Positions 1 to 64,000 of a DNA stretch of 64,000 bases are shown here, piece after piece. How positions within the stretch are numbered: position 1 is the first letter of the stretch; each line of letters starts with the position of its first letter. Below the pieces are notes generated by a model that worked only from the letters and a program-made list of their open reading frames with translations, had not been told where the DNA came from and made no database searches. Made by a program: the position numbers and the translations under genes. This DNA is from Blastocatellia bacterium (lineage in GTDB: Bacteria; Acidobacteriota; Blastocatellia; Chloracidobacteriales; JADJPF01): contig JANWYG010000019.1 in NCBI GenBank assembly GCA_025057015.1, forward strand, positions 62,001-126,000, given 5' to 3'.

Positions 1-1305
1 CAGCAAGAGAAGCTGAGAGAGTTGCAGCTGAATCTAGTACGGTCGCACGCTATAGGTGTAGGATGTCCTCTGTCGATAGAAGAAGCGCGAGCAATGCTAT
101 TGCTGAGAGCGAACGTACTAGCAAAGGGCTATTCTGGTGTGCGGGTAGAAGTCATCAATACGTTGCTTGATATGCTTAACTGTGACGTAACTCCCGTAGT
201 GCCTGAAAAGGGTTCTGTGGGTGCAAGTGGTGACTTGGCTCCACTTGCACATCTTGCTCTAGTGCTAGTAGGTGAGGGTGAAGCGTTCTATCAAGGTGAG
301 CGTATGAGCGGGAAAGAGGCGATGAGACGCGCAGGTATCCCATTACTTGTGCTCGAAGCTAAGGAAGGCCTGTCGCTCATCAACGGTACTCAGGCAATCA
401 CTGCAGTAGGTAGCTTGCTGCTGAGACGTGCTTCTCGACTTGCTGAGATTGCTGATCTTGCTGGAGCTATGTCACTTGAGGCGCTAAACGGCACGCCTAG
501 AGCTGCAAGTCCTCTTATACAAAAGGTGCGCCCTTATCCAGGGCAAAAGCTGGTGGCAGACAACATTCTCAAGCTAACTGAAGGAAGCCAAATTATAGAA
601 GCTCATCGCAATTGTAGCCGCGTGCAGGACGCATATAGTCTGCGCTGCATACCTCAGGTACACGGAGCTGTGCGTAATGTTATTGCTCATGTCAGCGAAA
701 TCTTTGAGATAGAGATAAACAGTGCAACTGACAATCCTTTAGTATTTGTAGAAACAGGCGAAGTTTTGTCAGGCGGTAATTTCCACGGCGAGCCGCTTGC
801 TTTGGGACTAGACTATCTGGCAATAGCCCTTACGGAGCTCGGCGCTATTTCGGAGCGTCGCATAGAACGGCTAGTCAACCCTGATCTCTCTGGACTTCCA
901 GCATTTCTTACTCCGCAACCAGGTACTTGCTCTGGCTTTATGATTGCTCAGGTGTGTGCTGTAGCTCTACAAGGTGAGAACAAAGTGCTTGCTCATCCTG
1001 CTTCTGTGGACTCACTTCCTACGTCAGCTAATAAAGAAGACCATGTCAGTATGGGAATGACAGCTGCGCTAAAGTTGCGCACTATAGTAGAAAACGTGGA
1101 GACTATACTGGCAACAGAACTACTTGTGGCGGCGCAAGCACTGGATTTCCATAAGCCTTTGCTGCCAGGGCGTGGTGTGCGGGCTGCATATGAGCTGATA
1201 CGCTCTCATGTACCGTTTGCTGACTCTGATGTAGTACTTGCTCCACGGGTGGAAAAGGTGCGCTCGCTACTATCAGAGCTTTATATGCAGATGCAAAGAT
1301 TATGA
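1..1305 (+). CDS. hutH: Histidine ammonia-lyase, 3' part (5' end outside window)
   Basis: First step of histidine degradation: non-oxidative removal of ammonia from L-histidine to give urocanate in the cytoplasm. The frame is open to base 1, so the gene begins upstream; 434 residues are visible of a family near 510. The Ala-Ser-Gly triplet that cyclises into the MIO electrophile is at bases 223-231 in the context [14 protein letters not shown]. The aromatic-lyase signature continues with LINGTQA and, near 730, the SATDNPLV block. A TTG at 22 could be read as a start, but homology clearly continues upstream through it. The stop overlaps the next gene in an ATGA junction (1302-1305), so pyrophosphatase is probably co-transcribed. 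hutI and ftcD lie about 33 kb away. Confidence 0.95.
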
Positions 1306-1991
1306 CGCGACTAAGAGAGCTGCTTAACTTATTGTTTAAACCGCATCCTTGGCATGGGTTACCAGCCGGTGATCGAGTTCCGGAGCTTCTTAATGCGTTT
1401 ATCGAAATAGTCCCTACAGACACTGTCAAGTACGAGGTAGATAAAGACTCTGGTTATCTGAAGCTAGACCGACCTCAAAAGTACTCCAACCTTTGCCCTA
1501 CGCTGTATGGTTTCATTCCACAGACCTATTGCGGAAAACGGACAGGGGATTACTGTGCTGAGCAGACTGGTTATCAGAATATAGTCGGAGACGGTGACCC
1601 GCTCGATGTCTGTGTGCTTGCTGAAAAGCCTATACTACACGGCGATATACTCCTTAAGGTCATACCTATCGGTGGACTTAGAATGATAGACGGTAACCAA
1701 GCTGATGATAAGATAATAGCAGTGCTCAAAGATGATGCGCTATACGGACATTGGCGCGAGATAAGTGCTTGCCCGCAAGCTCTCCTGGATAGACTAAGGC
1801 ATTACTTCCTTACATATAAAGAGATGCCTATACAACCACGTCCACGCATAGAAATCACGCATGTTTATTCACGTGCAGGAGCTATTACTGTTATAGAAGC
1901 AGCGTTGCTGGATTATAAAGAAAAGTTCGGCGATCCGCAGAAGCGATATGAAGAACTTGAAGCACTGCTAAGGTCAATGTCTTCAATTTAG
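1302..1991 (+). CDS. ppa: Inorganic pyrophosphatase, family I
   Basis: Soluble enzyme that hydrolyses pyrophosphate to phosphate and so pulls biosynthetic reactions forward. It has 229 residues, somewhat longer than the usual 170-180 because of an N-terminal lead of about 35 residues. The family I core is visible: a KYE segment near residue 46, a tyrosine-rich FIPQTYCG block, and the metal-binding signature [10 protein letters not shown] near residue 100, followed by a later DDK. The ATG overlaps the hutH stop by four bases, suggesting translational coupling. I see no obvious metabolic reason for pairing with histidine lyase, although some other bacteria also place ppa in mixed operons. Confidence 0.93.
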
Positions 1992-2077
1992 AAAATGCTT
2001 AGCCTCAAGCTCTTTGTATTTTCCTCAAGTCCATCTCAGTGTCTTTATCTTTTGAGCATCTTGTATTTCTTTGAGTT

Positions 2078-2450
2078 TCTCTGTGTTCTCTGTGTCTCTG
2101 TGGTTTATTTTATTTTCTTCACCACAAAGACACAGAGGACACAAAGGAAGCACAAAGAGTAAACCACAGAGGCACAGAGGACACAAAGGAAGCGCAAAGA
2201 GTAGGCCACAGAGTTTACAGGGAGTGCACAAGGAGGGAAGAGGAGGGCGAGGGAGAGGGAAAGTTAAGGAAACTTTGTGAATCTCTGTGTTCTCTGTGTC
2301 TCTGTGGTTTATTTTATTTTCTTCACCACAAAGACACAGAGGACACAAAGGAAGCACAAAGAGTAAACCACAGAGGACACAAAGGAAGCACAAAGAGTAA
2401 ACCACAGAGGACACAAAGGAAGCACAAAGAGTAAATCACAGAGGCACAGA
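2078..2450. repeat. Cluster of CACAGAG-type direct and inverted repeats
   Basis: The 515-base gap between ppa and the phosphatase gene is largely built from variations on CACAGAGGACACAAAGG. A 95-base block at 2078-2172 recurs identically at 2282-2376 (offset 204). Each block starts with the reverse complement of the motif (TCTCTGTG..GTGTCTCTGTGG), followed by a T-rich spacer and the forward motif, so each is an inverted repeat. Three 34-base tandem units follow at 2335-2436. Open frames through the region on both strands are low-complexity consequences of the repeat and not proteins. Similar CACAGAG-rich intergenic repeats occur in many environmental bacteria; their function is unknown. Confidence 0.9.
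2335..2436 (+). repeat. Three tandem 34-base repeat units
   Basis: Units start at 2335, 2369 and 2403, each beginning CACAGAGGACACAAAGG. The first two are identical; the third differs at its last base (T for C). The array ends in a partial CACAGAGGCACAGAG. Exact tandem units suggest recent expansion by slippage or recombination. Confidence 0.92.
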
Positions 2451-2506
2451 GAAAGTGCAGATCTTGTTATTGTAATTTTCCTTTCTCTAGAATTGTTTTT
2501 GGTTAC

Positions 2507-2969
2507 TTACTTGAGGGGCGATAGCGATTCGAGGTATTCGGAGAATATAGGATTAAAAAGAGCTCCAGGTCGCTTACTACGAAGTAGTTGTAGGGCTTCT
2601 TGTCCGCTGAGCCCTAGATAGGCTAGTGTGACACCAAGCAGTAGTGCGGAGCGGTTTAGACCCATCTTACAATGTGTAAGTACGGATTTGCCACTACGGC
2701 ACAGATCAGCCGCTAGTTTGGCCACCGCGTGGAGGAATTCTAAGTCTGGGAGCTCAGAATCTAGTATTGGAAGATAAACGTATAAAATTCTGTTAGGTGC
2801 GTTAGGTATGCCGTAATCGATATCACCATCTAGATCTATTATCACGTTATATTCCAGCTTCGAGAAGCCGCTTCCAGTCATCTCTATCGCCAGAAATATA
2901 AAGTTCACCGCCACCTTCTACATGAACTAGATCGGGTTCTGAAAATCTAGAGATTACTAGTTCTTGCAT
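2507..2969 (-). pseudogene. Tyrosine/dual-specificity protein phosphatase, apparent single-base frameshift
   Basis: The C-terminal 135 residues carry the Cys-based phosphatase signature HCKMGLNRS (HC-x5-R-S), where Cys forms the phosphocysteine intermediate and Arg binds phosphate. The longest frame can only start at a GTG at 2914 and gives an odd N-terminus. An ATG at 2969 in another frame encodes 40 natural-looking residues ending LLEAGI and a TAA at 2849-2847. Removing one T there joins the frames as EAGINVIIDLDGD, which reads like a normal phosphatase N-terminus. The gene is therefore either inactivated by a one-base insertion, mis-sequenced, or read by a +1 shift at the stop. It is divergent from the giant kinase gene (start 3057). 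Confidence 0.75.
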
Positions 2970-3056
2970 ATATACTATCCTAGCATAATCTAGGAGTTAG
3001 TAATCAAGAGAAAGTATTTTACTGCAAGGGGGGAGCTGCATCGAGGAGATGCTTTT

Positions 3057-6000
3057 ATGAGGATTGAGTCTGAAAAAGTGGAAAATATTGACACTTTACT
3101 CGGACGTACCTTAGGGGGGTTTGTAATAAGAGAGAAGCTTGGAGAAGGCGGGTTTGGGGCAGTTTATAGAGCAGAGCAGCAGATTCTTGGCCGCAAGGCT
3201 GTAATTAAGATTCTGCACAAGAAGCACCACTCTAAGCGTGAGCTAATAGAGCGTTTCATACGTGAGGCCAAGCTTGCGTCACAGCTAGAGCACCCTTATA
3301 CAGCTCATATTTACGATTTTGGAGCTGAGCCGGATGGGCTGTTATGGATTGCTATGGAGTTTGTGCGGGGAGTACCGCTTAGTACGCTTATAAAGAAGCA
3401 AGGATCGCTTCCGCTTGAGCGTGCAGTACCTTTGTTGGATAAGATTTGTGAAGTAGTACATACGGCGCATGAAGTAGGCATAGTGCACCGTGATATCAAG
3501 CCGGCGAATGTGATGGTTATCTCGCGAGCTGGAAAACTGTTGCCAAAGCTGTTGGACTTTGGCATTGCCAAAGGGGGATTACAGCCGGAAGGGCTTGTAA
3601 GCACGCAAAGCGTCAGCGATTTTGATGAAGAAACGCAGGAAGTTTCTATAACAGAGCCTCTCTGGAGAGTCGGTGCAGAGGATGTTACTAAGTCTATTTC
3701 GTCTGCTAGCGAACAGGCGGCAGAGGTTGTAACTGCTGGTGCTGTCGGGTCACCACCCTATATGGCACCTGAGCAGTGGACTAATTCTAAAATTGGCCCG
3801 CGGACAGATATCTATGCTTTAGGAGTACTCGCCTATGAACTTCTGACGGGTCGTAGGCCGTTTAGTGGTACTCCGTCTGAGCTGTTTAAGGCACACTTGC
3901 GCTCGCCGGTACCGTCATTAGGAAGTGGTTTCCCTGAGGCACTAGATCAGGTCATCGCCAAGGCGATGTCAAAAAAACCTGAGGAGCGTTATTCTACGGC
4001 GATAGATTTTGCGGCAGCATTTCGTCGCGCTGCTGGTTTTGCTGACGAACTAGTTAAGTTACCGGCGCTTGATGAGCTGACGTTGGAAAGTGTAATGACT
4101 ATGGCTCCTCAACCGGTGGCCGAAGCTGTATCTGGACTTGCAGCTGTGCGAAATATCTATCAAGCGAAGGAACAACTACGCGAGGTGGCTTCCACGGTAG
4201 CTCATTATATCGGTATAGTTGCTCTGGCTTGCGTAGTACGTGCCGGCATCTCTCGTGCTGATGACCAGCTGTCGGATTATCTGTCGAGGCTGCGTACTGG
4301 TTCGCTGGATGACAGTGACTGGGTAGACCTAGCAGTTGCCGTTTGTCGGCAAGCGGCTTCGGAGCCAGATTTGTTTTCTGTACCTGAGCTAGTCGACTTC
4401 TTGCTGGATAGCAGCGGTAACAAGTCTCCTCAAGCTGCATTATTAGAGCAACTTATCGATCCTCCAGGTTCAAGTTTAAGTGAGGACCAGCTATATAGTT
4501 TTGTTAAGGAAGCTTTTTCAAAGCTAGCTACGGTATTTCTCAAGCTTGAATTTTTGAACAAGTACCATCTTCTTGTCGTCCATGATGGAATTGCTGAAAG
4601 GTGGATGGGGATGAGCTTAAGGCTGGAGGAATCGGCGAGAGCTTCGGGGATATATTTGGTCAATGCTGATGGTGAGCAAGTATGTGAGCTTACACCTCTA
4701 GTAAGGATTGAGTCTACATATGAACTGTCTTCTCGGAAGCTGTTTTTGTTTTATGGCCGAGGGCGGCAAGGTGCTAGGTTTGTTTCTCATCCGCATCGCT
4801 TTGAGTGTAACGATGAAACCGCTTTGGAATGGTTTTCTAAGAAGTTTGTTCCTGAGCTCGAAGAAGAAGCTACTGTTAGCCCTGAGGTTCGTACGCCGTA
4901 CAAAGGGCTGAGTGCTTTTACGATTGCGGATGCTGATCTGTTTTTTGGTCGTGAGAGGGAGGTTGAGAGGGTAATAAACAGACTACGGGTGCAACCCATA
5001 GTGGCAATAGTAGGTCCTTCCGGAGCTGGTAAAAGCTCTTTTGTTCAGGCTGGAGTCCTACCTGAGCTGAAGGGATGGAGCTTTTTGCTGGTACGACCTG
5101 GGGCATCTCCCGTGGCCACTATTTGTGGTCGGCTTAGGAGGCATTTTAGTGGGTTTGGTGGTCGAGATAGGAATACGGGCAGGCTCACCGAGATAGAAGC
5201 TACCATGCAGATGAGCAAGCTTTGGATGGGGAATTTCGATTTTTTGCACTTTTACCTATACGAGAGGCTTGCTTCAGCTGGCAATGGCATCTTGATAGTA
5301 GTGGATCAGTTTGAAGAAATATTTACACTGTGTCTTGATGTAGAGGAACGCCGAGCTTACTGTGAAGGACTTGCTCGAGCTGCCGCTTCTGCTGACATAC
5401 CCATAAGATTGATTTTGACCTTGCGGGATGACTTCTTGTTGCGCGCAAGGGAGTTGCCTGCTTTGGGCGAGCGTCTATCTCAAGGATTAGAGTTGCTCGG
5501 TACGCCTGACAAGAGCGACCTGATAAGAATACTGGTAGAACCAGCGCACCGTTCTGGCTACAGTTTTGAAGATGAGCAACTGCCACGGGAGATAGCTGAA
5601 AGTGTGGCAGGAAAGCAAGGTGCGCTGCCGCTGCTTGCGTTTACTGCGTCTAGACTGTGGGAGATGCGGGATCGGCAAAACAAGCTCCTCAGGCGTAGAA
5701 CCTATGAGTCGCTCGGTGGTGTTGGTGGAGCACTGGCTCAACATGCAGAGGATGTAATGTGCAATATGACGCGCGAGGAACAACTGCTTGTGCGCGAAGC
5801 TTTTCGTCGGCTAGTCACAAGTGAAGGGACACGTGCTGTGATGAACAAGGATGAGTTACTGCAGGTGTTGGGCGGTAGTTCGGTTGCTGAAGCTGTAGTA
5901 GAGAAGTTGATTCAGGCACGGCTTCTGTCTGCTTGGGAAGGTGAGGGTGGGCAAGAACGAGTCGAAGTAGTACACGAAGCACTACTGGTAGCTTGGCCTA

Positions 6001-8363
6001 GGTTGGTGCGCTGGCGTCAGGAAGATGCCGAAAGTGCTAGACTTCGTGAGCAGCTTCAGGCTGCAGCTAAGCAGTGGAATGAGCGCGGCAGGCCTAAAGG
6101 ACTGCTGTGGAGAGACGAGGCGTTGCTTGAGTATGAGCTATGGAGGGCACGTTATCCAGGTAGGCTTACTCAAATCGAGGAAGCTTTTGCTCAGGCCAGC
6201 ATAGAAGAGGCGCAGCGTCTTAAGTCAACGCAGCGCTTGCTTATGGTGAGTGCAGTTGCTGTTTTACTGATAGGCTTCCTTGTGCTGTTTTGGCAGAGAC
6301 AAAAAGCACTAAGCAGCGAAAACGAAGCCAGGATGCAAGTGATAAATCTTTATGTTGAACAAGGTAGGCAGGAGCTGCTTGCTGGTAATGCAGCAAGAGC
6401 TCTGGCCTTTCTTAACGAAGCCTACAGCGCTGGCCGGGATGAGCCGAGCTTACGTTTTATGATTCGTCAAGCTAGGTTAGCAGTAGAGCCACCCAAAGCA
6501 GTTTTTCTGGAAGGGCATGCCGATTCAGTGCTTAGTGTAGCTTTTAGTCCAGATGGTAAATATATAGCTACTGCATCGGTTGATTCTACAGTCAGGCTCT
6601 ATAGCAGCGATTGTAAGCTTTTGACTGTAATTGTAGCGCATGAAGGTAGCGTAAATAGCGTTGCCTTTAGACCTGACTCGAAGATGATCCTCACGGCGGG
6701 TAGCGACGGTAACTTTAAAATGTGGACTTTGGACGGCCGGTATGTCTTAGCTGTGCAAGCTCATGACGGGCCTGTCAATTGTGCTGCTTTTAGCCCTGAC
6801 GGTAAGAGGATAGTTACTGCCGGCCTGGATCGCTTAGTACGCGTCTGGGACGTTGATGGGAAGTGCTTACTTAAGATTGAAGGGCATAGTTCAAACGTGC
6901 TCGATGCTAAGTTTAGTCCGGATGGGAGGCTGATAGTTAGTGCTGGTCATGATAGCAGTGTCAGGTTATGGAATTCTATTGATGGTGGACTTGAGGCCGT
7001 GTTTGTAGGACATGAGGGTACTGTGCATAGCGTAGGGTTTAGTCCGGATGCTACTTACTTGGTGACTTCCGGAAGTGACGGCAGCATTAAAGTTTGGGAA
7101 GTAGCAACAAAGCGTCTCCTCGGATCGATGGAGCAGCATCACGGTATAGTGCGCAGTGCCGTTTACTCGCCCGATGGAGCATTGATAGCCAGCGGTTCTT
7201 CAGATAGGACGCTGAAATTCTGGGATGCTAGATCGCTCAAGCTGCTCAAAAGTGACCAGCTAAGCGAGTTTGGGATAAACGATGTCGCTTTTAGTCCTGA
7301 CGGTAAAAAGTTACTAACAGCTTTCGCTGGTCAGCTAGTACAGATGTTTGATGTTCAGCCTGAAGATAGTACTCCGCAAGAGATAGCAGCTTTTGTGTAT
7401 AATAAGCTAGGGCTCAGGCTCGTAGGTGACCGGCTTGAATCGGTACAGGGTAAAGAGAGCACTGCTAAGCACAATTTTTCCAAAGCTACCTATGTTACGC
7501 CTTCGCCGGCTAGTTTTACCTTAAATAGATATAGCTTTGATGTGGTACAGGTAGATACTGTTGGGCGAGTGATCAAACGTACTACGAAGGAAGTGAGGTA
7601 TTTCAGTGAAGATTTAGGTAACGGTGTCACTTTGGATATGGTTGCTATACCAGGTGGTTCATTTTGGATGGGATCGCCTGAAGAGGAGAAGGAGCGGGAG
7701 AGAGAATTTGAAGGACCGCGTCGCAAAGTAGAGGTCAAGCCTTTTTTTATGAGTCGCTTTGAGATAACTCAAGCACAGTGGAAGGCTATTATGGGGACAA
7801 ATCCTTCGCACTTCAAAGGTGAGGATCTGCCGGTTGACAGTGTTTCTTGGTATGAGGCTATGGAGTTTTGCGAAAGGCTTTCGGAGAAAACCGGCAGGCT
7901 CTATCGGTTACCGACTGAGGCGGAATGGGAATATGCTTGTAGGGCGGGCACAGAAACTCCGTTTCATTTTGGGCCGACTATTACTTCTGATCTAGTTAAC
8001 TATCGCGGTAGCCATCCTTATGGTCTGGCTCCTAGGGGAATATTTAGAGAACGTCCTACGCAGGTAGGTAGCTTTGGGGTAGCAAATGGGTTCGGCTTGT
8101 ACGATATGCATGGAAATGTGGTTGAATGGGTGCTGGATGCTCTTCATAAAGGCTATGAAGGAGCGCCTTCGGATGCTAGGGCTTGGGAGCACAGTGACGA
8201 TCTAGACATAAGAGTATTGCGCGGAGGGTCTTGGGCAAGCCACGGATATGTGTGTAGATCAGCTTTTAGGAGCAGGTATAGTGCAGCTACCAAACACTAC
8301 CTGTTTGGTTTTCGTGTCGTAATGTGCGATAGAGCGTGGCTGGCCTCGCTGTCGAGGAATTGA
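3057..8363 (+). CDS. Ser/Thr kinase - STAND NTPase - WD40 - FGE-like fusion protein
   Basis: Giant 1768-residue signalling protein. Residues about 20-325 are a Hanks-type kinase: glycine loop GEGGFG from 29, Lys near 50, HRDIKPAN near 144, DFG near 166, APE near 237. Residues 330-610 form a mostly helical region I cannot name. A STAND-type NTPase follows, with Walker A GPSGAGKSS near 652 and Walker B ILIVVDQFEE near 745. One membrane segment lies near 1062-1080. Seven WD40-like repeats span about 1147-1430, and an FGE/sulfatase-modifying fold fills 1523-1762. At the paired FGE cysteine positions one is Ser1728 and the other Cys1733, so formylglycine formation is unlikely and ligand or peptide binding more plausible. 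The ATG has a GAGGAG ribosome site at 3043. The DUF4388 gene starts three bases after the stop. Confidence 0.93.
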   Translation: MRIESEKVENIDTLLGRTLGGFVIREKLGEGGFGAVYRAEQQILGRKAVIKILHKKHHSKRELIERFIREAKLASQLEHPYTAHIYDFGAEPDGLLWIAMEFVRGVPLSTLIKKQGSLPLERAVPLLDKICEVVHTAHEVGIVHRDIKPANVMVISRAGKLLPKLLDFGIAKGGLQPEGLVSTQSVSDFDEETQEVSITEPLWRVGAEDVTKSISSASEQAAEVVTAGAVGSPPYMAPEQWTNSKIGPRTDIYALGVLAYELLTGRRPFSGTPSELFKAHLRSPVPSLGSGFPEALDQVIAKAMSKKPEERYSTAIDFAAAFRRAAGFADELVKLPALDELTLESVMTMAPQPVAEAVSGLAAVRNIYQAKEQLREVASTVAHYIGIVALACVVRAGISRADDQLSDYLSRLRTGSLDDSDWVDLAVAVCRQAASEPDLFSVPELVDFLLDSSGNKSPQAALLEQLIDPPGSSLSEDQLYSFVKEAFSKLATVFLKLEFLNKYHLLVVHDGIAERWMGMSLRLEESARASGIYLVNADGEQVCELTPLVRIESTYELSSRKLFLFYGRGRQGARFVSHPHRFECNDETALEWFSKKFVPELEEEATVSPEVRTPYKGLSAFTIADADLFFGREREVERVINRLRVQPIVAIVGPSGAGKSSFVQAGVLPELKGWSFLLVRPGASPVATICGRLRRHFSGFGGRDRNTGRLTEIEATMQMSKLWMGNFDFLHFYLYERLASAGNGILIVVDQFEEIFTLCLDVEERRAYCEGLARAAASADIPIRLILTLRDDFLLRARELPALGERLSQGLELLGTPDKSDLIRILVEPAHRSGYSFEDEQLPREIAESVAGKQGALPLLAFTASRLWEMRDRQNKLLRRRTYESLGGVGGALAQHAEDVMCNMTREEQLLVREAFRRLVTSEGTRAVMNKDELLQVLGGSSVAEAVVEKLIQARLLSAWEGEGGQERVEVVHEALLVAWPRLVRWRQEDAESARLREQLQAAAKQWNERGRPKGLLWRDEALLEYELWRARYPGRLTQIEEAFAQASIEEAQRLKSTQRLLMVSAVAVLLIGFLVLFWQRQKALSSENEARMQVINLYVEQGRQELLAGNAARALAFLNEAYSAGRDEPSLRFMIRQARLAVEPPKAVFLEGHADSVLSVAFSPDGKYIATASVDSTVRLYSSDCKLLTVIVAHEGSVNSVAFRPDSKMILTAGSDGNFKMWTLDGRYVLAVQAHDGPVNCAAFSPDGKRIVTAGLDRLVRVWDVDGKCLLKIEGHSSNVLDAKFSPDGRLIVSAGHDSSVRLWNSIDGGLEAVFVGHEGTVHSVGFSPDATYLVTSGSDGSIKVWEVATKRLLGSMEQHHGIVRSAVYSPDGALIASGSSDRTLKFWDARSLKLLKSDQLSEFGINDVAFSPDGKKLLTAFAGQLVQMFDVQPEDSTPQEIAAFVYNKLGLRLVGDRLESVQGKESTAKHNFSKATYVTPSPASFTLNRYSFDVVQVDTVGRVIKRTTKEVRYFSEDLGNGVTLDMVAIPGGSFWMGSPEEEKEREREFEGPRRKVEVKPFFMSRFEITQAQWKAIMGTNPSHFKGEDLPVDSVSWYEAMEFCERLSEKTGRLYRLPTEAEWEYACRAGTETPFHFGPTITSDLVNYRGSHPYGLAPRGIFRERPTQVGSFGVANGFGLYDMHGNVVEWVLDALHKGYEGAPSDARAWEHSDDLDIRVLRGGSWASHGYVCRSAFRSRYSAATKHYLFGFRVVMCDRAWLASLSRN

Positions 8364-8366
8364 TTT

Positions 8367-9098
8367 ATGTTGTTACAAGGGAACTTAAAAGACAGGCCGC
8401 TACCACAGCTGTTGTACCAGATATACTCGGAAAGGAAGACGGGTACGCTGATGCTGTCCCTCAATGAGCTACGCAAGGCGATACTTTTTGACTCTGGACA
8501 GATACTTTCTGCTTATTCCAATCAGCGTGAGGATAGTCTAGGCGAGGTGCTTTTGCGGCTTGGCAAGATAACTGTTGACCAATATCTCGAAGCCGAAGCT
8601 TATGTAAAGCAGGGTAAGCGTTTTGGTCAAGTGTTGCTGGAGAGCGAAACTCTTACCGAAGCCGAGCTAACTGCACAGATATCCTACCAAGTACTTGGAA
8701 TAATCTACAGTCTCTTTTTATGGCAGATTGGGTACTATGAATTTGCAGAAGGCAAGCTACCGCAGAAGGATTTGCCGCGACTTGAGCTTTCTACTTTGGA
8801 CATAATATTTCGGGGAATCAAGATGATAAGAAGCTGGGAGCAGATCCGCAAGACGATAGACTCGCTGGATGAAGAGCTAGAACTAGTTCCAGACTACAAG
8901 GAAAGGCTTAAAGGTCTGCAGCTCAGTAAAGATGAGCTAATGGTGCTAAACATGATAGAACCCGGAGTGACGATAAGAGATATAACGTTGCTCAGTAACT
9001 TTAATTCTTTTGAGACTTGTAGGTTGCTTATGGGGTTTATCGTTATTGGTCTTGCCCGCAAACGAAGCTTGCCGAGTTGGATTACTCCTATTGAGTAA
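8367..9098 (+). CDS. DUF4388 (PATAN-like) domain protein
   Basis: Cytoplasmic protein of 243 residues without a signal peptide. The N-terminal 100 residues match the DUF4388 pattern: a short start (LLQGNLKDRPLPQLLYQI), then ERKTGTLMLS, a segment describing ligand-binding strands ending KAILFDSGQILSAYS, and helices with LGEVLLRLGKIT. Such domains are found with response regulators, GTPases and kinases in gliding or surface-sensing bacteria and are thought to be protein-interaction modules. Only three bases separate it from the giant kinase, so the two are almost certainly co-translated and probably work together. The C-terminal part has a helical region resembling a winged helix but is not assignable. 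Direct function is unknown. Confidence 0.8.
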   Translation: MLLQGNLKDRPLPQLLYQIYSERKTGTLMLSLNELRKAILFDSGQILSAYSNQREDSLGEVLLRLGKITVDQYLEAEAYVKQGKRFGQVLLESETLTEAELTAQISYQVLGIIYSLFLWQIGYYEFAEGKLPQKDLPRLELSTLDIIFRGIKMIRSWEQIRKTIDSLDEELELVPDYKERLKGLQLSKDELMVLNMIEPGVTIRDITLLSNFNSFETCRLLMGFIVIGLARKRSLPSWITPIE

Positions 9099-9107
9099 AA
9101 TTTAGTT

Positions 9108-9137
9108 TTGACCGCCTTCTTGTTGAGAGCTTATACT
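9108..9137 (+). promoter_or_regulatory. Candidate sigma-70 promoter for the CsgG-like gene
   Basis: TTGACC at 9108-9113 and TATACT at 9132-9137 are separated by 18 bases. An AGGAGAG ribosome site at 9161 precedes the ATG at 9173. Both boxes differ from consensus by one or two bases. This would start a transcript of the CsgG-like gene, the FlgT-like gene and dinG separate from the kinase transcript. Confidence 0.6.
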
Positions 9138-9172
9138 CTGTTTGTAAAAAGAAGACCTTAAGGAGAGTAGAG

Positions 9173-10054
9173 ATGAAGCTAGGGGTGTTTTTATCAGTTT
9201 TGATTCTATTGGGTGGGATTGAGATTTTTGCCCAGGGTGGAAAGAAAAAGATCTTTGTAGTTGCTGGTTCAAGCCATGATAAGGCTTGGACGAACGACAT
9301 AATTGCTGGCGAGCTGGAGAACGCTGTAGTAGCTTCGGGCAAATTTACGTTACTCTCTCGCTCGGCGATGGACACCATAATTAAAGAGCAGAAGCTGGCA
9401 CAGTCAGACTTGGCTAATCCAGCGTCTGCTGCTCAGATAGGACGTATCTTGACAGCAGATTATGCACTAATAGGTAAATGTCTGAATGCTGAAGTCAAAA
9501 ATGCGAGCGTGAACGTTCCTTTTGCTGGTACGGTTACTAAGGTCAAGTTAAATGCAACGGTGCAGATGCAGCTTATCAAGGTTGAGACTTCTGAGGTCAT
9601 AGATAGTGCTGAGTATACTGACAAAGCGGAAAAGACGGCTTCTAATTTTGGTAGCAGTGGTACTCCTGGAGCGGAAGACTTTAGGGCTATGATGAAGAAA
9701 TTTGCGAAACAATTTGTAGACAAGCTGTCTTTGAGTATACCCATAGAAGCGCTCGTAGTACTTATCAAAGGTAGCGAAGTAGCTATTGATGCCGGTTCTG
9801 AAGCTTCTGTGCGTCCGGGTATGGAATTTGAAGTTTATAGTGAGGGTGAACCTATTAGGAACGCCGCAGGAGAGATACTTGCCTATGATAGAACAGTGCA
9901 TGCTCGTATCCGGGTAGCGCGAGTAGAGCCTAAGATAGCCTGGTGTTCAATAGTGCAGACGTTTAATGAAAACGGGCAGCCTGATGCAGTACCTTCCCCT
10001 GCTAGGATCAAAAGAGATCAGTCTGTTAGACAAGTTGGTGTAAGCTCAAAGTAG
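9173..10054 (+). CDS. CsgG/curli-assembly-like exported protein
   Basis: A protein of 293 residues with a clear signal peptide (MKLGVFLSVLILLGGIEIFAQ). After cleavage the sequence follows the pattern of CsgG-like periplasmic domains: a beta strand (KKIFVVAG), helix, LLSRSAMDTIIKEQKLAQ, then a segment on DYALIGKCLNAEV, as in proteins that sense or build outer-membrane secretion pores. The C-terminal third (from about 195) has a PGMEFEVYSEGEPI segment like the C-terminal domain of flagellar FlgT. No lipobox Cys is visible, unlike true CsgG, so a pore role is uncertain. The gene is 10 bases upstream of a second exported protein with a FlgT-like look; they may form a complex. Confidence 0.65.
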   Translation: MKLGVFLSVLILLGGIEIFAQGGKKKIFVVAGSSHDKAWTNDIIAGELENAVVASGKFTLLSRSAMDTIIKEQKLAQSDLANPASAAQIGRILTADYALIGKCLNAEVKNASVNVPFAGTVTKVKLNATVQMQLIKVETSEVIDSAEYTDKAEKTASNFGSSGTPGAEDFRAMMKKFAKQFVDKLSLSIPIEALVVLIKGSEVAIDAGSEASVRPGMEFEVYSEGEPIRNAAGEILAYDRTVHARIRVARVEPKIAWCSIVQTFNENGQPDAVPSPARIKRDQSVRQVGVSSK

Positions 10055-10064
10055 CGGAGAAGAT

Positions 10065-11429
10065 ATGAAAAATCTAGTAATTACTCTAAGTATGTTGTCG
10101 TTAGTTAGCTCTGTGGCGATAGCTGAGACTATGCGTAAGCGTTATACTTTCAGCTATGACAGAGCAACTAGGCGTGCGAGTGAAAAAAAGGCTGAGGCCT
10201 TTGCCAAGAAGAAATTCTTGAGTGACTTCCTTGCCGAGAAGTTTTCCAGGGAGATAGTTGACAATCTGGCTGAAGAGATAGACGTGGCTTTAGAGCCGGC
10301 TGAAGACTACCTGACAGACTTCAAGATTGTTGGCACTCCACGACTTAATGATGATGAGACCCAAATAACTGTTACTGTAGAAGGTGATGTAGCTTTACCA
10401 AAGATGGTCGCTGCGCTTGTCATAAACAAGGTGTTAAGCTTTGGTGAAAAGCCGATTAGAGTAATGCTTCTTCCTTCATCCAGATTTCACTCTCCTAGGG
10501 CTACTAAGTCTGTTAGAGCGTTGATCTTTGAGGAGTTGACTCAGGCTGGGCTTCAATCTGTAGCTTTTGAAGGAACTACTGAGACTTACTATTCTTCTCT
10601 TAAGGGCAAGATTATGCCAGGCTCGGCTGAGTTCACTGCCATACAGAAGATAGTGAAGCAGTACAACACCGATTATCTTATTTATATCGATGCTGAGATA
10701 GACAATCGCCCTGCTAGTATAGGTGGCTACATCTGTGATGCTAGCTTCATCTACACCATAATGCGACCAAACGATAATCTGATACTAGGTGAAGGGCAGT
10801 TGCCATTGACCAGGGGCAGCGGTAACACCGAGCTGATAGCTTTTGACAAAGTTGTCGAGCAAGTTTCGCCGGAACTTGTCAAGCAAGCAGTGGGCCAGCT
10901 TTATCGAGCGATATTTTCCGATAGCCAGGTAATCTATAACACGCCACAGCTGAGGAGTACTATCACCGTAACCGTATATGACAAGCGATCTGAGCATATA
11001 GCTAAGTTGATAGAAGCGCTAAAGGGTACGGGTGCTGAGGTAAGGCTGGGTAGTGGCACACCTGTGGCAAGCAATATAGAAGTAGACACTACGATGGATA
11101 CTCTGGCAATGTACGAATACCTGAACGGCCTTACGTTGCAAGTTGGAGCTCAGAAATTTAAAGTTCCAGTTGTAGGTTATGCTGAAAACACAGTCGAGGT
11201 TGAGTTTACCGATATCAATGCTCAGCCGAAGCGACCTCGGCCTGCTCAGCCACCGCCAGTTAGCCCTCGCCCGAGACAACCTGGTCAACAACCTCGACCG
11301 CCTCAACCGCCTGATCCTTTTGGAAGAAACCCTGCTCCTGTAGAGCGCGCTTCACCTCTTACGCAAGCTCAACTTAGGTCGCGGACGACTCCTTTGATAG
11401 TGCTCAAGCCTATTCAGCACAACAGATGA
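10065..11429 (+). CDS. Exported protein with FlgT-like N-terminus and proline-rich tail
   Basis: Protein of 454 residues with a signal peptide (ending SVAIAE). Residues 30-110 have the alternating helix-strand pattern of the LPP20/FlgT N-terminal domain (ARRASEKKAEAFAKKKFL...). A middle region includes PIRVMLLPSS and the NTDYLIYIDAEID strand resembling CsgG-type domains, and residues 385-430 are rich in Pro, Gln and Arg, a likely disordered linker or peptidoglycan-spanning segment. It follows the CsgG-like gene by 10 bases and overlaps dinG by four bases. No specific function can be assigned; a periplasmic or envelope-assembly role is inferred from the signal and the partner gene. Confidence 0.6.
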   Translation: MKNLVITLSMLSLVSSVAIAETMRKRYTFSYDRATRRASEKKAEAFAKKKFLSDFLAEKFSREIVDNLAEEIDVALEPAEDYLTDFKIVGTPRLNDDETQITVTVEGDVALPKMVAALVINKVLSFGEKPIRVMLLPSSRFHSPRATKSVRALIFEELTQAGLQSVAFEGTTETYYSSLKGKIMPGSAEFTAIQKIVKQYNTDYLIYIDAEIDNRPASIGGYICDASFIYTIMRPNDNLILGEGQLPLTRGSGNTELIAFDKVVEQVSPELVKQAVGQLYRAIFSDSQVIYNTPQLRSTITVTVYDKRSEHIAKLIEALKGTGAEVRLGSGTPVASNIEVDTTMDTLAMYEYLNGLTLQVGAQKFKVPVVGYAENTVEVEFTDINAQPKRPRPAQPPPVSPRPRQPGQQPRPPQPPDPFGRNPAPVERASPLTQAQLRSRTTPLIVLKPIQHNR

Positions 11430-13363
11430 TGGAAAGTGTCTTTGGACCTTCGGGAATACTCGCCAAGAGCCATCCAAGTTATGAGTACCGCCCTGGCCAG
11501 CTTCAGATGGCCGAGGCGGTACTTTCAATCTTCAAAAATGGCGGTGTACTACTTTGTGAAGCAGGCACTGGTACAGGTAAAACCTTGGCCTATCTCCTTC
11601 CTGCTGTTGCTTTGGGTAGGCGAGTAATTGTCTCGACAGCTACGATGGCCTTACAAGAGCAGCTCTACTATAAAGATATTCCTTTTATCGAGCAAATGCT
11701 TGAACGCAAGCTCCAGGTTGCTTGTCTTAAAGGCCGCACGAACTACCTATGTCTCTATAAGCTCAAGAAAGCCGAGACTTCTGCTGTACTAAGAGATCTT
11801 AATGAGGTGGATTACTTCGAGCAAGTACGCCGATGGGCACGGCAGACAAAGACGGGCGATAAGGCAGAGTTGCAGGAGCTACCTGAAAAGCTCGGATTTT
11901 GGCAAGATATAGATGCTCGCAGTGAGAGGTGTCTGGGTCAGAAGTGTCCTGAATTTGAGACTTGCTTTGTCACTCGCGCTAGGCAACAAGCCCAGCAAGC
12001 TGACATCGTCATCGTCAATCATCATTTGTTTTTCGCTGACTTAGCTCTTAGAAACGATGAGTACAGCCCGATTATACCGGAGTATTTCGCTGTGGTGTTA
12101 GATGAGGCTCACGAGATAGAAGACGTGGTTTCAGAGCATTTTGGTATCGAAGTGAGTAGCTTCGATAGCTATGCTTTGCTACAAGAGGTTAGCAAGCTAG
12201 AGATTAAAGACTCGAGGGCAACTTCTGAAATAACCAAGATTTCAGACGAGTTGGCAGTTGTTTTTGAAAATTTCTGGACTGCTTTTGGGGAGCACCGTAC
12301 AAGTGAAGGCCGTCATATGCTTATGCCGGCTTTAGATAGTAGCACTACAGAGAGTAGGAGCGCTTACCTAAATTCAGTTAGCCTCCTTGAACGGCTTGCT
12401 AAATGCTTACAGATGCTACAAGAGCCTTCGCCAGAAACGGAGCTTATGGCAAAAAGATGTGGGAATTTTGCGTCAAAGCTTCGCTTTATCATGGAGGAAG
12501 TAGATGACAGCTATGTTTGCTGGTACGAACGTAAAGGGCGAAGGGTCGTTCTACGAGCTGCTCCGATAGATATATCTCAAATACTTTCACAAAACTTGTT
12601 CGAGAAAGTGAGAGCTGTAGTTCTTACTTCTGCTACTCTTGCTTCAGGTGAAGATTTTAGTTTTATCAAAGCCAGATTAGGTGTTACTGGACAAGAGCTG
12701 AAAATAAGGTCTCACTTCGACTATTCCAAGCAGGCTATACTGTATTTGCCAGCTAGTATGCCTGATCCGAAAAGTTCTGCTTATGCTCAGGCTGTTGCAA
12801 AGGAAGTCTTAGAGCTGCTTGCCATCAGCAAGGGGCGAGCTTTTGTCCTTTTTACCAGTGTTCAGCAGATGAATCATGTCTATGAGCTAGTTAAAGATCA
12901 GCTTAGTTATCCTCTTTTTGTTCAGGGACAAGCTTCAAAGAGTGTATTGCTGGAGCGTTTCAGGACTAGTGATAGAGGAGTACTCTTTGCCGTAGCAAGT
13001 TTTTGGCAAGGAGTTGATGTGCAAGGTGAGGCACTTTCCTGCGTCATCATCGATAGGCTTCCGTTCGCCGTGCCCACCGATCCGATCGTTTTTGCTAGAT
13101 GTCGGAGTATCGAGGCTCGCGGCGAGGATCCATTTCTGAGTTATTCTTTGCCGCAGGCTATCATGACTCTGAGGCAAGGCATAGGGAGGCTAATTCGCAG
13201 TAGCAGGGATAGAGGAGCAATAGCAATACTTGATCCTAGGATTAGGACTAAGAGCTACGGAAGGCTGTTTTTGCAGAATCTTCCTTCGATTCCGATCACT
13301 ACTTGTAAGGAAGATGTGGCGAGGTTTTTTGATGATGTTGATAGTGAAATAGCTCGTAGTTGA
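11426..13363 (+). CDS. dinG: ATP-dependent DNA helicase, DinG/YoaA (XPD-like) family
   Basis: Superfamily 2 helicase of 645 residues that unwinds 5'-tailed DNA, R-loops or forked structures in repair. Walker A is EAGTGTGKT near residue 46, motif II is DEAH near 227, and motif VI is QGIGRLIRS near residue 583. Four cysteines between motifs Ia and II (NYLC near 110 and ERC, QKC, ETC near 170-182) match the iron-sulfur cluster of XPD/DinG proteins. No N-terminal exonuclease domain is present, so this is the short form. The ATG overlaps the stop of the preceding exported-protein gene by four bases, an odd pairing that probably reflects compact packing rather than function. Confidence 0.93.
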   Translation: MMESVFGPSGILAKSHPSYEYRPGQLQMAEAVLSIFKNGGVLLCEAGTGTGKTLAYLLPAVALGRRVIVSTATMALQEQLYYKDIPFIEQMLERKLQVACLKGRTNYLCLYKLKKAETSAVLRDLNEVDYFEQVRRWARQTKTGDKAELQELPEKLGFWQDIDARSERCLGQKCPEFETCFVTRARQQAQQADIVIVNHHLFFADLALRNDEYSPIIPEYFAVVLDEAHEIEDVVSEHFGIEVSSFDSYALLQEVSKLEIKDSRATSEITKISDELAVVFENFWTAFGEHRTSEGRHMLMPALDSSTTESRSAYLNSVSLLERLAKCLQMLQEPSPETELMAKRCGNFASKLRFIMEEVDDSYVCWYERKGRRVVLRAAPIDISQILSQNLFEKVRAVVLTSATLASGEDFSFIKARLGVTGQELKIRSHFDYSKQAILYLPASMPDPKSSAYAQAVAKEVLELLAISKGRAFVLFTSVQQMNHVYELVKDQLSYPLFVQGQASKSVLLERFRTSDRGVLFAVASFWQGVDVQGEALSCVIIDRLPFAVPTDPIVFARCRSIEARGEDPFLSYSLPQAIMTLRQGIGRLIRSSRDRGAIAILDPRIRTKSYGRLFLQNLPSIPITTCKEDVARFFDDVDSEIARS

Positions 13364-13427
13364 CAGCCTAATAGCAACTTTGTAGACTTCAGTTTCTGGG
13401 CTCTAACGGTCTTTGTGGAGGAATAAG

Positions 13428-14645
13428 ATGAATGCGTTAAAGTCACTTTTACTTCTTTGCTTTTTGGTAAGTATTGGTTATTCGCAGCAAGGGATGCTGA
13501 AGGGAATGATACGAGGTACGGGGCAAGATGGGCAGCCCGTACCGATAGAAGGGGCTACTGTAGATATATACCGCTTTGATCAAGCGCAGAGGTTTACTAC
13601 CAAGACCGATAAAAAGGGGTTGTACTTTCATTCTCTACCTGCTGGGGCTAGTACTGAATATGCAGTGGTGATATCTGCACCTCAATGGGCGCCGGCTGTC
13701 TCGCCTAGGTTTAGGATCATACCTGGTGAACAGTTAGAACAAAGTTTTGATCTGCTTCCTGGTGATGGCACAAGGCCTACTTTTGAGCAGGTGCGAGAAA
13801 TTACTGCTGCTGTGCCTGTGGGAGCGTCAGCTGAGGAGATTAAAAAGCTACGTGAGCAAGCTCTCAAAGAGCAAGAAGAAATTAGACGTAAGAACGAGGA
13901 GATAAGGAAAGCTAACGCAAAGTCAAGCGAGATGAAGAAACTGTTTGATGCCGGCATGGCAGCAAACTCTAGAAAAGATTATGAAGGTGCAGTTAGGGAG
14001 TTTAAGCAGGCAGCTCTTATAGCCTCGGAGTTAGCAGATAATACAAAAAATCAGTCAGTGATCTATGCTAATCTAGCGTTAGCGCTTTATAATTGGGGTG
14101 CTACTAAGTTTAACAACAAGCTCCGCGATGAGGCCAAGCAGTTATTTGTAGAGTCTGCAGAGTATGCTGATAAGGCATTACAGCTAGATCCTACGAATAA
14201 CGAGTATAGGAAGATTTATGGTGACGCTTGTGATATTTTGGCTCGTAATCTCGGAGCTAGCGAGTATCTTGAGAAGGCCATAAGTGCTTTTTCTTCCGGT
14301 GCTGAGGCAGAGGTAGATGTTGCTAAGAAGGCTGGTATGTTGAACAAGTTAGGTGGACTCTACTTTAGCATGGGGGATGTAGAGAAGTCACTGGTTACAT
14401 ACGACAAAGTCCTTGCACTGGATCCGACAAACGTAGATGCGATGGCTGGCAAAGGACTGGTTCTTGCTGCAAGCGGAGAGAAGCAGAAAATGGAGCAGGC
14501 GGTGATGCTATTTCAGCAAGTAGTAGAGACTGCTGCGCCGGACAGCAAAGCTCGGAGAGATGCTGAAGAAAACATGAAGTACTTAACTGAGACGTTAAAG
14601 ATAGAGGTTGGTCCGGCCAAGAAGGGTACCAAGAAGGGCAAGTAA
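13428..14645 (+). CDS. Exported TPR protein with carboxypeptidase-regulatory-like domain
   Basis: The ATG at 13428 is chosen because a GGAGGA ribosome site lies at 13417 and a signal peptide (MNALKSLLLLCFLVSIGYS) starts there; a longer TTG start is less likely. The 405-residue product has an N-terminal beta domain (about 24-110) with the GATVDIYR and TDKKGLYFHSLPAG pattern of carboxypeptidase regulatory-like folds. Next comes a charged coiled coil (about 130-170), then three or four tetratricopeptide repeats, clearest at AAEYADKALQLDPTN-like and YDKVLALDPTNVDAM. The C-terminus is Lys/Gly-rich. Probably a periplasmic or outer-membrane scaffold; no enzyme activity is visible. Confidence 0.7.
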   Translation: MNALKSLLLLCFLVSIGYSQQGMLKGMIRGTGQDGQPVPIEGATVDIYRFDQAQRFTTKTDKKGLYFHSLPAGASTEYAVVISAPQWAPAVSPRFRIIPGEQLEQSFDLLPGDGTRPTFEQVREITAAVPVGASAEEIKKLREQALKEQEEIRRKNEEIRKANAKSSEMKKLFDAGMAANSRKDYEGAVREFKQAALIASELADNTKNQSVIYANLALALYNWGATKFNNKLRDEAKQLFVESAEYADKALQLDPTNNEYRKIYGDACDILARNLGASEYLEKAISAFSSGAEAEVDVAKKAGMLNKLGGLYFSMGDVEKSLVTYDKVLALDPTNVDAMAGKGLVLAASGEKQKMEQAVMLFQQVVETAAPDSKARRDAEENMKYLTETLKIEVGPAKKGTKKGK

Positions 14646-14754
14646 GCAAGCTTGGTGATGTTTTTCACCGCAACGACATGAATGTTGCTAGAAGAGAAGA
14701 GTTTTAGTTAAAATTGGCGTAAGCAGAATATCGGTTTTTAAGGGTAGTTTAATT

Positions 14755-16521
14755 ATGTCGACAAAGCTAGGCGAGACTCTGATTAGAGAAGGATTGATAA
14801 CTAGTCAACAGCTCAGAGAAGCTTTGGAACATCAGCGAGCTCATGGTGGACGCTTAGGTTCGACACTTGTAAAGCTTGGATTTATTAGCGATGAGGAAGT
14901 AACTGCTGTGCTTTCTCGCCAGTATGGGGTTCCGTCGGTTAATCTTTCATTATTTGAGATAGATGAATCTGCTCTCAAGCTGATAACGGAGGATGTAGCG
15001 AGAAGGTACAACGTACTGCCTATTTCCCGTGTGGGTTCTACACTTACGCTCGCAATGATCGATCCTACCAACGTGCTTGCTATAGATGATATCAAGTTTA
15101 TGACAGGCCTTTCAGTAGAGCCTGTAGTGGTATCTGAAACTGCACTACAGGAAGCCATCAAGAAGTACTATGGCTCGTCTAAAGAAGTAGAACTTTACAA
15201 TGTGGTGGAATCCATAATGAATGAGCCCAGTTCACCAGGAGCTGGCTATGGTGGTTATGGAGGAACTGCGGTTGATGACGGTGGGGATGTAGAGTTAGTA
15301 GAGGAGCAGGAGGAGATAGATCTGGATAACCTAGAGAAGTCTTCGTCAGACGCTCCGGTAGTAAAGCTCGTCAATGTCATCTTGGTAGACTCATTGAGGC
15401 GAGGGGCTTCAGATATACACATAGAGCCATATGAGAAGGAATTTCGGGTCAGATTTCGCATAGATGGCATGCTCTACGATATAATGCATCCTCCGATGAA
15501 GATGAGAGACGCAATTACCTCGCGTATCAAGATTATGTCGAGGCTAGACATAGCTGAAAAGAGATTGCCGCAAGATGGTAGAATAAAGATTAAAGTTAAG
15601 CTTGATGGCCGCTCGAGGGAGCTAGACTTTAGGGTCTCGACACTTCCAACGCTTTGGGGAGAGAAGATAGTACTTCGGTTGCTCGATAAAGAGAGGCTGA
15701 TGCTTGATATGACTAAGCTCGGGTTCGAGCCAGAGAGTCTAGAGCGGTTCAAGCGACAGATCGCTAAGCCGTTCGGCATGGTACTGGTTACAGGACCTAC
15801 GGGTTCGGGTAAGACCAATACGCTATATTCAGCACTTGCGTCGTTAAATACTCCAGATACGAACATAATGACCGCAGAAGATCCTGTAGAGTTTAACCTG
15901 CCTGGGATCAATCAGGTACAGATGAAAGAGCAGATAGGATTGAACTTCGCTACGGCACTGAGGGCGTTTTTGCGACAAGATCCGAACATTATCCTTGTAG
16001 GAGAGATAAGAGATTTTGAGACGGCGGAAATAGCGGTTAAAGCGGCACTTACTGGGCACTTGGTGTTGTCAACGCTACACACAAACGATGCACCGTCTAC
16101 AGTAAGCCGGTTGATGAACATGGGCATAGAGCCTTTTTTGGTAGCGACTTCTGTAAACTTAATACAGGCGCAGAGGCTGATTCGGCGAATATGTAAGGAC
16201 TGCAAGGAGGAGGTGGCTACACCGCCGCAGGCGTTAATAGACGTGGGATTTTCTCCGGAAGAGGCATCGCAAATAAGAACTTTCCGAGGAACTGGATGTC
16301 CTACTTGTAACTATACGGGATACAAAGGGCGTGTAGGTTTGTATGAGGTGATGGAGATAAGCGATGAGCTACGAGAACTTATTCTAGTAGGTGCATCTGC
16401 GCTAGAGCTCAAGAAGAAGGCGGTAGAAGAAGGTATGATTACTCTGAGGCAGAGTGGGCTGCATAAGATACGTCAAGGTATTACTACAATCGAGGAAGTA
16501 GTAAGAGAAACTGTGAAGTAG
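14755..16521 (+). CDS. pilB: Type IV pilus extension ATPase PilB (GspE family)
   Basis: Hexameric cytoplasmic ATPase that powers pilus polymerisation. It has 588 residues. Residues 1-150 are the MshEN-type N-terminal domain, which in related proteins binds cyclic-di-GMP. A Gly/Glu-rich linker (GYGGYGG..., 160-200) follows. The ATPase core has Walker A GPTGSGKTNT from 347, the Asp box region, Walker B ILVGEIRD near 422, and the His box. A zinc-binding tetracysteine is seen as CKDC near 485 and CPTCNYTGY near 520. Separated from pilT by 194 bases, so each may have its own control. First gene of the pilus cluster, which lacks pilM-Q and pilA here. Confidence 0.95.
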   Translation: MSTKLGETLIREGLITSQQLREALEHQRAHGGRLGSTLVKLGFISDEEVTAVLSRQYGVPSVNLSLFEIDESALKLITEDVARRYNVLPISRVGSTLTLAMIDPTNVLAIDDIKFMTGLSVEPVVVSETALQEAIKKYYGSSKEVELYNVVESIMNEPSSPGAGYGGYGGTAVDDGGDVELVEEQEEIDLDNLEKSSSDAPVVKLVNVILVDSLRRGASDIHIEPYEKEFRVRFRIDGMLYDIMHPPMKMRDAITSRIKIMSRLDIAEKRLPQDGRIKIKVKLDGRSRELDFRVSTLPTLWGEKIVLRLLDKERLMLDMTKLGFEPESLERFKRQIAKPFGMVLVTGPTGSGKTNTLYSALASLNTPDTNIMTAEDPVEFNLPGINQVQMKEQIGLNFATALRAFLRQDPNIILVGEIRDFETAEIAVKAALTGHLVLSTLHTNDAPSTVSRLMNMGIEPFLVATSVNLIQAQRLIRRICKDCKEEVATPPQALIDVGFSPEEASQIRTFRGTGCPTCNYTGYKGRVGLYEVMEISDELRELILVGASALELKKKAVEEGMITLRQSGLHKIRQGITTIEEVVRETVK

Positions 16522-16715
16522 CGCGTGAGGAGTTCGATTTGTAGATGATTTGGAGTGTGGCTAGTTGTTGTTTGAATAGTTAGCAAGGTTAGATAGTTTG
16601 TTTATGCTTTCAACCGGTGCTAAGTTTAGTTTAGGAGCAGAGGTTACTCTGGTAAGCAAATATTTTTGGAAAAATCACTTTTCCTAATTCTCTCTAGGTT
16701 AAAAAGGACTAAAAT

Positions 16716-17909
16716 ATGGCAAATTTGGTTCTCAGCGAGCTTCTCAAGAAGATGATCGAGCTTGGTGGCTCTGATCTTCACATTACTACTAATTCTCCGC
16801 CGCAGGTAAGGGTGCATGGTCACCTAAGACCATTGGATTATCCAGAACTGACGCCGGCCGATACTAAGCAATTAGCTTACTCGGTGTTGACTGATGCTCA
16901 GAAGCACAGGTTTGAGGAGACTTTGGAGCTAGACTTCTCGTTTGGTATCAAGGGACTTTCTCGCTTCCGTGCAAATCTGTTCAATCAGCGCGGTGCTGTA
17001 GCTGCAGTGTTTCGTGCTATACCTTATGAGATAAAAAGCTTCGAAGAGTTGGGTCTGCCACCTGTAGTGAAGAAACTTTGTGAAAAGCCCCGAGGTCTTA
17101 TTCTGGTAACCGGGCCTACAGGGTCAGGCAAGTCGACGACGCTTGCGGCGATGATAGACAAGATCAACCAAGATCGCCATGAGCATATAATCACGATAGA
17201 AGACCCTATAGAGTTTCTCCATCCTCACAAGAACTGTATAGTTAATCAGCGCGAAGTGCATGCAGACACGCATTCTTTTGCTAATGCTTTGCGTGCTAGC
17301 TTGCGTGAAGATCCAGACGTAGTGCTGATAGGTGAGATGCGTGACTTAGAAACAGTAGAAACTGCTCTTAGGATAGCAGAAACGGGACACTTAACTTTTG
17401 CTACGTTGCATACTAACTCTGCTTATTCTACGATAAACCGTATCATAGACATATTTCCTGCACATCAGCAAGCACAGATAAGAACGCAGCTGAGCTTGGT
17501 TTTGGAAGGCGTGCTGTGCCAGGCTCTCTTGCCGAAGGCTTCGGGCAATGGTCGCGTGATGGTGATGGAAATTTTGATTCCTAATGCCGCTATACGCAAC
17601 CTGATACGTGAGGACAAAATACATCAGATTTACTCTATGATGCAGACTGGACAAGAAAAGTATGGCATGCAGACGTTCAATCAGGCTCTAGCGACAGCGT
17701 ATTTTCAACGGCAGATAACGTTGGAAGTGGCTATGACTAGATCACACAATCAGGACGAGCTACAGGAACTGATAAATCGTGGTTCTGGCCTCATTCATGC
17801 TTCCGGTGGGGCAAAGCCTGGTGTGGCTCCTGGGGCAGCTCCTGGGCGACCTGGTATGCCTGGACAACGTCCTGGTGTACCTCCTATAGGTAGACCTCCC
17901 GGAAGGTAG
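16716..17909 (+). CDS. pilT: Type IV pilus retraction ATPase PilT
   Basis: Disassembles the pilus during twitching. The 397-residue protein has Walker A GPTGSGKSTT from 133, Asp box DPIEF, Walker B VLIGEMRD near 205, and the PilT-type AIRNLIRE motif (AIRNLIRED) near 290. The final 40 residues are unusual: repeated Gly-Pro-x triplets (APGRPGMPGQRPGVPP) not found in standard PilT, which usually ends shortly after the AIRNLIRE region. RBS AAAGGA precedes the ATG. pilC follows after 24 bases. Confidence 0.95.
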   Translation: MANLVLSELLKKMIELGGSDLHITTNSPPQVRVHGHLRPLDYPELTPADTKQLAYSVLTDAQKHRFEETLELDFSFGIKGLSRFRANLFNQRGAVAAVFRAIPYEIKSFEELGLPPVVKKLCEKPRGLILVTGPTGSGKSTTLAAMIDKINQDRHEHIITIEDPIEFLHPHKNCIVNQREVHADTHSFANALRASLREDPDVVLIGEMRDLETVETALRIAETGHLTFATLHTNSAYSTINRIIDIFPAHQQAQIRTQLSLVLEGVLCQALLPKASGNGRVMVMEILIPNAAIRNLIREDKIHQIYSMMQTGQEKYGMQTFNQALATAYFQRQITLEVAMTRSHNQDELQELINRGSGLIHASGGAKPGVAPGAAPGRPGMPGQRPGVPPIGRPPGR

Positions 17910-17933
17910 AGTTCTAATGAAAGGAGTCTGAGT

Positions 17934-19160
17934 ATGCCAACATTTGTCTTTAGGGGGCATAACCGTAGCAACGAAGTAGTAGTAGGTGAACGTTTTGCTC
18001 CAGATCGGCAAACACTAGAGAACATGCTTCGCCGGGAGCAGATAATCGTTACTAGCATAAAGGAAAAAGGCAAAGAGGTAGCTATCCCGAAGTTTGCTAA
18101 AAAGCAAAAGGTGAAGATGAAGGACTTAGCTATCTTTACCCGCCAGTTTTCGGTGATGATAGATGCAGGTCTGCCTCTGGTGCAATGCCTCGAAATATTA
18201 GGTAATCAACAGACGAATAACTATTTCAAGCAGACAATATTGCAGGTGCGTGCTGATGTGGAAGCAGGTATGACGCTGGCTGACTCGATGGGTCGTCATC
18301 CGAAAGTATTTGAACCGCTATATGTCAACATGGTGGCAGCTGGAGAGACAGGCGGTATCTTGGACCTGATTCTACAGCGATTGGCCGTGTTTATAGAAAA
18401 AATGGTCAAGCTGAAAAGCGATATCGTTTCAGCGATGATCTATCCGGCGGCCGTGATAGTACTTGCCATAGTCGTCGTGTCCGTCATTATGGTAGTCGTA
18501 ATACCCGCTTTTAAGAACATCTTTGAAGGCCTCCTAGGACCTGGGGAATCCTTGCCGTTGCCTACTGAGATAGTAATTAAGGTGAGCAATTTCATGGCAA
18601 GCTATTGGTGGGCCATAGCTCTTGTAGCTGCTGCATTGGCATATGCTACAAAAGCCTACTATGAGACGCCGAATGGTCGCCGCGTGATTGACGACTTGTT
18701 GCTCAAAGCTCCCTTGCTCGGTGACGTCTTGCGTAAAATTGCAGTAGCGCGTTTTTCCCGTACGCTAGCAACGCTGCTGAGTTCTGGTGTGCCTATTCTT
18801 GAATCCCTTGATATTACGGCGAAAACTGCCGGCAACGTAATAATCAGTGAAGCAATAATGAAAGTTAGAGCAGCTATAGAACAAGGGCAAACCATGGTTG
18901 AACCGCTCAAAGCGACCGGTGTTTTTCCCCCGATGGTAAGCCAGATGATAGGAGTAGGCGAACAGACTGGTGCTATGGACGCCATGCTGAACAAAATAGC
19001 CGATTTCTATGAACAAGAAGTAGACGCCGCCATAGCTAATATGCTTACGCTGATAGAACCTGTAATGATAGTCTTTCTCGGGGTAACTATAGGGGGAATA
19101 GTTATCTCGATGTACATGCCATTGTTCGTGCTAATCGGCAAACTAGCAGGAAAACATTGA
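17934..19160 (+). CDS. pilC: Type IV pilus inner-membrane platform protein PilC
   Basis: Polytopic protein (408 residues) on which PilB and PilT act. It has the duplicated GspF fold: a first cytoplasmic domain with FTRQFSVMIDAGLPLVQCLE near 70, a membrane segment near 165-195 (AAVIVLAIVVVSVIMVVVIP), a second near 225, a second cytoplasmic repeat with FSRTLATLLSSGVPILESLD, and a C-terminal membrane segment near 375-400. Length is normal. The ATG has a preceding GGAG-type site (AAAGGAGTC). Shares transcript with pilT. Confidence 0.95.
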   Translation: MPTFVFRGHNRSNEVVVGERFAPDRQTLENMLRREQIIVTSIKEKGKEVAIPKFAKKQKVKMKDLAIFTRQFSVMIDAGLPLVQCLEILGNQQTNNYFKQTILQVRADVEAGMTLADSMGRHPKVFEPLYVNMVAAGETGGILDLILQRLAVFIEKMVKLKSDIVSAMIYPAAVIVLAIVVVSVIMVVVIPAFKNIFEGLLGPGESLPLPTEIVIKVSNFMASYWWAIALVAAALAYATKAYYETPNGRRVIDDLLLKAPLLGDVLRKIAVARFSRTLATLLSSGVPILESLDITAKTAGNVIISEAIMKVRAAIEQGQTMVEPLKATGVFPPMVSQMIGVGEQTGAMDAMLNKIADFYEQEVDAAIANMLTLIEPVMIVFLGVTIGGIVISMYMPLFVLIGKLAGKH

Positions 19161-19166
19161 GCCAAC

Positions 19167-19184
19167 GGCCACCTTAGGGTGGCC
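19167..19184 (+). other. Perfect hairpin between pilC and pilS
   Basis: GGCCACC, loop TTAG, GGTGGCC: a seven-base-pair perfect stem between the pilC stop and the pilS start (19198). There is no T-run after it, so it is not a classical terminator; it may reduce read-through, protect an RNA end or hinder pilS translation. Confidence 0.6.
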
Positions 19185-19197
19185 TCATCCTAGGCCT

Positions 19198-20817
19198 ATG
19201 CGTAACAAGCTCATTTGGCTGATAGCGTCAAGGCTCACTATCACTCTAGTACTGCTAGGTACTTCTTCTATACTGAATATTCTCACCCCAGTAGCAGATC
19301 TTGTAAATGTTTTTATAGGCACGACTCTGATAGTCGGGCTGATATCTATCATATATGGGCTGGCAATAAAGCTTTTCAGCAGCTATGCTATTCAGGCATA
19401 TTTCCAGATAGTTGTAGACATACTTATCGTAAGCTTTATCGTATACAGAACGATTGCGATAGAGAAATCTTTTGCAGCTCTCTATTTGGTAGTGGTTTTG
19501 GCTGCTAGTATAGTTCTTTCTCGTGTAGGCGTATTGGCTACTGCTGCTGCCTGCGTGTTTTCTTACTTAGTCATCCTACTAGCTGTCTATTATGGGTTTG
19601 CTGGAGAGACTACTTACCTTATGCCAGAACAAAGTGCCCCTTTGTATATAATAGCTATGCTTGTCATAGGCATAGTCGGTGGGCAGATATCTGAGCGATT
19701 AAGGTCGAGTAACGTAGAACTCGACCGTGCTGCAAAACATCTTGCTAACTTGCAAGCTTTTAACGAGCGCATAATAGAAAGCATTCACAGTGGGCTTGTC
19801 ACTACAGATCTCAGTGGGAGAATATTGTCGTTTAATAGAGCAGCAGAAGAGCTGACCGGATTTAAGGCTTCTCAGGTGATAAACAGGCATTTGTTTGATA
19901 TATTTCCCGAAGTCAGGCAAGAGATTTCTTTTGAGGAAGTGCTTTCAAAGCCAAAACGCTTTACTGTTGTCTGTGCTTCTGCAAGAGGCAAGCAGATGCA
20001 TCTTGGTATGACGACTTCGCCTCTTTCAGGCGAGATAGGCGACATGCGTGGATTAGTGGTGTCTTTTCAAGATCTTACGGAAATCATAAAGTTGGAGCAA
20101 GAAATACGCCGGCGTGATAGACTAGCAGCTATGGGTAAAATAGCTGCTGGTATAGCTCATGAGATAAGAAATCCTCTTGCTGCTATGCGCGGATCTATAC
20201 AACTACTCCAAAGCGAACTTGAGCTCAATGAAGACCAAGCTCATTTGATGGCTATCGTCTTGAGAGAGTCGGATAGGTTGGACAAAATAGTGAGTGACTT
20301 CTTGGCATACGCCAGACCTGCACCAATCAATATTGAAGAGTTTGACTTGACAAGCCTTGTAAAAGAGACTGTCTCGCTTGTATGCTATTCTGCGGAGTAT
20401 GACGCAAAGCAACATCGCTTGGTTACTGACTTACCAAGTTCGCTACAGATTAGGGCAGATCCTAATCAGCTTCGGCAAGTGGTTTGGAACCTAGCGAAAA
20501 ATGCCTTGCAGGCGATGCCTTACGGCGGTACTCTGACAATTTCTGTAAAACTTCTCGGAGAAGAAGATGTAGAATTGAGAGTAAGAGATACCGGAGTTGG
20601 TATGAAGCCAGAAGAGTTGGAACGTATATTTGAACCGTTTAACTCTTCCAAGCAAGGTGGTACAGGACTAGGACTTGCTATAGTTTATCAAATTGTCTCC
20701 GATCACAAGGGCCAAATTAGTGTCGACAGCGTACCAGAGCAGGGAACAACTTTTACGATTATCTTGCCTAAGGCTAGAGTGCTGCATCCGATAGATACTT
20801 TGAGCGATGCTAAATAG
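19198..20817 (+). CDS. pilS: PilS-type sensor histidine kinase
   Basis: Membrane sensor of 539 residues. About six hydrophobic segments occupy residues 1-170 as in PilS, followed by a short coiled coil, a PAS domain (about 190-300, with TDLSGRILSFNRAAEELTG), and a HisKA/ATPase core. The phosphorylated His is in the box GIAHEIRNPLAAMRG near 320; the N box is NLAKNALQAMP near 430, and a G box GTGLGLAIVYQIV lies near 485. It is two bases from the pilR start, so the pair is co-translated. The usual role in this family is controlling pilin transcription through the sigma-54 regulator PilR. Confidence 0.88.
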   Translation: MRNKLIWLIASRLTITLVLLGTSSILNILTPVADLVNVFIGTTLIVGLISIIYGLAIKLFSSYAIQAYFQIVVDILIVSFIVYRTIAIEKSFAALYLVVVLAASIVLSRVGVLATAAACVFSYLVILLAVYYGFAGETTYLMPEQSAPLYIIAMLVIGIVGGQISERLRSSNVELDRAAKHLANLQAFNERIIESIHSGLVTTDLSGRILSFNRAAEELTGFKASQVINRHLFDIFPEVRQEISFEEVLSKPKRFTVVCASARGKQMHLGMTTSPLSGEIGDMRGLVVSFQDLTEIIKLEQEIRRRDRLAAMGKIAAGIAHEIRNPLAAMRGSIQLLQSELELNEDQAHLMAIVLRESDRLDKIVSDFLAYARPAPINIEEFDLTSLVKETVSLVCYSAEYDAKQHRLVTDLPSSLQIRADPNQLRQVVWNLAKNALQAMPYGGTLTISVKLLGEEDVELRVRDTGVGMKPEELERIFEPFNSSKQGGTGLGLAIVYQIVSDHKGQISVDSVPEQGTTFTIILPKARVLHPIDTLSDAK

Positions 20818-20819
20818 CT

Positions 20820-22226
20820 ATGTATAAAATTTTAGTAGTAGATGATGAAAGAAGCATGCGTGAACTGCTCGAACGGGTATTTTCGCGGCAGGGCTACACT
20901 GTTAGAGTCGCTGATAATGGAAGTTTGGCCATTCAGATGCTTAAGTCGAGCTTTTTTGATTTGGTTATCTCCGACGTGAGAATGCCCGGCTTGAGTGGAA
21001 TGGAGCTCTTACAGCTTTGTCGCGAAGTCTCACCTGATACGGTGTGCGTCCTAATGACCGCATTTGCTACTATAGCTAGTGCCCGAGAAGCTTTCAAAAT
21101 GGGCGCTGATGATTTCATACAAAAACCGTTCGATATAGATGAATTGAAGGTAGTAGTAGCGAAGGCTCTTGAGAAGAGCCGGCTGAGACAGGAGAACGCA
21201 TTGCTTAAGCGCGAGCTGAAAGATCGCGGCAAGATTGAAAACATCATAGGCCATTCTCGCGCGATGCAAGAAGTGTTCAAGATGCTGCACGATGTCGCTT
21301 CTACGGCAAGCACTGTGCTTATCTATGGTGAATCTGGTACAGGAAAAGAGTTGATAGCTCGGGCTGTACATAACCTTAGTCCTCGCTCTAACGCTCCTTT
21401 TGTCTCGGTCAATTGTGGGGCATTCACAGAAACTCTGCTAGAATCGGAACTATTCGGCTACGTCAAGGGAGCTTTTACCGGAGCACAGACAAATCGAAAG
21501 GGACTGTTTGAGGCAGCAAACGGAGGCACGATCTTTCTGGATGAGATTTCTGAAATGACGCCAGCTATGCAGGTCAAACTCTTGCGGGTCTTACAAGAAA
21601 AGAAGGTTAGACCTGTGGGCAGTGTCGAAGAAATACCTGTTGACACTCGGGTAGTCGCTGCCACGAACCGTGACCTTGCTCAAATGGTCGAAGAAAAACT
21701 CTTCAGGCATGATTTGTACTATAGGGTCAACATAATACAGATCAAATTGCCCCCTCTCAGGGAGCGTAAGGAAGATATACCTCTGCTGGCAGAACACTTC
21801 CTCAAAAAATTCGCTGCCAGCGCAGGTAAGCAGATAGACTCTGTGTCCGAAGAAGCAATGAGATATCTGGAAAACTACGATTGGCCGGGCAACGTAAGGG
21901 AGCTAGAAAATGCTATAGAACGGGCCGTAGCCTTTGAACAAAGCCGACAGATACAGCCTGAGCGCTTGCCAGAAACTATTCTAAAGTATAGCCCTAGTAG
22001 GCTACGTACATACTTTTCGCTGCCCGAAGAAGGCATAGATCTGGAAAAATACTTGTCGGAGCTAGAAAAGACGTTTGTTTTGGAAGCTTTGCGCAAGACT
22101 ATGGGCAATCAAACCAAGGCAGCTGATTTACTTCGCCTGCCAGTGCGTAGCTTGCGACACTTATTAGACAAGCATAAGATCAGACATACGGCATCTATGC
22201 TGCGAGAGGGAATCGATAAAAACTAG
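20820..22226 (+). CDS. pilR: Sigma-54-dependent response regulator PilR/NtrC family
   Basis: Response regulator of 468 residues with three domains. Receiver: residues 1-120, acidic pair at DDE and phospho-acceptor Asp in VISDVRMPG near 52. AAA+ sigma-54 activation domain: Walker A GESGTGKE near 171, GAFTGA loop that contacts sigma-54 near 217, Walker B GGTIFLDEISEM near 234. C-terminal Fis-type helix-turn-helix: NQTKAADLLRLPVRSLRHLL near 430. Two bases after pilS. No pilA gene lies in the window, so its target is elsewhere. Confidence 0.92.
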   Translation: MYKILVVDDERSMRELLERVFSRQGYTVRVADNGSLAIQMLKSSFFDLVISDVRMPGLSGMELLQLCREVSPDTVCVLMTAFATIASAREAFKMGADDFIQKPFDIDELKVVVAKALEKSRLRQENALLKRELKDRGKIENIIGHSRAMQEVFKMLHDVASTASTVLIYGESGTGKELIARAVHNLSPRSNAPFVSVNCGAFTETLLESELFGYVKGAFTGAQTNRKGLFEAANGGTIFLDEISEMTPAMQVKLLRVLQEKKVRPVGSVEEIPVDTRVVAATNRDLAQMVEEKLFRHDLYYRVNIIQIKLPPLRERKEDIPLLAEHFLKKFAASAGKQIDSVSEEAMRYLENYDWPGNVRELENAIERAVAFEQSRQIQPERLPETILKYSPSRLRTYFSLPEEGIDLEKYLSELEKTFVLEALRKTMGNQTKAADLLRLPVRSLRHLLDKHKIRHTASMLREGIDKN

Positions 22227-22297
22227 GCAACTTTATGTACTGAGCTCTGCATCCTACAAGAAGCAGTTGCTTCTAGTTCGATGCGCAAGCATTTGAG

Positions 22298-22840
22298 GTG
22301 GTCTTACAGAAAACAGATTACGAACTTGCTATCGCTGCTGCAAAAGGTGACCTTACTGCCTTTGAGGAGCTCTATCGTAGACATAGCCGCAAGGTCTACA
22401 ACTTGTGTATGAGAATGACATGCAATAAGTCTGAAGCGGAAGATCTGACGCAGGAAGTCTTCATACAACTGTATCGCAGAATAGGTAGCTACAGAGGTGA
22501 AGCTGCATTTACCACATGGCTTCACAGACTAGCGGTAAATCAAGTGTTGATGAAGCTCAGAAAAAGCCAGTTCCGCTTTGAGACAACTACCGAGGATGGA
22601 GAACTACCTCTACCCGAAGAGACGGAGGCAGCTTTGCCTCTGATAGATAGTATAGCTTTGGATAAAGCGATAGCAAGCTTGCCCGTGGGCTATAGAACCA
22701 TATTCATTCTCCATGACGTCGAGGGGTATGAGCATGAAGAAATAGCTAAGATTCTTGGCATAAGCGTCGGCACCTCGAAGTCACAGCTTCATAAGGCACG
22801 TTTAAAACTCCGTAAAATATTGAGGGGTGTGAACTCATGA
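22298..22840 (+). CDS. ECF-type RNA polymerase sigma factor
   Basis: Extracytoplasmic-function sigma factor (180 residues). Region 2 is [19 protein letters not shown] followed by the conserved [11 protein letters not shown]; region 4 is [28 protein letters not shown] with a helix-turn-helix. The start is a GTG at 22298 with a GAGG very close in front, and no better in-frame start exists after the stop at 22274-22276. The four-base ATGA overlap with the anti-sigma gene is the usual arrangement that keeps the two in balance. Stimulus unknown. Confidence 0.9.
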
Positions 22841-23481
22841 AGTGTTCAGAATGTCAAGAGATGCTCTCCGAGTTTATAGATGACGAGTTAATACCAGATA
22901 AAAGACGTGAAGTTAGCGCCCATTTAGCTGTGTGTGCTAACTGCGAAATAGTCTATAATGACCTTTCTCAAATAGTACTAGCAAGTAGAAACTTGCCAGA
23001 GCTTGCAGTTAGAACAGAACTGTGGGATGAACTTCACAACAAGTTGCAAACAAAAAGTCGGCTTCGAACGCTCGTGCAGGCTGCCTGGACATATAGGCTG
23101 AATCTTGCTGTTGGTCTACCCCATGTCGCTTGCTTGCTCCTAATTGTAGGAGGTTTTGGCTGGTCGCTTCTGAGCTCCCTTGAACAACCAAAGAAACCTG
23201 TACCTGTGACGAAACCTGTCCTGTTGAAAGTCATGCAGCCGGAAGAAGCCGAAGTGTGTAACTCTATAGACAGACTGATGCATACACTACAGCGTCGCAA
23301 GGATAGATGGGATCCGTCGTTACAACATTCCTTCCAGCGTAGCCTGCTAATAGTTGACCAGGCTATACAGGAAACCAAACAACTGTTTGAACGTAACCCT
23401 GATGACCGCATCGCTTATGAGATGATGATGCTGTCTTACAAAGAGAAAGTACGTCTCTTGGAGCAGTTTTCTGACTTTTAG
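22837..23481 (+). CDS. Zinc-finger anti-sigma factor, membrane-anchored
   Basis: 214-residue partner of the preceding sigma factor. The N-terminus has the zinc anti-sigma motif: Cys3 and Cys6 ([10 protein letters not shown]), His29 (AHLAVCANC) and the CxxC at 33-36. One membrane segment lies near 90-110 ([21 protein letters not shown]), so the C-terminal 100 residues are probably periplasmic and helical. Starts inside the sigma gene stop (ATGA). The DUF4097-like gene follows seven bases later and is likely part of the same transcript. Confidence 0.85.
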
Positions 23482-23487
23482 AGGGCT

Positions 23488-24165
23488 ATGTTGCTGCTTC
23501 TGGTATTCCTTTCTCTTGTTGAAGACAAGTACACACGGGTCTTTAAGGTAGACTCGGATGCTGTGGTACTCAAAATTACTAACGCCGCCGGCTCTATCAC
23601 GGTGAAATCTTGGACCAGACCGGAAGTGAAAGTGAGCGCTCTGGTTTCTGAAAAAAGTGCCGAGATTAAGGCTTCTCAGGTAGAGGATGAAATAACTATA
23701 AGCGTTGCCACCAATAAAATGTGCCCCGTAGAGTTTGAAGTGTACGCTCCTAAGGGCTGCGTGCTTGATCTCAGTTGTCTCCAATGTAGCATTACTATCG
23801 TTGGAATGAACGGCAAAATTTTGGCTCAGAATACCGACGGCCCAATTACTATCACTGATAGCACCAGCCAAAACATCACCGCAAAAAGTATTACCGGCGG
23901 CATTAACTACTCAGGTACTCTGGCAGAGCAGGGTATCTATCACTTCCATTCGGTAGAAAACCTTGTAGAAGTAGTCCTCAACCCGCAAAGTACGTTTACG
24001 TTGATGGCAACTGCTACCGCTGGTTCGATTGACCTTGGCAGCTTTCAGATGAGTGAGGTTACTTCGCATGGAAAATGGGTAGCTGGTAGATATGGCACAG
24101 GAAAAGCTTCGCTCAACCTCTCTACACATCGCGGCAAGATCAGGCTCGTGAAAGCTAATAAATAG
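23488..24165 (+). CDS. DUF4097-like beta-repeat protein
   Basis: 225 residues. After a hydrophobic start of about 10 residues the sequence is almost all short beta strands with recurrent N/S-G turns (ITNAAGSITVKSW, NTDGPITITDS, ITGGINYSGTL, TATAGSIDLGSF), the beta-helix pattern of DUF4097 proteins, which are often encoded beside ECF sigma/anti-sigma pairs. The signal sequence is too short to be convincing, so location is unclear. Its end overlaps the convergent oxidoreductase gene by 11 bases. Confidence 0.65.
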   Translation: MLLLLVFLSLVEDKYTRVFKVDSDAVVLKITNAAGSITVKSWTRPEVKVSALVSEKSAEIKASQVEDEITISVATNKMCPVEFEVYAPKGCVLDLSCLQCSITIVGMNGKILAQNTDGPITITDSTSQNITAKSITGGINYSGTLAEQGIYHFHSVENLVEVVLNPQSTFTLMATATAGSIDLGSFQMSEVTSHGKWVAGRYGTGKASLNLSTHRGKIRLVKANK

Positions 24166-25108
24166 CTGCTAGACCTATTTTCTTACCGTGCTCAGCTATT
24201 TTCTCGATAACTCTTAGGGCAAGTTCCAGAGCACGTTTACCGTCTTCTCCAGTTACTCGTGGAGGTTGACCGTCCTTCACTGACGCTAGAAAAGCCTCTA
24301 GCTCGAGCCTGAGCGGCTCTGCCGGTTCTACAGATAAATGCCTGGCTATGACTTCCAGCAAACCTTCGGATTTTTTGAGACTTGCTACTATGGCTTCTTG
24401 TCTGACATAGTCGATCGAGATGTAGTCATTCGGTTGAAATAGCCGCATCTTGCGCAACTTTTCGTTAGAGATACGGCTGGCCGTAAGATTAGCTATGCAT
24501 CCGTTATCGAACTCTATTCTAGCATTAGCTATGTCTATACGGTTTGTTATAACAGCGATCCCAGCAGCTTGTACTGAAGCTACCGGTGAGTCTACCATAG
24601 ACAACACTATGTCTATGTCGTGGATCATTAAGTCCATTACTACATCTATATCTAGACTGCGTGCAGAAAAAGCGCTGAGGCGATGCCCTTCGAAAAAAAG
24701 TGGAGTGGTCACTATTCTTCTTGCTGCAATTATAGCAGGATTAAACCGCTCTACATGTCCTACTTGTAAGCATAAGCTCTTTCGAGCGGCTAGTTTTATC
24801 AGCTCTTCAGCTTCTTGCAATGAACCAGTTATAGGTTTTTCTATCAAAACCGAAACGCCGCTCTCAAGTAAAGTTTTGGCGACTCTGTAGTGTTCTACTG
24901 TGGGCACTGCTACGCTTGCTGCAGCTAGATCTAGACGTGCCAAGTCCTGGTATGAACGATAGTACTGAGTGCCATACTTAGCTGCAATGCTACGACCTCG
25001 CTCTTCGTTGATATCGCAAATACCTACAAGTTCTACACCTTGCATCTCCGCATAGATGCGAGCATGATGCTTACCGAGATGCCCTGCTCCGACAACTGCT
25101 ACTTTCAT
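24155..25108 (-). CDS. Gfo/Idh/MocA family NAD(P)-dependent oxidoreductase
   Basis: 317 residues. N-terminal Rossmann fold with VVGAGHLGKHHARIYAEM, then CDINEERG, and the EKPITGSLQEAEELI motif near residue 92, whose Lys is catalytic in the family. The C-terminal alpha/beta domain carries VMDLMIHDIDIVLSMV. The family oxidises or reduces sugars and nucleotide sugars; several bacterial members beside lipid A genes act on UDP-GlcNAc-derived sugars, but this cannot be told here. ATGA overlap with the end of dxr shows they are co-translated. Confidence 0.85.
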   Translation of the reverse strand: MKVAVVGAGHLGKHHARIYAEMQGVELVGICDINEERGRSIAAKYGTQYYRSYQDLARLDLAAASVAVPTVEHYRVAKTLLESGVSVLIEKPITGSLQEAEELIKLAARKSLCLQVGHVERFNPAIIAARRIVTTPLFFEGHRLSAFSARSLDIDVVMDLMIHDIDIVLSMVDSPVASVQAAGIAVITNRIDIANARIEFDNGCIANLTASRISNEKLRKMRLFQPNDYISIDYVRQEAIVASLKKSEGLLEVIARHLSVEPAEPLRLELEAFLASVKDGQPPRVTGEDGKRALELALRVIEKIAEHGKKIGLAAIY

Positions 25109-26277
25109 CTGATCCTTGTCCTGATGTATTCATTGCAGAAGTATCTTGTAGCTTTATCTTCCTCTAATACTTGCTCTACTGATTCGACACGGCCTACGCC
25201 GTAAGTCTCTATCCTATCTAGTGCCACTTTAACTACTTCTGCAATATCGGTAAACTTGATTCTTTCTTCTAAAAAGGCCTCTACCGCCACTTCGTTTGCA
25301 GCGTTGAGTACTGCCGGAGCAAGCCCTCCTAGCCTGAGCGCACGGTAAGCAAGTTGTATGGCAGGGAAGCGGTCACTTGGCGGACTGTAAAATTCTAGCC
25401 GTCCTATAGACGCTAAATCTAGCCTGGGTAAATTAAGCGGCAGCCGTTCAGGATAAGTCAGTGCATACTGTATCGGCAATCGCATGTCAGTCTTGCCCAT
25501 TTGAGCTATTACCGATCCGTCAATTAGTTCTATCAGCGAATGAACTATTGACTGCGGATGGATAAGTATGTCTATCTGATCAGCAGCAAAACCGAACAAC
25601 CACCGAGCTTCTATTACCTCTAGACCTTTGTTCATCATCGTAGCCGAATCGATAGTGATCTTTCTGCCCATCTGCCAAGTCGGATGCTTTAAGGCTTGAG
25701 CTACGCTGACTTTGGCAAGTTCTTCTGCAGGAGTCAGAAAAAACGGACCTCCTGATGCAGTAAGTATCAACTTTCGTACCTCTCGTTTGTTTTCTCCTCT
25801 AAGACATTGATGCAGCGCATTATGCTCGCTATCTATAGGCAGTATTTCTGCACCGTGCTTGGCAGCCTCTAAGGTCATCAGCTCACCAGCCATGACAAGC
25901 GGCTCTTTGTTTGCGATGCAGACACGTTTGCCGCTGCGTATGGCCATTAAAGTAGGCAAAAGGCCTAAAGCTCCGACTGTGGCTGAAACGACTATCTTTG
26001 CCGCAGGATGAGTTGCTACAGCACATAGACCTGCCGTGCCATGGACAATCTCGGGTAGTTTTTTTAACCGAACTTTGAGTGAGTTAGCCAGTACTTCTGC
26101 ATATTTTGCGTCGCTTATGGAAACTAGCTCTGGCTGGTATCTTTCTATCTGCTCGGCAAATAGCTCGATGTTTGAGCCTGCTGACATTGCTACTACCTTA
26201 AACTCGAGTCGGGCAACCACGTCTAAGGTGTTCTTTCCTATCGAGCCAGTAGCTCCTAATAAAGCAACAGTAGTCAT
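25105..26277 (-). CDS. dxr: 1-deoxy-D-xylulose-5-phosphate reductoisomerase
   Basis: Second enzyme of the MEP isoprenoid pathway: converts deoxyxylulose phosphate to methylerythritol phosphate with NADPH. 390 residues, normal. NADPH site GATGSIGKNTLDV at 8-20; the metal/substrate motif DSEHNALHQCL near 150; the flexible loop and catalytic region HPTWQMGRKITIDSATMMNKGLEVIEARWLF (described by position near 205-232). The ATG at 26277 has GAGGCTAAC just upstream. Sits between the glycine-zipper protein and the oxidoreductase on the same strand. Confidence 0.96.
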   Translation of the reverse strand: MTTVALLGATGSIGKNTLDVVARLEFKVVAMSAGSNIELFAEQIERYQPELVSISDAKYAEVLANSLKVRLKKLPEIVHGTAGLCAVATHPAAKIVVSATVGALGLLPTLMAIRSGKRVCIANKEPLVMAGELMTLEAAKHGAEILPIDSEHNALHQCLRGENKREVRKLILTASGGPFFLTPAEELAKVSVAQALKHPTWQMGRKITIDSATMMNKGLEVIEARWLFGFAADQIDILIHPQSIVHSLIELIDGSVIAQMGKTDMRLPIQYALTYPERLPLNLPRLDLASIGRLEFYSPPSDRFPAIQLAYRALRLGGLAPAVLNAANEVAVEAFLEERIKFTDIAEVVKVALDRIETYGVGRVESVEQVLEEDKATRYFCNEYIRTRIR

Positions 26278-26327
26278 GTTAGCCTCTGAGTTTCGGCTAT
26301 GATAATACAGCTTATAGGCGATTTAAA

Positions 26328-27407
26328 CTACCTTCGAATATATCCAGCGTTGGGTATCTTCAGAGGTCTACTGAGATATAGCCCTAAGAGCGTTCCTTTC
26401 GGCAACTTGGCTTCTGGGCCTTTAGTCAGCATAGAGCCTAAAGCTCCTGCACCGGCGCCTATAGCTGCACCTATGCCTGCAGCCTTACTGCCGCCAACAA
26501 TGGCACCTATAGCGGCGCCAGTGGCCGCTCCACTACCTATGAAAATTGCAACCCGCTTCCCCGCCTTTGAAGTTATCCGCCCCTCACTGTCTATCTGTCG
26601 GTCTATAGGTCTAATTTCTGCCACTATAGGAATAGTTCGTCCGGAGGGTAAAACTAGCTTTTCGAAAGCGATAGCTAGCTTGCCAGGCTTGTTACCTTTT
26701 TCTGCCGGTGTAACAAACGTAATTCTGCCCTGTACAGGCGTGCCTGCCGGCAAGATCTTGTGTGAGTCTGCTACTAGCTCGTCTACAGTTGCTGCTTTAA
26801 ATTCATCACCTACGCGAGCAGTTTCTGAAGAAAGAGTCGTTTCAAGTTTGACCCGTATTAGCGTGTCGGTTTCAACTACGATCTCGCTGCGTGTTACTCG
26901 AATCTTGCTCTGTTGGCTGTCCTTTGTAGGTTCGGCTTCTGCCGACGAAGGACAATCGCAAGGCAGCTTTATTTCCGCAAAATCATAGGAGTTGGAACCT
27001 TTTGCTAACCAATACCCTTCTACAGGTGCACACTCGCTCTTCAGTAGCAGTTTATGAGCTCTGTCTCCTAGATAAGTGCCATCGCCGTCTGGTGTCAGTT
27101 GATACGAAGGTCTTAAGCGTAGTTCGTGTATGTCCTGAGCTAGAATTGGTTCATATCTAGAAATCTTGTCGTCGATAGACCAGTCTGTAATGGCTATTGC
27201 TTTGTCTAGGCAGTCACGCTTGGGAAATATGAGTGAAAACGCTTCTAATTGACCGTACATAGCTTTTCCCAAGTCTACTTGTCTAAGGGTATACTCATAT
27301 TCATATCCACTGCTACTTTGGCGTATGTCTACTTGTATACTAAATCGAAACTCTTGTTGCCCATAGGCTACGCTCAAGAATAGTAGGAGCGATAGATATC
27401 TAAGCAT
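26328..27407 (-). CDS. Exported glycine-zipper protein
   Basis: 359 residues with a signal peptide (MLRYLSLLLFLSVAYGQ). The first 150 residues are beta-rich with paired cysteines. A middle region (about 180-270) reads like a TrbI/SH3-style beta module (GDEFKAATVDELVAD and LPAGTPVQGRITFV). A glycine zipper, alternating Gly/Ala in ATGAAIGAIVGGSKAAGIG, lies near 300-330 and may insert in a membrane. The Gly/Ala zone also creates a long but spurious frame on the plus strand. Function unknown; the name rests on the visible zipper only. Confidence 0.7.
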   Translation of the reverse strand: MLRYLSLLLFLSVAYGQQEFRFSIQVDIRQSSSGYEYEYTLRQVDLGKAMYGQLEAFSLIFPKRDCLDKAIAITDWSIDDKISRYEPILAQDIHELRLRPSYQLTPDGDGTYLGDRAHKLLLKSECAPVEGYWLAKGSNSYDFAEIKLPCDCPSSAEAEPTKDSQQSKIRVTRSEIVVETDTLIRVKLETTLSSETARVGDEFKAATVDELVADSHKILPAGTPVQGRITFVTPAEKGNKPGKLAIAFEKLVLPSGRTIPIVAEIRPIDRQIDSEGRITSKAGKRVAIFIGSGAATGAAIGAIVGGSKAAGIGAAIGAGAGALGSMLTKGPEAKLPKGTLLGLYLSRPLKIPNAGYIRR

Positions 27408-27495
27408 TTTGCACCTCTTGAGCCAAGTTTACGAAGGCTCGTTTCTAGTCGATGTTTAGTTAGTTGAGCTGGTTGTCGGTTTAGTTTGATACAAG

Positions 27496-28017
27496 TTAGT
27501 TTTGGTACAAGAGATAAACTATTACTAGAGCAAATAGCGAGAATATCACTAGAGCGGATATGACAAAATGTTTGAATGATTCCTGTAATGCTGCAGTTTG
27601 CTCTTTGAGCAGCTTTAGTTCTTTTCGCAGCATTTCCAGGTCTTGTTGCCAAACCATCAACTGTTCGTTTGTCGATTTCTGTAGACTGTAGTGTACTTCT
27701 TTAGCTTTGCTAAGCAGGTCACTAGCTTCTTTTGCGAGGTCTTTACAGCTTTGTTCTGCTGCTTTTACTTCCTTTATGGAATTGTCAAAGAATAGCTGTT
27801 GTTGCTTAGCACTGAGCTTAAGTTCCTCTAGCGCAGAGGATATCTGTTGGTTAAACGAAGCTTGACGATCAAACCTTTCGTCTATTGATTTGAAAGTTTC
27901 CCGGAATGTAATCGCTTCATCTACGTTTTTTATTGCTGCACGGGTTTTGTCAATAGCTTTTCTAAGAAAGCCGGTCTTCTGCTTTTTCTCGATTGCGAGA
28001 TTATCATCGGTCGACAT
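27496..28017 (-). CDS. Coiled-coil protein with C-terminal membrane anchor
   Basis: 173 residues. Most of the chain (20-145) is a heptad-patterned helix rich in Lys, Glu, Gln and Leu (ALEELKLSAKQQQLF...). One strong membrane segment ends the protein (FVISALVIFSLFALVIVYLLY), a tail-anchor-like layout. No signal peptide. It overlaps the end of the metallopeptidase gene by 14 bases. I do not recognise a family; likely an inner-membrane tethered scaffold. Confidence 0.65.
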   Translation of the reverse strand: MSTDDNLAIEKKQKTGFLRKAIDKTRAAIKNVDEAITFRETFKSIDERFDRQASFNQQISSALEELKLSAKQQQLFFDNSIKEVKAAEQSCKDLAKEASDLLSKAKEVHYSLQKSTNEQLMVWQQDLEMLRKELKLLKEQTAALQESFKHFVISALVIFSLFALVIVYLLYQN

Positions 28018-28981
28018 AATTTCTCTTGAGTACGGATGAAAAAATTTCCTTTTCTAGCTCTTCTAGAGTCTTGCCAGTGACTGCTTGTAGAGTAGCTTCG
28101 CCTGTAGGATCGTTTGCTACATTTTTTCTAAACTCCTCGTAGAACTTCTTCAGCAGACCAGCCTCTTGCAGGAAGTAGCAAACGAACCGGGCTTCGGCAT
28201 ATTTTCTCCCATCTTTATCATCATAAAACTCTTCCGTAGTAGTGCCGAGTAGCTGCTTTAACCGGATAGTGTTGTTAGAAACTATTGCTTCTTTGAGAAT
28301 ATCAAACCGCCAGTTATATAATCCGCAGATACGCCCCTCCGAAAGTTCGCTTTGCTCAAACAGCGAAGCAAATCCTTCATTGAACCAAGTAGGTGCGGCT
28401 GGAAAGTCTATATCTAACAGCGCATGAATCATCTCGTGGACTAAGGTTCCTCTTCCGGAAGAGTAGTTGACCACTACCGCAGCTTTGTCATAACGGTAAT
28501 AACCGTAGGGTGTTGTAGGACTTTCGTCAAGCAGTTTCCTACTGTAGTTCAGGTAGTCGGCATGATCTTTGAATATGTAGAGCGTATATATCTTGTCTGG
28601 AATTGTATCAAAGTAGTCCCTGTACAGAGCGTTAAAGCTGGCCTTGATGGTAAAATCTTTCAGCTCATCCAACTCTTCGCTTCTCAAGTTGGTGACCATT
28701 ACGAAGGGCCCTATGCTTTCTATGACAAAGCTGCTATCGAGCTGCTTACGTAGCTGTAGACATCTGCTTTCTATTTCTCGCTGTGGTATACTGTGTTGCA
28801 GTAGGTAGTCAAATGTAGGATTTGGGGACTTCTTATCGAACCGCTTAAGTTCAGGTCTGAGGCTATAAGCAGTCTTCTTTGGCGGGAGCTTAGTTTCGAC
28901 TTCGTTGCCTATGGGTCTAGACCTGCAGGCACAGCTACAAAGGATGAATCCTATTGCTAGGAAGACGCTTTTGCTGCGCAT
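28004..28981 (-). CDS. Zinc metallopeptidase lipoprotein (HExxH family)
   Basis: 325 residues from the ATG at 28981; an upstream in-frame TTG at 29005 is less likely because it would sit upstream of the -10 box. Start MRSKSVFLAIGFILCSC has a lipobox-like LCSC. The zinc motif HEMIH is at residues 182-186, and a third ligand is seen in WFNEGFASLFE about 20 residues later, giving the gluzincin layout. The chain otherwise lacks homology I can name. Likely a peptidase attached to the outer leaflet or inner membrane, but the substrate is unknown. Confidence 0.75.
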   Translation of the reverse strand: MRSKSVFLAIGFILCSCACRSRPIGNEVETKLPPKKTAYSLRPELKRFDKKSPNPTFDYLLQHSIPQREIESRCLQLRKQLDSSFVIESIGPFVMVTNLRSEELDELKDFTIKASFNALYRDYFDTIPDKIYTLYIFKDHADYLNYSRKLLDESPTTPYGYYRYDKAAVVVNYSSGRGTLVHEMIHALLDIDFPAAPTWFNEGFASLFEQSELSEGRICGLYNWRFDILKEAIVSNNTIRLKQLLGTTTEEFYDDKDGRKYAEARFVCYFLQEAGLLKKFYEEFRKNVANDPTGEATLQAVTGKTLEELEKEIFSSVLKRNYVDR

Positions 28982-28988
28982 GTAAAAT

Positions 28989-28997
28989 ATTATAACA
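28989..28997 (-). promoter_or_regulatory. Extended -10 promoter (TGTTATAAT) next to the metallopeptidase start
   Basis: On the minus strand TGTTATAAT is a perfect TGn-TATAAT extended -10 element. Its last base is eight bases from the ATG of the metallopeptidase, so transcription would begin at or within a base or two of the A of the start codon. I see no clear -35 box, which extended -10 promoters can do without. Confidence 0.5.
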
Positions 28998-29061
28998 CCT
29001 GTCAATGCTAAGACGAGTATCAGCTGCTCTGTTTTAATCTTCTCTACTTATGGAGGGGTTG

Positions 29062-29901
29062 ATGAGATTGCTCGTGATAATATTGTTTGCTTTGCCGGTA
29101 GCGGCTCAGCAGTATCTTACTGGAAATATAGAATACATCCGAGGTTTTCGCTCCACAGTGCTGTCTAATAGTCGGGATATTATAATCTATTTGCCACCAG
29201 ACTACTATCGCAGTAATGCGCAGTATCCAGTCTTTTACATGCATGACGGGCAGAATCTGTTTGATGGCAACACCTCGTTTATTCGAGGTCAGGAGTGGCG
29301 CGTCGATGAAACGGCCGAGCAATTGATCTCTGGCGGTGAAATAGAACCGATAATAATAGTCGGCGTATATAATGCGGGCTCTCAACGTATCTATGAGTAT
29401 ACACCTACCGTGGATGAAACTTTTCAGGCTGGTGGTGGGGGAGACCTATACGGCAAGTTTCTGGTCGAGGAGCTAAAGCCTTATATAGACTCAAAATATA
29501 GGACGCTTAAGGCGGCAGAACACACTGCTTTAGGAGGGTCTTCTCTTGGTGGTTTGATCACTATCTATTTAGGTCTAAAGTATCCTCAAGTCTTTGGCAA
29601 GTTAGCCGTAATGTCTCCGTCAGTCTGGTGGAACTCGCGGTACATTCTCGGCTACGTGAATTCGTCGGCGAAAGTAAACTGTAAGATATGGGAAGATGTA
29701 GGTACGAGCGAAGGATCTGACTTTACGACCAAACAGATGGTCAAGCTTGATGCGAGGAAACTTCGTGATGCACTTATCAAAAAAGGTTGGGAACTTGGAA
29801 AGGATCTTGTGTACTTTGAGGCTAAGCGAGCTCAGCATAATGAGGCTGCCTGGGCAGCACGCATGCCTGAAGTGCTTAAATACTTGTTTCCAAAGAAATG
29901 A
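29062..29901 (+). CDS. Exported esterase (enterochelin esterase/esterase D-like)
   Basis: 279-residue alpha/beta hydrolase. The ATG at 29062 is chosen since a GGAGGGG site lies right before it and the signal peptide starts there (MRLLVIILFALPVAAQ). The nucleophile is in GGSSLGG near 155; the hydrophobic oxyanion strand is YFHDG-like (YMHDGQNLFDG); the likely catalytic His is in AQHNEAAW near residue 260. Family members hydrolyse esters of enterochelin, feruloyl groups or acyl sugars; the substrate cannot be deduced. Confidence 0.85.
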   Translation: MRLLVIILFALPVAAQQYLTGNIEYIRGFRSTVLSNSRDIIIYLPPDYYRSNAQYPVFYMHDGQNLFDGNTSFIRGQEWRVDETAEQLISGGEIEPIIIVGVYNAGSQRIYEYTPTVDETFQAGGGGDLYGKFLVEELKPYIDSKYRTLKAAEHTALGGSSLGGLITIYLGLKYPQVFGKLAVMSPSVWWNSRYILGYVNSSAKVNCKIWEDVGTSEGSDFTTKQMVKLDARKLRDALIKKGWELGKDLVYFEAKRAQHNEAAWAARMPEVLKYLFPKK

Positions 29902-29907
29902 CCTTCT

Positions 29908-30902
29908 ATGGCTACGCTTTATCTTACCGAACAAGGAGCAACTCTGCATAAGGAGTCAAAGCGTTTCATAATAGAGCTAGCTGGGGAGGTACTCGCTGAA
30001 ATTCACGAGTTCAAAGTTGATCGTGTGGTTATCTTTGGCAACGTTCAATTAACTACTCAGACGATAGCGTTTCTTTTTCAAAGCGCATAGACACGGCATT
30101 TATGACTCTGCAGGGTCGGTTGAAGGGGCGGCTAACGCCTATAGAGTCTCGTGACATACCTCTGAGATTGCGTCACTATGAGCTTTCACAGAAACCTGAG
30201 TTTGCCCTAGAGATCTCTAAGCGCATAGTAGAAGGTAAGATAGCTAATTCTATAGCTATGCTTGCGCGCTATCAGCGCAATCACCCAGAAGTATTTTTTG
30301 ATAGTCATATTGAGCGGCTATCATTGCTGCATGAAGAAGTTTTTCGCAAACGCACTCTAGATAGCCTCAGAGGTGTTGAGGGTCAAGCTGCTGCTTTGTA
30401 CTTTGAGTGCTTCGGAAGTATGAGCAAATCTGCTGAAACTTTCATCCGCAAGCGGCGCCCACCTACAGATCCTGTTAATGCCTTGCTCAGCTTTGGGTAT
30501 ACTTTGCTCTATAATGAAGCAATAGGTGTACTTTCGATTAGTGGCTTTGATCCTTACCTGGGGTTCTTCCATGGAATAAACTACGGTCGCTGCTCGCTTG
30601 CCCTTGACCTTATAGAGGAATTTAGACATGTAGTGATTGACCGGCTAGTGATAACTAGTATCAATCTCGGAGTATTCCAAGTTCAACACTTTGAAGTAGG
30701 GCCTGAAGGTGGCTATTATCTCAAGGAAGAGCCCCGGAAGCGATTTCTCAAAGAGTATGAGAAGTTTATGACTTCGAAGTTTGAACACGGACGCGCAGCT
30801 GAACGTACTTGTTTTCGTAAGGCATTGCACGAGCAGGCACTAAAGCTTCAGAAAAGCATCCTTGAGCGGAAAGATTACGAACCTTTTAAGGGATGGAGAT
30901 AG
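29908..30902 (+). pseudogene. cas1: CRISPR integrase Cas1, frameshifted
   Basis: Cas1 inserts spacers into CRISPR arrays. The first 60 codons (29908-30087) encode the beta-domain start, MATLYLTEQGATL and VVIFGNVQLTTQ, then a TAG at 30088. The rest follows in the -1 frame: restoring one A joins SAIDTAF to MTLQGRLKGRL, for a total of 331 residues, the usual Cas1 length. The C-terminal domain keeps the metal-site motifs: Glu in LYFECF, His in GFFHG, Asp in LALDLIEEFRH. So the break is the only visible defect. No cas3, cascade, csm or CRISPR repeats lie in the window. It follows the esterase gene by six bases, with no RBS visible. Confidence 0.85.
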
Positions 30903-30925
30903 GGTTGTAAAGAAAGGGAGGTCGT

Positions 30926-31048
30926 TTGAGTGAGCATCGAGATTCGACCGTCTTCTATGTCTTGGCCTACTTGACAATCTAAGCAGAGCTAGCAAGAGGT
31001 TTTAGTCTCTACTGTAGAGAAAGTGCACTTCCGGTCAAGAACTTTCCG
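30926..31048 (+). pseudogene. Possible degraded cas2 remnant
   Basis: Just after cas1, and behind a GGGAGG ribosome site, a TTG start reads LSEHRDSTVFYVLAYLTI then stops (31 codons at most). FYVLAY is the first strand of many Cas2 proteins, whose next residues are usually D-I. Downstream in the same frame, AELARGFSLYCRESAL resembles the Cas2 'RxKLAxxLxGFGxRVQxSVF' stretch. The agreement is partial and the frame is broken, so this remains a weak call. Confidence 0.33.
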
Positions 31049-31339
31049 CTACTCCAAGAGCTTACGTACAGCTTCTCTCTGTCGGTCTTTAGATATCAGA
31101 AGTTAAAAACTCCCTGTCCTTTGAGCCACGGCGCATACATTCAAGAGGAACGATTCTAGCAGATATGAATCCTGTAAAGCTTTACAGGTCTAAGGCAAGA
31201 CGTAGCTGTAAGAAGGTCGTTTTCTTGGAGATAGTATTTAGGCACTTCGGGCGTGTAGGCTGCCTAAGCGGAGCTTTGTCAGGAAGCTTAGTCTTGCTGC
31301 AGCCTTGCGAAAAAGTAGTCATCCTAGGGTACGTTCTTG

Positions 31340-31345
31340 TATAAT
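31340..31345 (+). promoter_or_regulatory. Candidate -10 box upstream of the VWA genes
   Basis: Perfect TATAAT, about 48 bases before the ATG of the first VWA gene. No good -35 box is seen at the right distance, so the call is tentative. Confidence 0.33.
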
Positions 31346-31393
31346 CTGTGTTTGGTAACTTTAATGGTGAGAAATAACTGTGCTTGAAGGGTT

Positions 31394-32353
31394 ATGAGGA
31401 AAGAACTTCTTGCGCTATTGGCTTTTGCTTTGACGGCTTTTGCTCAGGGCAACGGTGGAGATACGGTCACTCGAGATGAAACTACTAGGATTAAAGTCAC
31501 GAACGTAACACTGCCTGTTATAGTCACTGATAAGGATGGCCGCTTTGTATCAAATTTAACGAAGGAGAATTTCGAGGTTTACGAAGACAAAAAACTTCAG
31601 AAGATACAGGATTTCCAAGCTCAGGCTGATTTACCACTTTACATAGCTATCCTGTTGGACACTAGTGCTAGCGTCAAAGGCAAGCTCAAGTTTGAGAAGG
31701 AAGCTGTAACAAGCTTTTTACAGACGGTGCTACGCAGGCGCAAGGACCAAGCGCTACTTGTGACTTTTGATTCAAACGTAGAGATGAGACAGGACTTTAC
31801 TGACGATCTAGAGTTGTTGATCAAAGCGTTAAAGCCGGTCAAAGCGGCGGGTGAGACGACGTTGTATGACGCCGTCTATCGCGTTTGCGAAGAGAAGATG
31901 AGCAACGTGCCCACGCCTCGTAAGGTTATAGTCGTAATTTCTGACGGTGCAGATACTGCAAGCGAGCGAACATTGGAAGAAGCTATAGAGATAGCTCAGA
32001 GAAACGAAGTGGTCATCTTCGGCATCAGTACTAAAGGTGCGGGTTTCTTTGGTATAGAAGGTGGGCAAGTTGAAGGCGTAGATGACAAAGAACTTCGCCG
32101 GCTCTGTGAAGAAACCGGAGGCGAGGTTGCTTTTCCAGGCAACTACCTCGACTTAGAACGAGCCTTTGCGAATATTAATAACAAGTCGAGGAAGTATTAC
32201 TTGCTCGCCTATGAGCCGGAAGATCCTGAAAGACCGGGCTATCGTAGGATAGAAGTCAAGATAGTAGGTCGCAAGGATTTAAAACTAAGAACACGCAAGG
32301 GTTATAACATACCGGCGAGAGTAGAGAAGCGTTCGTCAGGTGGCGAAGGATAA
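31394..32353 (+). CDS. VWA-domain protein of the Acidobacterial type (first of two)
   Basis: 319 residues with a signal peptide (ending LTAFAQ). The N-terminal beta region reads VTLPVIVTDKDGRFV..LTKENFEVYEDKK, a hallmark of the VWFA-related proteins common in Acidobacteria. Then a von Willebrand A domain: MIDAS metal motif DTSAS near 83, TLYDAVY, and ISDGADTASE. Such proteins are exported and probably bind proteins or surfaces in a metal-dependent way. Two bases from a paralog. Confidence 0.88.
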   Translation: MRKELLALLAFALTAFAQGNGGDTVTRDETTRIKVTNVTLPVIVTDKDGRFVSNLTKENFEVYEDKKLQKIQDFQAQADLPLYIAILLDTSASVKGKLKFEKEAVTSFLQTVLRRRKDQALLVTFDSNVEMRQDFTDDLELLIKALKPVKAAGETTLYDAVYRVCEEKMSNVPTPRKVIVVISDGADTASERTLEEAIEIAQRNEVVIFGISTKGAGFFGIEGGQVEGVDDKELRRLCEETGGEVAFPGNYLDLERAFANINNKSRKYYLLAYEPEDPERPGYRRIEVKIVGRKDLKLRTRKGYNIPARVEKRSSGGEG

Positions 32354-32355
32354 GA

Positions 32356-33363
32356 ATGAGGGCACTACTTGTAATATTCCTTGCAGTTGGGGTTATACAG
32401 GCTCAAGTAGTAAGTAGCAGAGCACGCACTGTTACTAAAGCTCAGCAGGTAGAAGACGAAGGTGATGTCCTTAGGCTCGATACTGAGCTTGTCAGCGTGC
32501 CTTTTAGTGTAGTCGATAAACGCAATCGCTACATTACCGACCTCAAACAGGAAGACATAGCAGTATACGAGGATGGTAAGCAACAGGAGATATTCTCGTT
32601 TACAAAGGAGACCGACCTACCTCTGACTTTTGCCATATTGCTTGATATAAGTGGTAGTCAGGAACTTACGCTACCTGCGCAAAAGGAAGCGGCCTATAGA
32701 TTTTTGGAAAAAGTTCTCAAGCCTGACCGCGACCTTGCTGCGATAATTACGTTTCGCAAAGATGTAGAGATGGTGCAAGGTCTGACTTCGAACTTGAAGC
32801 AGCTTAAGCAGGTGCTTGATTCTGTTACGTTTAATGCAGGAGTAGGATCTATCGCTTCTACTCCTCCCTGGGGTGGAGTTTCTTATGCTGGTACATCGCT
32901 CTATGATGCCATATATGTCACGACGGATGAACTGCTCGAAAAAGAGGCAGGACGCAGAGTCATCATTGTGCTTACTGATGGGCGGGACACTACTTCTAGT
33001 TACTCGCGACAGAAAGCTATAGAGCGCGCCTGGCGAGCAGAAGTCATAATTTATGCAATAGGCATTCGCGGTATGGGACGCTACGGTGGGCAGATATTTA
33101 CTGAGGATATAGATCAAAAGACGCTACAGAAAATTACAGAAGAAACAGGCGGTAGGCTTTTTATACCAAAGGATGAGTCTGATTATGATGTCGCTTTTGC
33201 GCAAATAGAAGAGGACCTAAGGCAGCAATACATAGTCTCTTATGCTCCTACAAATGACGCAAAGGATGGTTCTTTCCGAAGTATTGCTGTAAAAATAATT
33301 AACAAAAACGCAAAGGACCTGCGCGTACTACATCGCAAAGGCTATTTTGCTAAAAAAGAATAA
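32356..33363 (+). CDS. VWA-domain protein of the Acidobacterial type (second of two)
   Basis: 335 residues; signal peptide MRALLVIFLAVGVIQA. Same design as the preceding protein: SVPFSVVDKRNRYITDLKQEDIAVYEDGK, MIDAS DISGS near 95, SLYDAIY, VIIVLTDGRDTTSS, and a C-terminal segment YIVSYAPTND. A Gly/Pro-rich insertion (TPPWGGVSYAG) lies near 170. It starts two bases after the first VWA stop, so the pair is surely co-translated and likely arose by duplication. Partner or ligand unknown. Confidence 0.88.
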   Translation: MRALLVIFLAVGVIQAQVVSSRARTVTKAQQVEDEGDVLRLDTELVSVPFSVVDKRNRYITDLKQEDIAVYEDGKQQEIFSFTKETDLPLTFAILLDISGSQELTLPAQKEAAYRFLEKVLKPDRDLAAIITFRKDVEMVQGLTSNLKQLKQVLDSVTFNAGVGSIASTPPWGGVSYAGTSLYDAIYVTTDELLEKEAGRRVIIVLTDGRDTTSSYSRQKAIERAWRAEVIIYAIGIRGMGRYGGQIFTEDIDQKTLQKITEETGGRLFIPKDESDYDVAFAQIEEDLRQQYIVSYAPTNDAKDGSFRSIAVKIINKNAKDLRVLHRKGYFAKKE

Positions 33364-33382
33364 CTGAAAAGCTGAGGTGTGT

Positions 33383-34507
33383 ATGAAAGGTATATTGCTC
33401 TTTTGCTTGAGTTTCTTATGTGGAAGCATAGTTTACGCAAGCAGTGGAACATCTTCTGTTTCAGATTTGCTTGCTGTTATGCCGAATGCTAACTTTGTCG
33501 CTTTAGTGGACGTACAGCAGATTTATAGCCATAGGTGGTTTTCGACTATCATTAATAAGGATCCTAAAACTTCTGAAGAATTTAAAAAGGTAGAAACTCT
33601 ACTTGCTAGTCAAGGAATCGATTTGCGACAGGTAAGATACCTTGCAGTTGGAGGAACATTTGTTCGTGGCGGAAGCTTCGGCAGCATGTATTTTCTGGTC
33701 AACGGAGGCTTCGAGCGTGAAAGATTGATGTCATCCCTGGCTGAGCTCAAAAAGGTGATTACTACTCAAACTTATGAAGGTAGTACTATATACCTTATGG
33801 AAGATAGCGGTGTAGATCTCCTAGGAAGTGTTGACCAGCTTAAGGGAATGGCTAAACCGCAGAGAATAGCGTTTGTGTTTTTATCGCAAGACACCGTATG
33901 CTTAGGCGATCTGGACACTGTGAAGAACGCTTTAGACGTACGCGCAGGGAAGCAGAAGAGTCTTATGGCAAATACCGATATGACATCATATATAGGTCGT
34001 ACTTCTCCTGCGGCCTTGATGCGTTTTGCCATAAAGATCCCTCCACAGGAAAAACAGCCGGCGAAAGCTCGCTCGAAGATAGGTAATGACGACCTAGAAG
34101 ATGAATCTGGATCCTCTTCAGTTCCAGCAGGTATGAATGATGATCCGTTCGGCTTAAGTAAGGTAATAGATAGTGTTGAGGCGACCTACGGCATACTTGA
34201 TATATCAAGTGGCATCACGCTAGACAGCAATACTGTCACCAAAACAGAGGCTGACGCTAAGCAAATGTCCGAAGCTCTGACGGGTCTTCTTACCCTGGCT
34301 AAGATGATGGGCACTTCTGAAATTAAAGACAAAAAACAAGCCAAGCTGCTTAATGATGTACTTTCTGCTATCTCGATTAGTAGCGCAGGTCGGGAGATGA
34401 GGCTTACTGTGAGTCTCAGTGATGCTTTGCTGGATGAAATAAAAGCTGCTATAGAACTCGAAGTGCAGAAATCATCCGCTGGTGCAAAGAGTTTTCCTCA
34501 AGAATAG
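33383..34507 (+). CDS. Exported protein of unknown function (DUF3352-like)
   Basis: 374 residues from the ATG at 33383, preceded by GAGG with correct spacing; a GTG at 33377 is less likely. Signal peptide MKGILLFCLSFLCGSIVYA. The mature protein begins SDLLAVMPNANFVALVDVQQI, followed by alternating strands and helices (RYLAVGGTFVRGGSFGSMYFL), similar to bacterial DUF3352-type proteins. A hydrophilic acidic stretch lies near 235-260. Follows the VWA pair by 19 bases, so probably the same transcript. Function unknown. Confidence 0.6.
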   Translation: MKGILLFCLSFLCGSIVYASSGTSSVSDLLAVMPNANFVALVDVQQIYSHRWFSTIINKDPKTSEEFKKVETLLASQGIDLRQVRYLAVGGTFVRGGSFGSMYFLVNGGFERERLMSSLAELKKVITTQTYEGSTIYLMEDSGVDLLGSVDQLKGMAKPQRIAFVFLSQDTVCLGDLDTVKNALDVRAGKQKSLMANTDMTSYIGRTSPAALMRFAIKIPPQEKQPAKARSKIGNDDLEDESGSSSVPAGMNDDPFGLSKVIDSVEATYGILDISSGITLDSNTVTKTEADAKQMSEALTGLLTLAKMMGTSEIKDKKQAKLLNDVLSAISISSAGREMRLTVSLSDALLDEIKAAIELEVQKSSAGAKSFPQE

Positions 34508-34611
34508 AGACTTCCTTATCAGATGGAAGCTCATTAGCTCAAGTGAACTGGAAGGCAGATATTTGATGCCTTTACCTTTTTTCAGGAGAAGCTCTTAGGC
34601 AAAGCAAGTAT

Positions 34612-35877
34612 ATGCGGCTGATACTTACAAATATAGGACAGTTGGTGACGCTAGCTGGAGCCAAAGGGCCTCGCGTTGGCGACCAAATGCGCTCTCTCTC
34701 TATACTCGAAGATGTAGCTGTTGTTTGCGAAAACGGAAAAATTGTCGAGATACTTCCCAGTGGCAACTTACGCCCTACGTTTCGTTCTAAGGAAGCATAC
34801 GTTGATGTTGCAGGAAGAGTAGTTACACCTGGCTTGATTGATGCGCATACGCATCTTGTGTTTGCTGGTACTCGTATAGAAGAGTATGAAATGCGCATTC
34901 TCGGCAGTAGCTATAGCGAAATAGCTGCTTTGGGCGGTGGTATACGCTCTACAGTACGGCGCACGCAAGCACTTGACGAGGATGAGTTGCTTGATGAGTC
35001 TCGCCAACATCTCGAGATGATGCTAGCTTGTGGTACTACTACAGCTGAAGTCAAAAGCGGTTATGGGCTTTCCAAAAAGGACGAGTTGAAGATACTGCGG
35101 GTTGTACGTCGATTGGCCGAAGAAGCAAGAGCTGACCTTGTTCCTACTTTCTTAGGTGCACACGAGATTCCGGATGAATATCGATCTGATAGAGACGGCT
35201 ATGTGAGGCTTGTCATTGAAGAGATGTTGCCAGCAGTAAGTGCTGAAGGACTTGCGCGCTACTGCGATGTTTTCTGTGAGGAGAGAGTCTTTAGTTTAGA
35301 AGAAGCGCGCGCTATCTTGCTTGCAGCTCGTAGCTATGGTCTCGGATTGCGTCTACATGCTGATCAGTTGACTCTCTCTGGTGGAGCAGCACTAGCGGCC
35401 GAGCTACGAGCTGCTACCGCCGATCATTTAGAACAGATAGGCGAAAGTGAGATGACTTTGCTACGCGATGCCGAAGTTATGCCGGTGTTGTTACCTGGTT
35501 CGGTTTTTCATCTGGGGCTTAAGAAGTATCCTCTAGCTAGACGGATGATCGATCTAGGACTTGCCGTGGTTATAGCAACCGACTTTAATCCCGGAAGTTC
35601 ACCTACGCCTAGCCTGCCGATGGTAATGAGTCTTGCCTGCACTCAGATGCAGATGACACCTGCTGAAGCCCTCACGGCCTGTACTATAAATGCTGCTTGT
35701 AGCCTAGGGATGGAAGACTCTGTCGGCTCTATAGAAGTAGGCAAGCAAGCAGATCTTGTTGTCTTTAATTGTACTGATTACAGGCAGATACCTTATTTCT
35801 TTGGCATGAACTTAGTCCGTATGGTAATCAAACGCGGCAAAGTGCTCGATCTTGCTTTCGACGGAAAAAGGATATAG
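34612..35877 (+). CDS. hutI: Imidazolonepropionase
   Basis: Third enzyme of histidine degradation: hydrolyses imidazolone-propionate to N-formimino-glutamate. 421 residues, normal for the amidohydrolase family. Metal-binding HTH is in TPGLIDAHTHLVFAGTR near 78; catalytic His near residue 250 in RLHADQL, and the DFNPGSSPT block near 325. The ATG has a weak AAGCAAGT in front. Overlaps possible upstream starts of ftcD, so the two are probably co-translated. Confidence 0.95.
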   Translation: MRLILTNIGQLVTLAGAKGPRVGDQMRSLSILEDVAVVCENGKIVEILPSGNLRPTFRSKEAYVDVAGRVVTPGLIDAHTHLVFAGTRIEEYEMRILGSSYSEIAALGGGIRSTVRRTQALDEDELLDESRQHLEMMLACGTTTAEVKSGYGLSKKDELKILRVVRRLAEEARADLVPTFLGAHEIPDEYRSDRDGYVRLVIEEMLPAVSAEGLARYCDVFCEERVFSLEEARAILLAARSYGLGLRLHADQLTLSGGAALAAELRAATADHLEQIGESEMTLLRDAEVMPVLLPGSVFHLGLKKYPLARRMIDLGLAVVIATDFNPGSSPTPSLPMVMSLACTQMQMTPAEALTACTINAACSLGMEDSVGSIEVGKQADLVVFNCTDYRQIPYFFGMNLVRMVIKRGKVLDLAFDGKRI

Positions 35878-35920
35878 ACTTGCCCTTTCCAGTTTTTTGA
35901 GGGAGCAAGTTCTAGATTGC

Positions 35921-37483
35921 ATGGAAAAAATAGTAGAGTGCATACCTAATTTTAGCGAAGGCAGGCGCCGCGAAGTAGTAGATAGTATAGTAACTACTAT
36001 AGAAAGCGTGCCCGGTGTTGTGCTCTTAGACATGGAAATGGACGCCGACCATAACAGATCGGTTATAACTTTTGTTGGCGAACCGATGGCCTGCGTTGAA
36101 GCTGCTGTAAAGGCCGCTGGGCGAGCTGCAGAACTGATTGACCTGAACGTGCACCGTGGTGAGCATCCTCGCATAGGTGCTACGGACGTGATTCCGTTTG
36201 TTCCTATCTCCAACGTGACGATGGACGATTGCGTTAAGTTGGCTCACGAGGCTGCTCGTCGTATAGCTGAACAGTATCTCATACCTGTCTATCTATATGA
36301 AGCGGCTGCTACTAGGCCAGACCGTGTGAATCTTGCTGACATACGAAGAGGTGAGTTCGAAGGACTACGAAACGAGATTCAAACTAACCCCGCTCGACGG
36401 CCTGACTATGGTGAAGCAATGATACATCCGACGGCTGGAGCTACAGTTGTAGGTGCACGGCCGCCGCTTATAGCGTATAACGTGAACTTGGGTACGGAGG
36501 ACGTCTCTATCGCAAAGAAGATAGCAAAAGCCGTGCGCTTTGCAACCGGTGGGCTGAGATACGTGAAAGCTCTCGGATTTGAGCTTAAGGATAGAAAGAT
36601 AGTTCAAGTGTCGATGAATATGGTTAACTACGAGGGAACACCTCTGTTTCGTGCGTTTGAAATGATTAAGCGCGAAGCTGAAAGGTATGGCGTAAATGTC
36701 GTAGGCAGCGAAATAGTGGGGTTGGTACCTCAGGCAGCACTCAATGACTGTGTCGACTATTACCTTAGATTGGAAAACTTTTCTAAAGACCAGATATTGG
36801 AGCATCGGTTACAGACGGCACTTGCAGAGGCTTCGAGAAAACGAGCCAGGTTGAGTGAAAACTATGGCCGTTTCCCGGATCTAGTGGCAGCAGGGACTCC
36901 TACACCTGGCGGCGGCAGCGTTGCGGCACACTGTGGAATGCTGTCTGCCGCTCTCGGACAAATGATGTGCAACCTTACTATAGGTAAAAAGAAATATGTC
37001 GAGGTAGAAGATCGAGTCAAACAGATACTCGATCAGCTGGCGAAGTTGCGTACCGAGCTTTGTCAAGCAATAGAGGAAGATGCAAAGAGCTTTGAAGCCG
37101 TGATGCAGGCTTCGAAACTGCCTAAGGATACACAAGAGGAGCAGGCTGCACGGGCGGCAGCGCTTGATCAAGCTACACGTAAAGCAGCTGAAGTGCCGCT
37201 GTGTACAGCTCAAGCTGCTCTTAAGGTACTTGAGCTGCTCGCTGAGCTTGCAAGAATTGGCAATAAGAATGTGTTAACGGACGTAGGTGTGGGAGCTCTG
37301 CTTGCAGAAACTGCTGTGCGCGGTGCTTACTATAACGTGCTAGTAAACCTTGCATCGATAGCTGATGAAAACTACCGCACTGATTTGCGAAAAAAAGGAC
37401 ATCAAGTAGTTCATCAGGCCAAAGGACTATCTGTGGAGATAACTCGGCAGATAGAAAGCAGTTTTGGTATTTCAGAGGAGTAG
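35921..37483 (+). CDS. ftcD: Bifunctional glutamate formimidoyltransferase / formimidoyl-THF cyclodeaminase
   Basis: Transfers the formimino group from formiminoglutamate to tetrahydrofolate and then releases ammonia to form methenyl-THF, joining histidine breakdown to one-carbon metabolism. I chose the ATG at 35921 (MEKIVECIPNFSEG), the usual N-terminus; an upstream ATG at 35852 would add 23 atypical residues inside hutI. The 520 residues contain the transferase domain (about 1-320) with the HRGEHPRIGATDVIPFVP motif near 78, and the cyclodeaminase domain (about 328-510) beginning AAGTPTPGGGSVAAHCGMLS. The fusion is typical of animals and some bacteria; many others use separate genes. Confidence 0.94.
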   Translation: MEKIVECIPNFSEGRRREVVDSIVTTIESVPGVVLLDMEMDADHNRSVITFVGEPMACVEAAVKAAGRAAELIDLNVHRGEHPRIGATDVIPFVPISNVTMDDCVKLAHEAARRIAEQYLIPVYLYEAAATRPDRVNLADIRRGEFEGLRNEIQTNPARRPDYGEAMIHPTAGATVVGARPPLIAYNVNLGTEDVSIAKKIAKAVRFATGGLRYVKALGFELKDRKIVQVSMNMVNYEGTPLFRAFEMIKREAERYGVNVVGSEIVGLVPQAALNDCVDYYLRLENFSKDQILEHRLQTALAEASRKRARLSENYGRFPDLVAAGTPTPGGGSVAAHCGMLSAALGQMMCNLTIGKKKYVEVEDRVKQILDQLAKLRTELCQAIEEDAKSFEAVMQASKLPKDTQEEQAARAAALDQATRKAAEVPLCTAQAALKVLELLAELARIGNKNVLTDVGVGALLAETAVRGAYYNVLVNLASIADENYRTDLRKKGHQVVHQAKGLSVEITRQIESSFGISEE

Positions 37484-37486
37484 CTT

Positions 37487-38281
37487 ATGTATGACGAGGC
37501 TGTAGTAGAAAAATACGAGTCTATACAGTTTACTATAGCAGATAGAATAGGTTATATAGTCTTTAATAGGCCTCCGCTTAACATCTTCACTATATCGATG
37601 ATGAAGGAGATAAACGCTGCGCTGAATGCTATGAGCCGCAACATGAGCGTTTCATGCATAGTGTTTGCTGCGATTGCTGGCTCAAAAGCTTTCTCCGCGG
37701 GTGTGTCAGTTGAGGAACATAGACCGGAAACAGTCTATCAGATGCTTGACAGTTTCCATTCGATTTTCCGCACACTATATGCTTATTCCAAGCCGATAAT
37801 AGCTGTAGTAGATGGTCCGGCTCTTGGCGGCGGCTGCGAATTAGTGGCATTTTGTGATGTCGTCATAGCTACCGACAGGGCAAAATTTGGGCAGCCTGAA
37901 ATCCGCTTAGGAGTCTTTCCGCCGATGGGCTCGATTATCTTACCTCGTGTGATAGGACTGAAAAGGGCTACTGAGCTGATGTATACAGGTGAGACTATAG
38001 ATGCTCTGGAAGCTCAAAGCCTTGGTCTGGTGAATGTAATTGTAGAAGTGGAAAACTTGCAGGAGCGGGTACAGGAAATACTATCTCGGTTTTCACGGGA
38101 AAGTGCTGTGGCTCTCGAAGCTACTCGGAGGGCTATTCTTACTGCTTACTACCCAGATTTTAACGAGCTGCTTTCTAGGGTTGAAGACCAATATCTACTG
38201 CAACTGATGAATTGTCAGGATCCAATCGAAGGCATAAACGCCTTTTTAGAAAAGCGTCCGCCTGTATGGAAACATAAGTAG
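37487..38281 (+). CDS. Enoyl-CoA hydratase/isomerase (crotonase) family
   Basis: 264 residues. The crotonase oxyanion-hole motifs are SAFSAGVSVEEH-like near 65 and GPALGGGCELVAFCDVVIA near 110. Both Glu positions used for hydration are present, in GGGCEL and FGQPEI, so a hydratase is more likely than an isomerase. It resembles enzymes acting on cyclic dienoyl-CoA as well as plain enoyl-CoA; substrate unknown. Three bases after ftcD with GAGGAG in front, so in the same operon, but no link to histidine breakdown is obvious. Confidence 0.88.
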   Translation: MYDEAVVEKYESIQFTIADRIGYIVFNRPPLNIFTISMMKEINAALNAMSRNMSVSCIVFAAIAGSKAFSAGVSVEEHRPETVYQMLDSFHSIFRTLYAYSKPIIAVVDGPALGGGCELVAFCDVVIATDRAKFGQPEIRLGVFPPMGSIILPRVIGLKRATELMYTGETIDALEAQSLGLVNVIVEVENLQERVQEILSRFSRESAVALEATRRAILTAYYPDFNELLSRVEDQYLLQLMNCQDPIEGINAFLEKRPPVWKHK

Positions 38282-38330
38282 CTGCCTTGACTTGCTGCTT
38301 AGCCGCAAACTAATATTACCGAGAGAGTTT

Positions 38331-38600
38331 ATGGGTAATCTAGGCTGGACAGAAATTTTTTTCATAGCAGCGTTCGCTCTAATCGTCTTTGGACCGCGCA
38401 AACTTCCTGAAATAGCTCGCTCCTTTGGCAGAACTATGGCACAACTGCGTCGAGCTTCGGAGGATTTCAAGCGAGCTTGGGAAGCCGAAGTCGAACGAGA
38501 GGAGCGCCTTGAGCGCGAACTTAAGGCAGGTAAGCCTGCTAAATTGGAAGATAACGAACACAAAACCAGGCTAGATATTGCTGATTCGAACGTTGTCTAA
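38331..38600 (+). CDS. Sec-independent translocase subunit TatA/TatB
   Basis: 89 residues from the ATG at 38331, with GAGAG eight bases before it; an upstream TTG is less likely. One membrane helix (WTEIFFIAAFALIVFGPRKL) is followed by the FGPRKLPEIARSFG amphipathic helix and a charged tail, the TatA/B layout. The residue before the hinge suggests TatB-like or a single TatA/B protein. The following tatC gene confirms the assignment. Confidence 0.9.
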   Translation: MGNLGWTEIFFIAAFALIVFGPRKLPEIARSFGRTMAQLRRASEDFKRAWEAEVEREERLERELKAGKPAKLEDNEHKTRLDIADSNVV

Positions 38601-38612
38601 TGAGGTCAAACT

Positions 38613-39611
38613 GTGGCCGAGCTACCGCAAGAAGGGCAGATGTCCTTCCTAGAACATCTGGACGAGCTAAGAAGGCGATTGACCTATTCTGCAGCGGCCA
38701 TAATGATAGCCTTCATCCTCTGCTTTGCTCTCTCGGAAAAAATATACTCTTTTCTAGACAAACCCGTGCGTGCCGCACTGCAGCAGGCTAAGCAGTATCG
38801 AATCGAGCAAGTACAGACTATATCGATAGAGTCCCTCGGACAAACAGAGTTTATCTTTGTCTTCGGTAAAGAAACTGTGCTGAAAGGAGTAGCCGTACCT
38901 ATCGGTGCTACCGTCCCTGCAAAGATAGTGGCTAAGGGCTCTACCCGCGTAGTACAGACTACTACTCCGCTTGTAGTAGGCCGTAATGCCATACCTGCCG
39001 GCACAGAACTACCTGTTGAAATAGGCACTGGTGGCTCGAACGATCGTTTAGTGGTGCACACTTTGCAAGGTGGCTTTAATCTCTACGTCAAAGTTGCTTT
39101 CTACGCTGCTTTGGCCTTGAGCATGCCGTTTCTTATGTACCAAGTTTGGGCTTTTATAGAGCCTGGGCTTTATCCACATGAAAAGAAATACGTAGTGCCT
39201 TTTGTAGCGATGGCGTCTATCTTCTTCTTGTTAGGAGCAACGTTTGCCTACTATGTGGCTTTTCCTCGCGTGGTAGAATTCCTGCTAAATGTATCCCAAA
39301 ACTTTCAGGCACTTATTGAGGTCAACGAGTACTTTGATCTTATAATTACCGTGATCTTGGGCCTAGGAGTAGTGTTTGAGATTCCGACGGTGGTGTTGTT
39401 TTTGTCTTTGTTCGGACTATTGACTCCACAGATGATGTTGAAGTATTGGCGTCATGCCGTAGTGGCAGTATTTATAGTAGCGGCGATACTGTCGCCTACT
39501 ACAGACATACCCAACATGCTGGTATTTGCGTTGCCTATGATAGCGCTTTATTTCTTTAGCGTAGGCATAGCTTGGCTATTTGGTAGGCCGCGCAAAACGG
39601 TCGAGATCTAG
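38613..39611 (+). CDS. tatC: Twin-arginine translocase subunit TatC, with enlarged first periplasmic loop
   Basis: Membrane core of the Tat pathway, which exports folded proteins with RR signal peptides. GTG start at 38613 with AGGT ahead. 332 residues, against about 250 in the family. Usual motifs: [10 protein letters not shown] at the N-terminus, [17 protein letters not shown] near 170, and six membrane spans. About 80 extra residues sit between TM1 and TM2 (roughly 55-145), a beta-like stretch of Val/Thr/Gly, including [16 protein letters not shown]. The insertion faces the periplasm. Confidence 0.93.
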
Positions 39612-39622
39612 CTGGAGGTTTT

Positions 39623-41248
39623 ATGTATAGAGCTTGGTTATTGGTGCTCACTATATTATTTTTCGGCCTGCAGATGCTGCCTGTAAAAGGTTTTGCAGCC
39701 GATGAGGCGAAGAAAAAGCGTAAGGAACGTAAGGTTGAGGATGCGGCTAAAATCTATCAACGCTGGCTTGAGACTGACGTAGCCTACATAATCACCCCTG
39801 AAGAACGAGCGGCGTTTAAGAAGCTGCAGACTGATGAAGAACGCGAGCAATTTATCGAGCAGTTCTGGCTCAGGAGAGATCCCGATCCTGATACTCCTGA
39901 AAACGAGTATAGGGAAGAGCACTACCGCCGTATAGCCTATGCAAACGAGAAGTTTACCTCTGGTATACCGGGCTGGAAGACTGACCGTGGGCGGATATAC
40001 ATTACTTTCGGTCCGCCCGACAGCATAGAGTCACATCCGGCCGGCGGTCCCTACGAACGACCTTTCCACGAAGGTGGAGGAACAACTTCTACCTATCCAT
40101 TTGAAATATGGTTCTATCGTTATCTTGAGGGCGTGGGTTCTGGAATAGAAATAGAGTTCGTAGACCCAACTATGACCGGTGAATACCGTATCGCCCGTAA
40201 TCCCGAAGAGAAAGATGCTTTGTTATATGTGCCCAATGCCGGCCTAAACTACTTTGAGCAGATAGGGTTGATGCGAAAAGCTGACCGGCCAACTTTTAGC
40301 CCAGGCAATCAAAATAGGCTGCCTTACGGCCGGCGCGTGCAAGACAACCCGTTCGAACGGTTACAGCTTTACGCTAACTTGCATCGTGCTCCAAGTGTTA
40401 AGTTTAAAGACCTTCAGGCGCGAGTGAGCGATCCTGCTATAGAGTTTGATGTCTTACCTTTTGCCTTGCGAGTTGACTTCTTGAGGGTAAGTGATAACTC
40501 AGTAGTCACTTCGTTCACGTTGCAGATTGAAAATTCTGATCTTTCATATAAAAACGTAGGTGGTATAGCACAGGCTACTGTAAATATATATGCCCGAATC
40601 ACTGCGCTGTCTGGTCGCAAAGCTGGTATCTTCGAGGATGTAGTCGAAGCTAGATGTCGCGAAGAGGAACTGCCCATAGAGACCAAACGTAGTTCGGTCT
40701 ATCAGAAGAATGTCATACTTGAACCCGGTAGGTATAAGATAGACGTAGTGGTGCGAGACGTAGTCAGCGGTCATACGGGAGTAGTGCATCAGGGTTTCGA
40801 AGTGCCTCGCTATACTACCGATAAGCTCCAATCTAGCTCGCTAATAATAGCTGACCTAGTTGAATCGCTTAACGGTAGGGTAGCTGCAGGACAGTTTATC
40901 TTTGGTTCAAATAAAGTCCGTCCTAGCGTCTCTCAGCGGTTTACTCGGAATCAGTCGCTTGGGATCTATCTGCAGGCTTATAACATACAGATAGACCAGA
41001 TGTACCTCAAGCCTAAAGTTTCTGTCGAGTACATAATCCTCAAGCAAGGTAAGGAAATTTTTAGGATGAAGGAGGATGGTTCGGTAAATACTGTCGACCT
41101 CGACGGAAATGGGCAGCAGATTACTCTCGGTAGGATGTTTCCGCTGCGAGATTTTGAGCCGGGTGATTATGAAATAGTGGCAAAGATAACTGACGAAGTC
41201 GCTGGGCAAACTATACAGCCGAAGGCTGCATTTACGATAGTTAAGTAG
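39623..41248 (+). CDS. GWxTD-domain exported protein
   Basis: 541 residues. Signal peptide ends VKGFAA. The name-giving motif is [18 protein letters not shown] near 112. The N-terminal region has [23 protein letters not shown], usual in this family. C-terminal half is beta-rich. GWxTD proteins are common in Acidobacteria and related phyla; role unknown, probably envelope. RBS GGAGG precedes the ATG. The stop overlaps the convergent endonuclease V gene by eight bases. Confidence 0.9.
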
Positions 41249-41951
41249 TGCTTTCCTGGCCTTCGCTGTGTAGATTAGGGAAGTCTTTGCGAAGCTTGTT
41301 GACAAGCAGGTGTGCTTGCCTTGTGGGTTCAGGGATGCGGTAGCCCGCAAGGCAGCGCATCGTAAGTTTGATGGCCTCTTCAAGTTCTATCATGTGTCCG
41401 ACCGAGATGTAGACCGGTTGGACATTCTTTTTGGTTCTAAGAGCAACTCCTACTTTTTCCTTTTGGTGGATTATCGGGGCCGTAGCACCTACGTTTGATG
41501 CTAAAGAACGAACGTTACCAACGAGCAGGGTCTTAGCACAGCCTATGCAAGGCACTCCTGTTAGTACTCCGAAGTGGGAGGCTATCCCGAATCGCCTAGG
41601 ATGAGCTATCCCTTGTCCGTCGATAAACACCACGTCTGGGGGAGTCTTCAGTGCTGCCCAAGCTTTCAGCAAGGGTGGTAGTTCTCGGAAAGACAATAGA
41701 CCTGGTACATACGGAAAGGTTGCTTGGCTAACTATGCTGCTACTGTCGACTATCTGTAGCGTATCTAAAGCGAGCACTACGAATGCAGCAAACAGCTTGT
41801 CTGAACTTTTATCAAAAGAAATGTCTGCTCCGGCAACGAGTTTTATCGGTGCTGCGAGAGGTTGTATCTTTACCTGTGATCTTAGTGCTTCCTGTATCGA
41901 TATAGCTTCCGAAACAGATAGATTCCAATCGTGAAGTTGTCTATATTTCAT
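41241..41951 (-). CDS. nfi: Endonuclease V (deoxyinosine repair)
   Basis: Cuts DNA at the second bond 3' of deoxyinosine. 236 residues from the ATG at 41951 (MKYRQL); upstream alternatives would run into ubiA. The DNA wedge motif [16 protein letters not shown] lies near 93, and the metal ligands are Asp in AGADISF near 44, Glu in FRELPPLL and Asp in [16 protein letters not shown] near 122. Starts ten bases from the divergent ubiA. Confidence 0.93.
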
Positions 41952-41961
41952 CTTAGAACTT

Positions 41962-42822
41962 ATGCTGAAAAGTCTCAGAACTACCCTTGAAATGATCAAA
42001 ATAGAGCATACATTATTTGCTCTGCCGTTTGCACTACTTGGCGCGTTTCTGGCCGCAAGTGGAATTCCACCCTTGGGAAAACTATTCTGGATAGCTGTCT
42101 GTATGGTGGGGGCCAGGTCAGCAGCTATGGCTTTTAACCGTCTTGTCGATGAGCGTTATGATGCTGCTAATCCGCGGACGCGCAAGCGGGCATTGCCGGC
42201 AGGGTTGGTTTCAAGACGCTTCGTCATGGCGTTTACGATAATAAGCAGCGCTGTATTCCTGATTGGTGCTGCTATGCTCAACAGGCTGACGCTACTACTT
42301 TCTCCTGTGGCGCTTGCATCGATACTTTTGTACTCCTACACGAAGCGTTTTACAGCGCTCTGTCACCTGGTATTAGGATGGTGTCTTGCGATGGCTCCTA
42401 TGGGGGCGTGGATAGCTATTCGTGGCGAGTTTGAGGTGTTGCCGTTGGTTTTGTCTGCGGTGGTGATGCTTTGGACTGCTGGTTTTGACATCATTTATTC
42501 CTGTCAGGACTACGAGTTTGACCTTCGGACAGGGCTGTACTCCATACCGCAGCGATTAGGTATAGCTCGAGCTCTTTGGGTATCCAGGGCTTTACACTTG
42601 TGCGTTTTCGGTCTGTTGGTGTCACTGTATTGGCTGGCAGAGCTGTCTTGGCCAGGGATAGTGGGAATTGCGCTTGCTGCAGCACTGTTGCTACGGCAGC
42701 ACTGGTTGGTAAAAGCTGACGATCTCAGCCGTCTTGATACAGCTTTCTTTAGCACGAATGCTCTGTTGAGCGTAATATTGTTTGTTGCTATAGGAGCAGA
42801 TCTTCTGCTGCGAGGTCAATAG
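41962..42822 (+). CDS. ubiA: UbiA-family prenyltransferase (4-hydroxybenzoate/menaquinone-type)
   Basis: 286-residue membrane protein with eight or nine hydrophobic spans. The first Asp-rich motif is [15 protein letters not shown] near 55, and the second is [12 protein letters not shown] near 175, which bind the Mg2+-prenyl diphosphate. Likely attaches a polyprenyl chain to a quinone precursor. Other quinone genes are not near. Its last 35 bases overlap the convergent HAD gene. Confidence 0.87.
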
Positions 42823-43426
42823 CTGGTAGATCGAACTCTTTGAGCCTAGCAGCAACCGATGAGTTCGAATCAAAGACTATAGCCTGCATCCCTAAAAGTA
42901 GAGCAGCGTCTGTATTAATTTTTTTGTCATCTAGGAAAAGTGCTGTGTGTGGTGCAACAGCTAAGCTTTCTAAAACCTTTTGGTAGATTATAACTTCAGG
43001 CTTAGCTATACCTAGTTCGCAAGAGTAGATAGCCACATCCACTTTAGGTAACCACGGACAGAGTAAGGGTAGGGCTTCTAGCATGTCTTTTGGCATGTTG
43101 GAAAGGATGGCGGTTTTAAAGCCGCGGCGACGAAGTAGCTTGGCCCAAGCTGTTATGGGTCGATTTTCGTGTGCCCAGCTTTGGTTATCTATGTCTACTA
43201 GTTCAGCTACAGAGGGCATTGATAAAGGAAAGCCGGCTACTGCTTCCCAATAAGCCTTAGCGTCCAGCAGGTTAGTGTCGTATTCACGACGGTAGCGGTA
43301 GTACCTCTCATGAAAACGCTCTATTGGTACTTGGCAGATATCTGCCATCGATTTTATTGCCTGTAGTGGTTGTGGGCACGAGAGTACCTGTCCATAGTCG
43401 AAGATTACCGCTTTTATATCTTTCAA
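42788..43426 (-). CDS. HAD-superfamily hydrolase
   Basis: 212 residues. The nucleophile Asp is in VIFDYGQVL at 10-18; the second Asp of the usual DxD is Gly, as in several FDxGGV-type sugar-phosphatases. Motif II is AILSNMP near 105, and motif III/IV is [12 protein letters not shown] near 178. Cap is helical. Probable small-molecule phosphatase or haloacid-type hydrolase; substrate unknown. ATGA overlap with the TPR gene. Confidence 0.85.
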
Positions 43427-45384
43427 CGTTTGTGCTCCTTGAGCTTTTCTTTGATCTTAGATATTTCTTCGCTATCACGACTCATCTTTAGCGCTTCTTG
43501 CCACATCTTAATGGCTTCGGAAGTACGTCCAAGCTTGAAGTAAACATCGCCTAGGTGGTCGTGGGAAGTGGCGCTGCGTGGGTCTAGGTTGATTGCTTGC
43601 TCGAGGTAGATCACGGCTTTGTCTAAGTCTCCGAGCTTGAAATAGACCCAGCCAAGGCTATCTATGAAGGAGCTGTTCATAGGATCTATGTTGATCGCTC
43701 TTTGTATCAGTTCGAGAGCTTCGGATAGTCGTTCGCCTCGTTCGGTCAGGAAGTATCCTAAGTTGTTGAGTGCGGTAGCGTTGTCTGGGTCGAGTTTCAG
43801 CACAAGTCTTAAGGTGCGCTCCGAATCTTCGTAATTTTTAGCACGGTCTTGGATGCTGCTAAGCGTGATCAAGTAGGAGATGTTTTTCTCATCAAAGAGT
43901 AGTGCTTTGCGGACGTACTGTTCTGCTTCGGCAAAGCGGTTATCGTCAAGCATTATGAAGGACAAATAGTGATACACGTCACCATCTTGGTCGCTACCGT
44001 CGAGCATGGATTTGAGTAACTCAGCGGCAAAATCTACTTTTCCTACTTGTCCGAGGATTTGTGCTTCGAGGTACTTAAACTGTCTTTCTTTTGGGAAGGC
44101 TTTTTGAGCTTTGCGGGCAGCCTCAAGGGCTTCTGAGTAACGCCCTTCTGCGCGTAGGGTATCTATGAGGAGTATATCTGGTAAGGTCGAGTCTTTGCCG
44201 AGCGTTTTGCGCATTCGTTCGATGACCTGTAGGGCTTTGTTTATCTTGGCTGCATTTCTGTAAGCAAACACCATTGCTTGGAATATAACTCCAGCGTTGC
44301 GCTTGTTTGAATCAGATACCGAGCCGTCGGGATTAAGTACTGCTGCTAGGGCTTCTTCATATGCTGCTATAGCATTTTCTAGCTGGCCTAGTTCATCGTA
44401 GACCTCTGCGAGTTCAAACTGCAGCTCTAAGCTGTCGGAGACATCTTGTCCAGCGAGGGCTTGTTTGAGCGTGACGATGGCTTCTTCTCTACGTCCGGCA
44501 CGTCGCTGTGTTTGAGCAAGTAAATTTAGAGCTCTCAAGTTTTTTGGGTTTGTCTCAAGTATTTGCTTCAATTGCTTTATCGCTTCTTCGTACCGACCGG
44601 CTCTTGAGAGGGCTTCCGAATAACCCAGCAGTAGGGAGAGGTTTGAGGGATTTTGGTGTAATATTTGTTGGAAGACAGAGATAGCTTCTGCTGTCTGACC
44701 TATACGCATCAGAGAGTCAGCGAGCAGAAAACCTACCTGGGGATTTTCATCGCTTCGTTCAAAGGACTGCCTTGCTGCGTTCGCAGCTTCTCGGTAGTTA
44801 CCTTTGCTGTAGTTGATCCTGGCAATCTCATAGTAATCAGCGAAAGAGGCAAACCCTGTAGAGATGAGCCTTTGGTACGCGTCTAGAGCACGGTCTTGGT
44901 CGTTAGTCATTGCGTAGAGGGTGCCTAAGAAGCGCCAGGCTTCAGCGTCTTGTTTGTCTAGGCGTACCACTTCTAGAAAGTGCACTGTTGCTTCGAGCAT
45001 TTTTTCTTTGTTGCCAGAGCTGATACCTTCAGAAGCCATAATTCTGCCGAGCAAGCGGTGTGCTCCTAGGCTATCTTTGCTGATAGCTATTGCCTGACGG
45101 GCTTCGTTTTCTGCGTCTTTGGTGTTTCTATTACGCGCATAAAATTCTCCTAGTGCGACGTGGGGTTCTGGTGACGAAGGGTCAAGTTCTATTACCCGTT
45201 TGTAGCTTTTCAGTGCTTGGATGAAGTTGTTTTCTAGCTCATACTCTCGTGCTTTGAGATACTCTCTGTAGGCTTCTTGTTTTCTGGCAGGATCTATTGC
45301 CGGTTGCGTAGCTACAGATATTTCTTGGGAGCAGACAGTAATGCTTGCTACAAGCACTGTCAGGATCGTCGCACTAAGTCTCAT
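43423..45384 (-). CDS. Exported TPR-repeat protein
   Basis: 653 residues; signal peptide MRLSATILTVLVASITVCSQ. At least a dozen tetratricopeptide repeats cover almost the whole mature chain, clearest in LKSYKRVIELDPSSPEPH, ALNNLGYFLTERGER and AIYLEQAINLDPRSATSHDH-like units. Such long TPR arrays act as periplasmic or outer-membrane scaffolds. Lies between cysE and the HAD gene in a five-gene minus-strand operon. Confidence 0.88.
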   Translation of the reverse strand: MRLSATILTVLVASITVCSQEISVATQPAIDPARKQEAYREYLKAREYELENNFIQALKSYKRVIELDPSSPEPHVALGEFYARNRNTKDAENEARQAIAISKDSLGAHRLLGRIMASEGISSGNKEKMLEATVHFLEVVRLDKQDAEAWRFLGTLYAMTNDQDRALDAYQRLISTGFASFADYYEIARINYSKGNYREAANAARQSFERSDENPQVGFLLADSLMRIGQTAEAISVFQQILHQNPSNLSLLLGYSEALSRAGRYEEAIKQLKQILETNPKNLRALNLLAQTQRRAGRREEAIVTLKQALAGQDVSDSLELQFELAEVYDELGQLENAIAAYEEALAAVLNPDGSVSDSNKRNAGVIFQAMVFAYRNAAKINKALQVIERMRKTLGKDSTLPDILLIDTLRAEGRYSEALEAARKAQKAFPKERQFKYLEAQILGQVGKVDFAAELLKSMLDGSDQDGDVYHYLSFIMLDDNRFAEAEQYVRKALLFDEKNISYLITLSSIQDRAKNYEDSERTLRLVLKLDPDNATALNNLGYFLTERGERLSEALELIQRAINIDPMNSSFIDSLGWVYFKLGDLDKAVIYLEQAINLDPRSATSHDHLGDVYFKLGRTSEAIKMWQEALKMSRDSEEISKIKEKLKEHKR

Positions 45385-45395
45385 AAGCTCCTTTC

Positions 45396-46298
45396 TTATG
45401 TTCGCTTTATAGGGGTCATTCGTAGCTGTTGTTCTGCTAATGTCACCTTAGTATAGGGTTCTACGGAGTGGGTTAACCAAACGTTGCCTCCTATGATTGA
45501 TCCTTCACCTACATAGGTATTACCGCCCAAGATGGTTGCTCCGGCGTATATGACCACGTTATCTCCTATAGTTGGATGACGCTTTGTACCGCGAATTAGT
45601 TCGCCATCTTCAGTTTTAGGTAACGACAGTGCCCCTAGCGTGACACCCTGGTAAATCTTAACTTTATTACCTATTTCAGTTGTTTCACCTATCACAACTC
45701 CGGTGCCGTGGTCGATGAAGAAACTATGTCCGATAGTCGCTGCAGGATGTATATCTATGCCGGTCAAGCTGTGTGCATGCTCGGTCATTATTCTTGGTAT
45801 AAGAGGTGCGCCTAGCAGGTAGAGTTTATGGGCTACTCGATAGACGCATATGGCATATAGTCCCGGATAGGCCAGAATAATTTCGTCATAGCTACGCGCT
45901 GCTGGATCACCTTCTAGGGCGGCTTTAACGTCGAGTTGTAGCTCTGCACGTAGCTTAGGCAGGTATTCTATAAAAGCAAGGGCTATTTCTTGGGCGAGCT
46001 GGCGGTGGCTCCTGCCGGAATCAATCTGCTGACATAGATCTATTTGTTCGGTAAGGTTATTATACAACGACTCCAAAAGTGTGGCCGTGCGTTCTGACAG
46101 ATTGTTCTCGTCTAAGCCAGGTAGGCCAAAATAACCTGGAAAAATTAGCTCCCGTAGAGTAGCTACAAGGGCTACAATGTCTGCCTGAGAAGGTACTCTT
46201 GCTGGACTTAGATATCGTAATTCCCCGCTTTCTTCTCTGTATGCTTTACACATTTGCTGTGCAGCTTTGGAGAGTCTGTCCTGTATGAGAGAGGTCAC
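45396..46298 (-). CDS. cysE: Serine O-acetyltransferase
   Basis: First step in cysteine synthesis: acetyl-CoA plus serine to O-acetylserine. The GTG at 46298 is the chosen start because an AAGGAG site is seven bases ahead; a longer frame to 46388 runs into hemW. 300 residues. The helical N-terminal domain precedes a left-handed beta-helix with TGIDIHPAATIGHSFFIDHG near 180, containing the active-site Asp/His, and further hexapeptide repeats (IYAGATILGG). Close to the long form seen in CysE/SAT with a helical extension. Confidence 0.92.
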   Translation of the reverse strand: MTSLIQDRLSKAAQQMCKAYREESGELRYLSPARVPSQADIVALVATLRELIFPGYFGLPGLDENNLSERTATLLESLYNNLTEQIDLCQQIDSGRSHRQLAQEIALAFIEYLPKLRAELQLDVKAALEGDPAARSYDEIILAYPGLYAICVYRVAHKLYLLGAPLIPRIMTEHAHSLTGIDIHPAATIGHSFFIDHGTGVVIGETTEIGNKVKIYQGVTLGALSLPKTEDGELIRGTKRHPTIGDNVVIYAGATILGGNTYVGEGSIIGGNVWLTHSVEPYTKVTLAEQQLRMTPIKRT

Positions 46299-46308
46299 TT
46301 CTAGCTCC

Positions 46309-47445
46309 TTAGACGAATATAGCAAACACCTCGTTTGAATAAAGCACTCCGCGATCAGTAAGTCTAAGCCTATCGCCAGAGATTTCAAGGAGGCCTAGAT
46401 TTAGGAATTCTTTTAGTTGTTCGGAGTGCATTTCATAGACGTCTATCCCGTAGGTGCGACTAAATTCGGTTATTTTCACACCTTCGGCTAGTCTAAGTCT
46501 TAGCATGAATGCCTCTCTAGCGGAATCTATAGGTGTTAGAGTTTGCCGATCGTCTACTGGGCTTAGGCCTAGTTGAATTCGGCGGATGTATTCTTTTGGT
46601 GATTTGACATTCCAGTATCTAGTACTAGCATCGTAGGAATGCGCACTCACGCCAAAACCTAAGTAAGGTAAATCAGACCAATATTTTAGATTATGTTGCG
46701 AAGGTCTAGGAAGGTCCAATCTGCAGAAGTTTGAAATTTCATAGCGTTGGTAGCCGTTTTTGGAGCAGCTTTCTAGAAGCAGGCAGTACATATCGGCCAA
46801 CAGTTCTTCATCAGGTGGAGGTAGTTTTCCGCTATAAATCTGAGCTTGTAGCAAAGAACCTTCTTTTACTTCAAGGAGATAGACAGAAAGGTGATCTGGG
46901 GCTATTGAGAAAGCTTGTTCTAGGTTGTAGGCCCATTCTGAAAGTGCTTGTCCGGGTAATCCGCAGATGAGGTCTATGCTGATGTTATCAAACCCGACTT
47001 TACGCAGCAGAGGTACAGCTGTGAGGGCTTGTCCAGCTGTATGATCGCGTCCGATGCGCTGCAGTTCATCGTCTATGAAGGACTGAATTCCTATACTAGC
47101 TCTGTTGATACCGTAACTTCTGTAGAGCTCTAGCTTTCTGACATCTATGTCGGAGGGGTTAATTTCTATGGTAATTTCGGCGTCTGTCATTACTGAAAAG
47201 CTATCTCTACAGGCTTGGAGTAAGGTTTTTGTTTCTTCTGGGGGGATTATCGAGGGAGTGCCACCGCCGAGGTAAATGGTGTCGCATAGACGATTTTGAG
47301 CAGCAGAGAGGATCTCTTTAGCGAGGCTTTGTAGGTACAATTCTGCAAGAGGCCTGTTATAGCTGCCAGTAACGAAGCTACAGTAGGTACATCTTGAGTG
47401 GCAGAAGGGGATATGTAAATATAGTCCTACGGGCTTGTTCGTCAT
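46309..47445 (-). CDS. hemW: Radical SAM protein HemW (coproporphyrinogen oxidase-like)
   Basis: 378 residues. The radical-SAM cysteines are in HIPFCHSRCTYCSF near 13-22 (C-x3-C-x2-C), followed by YLGGGTPSII near 65, the SAM-binding GGT motif. HemW is a haem chaperone and usually lacks real coproporphyrinogen dehydrogenase activity. C-terminal HemN-like wheel domain, ending ...LTDRGVLYSNEVF. Starts inside gatC (ATGA overlap). Confidence 0.9.
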   Translation of the reverse strand: MTNKPVGLYLHIPFCHSRCTYCSFVTGSYNRPLAELYLQSLAKEILSAAQNRLCDTIYLGGGTPSIIPPEETKTLLQACRDSFSVMTDAEITIEINPSDIDVRKLELYRSYGINRASIGIQSFIDDELQRIGRDHTAGQALTAVPLLRKVGFDNISIDLICGLPGQALSEWAYNLEQAFSIAPDHLSVYLLEVKEGSLLQAQIYSGKLPPPDEELLADMYCLLLESCSKNGYQRYEISNFCRLDLPRPSQHNLKYWSDLPYLGFGVSAHSYDASTRYWNVKSPKEYIRRIQLGLSPVDDRQTLTPIDSAREAFMLRLRLAEGVKITEFSRTYGIDVYEMHSEQLKEFLNLGLLEISGDRLRLTDRGVLYSNEVFAIFV

Positions 47446-47729
47446 ATTACTTTAGGCACTCTGAAGTGATCGTCCTTAGCATCGGGAGCATTGGCTAGGG
47501 CAGTTTCTGTACCTAGCGATTTACGAGGCTGGTCTGGTCTTAGGTATGTTTCTGCTGAGAGGGTACTATGGGACATAGGCGGTACGTTGGAGGTATCTAG
47601 CTCGTTTAGTTTTTCCATGTAGTCTACTATTGCAGATAGTTGTGCTGCAAAGGCTGTTTTTTCTTGTTCAGTGAGAGCTAAGTTAGCGAGTTTAGCGATC
47701 TTAGCGACATCGTCTATAGTTATGGTCAT
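47442..47729 (-). CDS. gatC: Asp/Glu-tRNA amidotransferase subunit C
   Basis: 95 residues from the ATG at 47729 (MTITIDDVAKIAKLANLAL), preceded by GAGG. GatC is the small clamp that joins GatA to GatB, used to make Gln-tRNA or Asn-tRNA by amidating misacylated tRNA. The ending TETALANAPDAKDDHFRVPKV is the conserved GatC tail. gatA and gatB are not in the window. First gene of the minus-strand operon gatC-hemW-cysE-TPR-HAD. Confidence 0.93.
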   Translation of the reverse strand: MTITIDDVAKIAKLANLALTEQEKTAFAAQLSAIVDYMEKLNELDTSNVPPMSHSTLSAETYLRPDQPRKSLGTETALANAPDAKDDHFRVPKVI

Positions 47730-47888
47730 TTTACACCTCGTCAAATGATGGCCTCGTAAGCTTAGCGCAGGGGGTGACTTCTTGACAAGCTGTTAACTTC
47801 CGGCAACTACTCTTTACATTGCCTTTACTAGCTACTATTCTTTTACGAACCAGCGTGTCTTCTCATGGAGCTTTTCTGCAAGAATGGC

Positions 47889-47916
47889 TTGCAGTCTTAG
47901 AGCGATTTGTTAAAAT
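47889..47916 (+). promoter_or_regulatory. Candidate promoter of the tRNA-secE-rpoBC block
   Basis: TTGCAG (47889-47894) and TAAAAT (47911-47916) with a 16-base spacer lie 64 bases before the first tRNA. A TTGACA at 47782 is a second possibility but has no good -10 partner. Confidence 0.45.
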
Positions 47917-47979
47917 GTAAATTTCTCTTGTATGAACAGGTTCTTTGTTAAAGCTAGCAGTTGGGTCGTAGAGGATTAT

Positions 47980-48052
47980 GCCGGTGTAGCTCAGTTGGTA
48001 GAGCAGCTGATTTGTAATCAGCTGGTCGGGGGTTCGAGTCCCTTCACCGGCT
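47980..48052 (+). tRNA. tRNA-Thr (anticodon TGT)
   Basis: Acceptor GCCGGTG pairs with CACCGGC. Anticodon loop TTTGTAA (48011-48017) gives TGT. T-arm GGTTCGAGTCC is conserved. CCA is not encoded. Confidence 0.97.
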
Positions 48053-48058
48053 TTTATT

Positions 48059-48144
<86 letters not shown>

Positions 48145-48146
48145 TT

Positions 48147-48219
48147 GCGGGCGTAGCTCAGTAGGTAGAGCATCAGCCTTCCAAGCTGAGGGTCGCGAGT
48201 TCGAGCCTCGTCGCCCGCT
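48147..48219 (+). tRNA. tRNA-Gly (anticodon TCC)
   Basis: Acceptor GCGGGCG/CGCCCGC; anticodon stem TCAGC/GCTGA with loop CTTCCAA (TCC). Confidence 0.96.
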
Positions 48220-48248
48220 TTTTTAAGCTTGGTGAGCGAGCTTAGCAG

Positions 48249-48321
<73 letters not shown>

Positions 48322-48369
48322 TTGGCCTTTTTAGGACTGTAGGTCAAAGATGCTAGGGTAGAAAGTAAG

Positions 48370-48522
48370 ATGCCTAGGGATAACATAGTCTTGCAATGTG
48401 TAGAATGTAAGAGGCGTAACTACGCTACTACTAAGAACAAAAAGAAGACCACGGCTCGGCTAGAATTTTCTAAATTCTGTCGTTTTTGTAGAAAGCATGT
48501 AACTCATAGAGAGACCAAGTAG
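48370..48522 (+). CDS. rpmG: 50S ribosomal protein L33
   Basis: 50-residue protein with Cys pairs CVEC (10-13) and CRFC (37-40), the zinc-ribbon form of L33, and the usual [12 protein letters not shown] core. Its stop TAG uses bases 48520-48522, the last two of which (48521-48522) are the first two bases of tRNA-Trp. Position between tRNA-Thr and tRNA-Trp/secE is the classical one. Confidence 0.96.
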
Positions 48523-48596
48523 GGGTGTAGCTCAATAGGTAGAGCGTCGGTCTCCAAAACCGCAGGCTGGGGGTTCGAGTCCCTCCACCCCTGCCA
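48521..48596 (+). tRNA. tRNA-Trp (anticodon CCA)
   Basis: Acceptor AGGGGTG/CACCCCT, discriminator G, then CCA encoded at 48594-48596. Anticodon loop CTCCAAA (CCA). Its first two bases overlap the rpmG stop codon. Confidence 0.96.
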
Positions 48597-48613
48597 TTTT
48601 GAAGGGAAGTTTA

Positions 48614-48865
48614 ATGAGTCAGATTACGGAAGCGGCGCCTACTCAACGCGAACTAGGCGGCGCAGTAAGCAAGATAGCTCAGACTAAGCAGTTCTATCGC
48701 GACGTCAAAGCCGAAATGAAGAAAGTAACTTGGCCGACGCGCGAAGAAGTTAAAGGGACGACTGTAGTTGTTCTGATAGCAGTGTTCTTTTTTGGGTTTT
48801 TCCTGTGGGGAGTGGACATCGTTATATCCTTGATTCTGAAGACTTTGATGGACCTCGTCAAATAG
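48614..48865 (+). CDS. secE: Preprotein translocase subunit SecE
   Basis: 83 residues from the ATG at 48614, with GAAGGGAAG in front. The conserved SecE helix is FYRDVKAEMKKVTWPTREEV, followed by one membrane span (VVVLIAVFFFGFFLWGVDIV). Part of SecYEG. Followed after 25 bases by nusG. Confidence 0.95.
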   Translation: MSQITEAAPTQRELGGAVSKIAQTKQFYRDVKAEMKKVTWPTREEVKGTTVVVLIAVFFFGFFLWGVDIVISLILKTLMDLVK

Positions 48866-48890
48866 AGCTCTTACCTCTGGGTAAAGTCAG

Positions 48891-49448
48891 ATGCCAAAAA
48901 AGTGGTTCATAATACATACCTACTCTGGTTTCGAGCGCAAAGTTAAAGAAAGCCTGGAAAATCGTGTCAAGGCCTACTCTATGGAAAACGAAATCTTTAG
49001 AGTGTTGGTGCCTGAAGAACCTGTTATAGAGATAAGAGGTAACAAGCGTAGAGAGAGCATGCGGCTTATTTTCCCAGGTTACGTGCTTGTGGAGATAGAG
49101 TGCGACGAGAAGGGCGAGATGTCTGACAAGGCTTGGCATATCGTAAAAAGCACTCCCAAAGTGACTAGCTTTGTGGGTGGGCAGAAGCCAACCCCTCTTA
49201 CGGATGAGGAAGCTGAGCAGATCTTGCACCATGAAACAGAACCTAATAAGAAGCCCAAGCCCAAGGTAACGTTTGTACAGGGAGATACTGTTAAGATCAT
49301 AGAGGGGCCGTTTGCTAGTTTTTCTGGAGTCGTCGATGAAATCAACCCTGACAGGAGCACGTTGAAAGTAATGGTAACTATTTTTGGCCGCTCTACGCCT
49401 GTGGAGCTTAACTTCCTGCAGGTTGAGAAAATTACCTTTAGTGAGTAG
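48891..49448 (+). CDS. nusG: Transcription termination/antitermination factor NusG
   Basis: 185 residues. N-terminal NGN domain ([20 protein letters not shown]), with [10 protein letters not shown], and a C-terminal KOW domain ([21 protein letters not shown]) that binds Rho or ribosomal S10. Sits between secE and rplK as in most bacteria. Confidence 0.97.
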
Positions 49449-49453
49449 ATGTT

Positions 49454-49879
49454 ATGGCGAAGAAGATCACTGCATACGTCAAGTTACAGATCCCAGCGGG
49501 TAAAGCTAATCCGGCTCCGCCCATAGGGCCGGCTTTGGGACATCATGGCGTCAATATAATGGAGTTTTGTAAACAGTTTAATGCTAAGACAGCGCAGATG
49601 GGGGATATCAATATCCCTGTAGTGATTACTATCTATTCTGACAGGTCTTTTACTTTTGTTACGAAGACTCCACCTGCCGCTGATCTAATCAAGAAAGCTC
49701 TTGGTTTAGCCAAAGGTTCGGCTAAGCCGAATCGGGAGAAAGTGGGCAAAATCTCGCGCAAAAAGCTGCGTGAGATAGCCGAAATGAAGCTTCCCGATCT
49801 GAATTGTACTGACCTAGATGCTGCTACCAGAACTATAGAAGGTACGGCAAAAAGCCTAGGAGTTGAGATAATCGATTAA
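49454..49879 (+). CDS. rplK: 50S ribosomal protein L11
   Basis: 141 residues, normal. [27 protein letters not shown] is the conserved N-terminal region, described at residues 14-40. Binds 23S rRNA at the GTPase centre. Confidence 0.98.
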
Positions 49880-49881
49880 CT

Positions 49882-49902
49882 GCTCCTTGTTCGGCAAGGA
49901 GC
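49882..49902 (+). promoter_or_regulatory. Hairpin before rplA, candidate L1 control site
   Basis: GCTCCTTG, loop TTCGG, CAAGGAGC: eight-base perfect stem, about 50 bases before the rplA start. No T-run, so not a terminator. L1 represses its own operon by binding a leader in other bacteria, usually upstream of rplK; this place between rplK and rplA could be a variant or an RNA-processing site. Confidence 0.45.
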
Positions 49903-49951
49903 TTAACCGAGGAAGGTGCAAGCGCGCCGGTGACCTCATAGTGGAAAAGTG

Positions 49952-50650
49952 ATGCCAAAAGCAGGAAAAAAATATAGACAAGCTCTTTCTCAAATTTCTC
50001 CAGGAAAAGCCTATACCTTAGAAGAGGGTATAAATCTGCTGAAAAAGATAGCTTACGCTAAGTTTGACGAGACTGTGGAAGTCGCTATGGTCCTTGGCGT
50101 AGACCCACGTAAGGCCGATCAGATGGTGCGTGGGACTGTAGTGCTGCCCAACGGGTTAGGTAAATCGAAGCGAGTTTGTGTGATAGCTTCAGGTGAAAAG
50201 CAGAAGGAGGCTCGTGAAGCTGGTGCTGAGGAAGTAGGTGCGGAGGACATAGTAGATAGGATCAAGGCCGGATGGTTAGATTTTGATGCTGTCATAGCTA
50301 CACCTGATATGATGAAAATCGTCGGAAGCTTGGGCAAGATTCTAGGACCTCGCGGACTTATGCCGAATCCTAAAACTGGTACTGTAACTTTCGATGTGGC
50401 TAAGGCTGTTCAGGAGACGAAAGCCGGAAAGGTAGAATTTAGAGTCGATAAAACTGGTGTCATACACGGGCCGGTTGGAAAGCTCTCCTTCGATTCGAAG
50501 AAGCTCATAGAGAATTCAAAGGCTTTTATTGATGCAATAGTTAAGGCCAAGCCACAGGCCAGCAAAGGTCGGTATGTAAAAGCTATATACCTTTCTTCGA
50601 CTATGAGTCCAGGTATCAAGCTGGATGCCGATCGCGTGCTAGCAGCTTAA
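49952..50650 (+). CDS. rplA: 50S ribosomal protein L1
   Basis: 232 residues from the ATG at 49952; a GTG three bases earlier is also possible. Two-domain L1 fold, with the [14 protein letters not shown] signature near 130. Also acts as a translational repressor in most bacteria. Confidence 0.97.
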
Positions 50651-50668
50651 ATTAAGCGGGGAGTTGGT

Positions 50669-51187
50669 ATGGACAGAAAACGTAAAGAGAAGGAACTGGC
50701 TGCGTTGGCGGCGGACTTTAAAGCTGCTAATCATGTGTTCCTCTTCGGGTTTCAGGGACTTAACGTGGCTAATGATACTGTCCTTCGAAGGGAATTCCGC
50801 AAGAGTAATATAAAGTACAAAGTAGTCAAAAACACTATAGCTCAGAAAGCGTCTGAGGGGACGCCACTGGAACAGATGGACAAGCATTTTACCGGCCCTA
50901 CGGCGATTGCGATTGCCGAAGATCCTGTTAGTTTAGCAAAGCTTGTCTCCAAGTTTGCTAAGGACTATGCTCAGTTTAAGTTTAAGGCAGGCATAGTAGA
51001 AGGGCGTGTAATCGATGCATCCGATCTAGAAGCCTTGGTAAACCTGCCTTCGAGAGAGCAATTGCTTAGCAAGATTATGTTCTTGATTAACTCTGGTGCT
51101 CAGCGGCTTGCAAGTGCTACTTCAGGGGTAGCTCGTAACCTGACCGTAGTGCTCAGCCAGATGGTGGAGAAGAACAAAGGATCGTGA
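50669..51187 (+). CDS. rplJ: 50S ribosomal protein L10
   Basis: 172 residues. N-terminal RNA-binding domain (VVKNTIAQKA, FTGPTAIAIAEDP) and a C-terminal helix (about 135-170) that binds L7/L12 dimers. RBS GGGGAG in the 18-base gap after rplA. Confidence 0.96.
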   Translation: MDRKRKEKELAALAADFKAANHVFLFGFQGLNVANDTVLRREFRKSNIKYKVVKNTIAQKASEGTPLEQMDKHFTGPTAIAIAEDPVSLAKLVSKFAKDYAQFKFKAGIVEGRVIDASDLEALVNLPSREQLLSKIMFLINSGAQRLASATSGVARNLTVVLSQMVEKNKGS

Positions 51188-51251
51188 CTTTAAAATATAT
51201 TTCCGGCAGAAATGACGTTGATAAAGCCGGTTTTAAGGGAGGAAGTTGTAA

Positions 51252-51638
51252 ATGTCTGAGAAGCTGAAAGGAATTTTAGATCAGATCAAGAGCCTAACTC
51301 TTCTAGAAGCGGCGGAACTGGTCAAGATGATGGAGGAAGCCTTCGGTGTATCTGCAGCAGCGGCGGCCGTAGCAGTTGCTCCTGCGGCTAGCGCTCCTGC
51401 GGCTGAAGCTGCTCCTGTAGAAGAAAAGACCGAATTTGATGTGATACTTGCCAGCGTTGGTGCTAACAAGATTAATGTTATCAAGGTCGTGCGTGAGATT
51501 ACTTCGCTCGGCTTGAAAGAAGCGAAAGACTTGGTAGAATCTGCTCCAAAGGCTGTCAAAGAAGGTGTGTCTAAAGAGGAAGCTGAGGCTATCAAGAAGA
51601 AACTTACTGACGCAGGGGCTACAGTAGAAATCAAATAG
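51252..51638 (+). CDS. rplL: 50S ribosomal protein L7/L12
   Basis: 128 residues: N-terminal dimer helix, Ala-rich hinge near 35-52, and C-terminal factor-binding domain with [32 protein letters not shown] before the ATG. Confidence 0.98.
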
Positions 51639-51672
51639 GTTATTAATTTGCCACTCTAAGAATTCAAGCTAT

Positions 51673-51701
51673 GGCGGTCGTTTTCGGCCGTTACTTTTTT
51701 T
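51673..51701 (+). terminator. Attenuator-type terminator after rplL
   Basis: GGCGGTCG (51673-51680), loop TTTT, CGGCCGTT (51685-51692) with some G-U pairs, followed by AC and seven T. Classic Rho-independent shape. Partial terminators between rplL and rpoB are known in other bacteria, where they reduce rpoBC relative to ribosomal protein output. Confidence 0.75.
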
Positions 51702-51747
51702 CGCATTTGAACGTTTGTGTCAGAGTATTCCAAATAGGGAACTGTCG

Positions 51748-51800
51748 ACGCGAAGAGCGTAACTGGGATTCTGTGCCCGGTTAGGCCCTTCGCGTTTTGT
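51748..51800 (+). terminator. Second, two-layered hairpin before rpoB
   Basis: Outer stem ACGCGAAG (51748-51755) with CTTCGCGT (51788-51795); inner stem AACTGGG (51761-51767) with CCCGGTT (51776-51782). TTTTGTT follows. Works as a second attenuator or an RNA-processing site; the closest match to a termination signal is the outer stem with its T-rich end. Confidence 0.6.
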
Positions 51801-51919
51801 TATGGCGGAGATTCGGTTGAGTCACGCTGGAAAATGCTTCTCATAATCCTGTCAAGCACAAAAACTTAGTGCCTAGGGCCGGAGATGCACTATATAGTGC
51901 TGCACGAAAGGATATTTTT

Positions 51920-54900
51920 ATGTCAACAGTTCACGGTGAGGTTGTTTTCGGTACTATGAAGCGTACCAGGAAAGATTTTTCCAAAATTAAAACTGCAGTA
52001 CGTATTCCTAATCTGACCGAAATACAGCGAGAATCTTATCATCGATTCTTACAGATGGACTTGCTGCCCGAAGAACGCGAAAACGTAGGATTGCAGGCTG
52101 TCTTTCGCTCAGTTTTCCCGATAACTGATTTTCGCAACACAGCCCAACTCGACTTCATTAGCTACTCCATAGGTGAGTGGCGGTGCAAGTGTGGTCGACT
52201 TGAAGGACTAAATTACTTGCGATCTAAATGCCGAAACTGTGGTGCCACTATTCGCGTAAATCCGCTGTCCTCTGATGATGTGCTTTGCGACAAATGTGGG
52301 GCTTTTAACAGAAATGTCGTAAGACTCTGTGACACTTGTGGTGAACCTGTTGGGCTGAAGCTTAAATATGACGTGCATGAGTGCCAAGAGCGCGGTATGA
52401 CCTACTCAGTACCGCTCAAGGTAAACATAAGGCTTACGGTGTGGAACAAAGATGAAGCTACTGGCCGTAAGTCCATCCATGATATGAAAGAAAACGAGGT
52501 GTACTTTGGTGAAATCCCGTTAATGACAGAAAACAGTACTTTTATCATCAACGGTACTGAGCGGGTGATAGTAAGTCAGCTACATCGCAGTCCTGGAGTG
52601 TTCTTTGAGAAAGGGGCAGTCTATACAGCAAAGATTATACCTTATCGTGGCTCGTGGGTTGACTTTGAGTATGACTCGAAGAATTTGCTCTATGTGCGTA
52701 TTGACCGCAAGCGAAAGTTCTTGGCTACAACTTTCCTGCGAGCTTTGGGGCTTGTAATGACGCTTGATATCGATAAGTGGCGTAACAACGAGATCTCCGA
52801 GAGCGAGTTTGAAGATGCTGTCAAGTTGAGTACTTACACAGATAGTGCGATACTGCGCACGTTTTATAACACTAACAAGGTCTATGTCAAAAACAGGAAG
52901 TTCTATCTTGCTGTGGCGCCATCCGTACAGGATTTCAAGGTTTCCAAGGCTGTAACCGATCCTAAGACGGGTGAAGTGCTCTTGCGGGCGGGACGAAAGA
53001 TTTCGGCTATAGCTCTCGAGAAGTTCAAAAATGCCGGTATAACCATGATAGAAATAGATGCTTCCGATCTGGAAGGCGCCTATGTAGTCGAAGATATAGT
53101 TGACCGAGAAACTAGCGAAGTACTCGTAGAGAGCAACGAGCCACTCGGGGCTAAGGAATATGCCAAAATACTAGAAACGACGGTGAACAGTTTTGAGGTC
53201 TTTTTCCCTGAACGAGATGATGTAGGGGTGGTAATCAGTCAGACTCTCAAGAAGGATACCGTAAAGTTTCCTCGTGAGGCGCTGCTTGAAATCTACAGAA
53301 AGATGCGGCCTGGTGACCCTCCTACTATATCTACTGCCTGGAACCTCTTTTACGGAATGTTCTTCGATGAGAGAAAATTTGACTTCTCCAAAGTCGGTCG
53401 GTTGAAGTTCAATATCAAGATGGGACGTCCTGAACGCGAGCGGCTCGATGAGCAGATCCTCTCGCCTGCAGATTTCTTCGATGTGATCAAGTACCTACTG
53501 AGGCTCAAAAAGAACATAGGAGAAGCTGATGATATCGATCATCTGGGTAACCGAAGAGTGCGTGCTGTAGGAGAGTTGCTGGAGAACCAGTTTCGTGTTG
53601 GCCTCGTCAGAATGGAGCGCGCAATCAAAGAGAAGATGTCTATACACCAAGAAATGCGCACAGCAATGCCTAGAGATCTCATAAATGCCAAACCAGTCAC
53701 TGCTGCTATTAGGGAGTTTTTTGGATCTAGTCAGCTATCCCAGTTTATGGACCAGACCAATCCCTTATCTGAGATCACTCACAAGCGCAGGCTGTCAGCG
53801 CTCGGTCCTGGCGGACTCTCGCGTGAACGAGCCGGATTTGAAGTAAGAGACGTACACCCTACTCACTACGGCCGCATCTGTCCTATAGAGACACCCGAAG
53901 GACCAAACATCGGCCTGATTTCATCCCTATCGTGCTTTGCTAGAATCAACGAGTTTGGATTTATAGAATCACCTTACAGGAAGGTAGAAAACGGCAAAGT
54001 AGTTGATTACTACAAGGTGATCAACAGCGGTTCTACCGATCTGAAAATAGGCGAGCATGTCTCACAGATGAGGCTAGATGCGGCAAATGCTGCTGCCATA
54101 GCTAAGGGTGGTCGACCAGCCGAAGCTGAACCTCATCCCTTCTATCTCTCGGCATGGGAAGAGGATCGCTATACTATAGCCCAGGCGAATATCGAGCTAG
54201 ATGCTGAAGGTAGAATAATAAATGAACGTGTTGCAGCACGCAAAGCGGGTAATTTCGTCCTGGCTCATAGAGATGAAATACAGTTTATCGACGTGTCTCC
54301 TAAACAGCTCGTTTCAGTAGCCGCTTCATTGATACCCTTTCTAGAGAATGATGACGCGAACCGTGCTCTTATGGGGTCAAATATGCAGCGACAGGCTGTA
54401 CCACTTCTTAGGGCAGAAGCTCCTTTTGTAGGCACCGGCATGGAGAAAGTCACGGCTCAAGATAGCGGCGCAGTAGTTGTGGCAAGGCGGGACGGTGTAG
54501 TGGATAGTGTCGACTCTGAGCGAATTATTATTCGCGTTGATCACAAGCAAGACGGTAGCCTCTCACGCGAAGTGACGGCGGATATCTATCAACTTGTCAA
54601 GTTCAAGCGTTCTAATCAAAACACGTGTATTAATCAAAAGCCGATAGTTAGTGTAGGTCAACGTGTCAAAAAGGGCGAAGTCATAGCTGACGGCCCGTGT
54701 ACAGATATGGGCGAACTAGCTCTTGGCCGCAACGTCTTAGTGGCTTTCATGCCTTGGCGAGGGTACAACTTCGAAGATGCTATCCTAGTATCTGAAAAGC
54801 TGGTCAAGGAAGATGCCTACACTTCTATCCATATAGAAGAGCTAGAGATAGAGGCAAGGGATACTAAGCTAGGCCCGGAAGAAATCACAAGAGACATACC

Positions 54901-56275
54901 GAACGTCTCAGAGTCTATGCTCAGAGATCTAGATGACTCCGGTATTATCCGTATCGGTGCACATGTTAAGCCCGGATCGATCCTCGTAGGTAAGGTTACT
55001 CCGAAGGGTGAGACACAATTGACTCCTGAAGAGAAACTACTGAGAGCCATTTTTGGAGAAAAGGCCGGAGATGTGCGCGATGCATCCCTGACGTGTCCTC
55101 CGGGCATAGAAGGTATAGTAGTTGATGTAAAGGTCTTTACCCGTAAAGGTGCTGAGAAGGATAAGCGTAGCCTGGCGATTGAAGCTGCTGAGGAAGCGAA
55201 GCTGCGTAAGAACCTTGCTGACGAAGTGAGGATACTTCAGGAGGAACGAGATAAGCGTATCTACGAGCTTCTAAGGGGGCAAAAGCTCGCAAAAGACCTC
55301 AAGGTGAACCAGGAAGAGACGATAGCTCGTCGAGGTGAAGAGCTGACGCCTCAAAAATTGAAGGGCCTAACGCTGGACATCCTTAAGAAGATAGAACTGC
55401 AGTCACAGAAGATTGACGTAGCTGCTGAAATCAGCGAGCTTGAAGCACGTACCGATCGGCAGATAAGTATTCTCAGGCAGTTTTATGAGGAGCGCATAGA
55501 GAAACTTAAAAAGGGTGACGAGTTACCGCCTGGCGTGATCAAAATGGTCAAAGTCTTTATCGCTATGAAGCGAAAGCTTTCCGTAGGTGACAAGATGGCT
55601 GGGCGGCACGGTAACAAGGGGGTCATAGCGCAGATCTTGCCAGAGGAAGATATGCCCTTTTTGGCAGACGGTACTCCTGTGGAAATAGTCCTTAATCCGC
55701 TTGGTGTACCTTCTCGTATGAATGTCGGACAGATTCTGGAGACGCACTTAGGCTATGCAGCCAAAGTTTTGGGACTGCATTTTGCCACTCCTGTGTTCGA
55801 CGGTGCTACTGAAAAGGAGATAAAACAGATGCTCGAGCTGGCCAAACTGCCCACTAGCGGCAAACAGATACTTTATGATGGACTGACCGGAGAGCCGTTC
55901 GAGCAGCAGGTAACCGTAGGCTATATTTACATGATGAAACTGTCCCACTTGGTAGACGATAAGATACACGCTCGTTCTATAGGTCCTTACTCTCTTATTA
56001 CTCAGCAACCGCTTGGTGGCAAAGCTCAGTTCGGTGGACAGCGTTTTGGAGAAATGGAGGTTTGGGCACTTGAAGCTTATGGCGCAGCTCACATACTACA
56101 AGAGCTGCTCACTGCCAAGTCGGACGACGTAGCAGGTAGGTCTAAGATCTACGAAGCAATAGTCAAGGGTGAGTCAGATTTCGATCCTGGTCTGCCGGAG
56201 TCTTTTAACGTGCTGATCAGAGAGCTGCAGTCACTTTGTCTAGACGTCGAATTGATAAAGAAGTCTGACTACTAA
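51920..56275 (+). CDS. rpoB: RNA polymerase beta subunit with zinc-ribbon insertion
   Basis: 1451 residues from the ATG at 51920 (AAAGGA ahead); an ATG-like start at 51869 would add 17 residues unlike any RpoB. Canonical beta motifs are present: the rifampicin region [18 protein letters not shown] near 610, NIGLISSL near 670, and [23 protein letters not shown] near 1225. Unusual: residues 89-140 hold eight cysteines, C-x-C-x12-C-x2-C (89, 91, 104, 107) and C-x2-C-x10-C-x2-C (123, 126, 137, 140), just before [13 protein letters not shown], a place with no cysteines in most RpoB. The first group has the same spacing as the RpoC zinc finger. The insert is about 55 residues. Confidence 0.97.
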
Positions 56276-56299
56276 ACAGGGTATTAAACCCGGGAGGTT

Positions 56300-59200
56300 A
56301 TGACATTGAGAATCCAGGAAAAACAAAGTTTAGCACCTGAGTTCGAGGCTATAAGGATTTCCTTAGCTTCCCCAGAAAAAATCCGCTCCTGGTCCCGCGG
56401 GGAAGTGACTAAACCAGAGACGATTAATTACCGCACCTTTAAGCCTGAACGCGATGGTCTATTCTGCGCACGTATCTTTGGTCCTGTGACCGACTGGGAG
56501 TGTCTCTGTGGTAAGTACAAGAGGATGAAGCATAAGGGAGTCATCTGTGATAAGTGTGGCGTAGAAGTAACGCAATCTAAGGTGCGCCGCGAGCGACTTG
56601 GGCACATAGAGCTTGCCAGCCCTTGCTCGCATGTTTGGTTTTTCAAAGGACTACCTTCACGTATAGGTCATCTGTTGGACATTTCGCTGAGAGATCTGGA
56701 AAAAGTGCTCTACTTTGAGTCTTACATAGTTGTAGATCCAGGTGATGTGCCAGGGCTTAAGGAGAGAGAGCTACTGACCGATGAGCGCTATAGGCAGTTG
56801 ATGCAGGAATACCCTGGTCGCTTCTCGGCAAGAATGGGCGCAGAGGCTATAAAGGAGCTCTTGCAGAAAGTGGACGTAGAAGAACTTGCTGATGAGCTTC
56901 GCAGAAAAATGCGCGAGGAAACTTCGCAGCAAAAGAGGTTAAAGTATTCTAAGAGACTGAAAGTCATAGATGCTTTTCGTAAATCAGGCAACAAACCTGA
57001 GTGGATGATATTAGATGTAATACCAGTCATCCCACCTGAACTGAGGCCACTTGTGCCCCTTGACGGCGGCAGATTTGCTACTTCCGATCTAAATGACCTT
57101 TATAGGAGGGTAATTAATCGCAACAATCGGCTTAAAAAGTTGCTTGAATTAAAAGCTCCTGAAGTGATAGTTCGCAATGAGAAGAGAATGTTGCAGGAAG
57201 CTGTCGATGCTTTGTTTGATAACGGCCGAAGAGGTAGAGTCCTGCGTGGTGTAAACAACCGCGCACTTAAGTCTCTTTCTGATACACTCAAAGGTAAGCA
57301 AGGGCGCTTTCGTCAAAACTTGCTCGGTAAGCGCGTCGACTACTCCGGACGTTCTGTGATAGTCGTAGGCCCTGAGCTTAAACTTCATCAATGTGGTCTG
57401 CCTAAGAAAATGGCCCTCGAGCTGTTCAAACCGTTCATCTACAACCAGCTCGAACGGCAAGGTCATGCGGCTACTATAAAGCAGGCCAAGGAAATGGTCG
57501 AAAAGCAAGAACCGATAGTTTGGGATATCTTAGAGGAAGTGATAAGGGAACATCCCGTGTTGCTTAATCGCGCGCCAACGCTCCACCGCCTAGGTATACA
57601 GGCGTTCGAGCCAGTTCTTGTAGAGGGTAAAGCTATAAAGATTCATCCTCTGGTCTGTACTGCGTTTAATGCTGACTTTGACGGCGATCAGATGGCCGTA
57701 CATATCCCGCTTTCGCCTGAGGCTCAGATAGAAGCCAACGTGCTGATGCTTTCTTCACACAATATCCTTAGTCCAGCAAGCGGTCAGCCCATAGCTGTGC
57801 CTACGCAAGATATAGTCCTAGGCTGCTACTATCTTACAAAAGCCAATCCTAATGGCAAAGGTGCTGGCAAGAGCTTTGCAAGTACTGAAGAGGTATTGCT
57901 TGCTCTGGATAGAGGGATAGTATCTATACAGACGCCGATAATGCTGCGCTACAGCGGAAAGCTGATTAATCTAGAACAGGAGCGCGATTCGCAGGATCTT
58001 CTCCGTGCTCGTTGTAGAGAAATAGATGATGTGTTAAGCACTACCGTAGGACGCGTCATCTTTAACGACCATTTACCTAAAGAGATGCCGTTTATAAATG
58101 GTCTTCTAAAGAAAAAGGGCTTGCAATCGCTGGTCAATTACAGCTTTCTCAAGTACGGCCTTGAGAAAACCGTGCAGATGCTCGACGAGCTGAAGTCTTT
58201 GGGCTTTCACTATGCTACTCGTGCCGGTATCTCTATAGGTATAGACGATTTGGTTACACCTGCTTCAAAGCAGGAGCTCGTACAGCAAGCAGAAAATGAG
58301 GTGATAGAGGTAGAGAAGCAGTACCAAGACGGCATCATTACAAACGGTGAGCGCTATAACCGCGTAATCCAAATCTGGTCGGAGACTACTGAAAAAGTTG
58401 CCAAGGAAATGTTCGAAGCTATGAAACAGCGCGAGCAGGAGACCGGACAACTCAATCCGATCATGATAATGGCAGATTCTGGTGCAAGAGGTTCTGCTCA
58501 GCAGATCCGTCAATTGGCTGGTATGCGGGGCCTAATGGCCAAGCCTTCGGGAGAGATCATAGAAACCCCCATAAGAGCCAACTTTCGCGAAGGGCTCAAC
58601 GTGCTTCAGTATTTCATCTCAACGCATGGTGCCCGCAAGGGACTTGCCGATACTGCACTTAAGACTGCTGATTCGGGCTATCTCACGCGCCGTCTCGTTG
58701 ACGTGGCACAAGATGTCATAGTCTCTGAGTATGACTGCCATACGCTCAAAGGTATATGGGCAGAGGCTATCACCGAAGGCGGTGAGGTGATCGAACACTT
58801 GCGAGACCGCATAATCGGCCGTGTTGCCCTAGAAAACGTCGTAGATCCGGTTACTGGTGAGATACTAGCTCGTGCAGGTGAGGAAATAACCGAGGATATT
58901 GCTGCTGAAATACAAAATGCTGGTGGTATAGAGCGTGTGAGAATCCGTTCGGTGCTTACTTGTGAAGCTCGCCGCGGAGTCTGCGTCAAATGCTACGGTC
59001 GCAACTTGGCCACAGGAAGAATGGTGGAGATAGGTGAAGCTGTGGGAGTAATAGCTGCACAGTCAATAGGAGAGCCAGGCACGCAGCTTACTATGAGAAC
59101 CTTCCATATAGGCGGTGTTGCTACAGGCAGTACGGCACAGTCTTCAGATGAAGCTCGCAAGGCTGGTAGAGTTCGTTTTACTGATCTTAAGACGGTGCGT

Positions 59201-60478
59201 AATCGCGATGGTAAGCTCGTCGCCATGAATCGTAACGGTTATATAACTATCATAGATGAGCGAGGCCGCGAGGCAAGCCGGCATCAGATAGTCTATGGAG
59301 CTACTCTACACGTAGAAGATGGGGACTTAGTTGATGAAGGACAAACGCTCGCTACCTGGGATCCTTTCACTTTTTCTATATTGACCGAGGTTAAAGGTGT
59401 CGCACACTATAAGGACCTTATCGAAGGTGTAACAGTTCATGAAGAAACTGATGAACACACTGGGAATATTTCACAAATAGTCATCGACTCTCCGGATGAG
59501 AAGCGCCAACCAAGAATAGAAATACGCGATAAAGCTACTAAAGCGACGCTTCGAGTCTATCAAATGCCAATTCGCGCAAACCTCATGGTTAAGGACGGAC
59601 AGGAAGTTGCACCTGGAGATATCATAGCGAAGATCCCTCGTGAGACTACACGTGCGAAAGATATTACCGGTGGTCTGCCGCGAGTTGTGGAACTCTTCGA
59701 AGCACGTAAGCCTAGAGAGACTGCCGTGATGACTGAAATAGATGGTGTAGTCAAGTTCGGGCCTGTTACCAAAGGGCAGCGTAAAGTTCAGGTCATAGCC
59801 GAAGATGGCACGGTCAAAGAGTATGCCATCCCGCGCGGTGTACATATAAATGTGCAGGAAGGTGATAAGGTCAAAGCTGGCGAACCTTTGATAGACGGCC
59901 CGCTTAACCCACACGATATACTCGCCGTACAAGGTATGGAGGCGCTGCAAAAATACCTCGTCAACGAAATCCAAGAGGTCTATAGGCTTCAAGGTGTTAA
60001 CATAAACGACAAGCACATCGAAGTCATAGTTCGACAAATGCTGCGTTGGGTCAAAATCAAAGATGTTGGCGACACAGAGTTCCTGCTAGAGGAGCAAGTC
60101 GATCGCTTCCGCTTCTTGGATGAAAACCGTCGCGTCGAAGAACGCGGTGGCAAACCTGCTATAGCTGAACCTTTGCTGCTTGGAATTACGAAAGCCTCTC
60201 TTTCTACTGATAGCTTCATTTCTGCAGCGTCTTTCCAAGAAACTACCCGAGTGCTTACTGAAGCTGCCATCTCTGGCAGAGTTGACTATCTACGAGGTCT
60301 CAAGGAAAACGTTATAATGGGACGCCTGATTCCCGCAGGAACTGGTATGGAGATTTACCGTAAGTTTAGGTTGGAGACGGAAGTTCCCGAGACCGAAGAA
60401 GAGCTAGCAACCCTTGAAGAAGAGCACTTTAGCGAAGATCAGTTTGATACTGACACGGTAAATCTTAAACAAGAATAG
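56300..60478 (+). CDS. rpoC: RNA polymerase beta' subunit
   Basis: 1392 residues, normal. N-terminal zinc finger Cys68, 70, 83, 86 (CLCGKYKRM...CDKCG). Catalytic Mg2+ site [12 protein letters not shown] near 457. Second zinc site [14 protein letters not shown] near 895. RBS GGGAGG before the ATG. No large insertions noticed. Confidence 0.98.
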
Positions 60479-60496
60479 ATTTGCTTTCGAGCTTGA

Positions 60497-60528
60497 GGGA
60501 AGGAAATAATCCTTCCCAACAGGCTTTT
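60497..60528 (+). terminator. Hairpin after rpoC
   Basis: GGGAAGG (60497-60503), loop AAATAAT, CCTTCCC (60511-60517), then AACAGGC and a five-T run at 60524. The T-run is six bases late, so the stop signal may be weak. It lies 20 bases past the rpoC stop, the right place for the end of the operon. The rest of the gap to 60761 shows no gene I can support. Confidence 0.5.
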
Positions 60529-60761
60529 TGCAAATCTAGGAAGAATTCCTCTTTAAATCCAGTAGACAGGAAGTAGTCAGACCTTGTAAAGACGCAACTT
60601 TCTTGCATTTGCCAGCAGGAATTCAGAGTCCAGCTTCCAGCAAGCATCTCTTGTTCGTATGCCAGACTCTAGAGCAGGCTACAAATAGAGTCCCCAAACT
60701 AATATGCGAAGTTGAAAGTGCAGGGTGTACTCTCCGACTGCTAAAGGTGTACTTTAGTAGC

Positions 60762-61748
60762 TTATATTATTTCTTCATCATCTTGCAGATCTGTCAAGGT
60801 GAGGGGTTTAAGAGTCTTTAGGTTATCTTCTTCTGTTGGATAAAACGATGATAGCATGGAAATGCTATGCTCTATCCTGGCATTAGGATTGCAAGCTTCG
60901 AGTCCTTCGCCGTCAACACGGGCTATAATGACTGTGATATTGTCTTCACCGCCGCGCCTTTTCGCTAGTTCTACTAGTTGCTTGCAGGCCATTTCTAGAC
61001 TGCTTGCACGCAAGGTAAACTTTAACATTTCGGCTTCACTGACTTTGTTCGATAATCCATCAGAGCATAGAAGTAGATGGTCGTTGCGCCGCAGGTCTAC
61101 TTTGGTAACCGCCACTTTAACTTCTGGCTGAGTTCCCATGGCTTGCAGGATGACATTCTTGATAGGTACGGCTTCGGCTTCTTCTCGAGTAAGTTCTCCA
61201 GCAAGTATTAAAAGTTCTACTAATGACTGGTCTGTAGTAAGTCGGATTATGGACTGAGAGCGGATTAAGTAGGCACGGCTGTCACCTACTTCAGCAATAA
61301 ATGCTTGTCCATCTCGGACTAGGGCAGCAGTGAGGGTCGCACCCATGCCTGACTTGGAACTGCTTGATTGGCTTTCATTCCAAATAGCAAAATTGGCATG
61401 CTGCACAGCTCGGATAAGCTGCTCGTGACTTGGTATTTCAGATGCACCTCTAGCGGCAAATGCTTTTCTTAGCTCAGATCTGAGCAGCATGACGGCCATC
61501 TGACTGGCTACTTCTCCTGCTTGTGCTCCGCCCATACCGTCCGAGACAACAAATAAACCTCCCCGTTTGCCAAGGCGAACATTGTTCATCTCTACACATT
61601 CTGAGGAAGATGAAAGATCTGCTAGCAAGAAGCTGTCTTCATTATTTGCGCGTACTAGTCCAATGTCTGTGCAGCCATAAGCAGACAGCAGTATTTCATT
61701 AGACTTTCTTTTCTTCTCAAAGCCGTTAAATCGATTGTTTAGACCCAC
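60762..61748 (-). CDS. PP2C-family Ser/Thr protein phosphatase
   Basis: 328 residues. Metal-dependent phosphatase motifs: RANNEDSFL near 34, VVSDGMGGAQAGEVAS near 68, LLCSDGLSNKVSEAEM near 230 and GGEDNITVIIARV near 265. The likely counterpart of Hanks-type kinases such as the giant kinase at 3057. GTG start at 61748 with AGGT before it. Cytoplasmic; no membrane span. C-terminal 50 residues are acidic and low-complexity. Confidence 0.92.
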   Translation of the reverse strand: MGLNNRFNGFEKKRKSNEILLSAYGCTDIGLVRANNEDSFLLADLSSSSECVEMNNVRLGKRGGLFVVSDGMGGAQAGEVASQMAVMLLRSELRKAFAARGASEIPSHEQLIRAVQHANFAIWNESQSSSSKSGMGATLTAALVRDGQAFIAEVGDSRAYLIRSQSIIRLTTDQSLVELLILAGELTREEAEAVPIKNVILQAMGTQPEVKVAVTKVDLRRNDHLLLCSDGLSNKVSEAEMLKFTLRASSLEMACKQLVELAKRRGGEDNITVIIARVDGEGLEACNPNARIEHSISMLSSFYPTEEDNLKTLKPLTLTDLQDDEEII

Positions 61749-61847
61749 GATATTACCTGCCAGAGGTATTATTCTTGAGAGGAGGACTTGCGCTTAGAGG
61801 CTGTCCTCGAATTACTATAAACCTAACTGTTAAAAAATCAATGCCGT

Positions 61848-64000
61848 TCAGAGCTTCAGTCTGAAGATTGCTGACTCTACGCCGCGCTCGGATACTTTGA
61901 TGAAGTTTTCTCCAGAACGCAAGCCCAGCTCTTCACGGCTGCCTTTGATGTTGAATTTGCCTTGCTTGAACTTTGCACGAAACTCACGCTCATTAATATA
62001 AACGACCGACGCTGAAGTTACATTCCGTGCTGTAATGACGAGTTTCTTATTTTTCTTGTATTCTACGGCATCTATTACTGGCCGATCTATGACGGCAAAG
62101 TTGCCATCTGAAGTGTCTGAGCCCGTATTGCCTGCTCGATCGCTAGCCTTAAGCCGCAATTTAAGCTTCTCGCCCTTAGTGAGCTCTACTAGTACCGACT
62201 TCGAATCAGCGCTAATTCCGCTGATGAGCCTAGCGAAAGTGTTTCCGCCGTCGGTAGAAAGTTCTAGCTCGTGACTAACTATGCCGACATTGTCCTTGCT
62301 TTGCCAGCTTACTTGAATAGCTGTGTCAGATGCGAATACTTCTCCTCCATTTGGCGAAATCAGTTGCACGGTAGGAGGAGTCGTATCAGCAGCTTCTATG
62401 CTAAAGTCAGCATCCGAGATGTCAGCTCCTGTCAAGCTGTGCTCATCTGTGGCCTCGACGCGTATACGTGCCTTCGTTGTCGGCTGCAGCTCGCGAGGTA
62501 GATTGTAGAGTAATGACCGAACTCCGCCCGTGAGACCTTCGGCAACTGGTATGTTGAAGGTAGTTCCGCCATCAGTAGACAAGCTAATTCGTTGCGATCG
62601 GATTTGAGATGAATCTTTTGCATCCCATTCGATACGAAGAACTTCGCCTGCGGTGAACTTCTCACCGCCGTTTGGCATCTTCACTTCTACTATTGGTGGG
62701 CTGACGTCGGCTCGCGTGATTGCGAACACTCCGCTTTGCGTGCTAGCTCGGTTTTGCTGGCGATCTGTAGCTGTCACTCGCACTCGTGCCGAGACTATCT
62801 CTATGTCTGGTACCTTCCATAGCAGAGATGAAGCAGTGCCAGTTAAGCCTGAGGCTATGATGGAACTGAACGTTGCGCCACCGTCGGTTGAGAAAGCTAC
62901 CTCTTGTGTAGCAATGGCATCATTGTCGGTAGCCGTCCAACGGATCAAGTAGTTTGTGCCAGCCTGTAGTTTCTCTCCTTCGGTCGGACTGTGAATGGCT
63001 ATCTGAGGTGGGGTAGTATCTGGTAGCACTATCGAGAAAGATTCGTCTGAAATATCTTTCCCTACATTGCCTGCCACATCGACGGCGCGAACCTCGATTC
63101 GGGCGTTAGTTGTAAGCAGGTTTTGCGGTACGCTCCAGACAAACTCCTGTACGTTAGCTCCTAAACCGGTAGCCAGTCTGAAAGGAAAAGTGCGTCCACC
63201 GTCTGTAGAGAGACTGACGTCATGAGTTGCAATGCCTGCATTGTCTGAAGACTCCCATGAGATTGTGAGAGTTTTTAAGACGACTACAGCTTCTCCGCCG
63301 TTTGGAGACTTGACTCTAACTTGCGGCGGTATACTTTCTGGTTTAATCACAAACGTGGAGTCGCTTATGTCTTCTGAACGATTTCCGGCATAGTCAACAG
63401 TTTTGATACGTATGCGGGCCTTGTCGCTGAAGATGTTTACGGGTAGTTTGTAACTGTATGAAGTAGTCTTGCCGTTTAAGTATGAGGCTATTGGTATTGG
63501 GTAAGTTGTCCCGCCGTCTAGTGACAGCTCGATATCTTGCTTGGCTATGCCATTTTCGTCTGAGGAAGTCCAATTGATCTGGATAGTCGACCCACTTTCA
63601 AAAGTTTCTCCTCCGTTAGGGGAGAGTAATTTTATTAGTGGTGCTTTTGTGTCACTACCGCCGGTGGTAATAAGCGTAGAATCAACTATACCGGACCCAC
63701 CTGTAGAGTTTTTGAACAAGGTGATCCATTCATCACGAATACGCTTGAGTTTGTCTATATCTCGTTGTTCTGGTTCCCTGCCAGGAAACACAAGCAGTAT
63801 AAAGCCTACTGATAATCGACCGAGATCTGGGGACGGTGGGGGAACTCGAGGGCCTTCTACGGCCACAATCTGACCGAATGTTACGTCTTTGCGGGTGCCT
63901 GTTACCTGTATAGACTCATATTCAGGTGGGGCAAGTGGCGGAAGAGTTCGGGCTATAGGGCTACTCGGATCTAAAGCAGAACCGTTTGAGAGTATTATGT
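61848..64000 (-). CDS. Multi-repeat exported/surface protein (Ser-Thr-rich Kre9/KNH-like), 5' end outside window
   Basis: 717 residues are visible; the frame is open through the right edge, so the start at GTG 63866 is not the true start. Five repeats of about 100 residues share the pattern SPNGGE..., I-x-W-x-S-x-D, LS-x-DGG-x-TF, and ARIRVxAxD, typical of the Ser-Thr-rich Kre9/KNH-like domain found on bacterial surfaces. The last 75 residues are an IPT/TIG-like beta domain (VIDAVEYKKNKKLVITARN). Probably exported and involved in adhesion or envelope structure, but the signal peptide lies beyond the window. Confidence 0.75.
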   Translation of the reverse strand, partial: IILSNGSALDPSSPIARTLPPLAPPEYESIQVTGTRKDVTFGQIVAVEGPRVPPPSPDLGRLSVGFILLVFPGREPEQRDIDKLKRIRDEWITLFKNSTGGSGIVDSTLITTGGSDTKAPLIKLLSPNGGETFESGSTIQINWTSSDENGIAKQDIELSLDGGTTYPIPIASYLNGKTTSYSYKLPVNIFSDKARIRIKTVDYAGNRSEDISDSTFVIKPESIPPQVRVKSPNGGEAVVVLKTLTISWESSDNAGIATHDVSLSTDGGRTFPFRLATGLGANVQEFVWSVPQNLLTTNARIEVRAVDVAGNVGKDISDESFSIVLPDTTPPQIAIHSPTEGEKLQAGTNYLIRWTATDNDAIATQEVAFSTDGGATFSSIIASGLTGTASSLLWKVPDIEIVSARVRVTATDRQQNRASTQSGVFAITRADVSPPIVEVKMPNGGEKFTAGEVLRIEWDAKDSSQIRSQRISLSTDGGTTFNIPVAEGLTGGVRSLLYNLPRELQPTTKARIRVEATDEHSLTGADISDADFSIEAADTTPPTVQLISPNGGEVFASDTAIQVSWQSKDNVGIVSHELELSTDGGNTFARLISGISADSKSVLVELTKGEKLKLRLKASDRAGNTGSDTSDGNFAVIDRPVIDAVEYKKNKKLVITARNVTSASVVYINEREFRAKFKQGKFNIKGSREELGLRSGENFIKVSERGVESAIFRLKL

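Follow-up and report, generated by a model that had tools for sequence, protein, structure and literature searches.

The stretch of DNA analysed here, 64,000 nucleotides long (the window), contains a gene whose 1768-residue product had been described, from its letters only, as a kinase, a STAND-type NTPase, WD40 repeats and an FGE-like domain in one chain. We asked whether this layout is genuine, how rare it is and how such a protein could work.

Domain layout, relatives and conservation

The full-length protein was searched against Pfam. The matches followed the order Pkinase, nSTAND1, WD40 and FGE-sulfatase (Table 1), all were far above the cut-off, and the combination was repeated in relatives. 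The four-module description was therefore upheld, including the STAND and FGE folds, which Pfam bore out. The open reading frame starts with ATG, and a Shine-Dalgarno sequence (GAGGAGA, 3043-3049) lies 7 bases upstream. The Pkinase match begins at residue 24 and falls into two stretches, split by an insert in the activation loop. All the Hanks-type motifs were present, namely the glycine loop (GEGGFGAVY, 29), the VAIK lysine (AVIK, 48-51), HRD (HRDIKPAN, 144), DFG (167) and APE (YMAPE), so the kinase is intact in its catalytic motifs, as the sequence-only reading had stated. That reading was also right about the Walker A and B motifs, the membrane span and the seven WD40 repeats, six of which passed singly in Pfam. 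The span is the one strong hydrophobic stretch (mean KD 2.8). It was found at the same place in 8/8 sensor-bearing proteins examined, including ones with a different NTPase, and was always 19 residues long with a mean hydropathy of 2.0-2.8.

Table 1. Positions of the gene, its domains and its immediate neighbours in the window.
Feature	Coordinates	Strand	Basis
Multidomain gene, candidate receptor kinase, 1768 aa	3057..8363	+	ORF, homologues
Hanks-type Ser/Thr kinase domain (res. 16-318), catalytic motifs complete	3102..4010	+	Pfam Pkinase 1.5e-40, motifs
Ser/Thr-rich insert between DFG and APE (res. 173-230), weakly conserved	3573..3746	+	alignment
HEPN-like helical domain (res. 348-503), RX4-6H motif absent	4098..4565	+	AF2 model, structural matches, distant relatives
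Beta domain after HEPN-like part (res. 504-598), C-terminal part of middle region	4566..4850	+	AF2; HsdS-like matching segment
nSTAND1 NTPase (res. 614-1014)	4896..6098	+	Pfam 4.2e-100, motifs
Walker A, GPSGAGKSS (res. 653)	5013..5039	+
Walker B, ILIVVDQFEE (res. 745)	5289..5318	+
Predicted transmembrane helix (res. 1061-1079)	6237..6293	+	hydropathy
Linker, membrane span to propeller (res. 1080-1147)	6294..6497	+	alignment
WD40 beta-propeller, seven blades (res. 1148-1440)	6498..7376	+	Pfam WD40 1.1e-67, sequence
FGE / C-type-lectin-fold domain (res. 1516-1757; Pfam match 1527-1755)	7602..8327	+	Pfam 9e-51, PDB sequence matches
Hypervariable FGE tail (res. 1722-1754)	8220..8318	+	conservation; coincides with variable repeat of DGR target
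Dual-specificity phosphatase, HCKMGLNR (Cx5R) motif	2507..2914	-	Pfam DSPc 5.8e-10, translation
DUF4388 protein	8367..9098	+	Pfam; begins 3 bp past kinase stop

The window genome holds two copies of the gene (contigs 3 and 17), 47-49% identical in aligned pieces, and two MAGs from its family have more. An assembly chimera was rejected because these other genes have the same domain order. The region between kinase and NTPase occurred at strength in only 2 of the 396 phylum genomes sampled, the window genome and one of its family. A closer sample of the order added a third genome, giving 3/4 genomes of the family and 0/10 of the sister family; the carriers include the MAG JACQZQ01 (Acidobacteria, groundwater) and, by a matching fragment, Blastocatellia nzgw73. 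Besides the phylum sample, the search took in plasmids, where no record covered 80% of the protein, and one scan of genome contigs with the middle region. Among the genomes sampled, the four domains with membrane span and middle domain thus appear to be restricted to one bacterial family.

Copy number was 2-4 per genome, and the sensors were divergent. Identity among homologues was highest in the kinase catalytic core (64-86%), followed by nSTAND1 (52-75%); it was 42-61% in FGE, 30-61% in WD40, 25-61% in the HEPN-like part and 38-69% in the stretch 1040-1145. The kinase motifs, Walker A and the membrane span were retained. The activation-loop insert was 11-32% identical and reached about 170 aa in relatives. 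In one of them (L046:6423-12029), a DFG-APE insert of about 170 residues repeats an (S/N)Q(K/E)TII motif and, from this sequence, is possibly a multi-site phosphorylation platform. Another paralogue (L050:9014-14827) has its kinase C-lobe duplicated after a degraded first APE region. Taken at the level of sequence, the conservation pattern suggests a constant engine with changing sensors, as expected of a receptor.

The relatives display modular assembly: FGE is present or absent, the NTPase is swapped at the membrane span, and the kinase is fused or encoded by a neighbouring gene. Three of the four copies in JACQZQ01 carry FGE, and the fourth (L053) ends after the propeller with the remainder of the architecture kept, which indicates that FGE is a modular sensor. 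Elsewhere in the phylum, several other families have kinase-nSTAND1-WD40 proteins that lack both FGE and the middle region (L033, L036, L038, L043). At two loci of a genome from the sister family (G063), the tail from membrane span to FGE, 40-42% identical to the window protein, is fused to an AAA_35 ATPase, and a kinase-AAA_35 gene lies 21-30 bp upstream of the AAA_35-tail gene. The C-terminal half is therefore a unit tied to a kinase, either in the chain or through a neighbouring gene.

The middle region and the FGE domain

Residues 325-612 had no Pfam match, and sequence searches of this region against PDB and Pfam gave nothing convincing. In an AlphaFold2 model from seven sequences (pLDDT 81, pTM 0.84), the helical nature claimed for residues 330-610 held up to about residue 503 and then gave way to a beta domain. 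Foldseek returned no significant fold match, with no E below 0.1. With a second structural aligner, the top match was the RNA-binding region of Roquin-2 (HEPN+ROQ; Z 12.5, rmsd 3.4, 130 aligned) and an AF_0298 HEPN was also matched (Z 7.0, rmsd 3.7, 113 aligned), Z values of a size that chance often produces with helical models. HepT-type and sacsin HEPN domains were among the matches as well, interspersed with unrelated helical proteins. In Roquin-2, the outer helices of the RNA-binding region make up the HEPN domain (PMC4614863).

The middle region has two distant profile relatives, L070 (an HsdS-like specificity protein) and L069 (a protein with a RecG-C-type domain), which aligned over different segments of it with an hhalign probability of 84-87%. 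At the HEPN position, each has an R-x4/5-H motif (RNDWSGH in L070, RNEISH in L069). These sequence matches support the HEPN-like call independently of the structural ones, and model and sequence together make a HEPN fold probable. Phylum and plasmid searches yielded no further relatives of this domain. Part of an HsdS-like protein from a different genome matches the beta domain (hhalign probability 84%); modelled alone, the beta domain was poor (pLDDT 55). The RX4-6H RNase motif, which is not retained by every HEPN family, was missing in 7/7 family members (LIDPPGSSL, LLDLQRDVAST, LLEFERANLLGAT). The HEPN-like domain is probably non-catalytic, and most likely a dimerisation or adaptor module rather than an RNase.

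We take true formylglycine-generating enzymes to carry a pair of active-site cysteines in their terminal loop. The tail of the window protein (RGGSW, 1722-1726, then A, S1728 and C1733) has Cys1733 as its only cysteine with Ser1728 at the partner site, as noticed before, and relatives keep just the single Cys, in a CR(S/L)A motif. Among the PDB sequence matches, PvdO and TvpA, the latter a DGR variable protein, ranked before true FGEs, and the sequence grouped with lectin-like DGR-type FGE domains. By these features, the domain is not a formylglycine-generating enzyme, and the earlier preference for a non-enzymatic role stands.

Relatives of the FGE domain on cyanobacterial plasmids were up to 54% identical, and those inspected included a caspase fusion (Nostoc, L081) and a kinase fusion (Acaryochloris, L083). 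A third (L082, Fischerella plasmid AP018301.1) belongs to a DGR locus that also encodes bAvd and a reverse transcriptase. This locus has two FGE targets and is annotated only with hypothetical proteins and an RNA-directed DNA polymerase. Its variable and template repeats differ at 19 positions, 17 of them template adenines (adenines make up 33 of the 130 positions; p 2e-10); judged by its repeats, the DGR is genuine. The variable repeat covers the stretch that matches window residues 1721-1755, and within the FGE of the window family conservation is lowest in this tail (24-43% identity). The window genome (97% complete) had neither an RVT_1 match nor a second DNA copy of the tail, and a role as DGR target was rejected for it on these grounds. 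In a small tree, the FGE domains of the window protein and of its contig 17 paralogue (C17) grouped with cyanobacterial ones at moderate support (84/91), and those of the sister genus stood apart. This grouping suggests that the FGE domain may have been exchanged.

Genomic context, mechanism and alternatives

The phosphatase gene is divergent from the kinase gene, 142 bp apart, and its HCxxGxxR motif is intact; its product is a possible cognate eraser of the kinase. The DUF4388 gene is probably co-transcribed with the kinase gene, and its product is a possible partner. Neither a phosphatase nor a DUF4388 gene was found beside C17. In the DUF4388 protein, an MshE-type c-di-GMP motif is weakly developed, and about 6 kb downstream lie type IV pilus-type genes (T2SSE with MshEN). 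A low-complexity reading frame at 2025-2414 (-), with repeats around LCPLCLCGEENKINHRDTENTE, looks from its sequence like an intergenic repeat element rather than a gene. The remaining neighbours in the window include an aromatic lyase, a pyrophosphatase and a DinG-type helicase, and C17 is flanked by an aldehyde dehydrogenase, aminotransferases and a release factor. With metabolic and housekeeping genes at both loci, a defence island was rejected. The PADLOC matches listed were generic kinase models, all within the kinase domain, and the NCBIfam matches listed were below their own cut-offs.

In the reading that we favour, at a probability of roughly 55%, the protein is a receptor kinase that crosses the membrane once and is controlled by a STAND switch. 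Its propeller and its FGE/C-lectin tip would be extracytoplasmic and would recognise a ligand, be it a glycan, a protein or an envelope product. This contact would free nSTAND1 from its resting state; nSTAND1 would then exchange nucleotide and oligomerise, so that HEPN-like and kinase domains of several chains meet. The kinases would trans-autophosphorylate, probably on the long Ser/Thr-rich insert, and relay the signal by phosphorylating cytoplasmic partners. The domains, motifs, paralogues, conservation pattern and module swap are seen in the sequences; from them we infer this topology, ligand binding, oligomerisation, phosphorylation and output. The published STAND-FGS model has the same outline (PMC8195603, PMC10907252). 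The receptor is supported by the contrast between the most conserved kinase core and the most divergent sensors, by the same functional link in G063 despite another NTPase and a split gene, and by the FGE relatives that are fused to a kinase or caspase or, in one case, serve as a DGR target. The idea of a sensor coupled to a kinase stands, with an inferred mechanism, and "damage-sensing" found no support. Three points count against the favoured reading: the topology would follow from one hydrophobic span, many characterised WD40 domains are cytoplasmic, and the loop insert is poorly conserved. Basic residues flanking the span number 3 and 6 before it and 3 and 3 after it in the two own copies, a mild asymmetry.

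The same chain might instead belong to a soluble cytoplasmic kinase, whose hydrophobic stretch is no true span and whose WD40-FGE part gathers protein partners. WD40 domains are platforms for complex assembly (PMC6113231), and the charge difference around the span is weak. The constancy of the span in eight proteins makes such a scaffold unlikely. A possible, less favoured alternative in our analysis is an immune receptor: a phage or invader component would be detected by the FGE tip, and the kinase would then drive the cell into dormancy or death. In favour of this, the protein has the layout of the class of PMC8195603, a STAND NTPase with FGS at the C terminus, and that class counts N-terminal kinases as effectors. 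The multiple copies with divergent sensors also fit, as do the cyanobacterial FGE relatives, which adjoin TIR, restriction or CRISPR genes or a DGR, and the distant HEPN-like relatives in HsdS-like and RecG-C-type proteins. Against the immune reading, the neighbourhoods are not defence islands, the reverse transcriptase and tail copy were not found in the window genome, the PADLOC matches listed reflect only the kinase, and an extracytoplasmic sensor would miss intracellular phage products.

Two catalytic readings are much less probable still. The HEPN-like domain follows the kinase directly, and the KEN domain of IRE1 and RNase L belongs to the HEPN family (PMC3710099), so the kinase might activate the adjacent domain to cut RNA; the RX4-6H site, missing from all aligned family sequences yet present in the two distant relatives, makes this very improbable. 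Equally hard to sustain is an FGE domain acting in signalling as an enzyme, by formylglycine formation or another oxidation. The Pfam name and the best PDB sequence match, the oxidoreductase PvdO, speak for it; the single cysteine with serine at the partner site and the grouping with lectin-like domains speak against it. Under the favoured receptor reading, if the topology is true, an immune-type FGE lectin and a propeller would act outside the cell, and the ligand would be directly testable by screening with a kinase read-out.

Comparison with known systems

FGS-centred STAND proteins were described as a class in 2021 (PMC8195603); nSTAND1 proteins belong to it, and its N-terminal effector can be an S/T/Y kinase. 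Counter-invader defence has been proposed for the class (PMC8195603, PMC10907252). Like its members, the window protein has a central STAND NTPase, a C-terminal FGE/C-lectin domain and, as N-terminal effector, a kinase (Pkinase), and its family has several copies per genome. It differs in the membrane span and WD40 between NTPase and FGE, in the HEPN-like domain between kinase and NTPase, and in a locus where neither a DGR nor defence neighbours were found; DGR association is frequent but not obligatory in the class. Also close are the DGR-diversified nSTAND1-FGE targets of Thiohalocapsa PB-PSB1 (PMC10907252) and the Fischerella target. The FGE of the window protein is 54% identical to that of the Fischerella target, and its variable tail lines up with the variable repeat there. 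The difference is that its genome had neither a reverse transcriptase nor a second DNA copy of the tail.

The kinase-nSTAND1-WD40 proteins of the phylum share its domain order, but have no FGE and no space for the 290-residue HEPN-like/beta region. In Pfam, the FGE-sulfatase family once went under the name DUF323. Kinase-WD40 and kinase-DUF323 pairings in cyanobacteria were listed in 2007 (PMC2176072). These kinases and PkwA (PMC6113231) combine a kinase with one sensor domain; a STAND NTPase plus both sensors, as in the window protein, is not described there. The rarity claimed for the four-way combination was narrowed accordingly by the phylum proteins and the 2021 class (PMC8195603): it appears to hold for the four domains with span and middle domain, found only in one sampled family, but not for kinase-nSTAND1-WD40, present in other families of the phylum, or for STAND-FGE with a kinase, already published. 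New are the union of kinase, STAND and FGE with a propeller and a membrane span in one protein, the HEPN-like domain inserted into it, and the module swaps revealed by comparing relatives. One chain thereby unites modules usually seen in pairs (kinase-WD40, kinase-FGE, STAND-FGE).

The degenerate HEPN-like domain beside the kinase offers a parallel to IRE1 and RNase L. In both enzymes a kinase is followed by a HEPN-fold domain, as is probably the case in the window protein, and IRE1 too senses across a membrane; the window protein has lost the RNase motif and carries a STAND switch and another sensor. The sequences gave no evidence for common descent of the two arrangements. Tentatively, the window protein might be a bacterial counterpart of IRE1: a transmembrane kinase-HEPN receptor switched by STAND, with a propeller and an immune-type lectin outside and with HEPN as a non-catalytic RNA-binding or dimerisation module.

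Follow-up and report, generated by a model that had tools for sequence, protein, structure and literature searches.

We analysed a window of 64,000 nucleotides, positions 62001-126000 of contig C3 in an assembly (G000) of 3.33 Mb that comprises 23 contigs and is 97 % complete. Near the middle of the window a complete putative esterase gene (PF00756, E 6e-33) ends 6 bases upstream of the start codon of a cas1 gene, which is read in two overlapping fragments and followed by a stretch free of genes. The features of the locus are as follows:

29050..29901, plus strand: putative esterase gene, complete
29801..29926, plus strand: left arm of an inverted repeat, running from the esterase 3′ end across the spacer into the first cas1 codons (shuffle-tested score)
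29908..30090, plus strand: cas1 5′ fragment of 60 codons, N-terminal domain, with a TAG end after the frame break
30081..30902, plus strand: cas1 3′ fragment of 273 codons, catalytic domain, with its own ATG at 30102
30084..30089, plus strand: site where one base is lost; relatives have Gly-Ile codons here (frame-aware alignment)
30903..31393, no strand: gene-free stretch of 491 bases, with none longer in the window outside the tRNA cluster (ORF map)
31190..31325, minus strand: right arm of the inverted repeat, a decayed inverted copy of the esterase-cas1 junction (alignment)

The 5′ fragment corresponds to positions 1-55 of the Pfam family Cas_Cas1 (E 1.4e-9) and the 3′ fragment to positions 57-283 (E 9.3e-71). 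Relatives were counted among 58 genomes of one class, this genome included and none of the same genus, and the closest relative of the cas1 gene is that of G018 with 59 % identity and the same start and end; the 5′ fragment is 72 % identical to it over 57 amino acids and the 3′ fragment 58-59 %. Frame-aware alignment against the closest intact relative gave a single one-base-deletion shift and no stops over 330 aligned codons, and eight of eight intact cas1 controls showed no shift under the same alignment. The break hits a Gly-Ile-Asp common to all 12 aligned relatives, while the residues Glu 30378-30380, His 30570-30572 and Glu 30615-30620, which we take to form the Cas1 metal site, are invariant across all 13 aligned rows. 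The initial annotation had described a cas1 at 29908-30902 split by one missing base and retaining all metal-site motifs, and the end-to-end Pfam match, the alignment and the invariant residues bear this out. Its proposal to add one A near 30087 holds for the loss of one base but not for the base itself, as relatives have Gly at the broken position, which an A does not give, and the identity of the missing base is not readable from this sequence alone. Such a loss would sever the catalytic domain from the N-terminal domain of Cas1, the protein that together with Cas2 inserts spacers into the CRISPR array. We considered programmed frameshifting and rejected it, with no slippery heptamer in the right register found by eye and no clear ribosome-binding site before the ATG of the 3′ fragment.

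The esterase aligns through its last residues with the esterases of two relatives (G002 and G003). The inverted repeat that spans its junction with cas1 has a score of 88 against a shuffle maximum of 50, a score reached in none of 300 shuffles. When the inverted-repeat alignment was extended by the 21 bases that follow the esterase stop, its score rose from 66 to 86, so that the inverted copy includes the junction and the copying most likely took place after cas1 came to lie behind the esterase. Longer inverted copies are unsupported: 294 of 300 shuffles reached the score for an extension within cas1, and 16 of 300 did so for one within the esterase. The core of the copy is decayed, with 56 of 75 columns matching and 2 gap runs, compared with one lesion in 995 bases of cas1, which suggests that selection kept cas1 for some time at its present place. 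Early loss of cas2 is not shown by the junction copy because cas2 of the relatives lies on the opposite side of cas1. In the three relatives from the same family the esterase and the gene at 33377 have their best matches on different contigs, so that neither a conserved neighbourhood nor an empty site was seen.

Within the 491-base gap tblastn identified no cas2 remnant, and no CRISPR repeat of the relatives was present, with best matches that fell within the shuffle range for all 14 repeats. The gap has no second copy in the genome and its RNA structure is unremarkable (z -0.87). The window showed no CRISPR-like repeat array, and Pfam identified no other cas gene among 14 further window proteins, in agreement with the initial annotation. 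A neighbouring gene of the window matches the acidobacterial VWA family TIGR03436, and two short tandem-repeat arrays with related units lie at 2121-2455.

Relatives of the cas1 gene

In a tree built without any casposase reference, cas1 falls within a clade of eight with CRISPR-linked Cas1 of the same class (support 95/93). Its sister link to G018 is weak (support 50/6), and its end branch of 0.63 is inside the range of the intact siblings and longer than that of G018 (0.28). The best named relatives are Bacterium HR08 and an Acidobacteriota MAG. In all 15 relatives whose locus is not truncated by a contig end, a cas2 gene lies ≤ 300 bases from cas1, and 12 of the 15 have an array within the stretch examined. 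Four relatives (L039, L040, L041 and L042) carry a second cas2 near the cas1-cas2 pair.

A cas1 gene lacking adjoining cas genes and with inverted repeats on both sides could be read as a casposon integrase, that is the cas1-solo of a mobile element with the repeats as its ends. The CRISPR-linked clade of this cas1 speaks against that reading, as does the absence from the genome of a family B polymerase (0 matches, where the control search was positive in 5 of 14 genomes), and the left repeat is made up of the native esterase end and the first cas1 codons, unlike a transposon end. We regard a casposon origin as highly improbable.

Type III-B remnants and other CRISPR-Cas systems in the genome

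In G018 (L062) a single run of genes comprises cmr2, other cmr genes, cmr6, a CARF gene, the gene of a Csm6 ring nuclease, a gene weakly matching DNA polymerase II, cas1 and cas2, with Cmr2, Cmr6 and Csm6 named by NCBIfam. The gene between csm6 and cas1 (L062:12103-13293) is exonuclease-like with a weak DNA polymerase II match and is a possible spacer-trimming partner. We utilized the proteins of this operon in tblastn searches that covered ~235 kb of G000, while family searches covered the whole assembly. In the stretches compared, the only G000 counterparts of the operon genes are broken pieces, which lie at three places. Besides cas1, these are pieces of cmr2, cmr4 and cmr6 at C23:161441-164530 and pieces of csm6 and cas2 at C23:148671-150004, on the strand opposite to the cmr pieces. 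The two groups of relics are ~11 kb apart, and an inversion would leave them placed in this way. In G000 cas2 comes ahead of csm6, unlike the order in relatives, a point against the origin from one operon that we favour below. An open TIGR02710 CARF gene (L059:7876-9159, equivalent to C23:167875-169158) lies ~3 kb from the decayed cmr genes and may be a surviving type III effector.

A whole-genome search with Pfam Cas2 returned only the cas2 of a type I-C system and the C23 relic, which contains three TAG. Of 23 cas2 genes compared with the relic, that of G018 scores highest (188), and the first 14 all partner a cas1 of this clade. For the csm6 relic, G017 (41 %) is a slightly closer match than G018 (38 %), and a common origin is hence not proved by this gene. 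No intact cas2 partner of the same clade was found for a type III-B adaptation module, the only such cas2 being the broken one on C23, and there are no intact cmr effector genes, cmr2, cmr4 and cmr6 being fragments. TAG recoding, raised by the several TAG stops within the relics, was rejected, TAG being the commonest stop of the window (20 of 40 long ORFs).

The initial annotation proposed a search outside the window for a CRISPR array and other cas genes, and besides the dead type III-B system the genome does contain three others, of types I-C, I-E and III-A. The type I-C system at the end of C16 consists of a run of cas3, cas8c, cas1 and cas2 (NCBIfam) beside an array that shows 5 repeats in the stretch. 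Genome-wide, the repeat end GGATTGAAAC clusters only as the I-C repeat, at the ends of C16 and C23, in orientations (L036 end, L156) that fit one array bridging both contigs. The type I-E system, near 97 kb on C23, includes cse1, cas3 and cas1 (NCBIfam). The type III-A system lies near 116-123 kb on C13 (L060:10857-17892) and encodes Csm1, Csm3, Csm4, Csm5 and a Cas6-like protein below the cut-off; this contig has no cas1 or cas2 match, and the csm operon may make use of spacers of the type I arrays.

No cas1 remnant was identified by tblastn in the searched stretches of the C23 wreck, and the other cas1 matches in the tblastn stretches were weaker and came only from the I-C and I-E genes. The missing remnant is compatible with a cas1 that came alone behind the esterase by transfer and is unrelated to the wreck, as is the location of the pieces on different contigs, each > 65 kb from the nearest contig end. 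However, the wreck has a cas2 of the matching clade and misses exactly cas1, and we consider a separate arrival decidedly unlikely. The frame break, the clade of this cas1 and the wreck at two other sites are direct observations. In our favoured reading, to which we assign a probability of roughly 75 %, the gene is a cas1 that became detached when a type III-B (Cmr) system broke up in this genome. In relatives Cas1-Cas2 adjoin a type III operon that includes the Csm6 ring nuclease, and such an operon would have been scattered in G000, with cas1 landing directly behind the esterase gene on C3 and with csm6-cas2 and cmr2/cmr4/cmr6 decaying at two places on C23. The pieces probably once formed one operon, cas1 probably reached its present site through a rearrangement, and the frame break is probably real. 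The lost adaptation module of which the initial annotation took cas1 to be a relic would most likely be the III-B cas1-cas2 pair, and the other parts of the system are pseudogenes on another contig.

Lesion load and preservation of cas1

To compare cas1 with its former partners lesions were counted in one way for all genes by frame-aware alignment, excluding cmr4, of which only ~1/3 aligns (104 codons, 0 lesions). Under this count cas1 has 1 lesion in 330 codons, cas2 has 2 in 88, csm6 has 3 in 345, cmr2 has 11 in 557 and cmr6 has 2 in 237. Nineteen of 20 intact controls had no lesions, the other being a csm6 gene with two compensating shifts. Jointly the partners carry 18 lesions in 1227 codons, a rate at which 4.8 lesions would be expected in cas1 against the one observed (probability of ≤ 1 lesion 0.066, or 0.20 when cmr2 is left out). 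These sequence comparisons suggest that cas1 outlived its partners and is better preserved, its frame perhaps lasting longer than theirs before one base was lost.

Of 69 columns without variation among the other 12 rows, the 3′ fragment departs from 3, including one at the break; the siblings depart from 0-6. In relative-rate comparisons with siblings six of seven were not significant and cas1 was faster in one (chi-square 5.76, against G004). One lesion together with sibling-like constraint indicates that the break is either recent or an assembly error, and the description of the lesion as recent in the initial annotation is in keeping with both observations. Were the break an error of assembly or sequencing, the genome would encode an intact Cas1 of the III-B clade that stands alone and could work in trans, with the Cas2 of the I-C system, for instance, or in another kind of DNA handling. 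The single lesion, the constraint on the invariant columns and the six non-significant rate comparisons would all fit such an intact gene. However, the I-C, I-E and III-A cas genes listed from the same assembly have open frames, so errors are uncommon in such genes. Moreover, Cas1 requires a fitting Cas2 in known systems; the own cas2 of this gene is dead and nothing shows a working partner. We view an error of this kind as possible but on the whole unlikely.

We further propose, as a tentative and rather doubtful extension of the favoured detachment from a III-B system, that cas1 long survived the breakup as a selected stand-alone gene without Cas2, attached to the esterase and perhaps serving the I-C, I-E or III-A systems or DNA repair, and that it is still live or only just lost. 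In the main the locus is an ordinary relic, unusual for the good state in which cas1 has survived.

Comparison with known systems

Loss of CRISPR systems is common, and to our knowledge its course has seldom been laid out within one genome. G000 holds pieces at different stages of decay, of which cas1 is apparently the best preserved, and if cas1 was indeed kept after the loss of Cas2 it would provide a natural case for testing Cas1 function without Cas2. In a literature search judged mainly from titles and the starts of abstracts, we recognised no publication describing this locus.

The best NCBIfam matches of the 3′ fragment include cas1_CYANO (TIGR04093, type I-D Cas1, E 4.6e-76) and TIGR00287 cas1 (1e-64). 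It differs from a type I-D Cas1 in falling under the I-D cut-off of TIGR04093 (255.9 against 385 bits) and in that the neighbours of cas1 in G018 are of type III-B and not I-D. According to one published account, cas1-solo genes have their cas1 away from CRISPR loci (PMC4046053), and the G000 cas1 resembles these genes and casposases in being located off CRISPR loci. It is unlike them in belonging to a CRISPR-linked clade, in a genome without PolB, and in having no transposon ends. The type III-B locus of G018 is a single run of genes, whereas the G000 genes are found at three places and are all broken, with no array of their own found in the window or among the genome-wide clusters of the repeat end GGATTGAAAC; in common with that locus G000 has counterparts of csm6, cmr2, cmr4, cmr6 and cas2, each of which persists as a relic.
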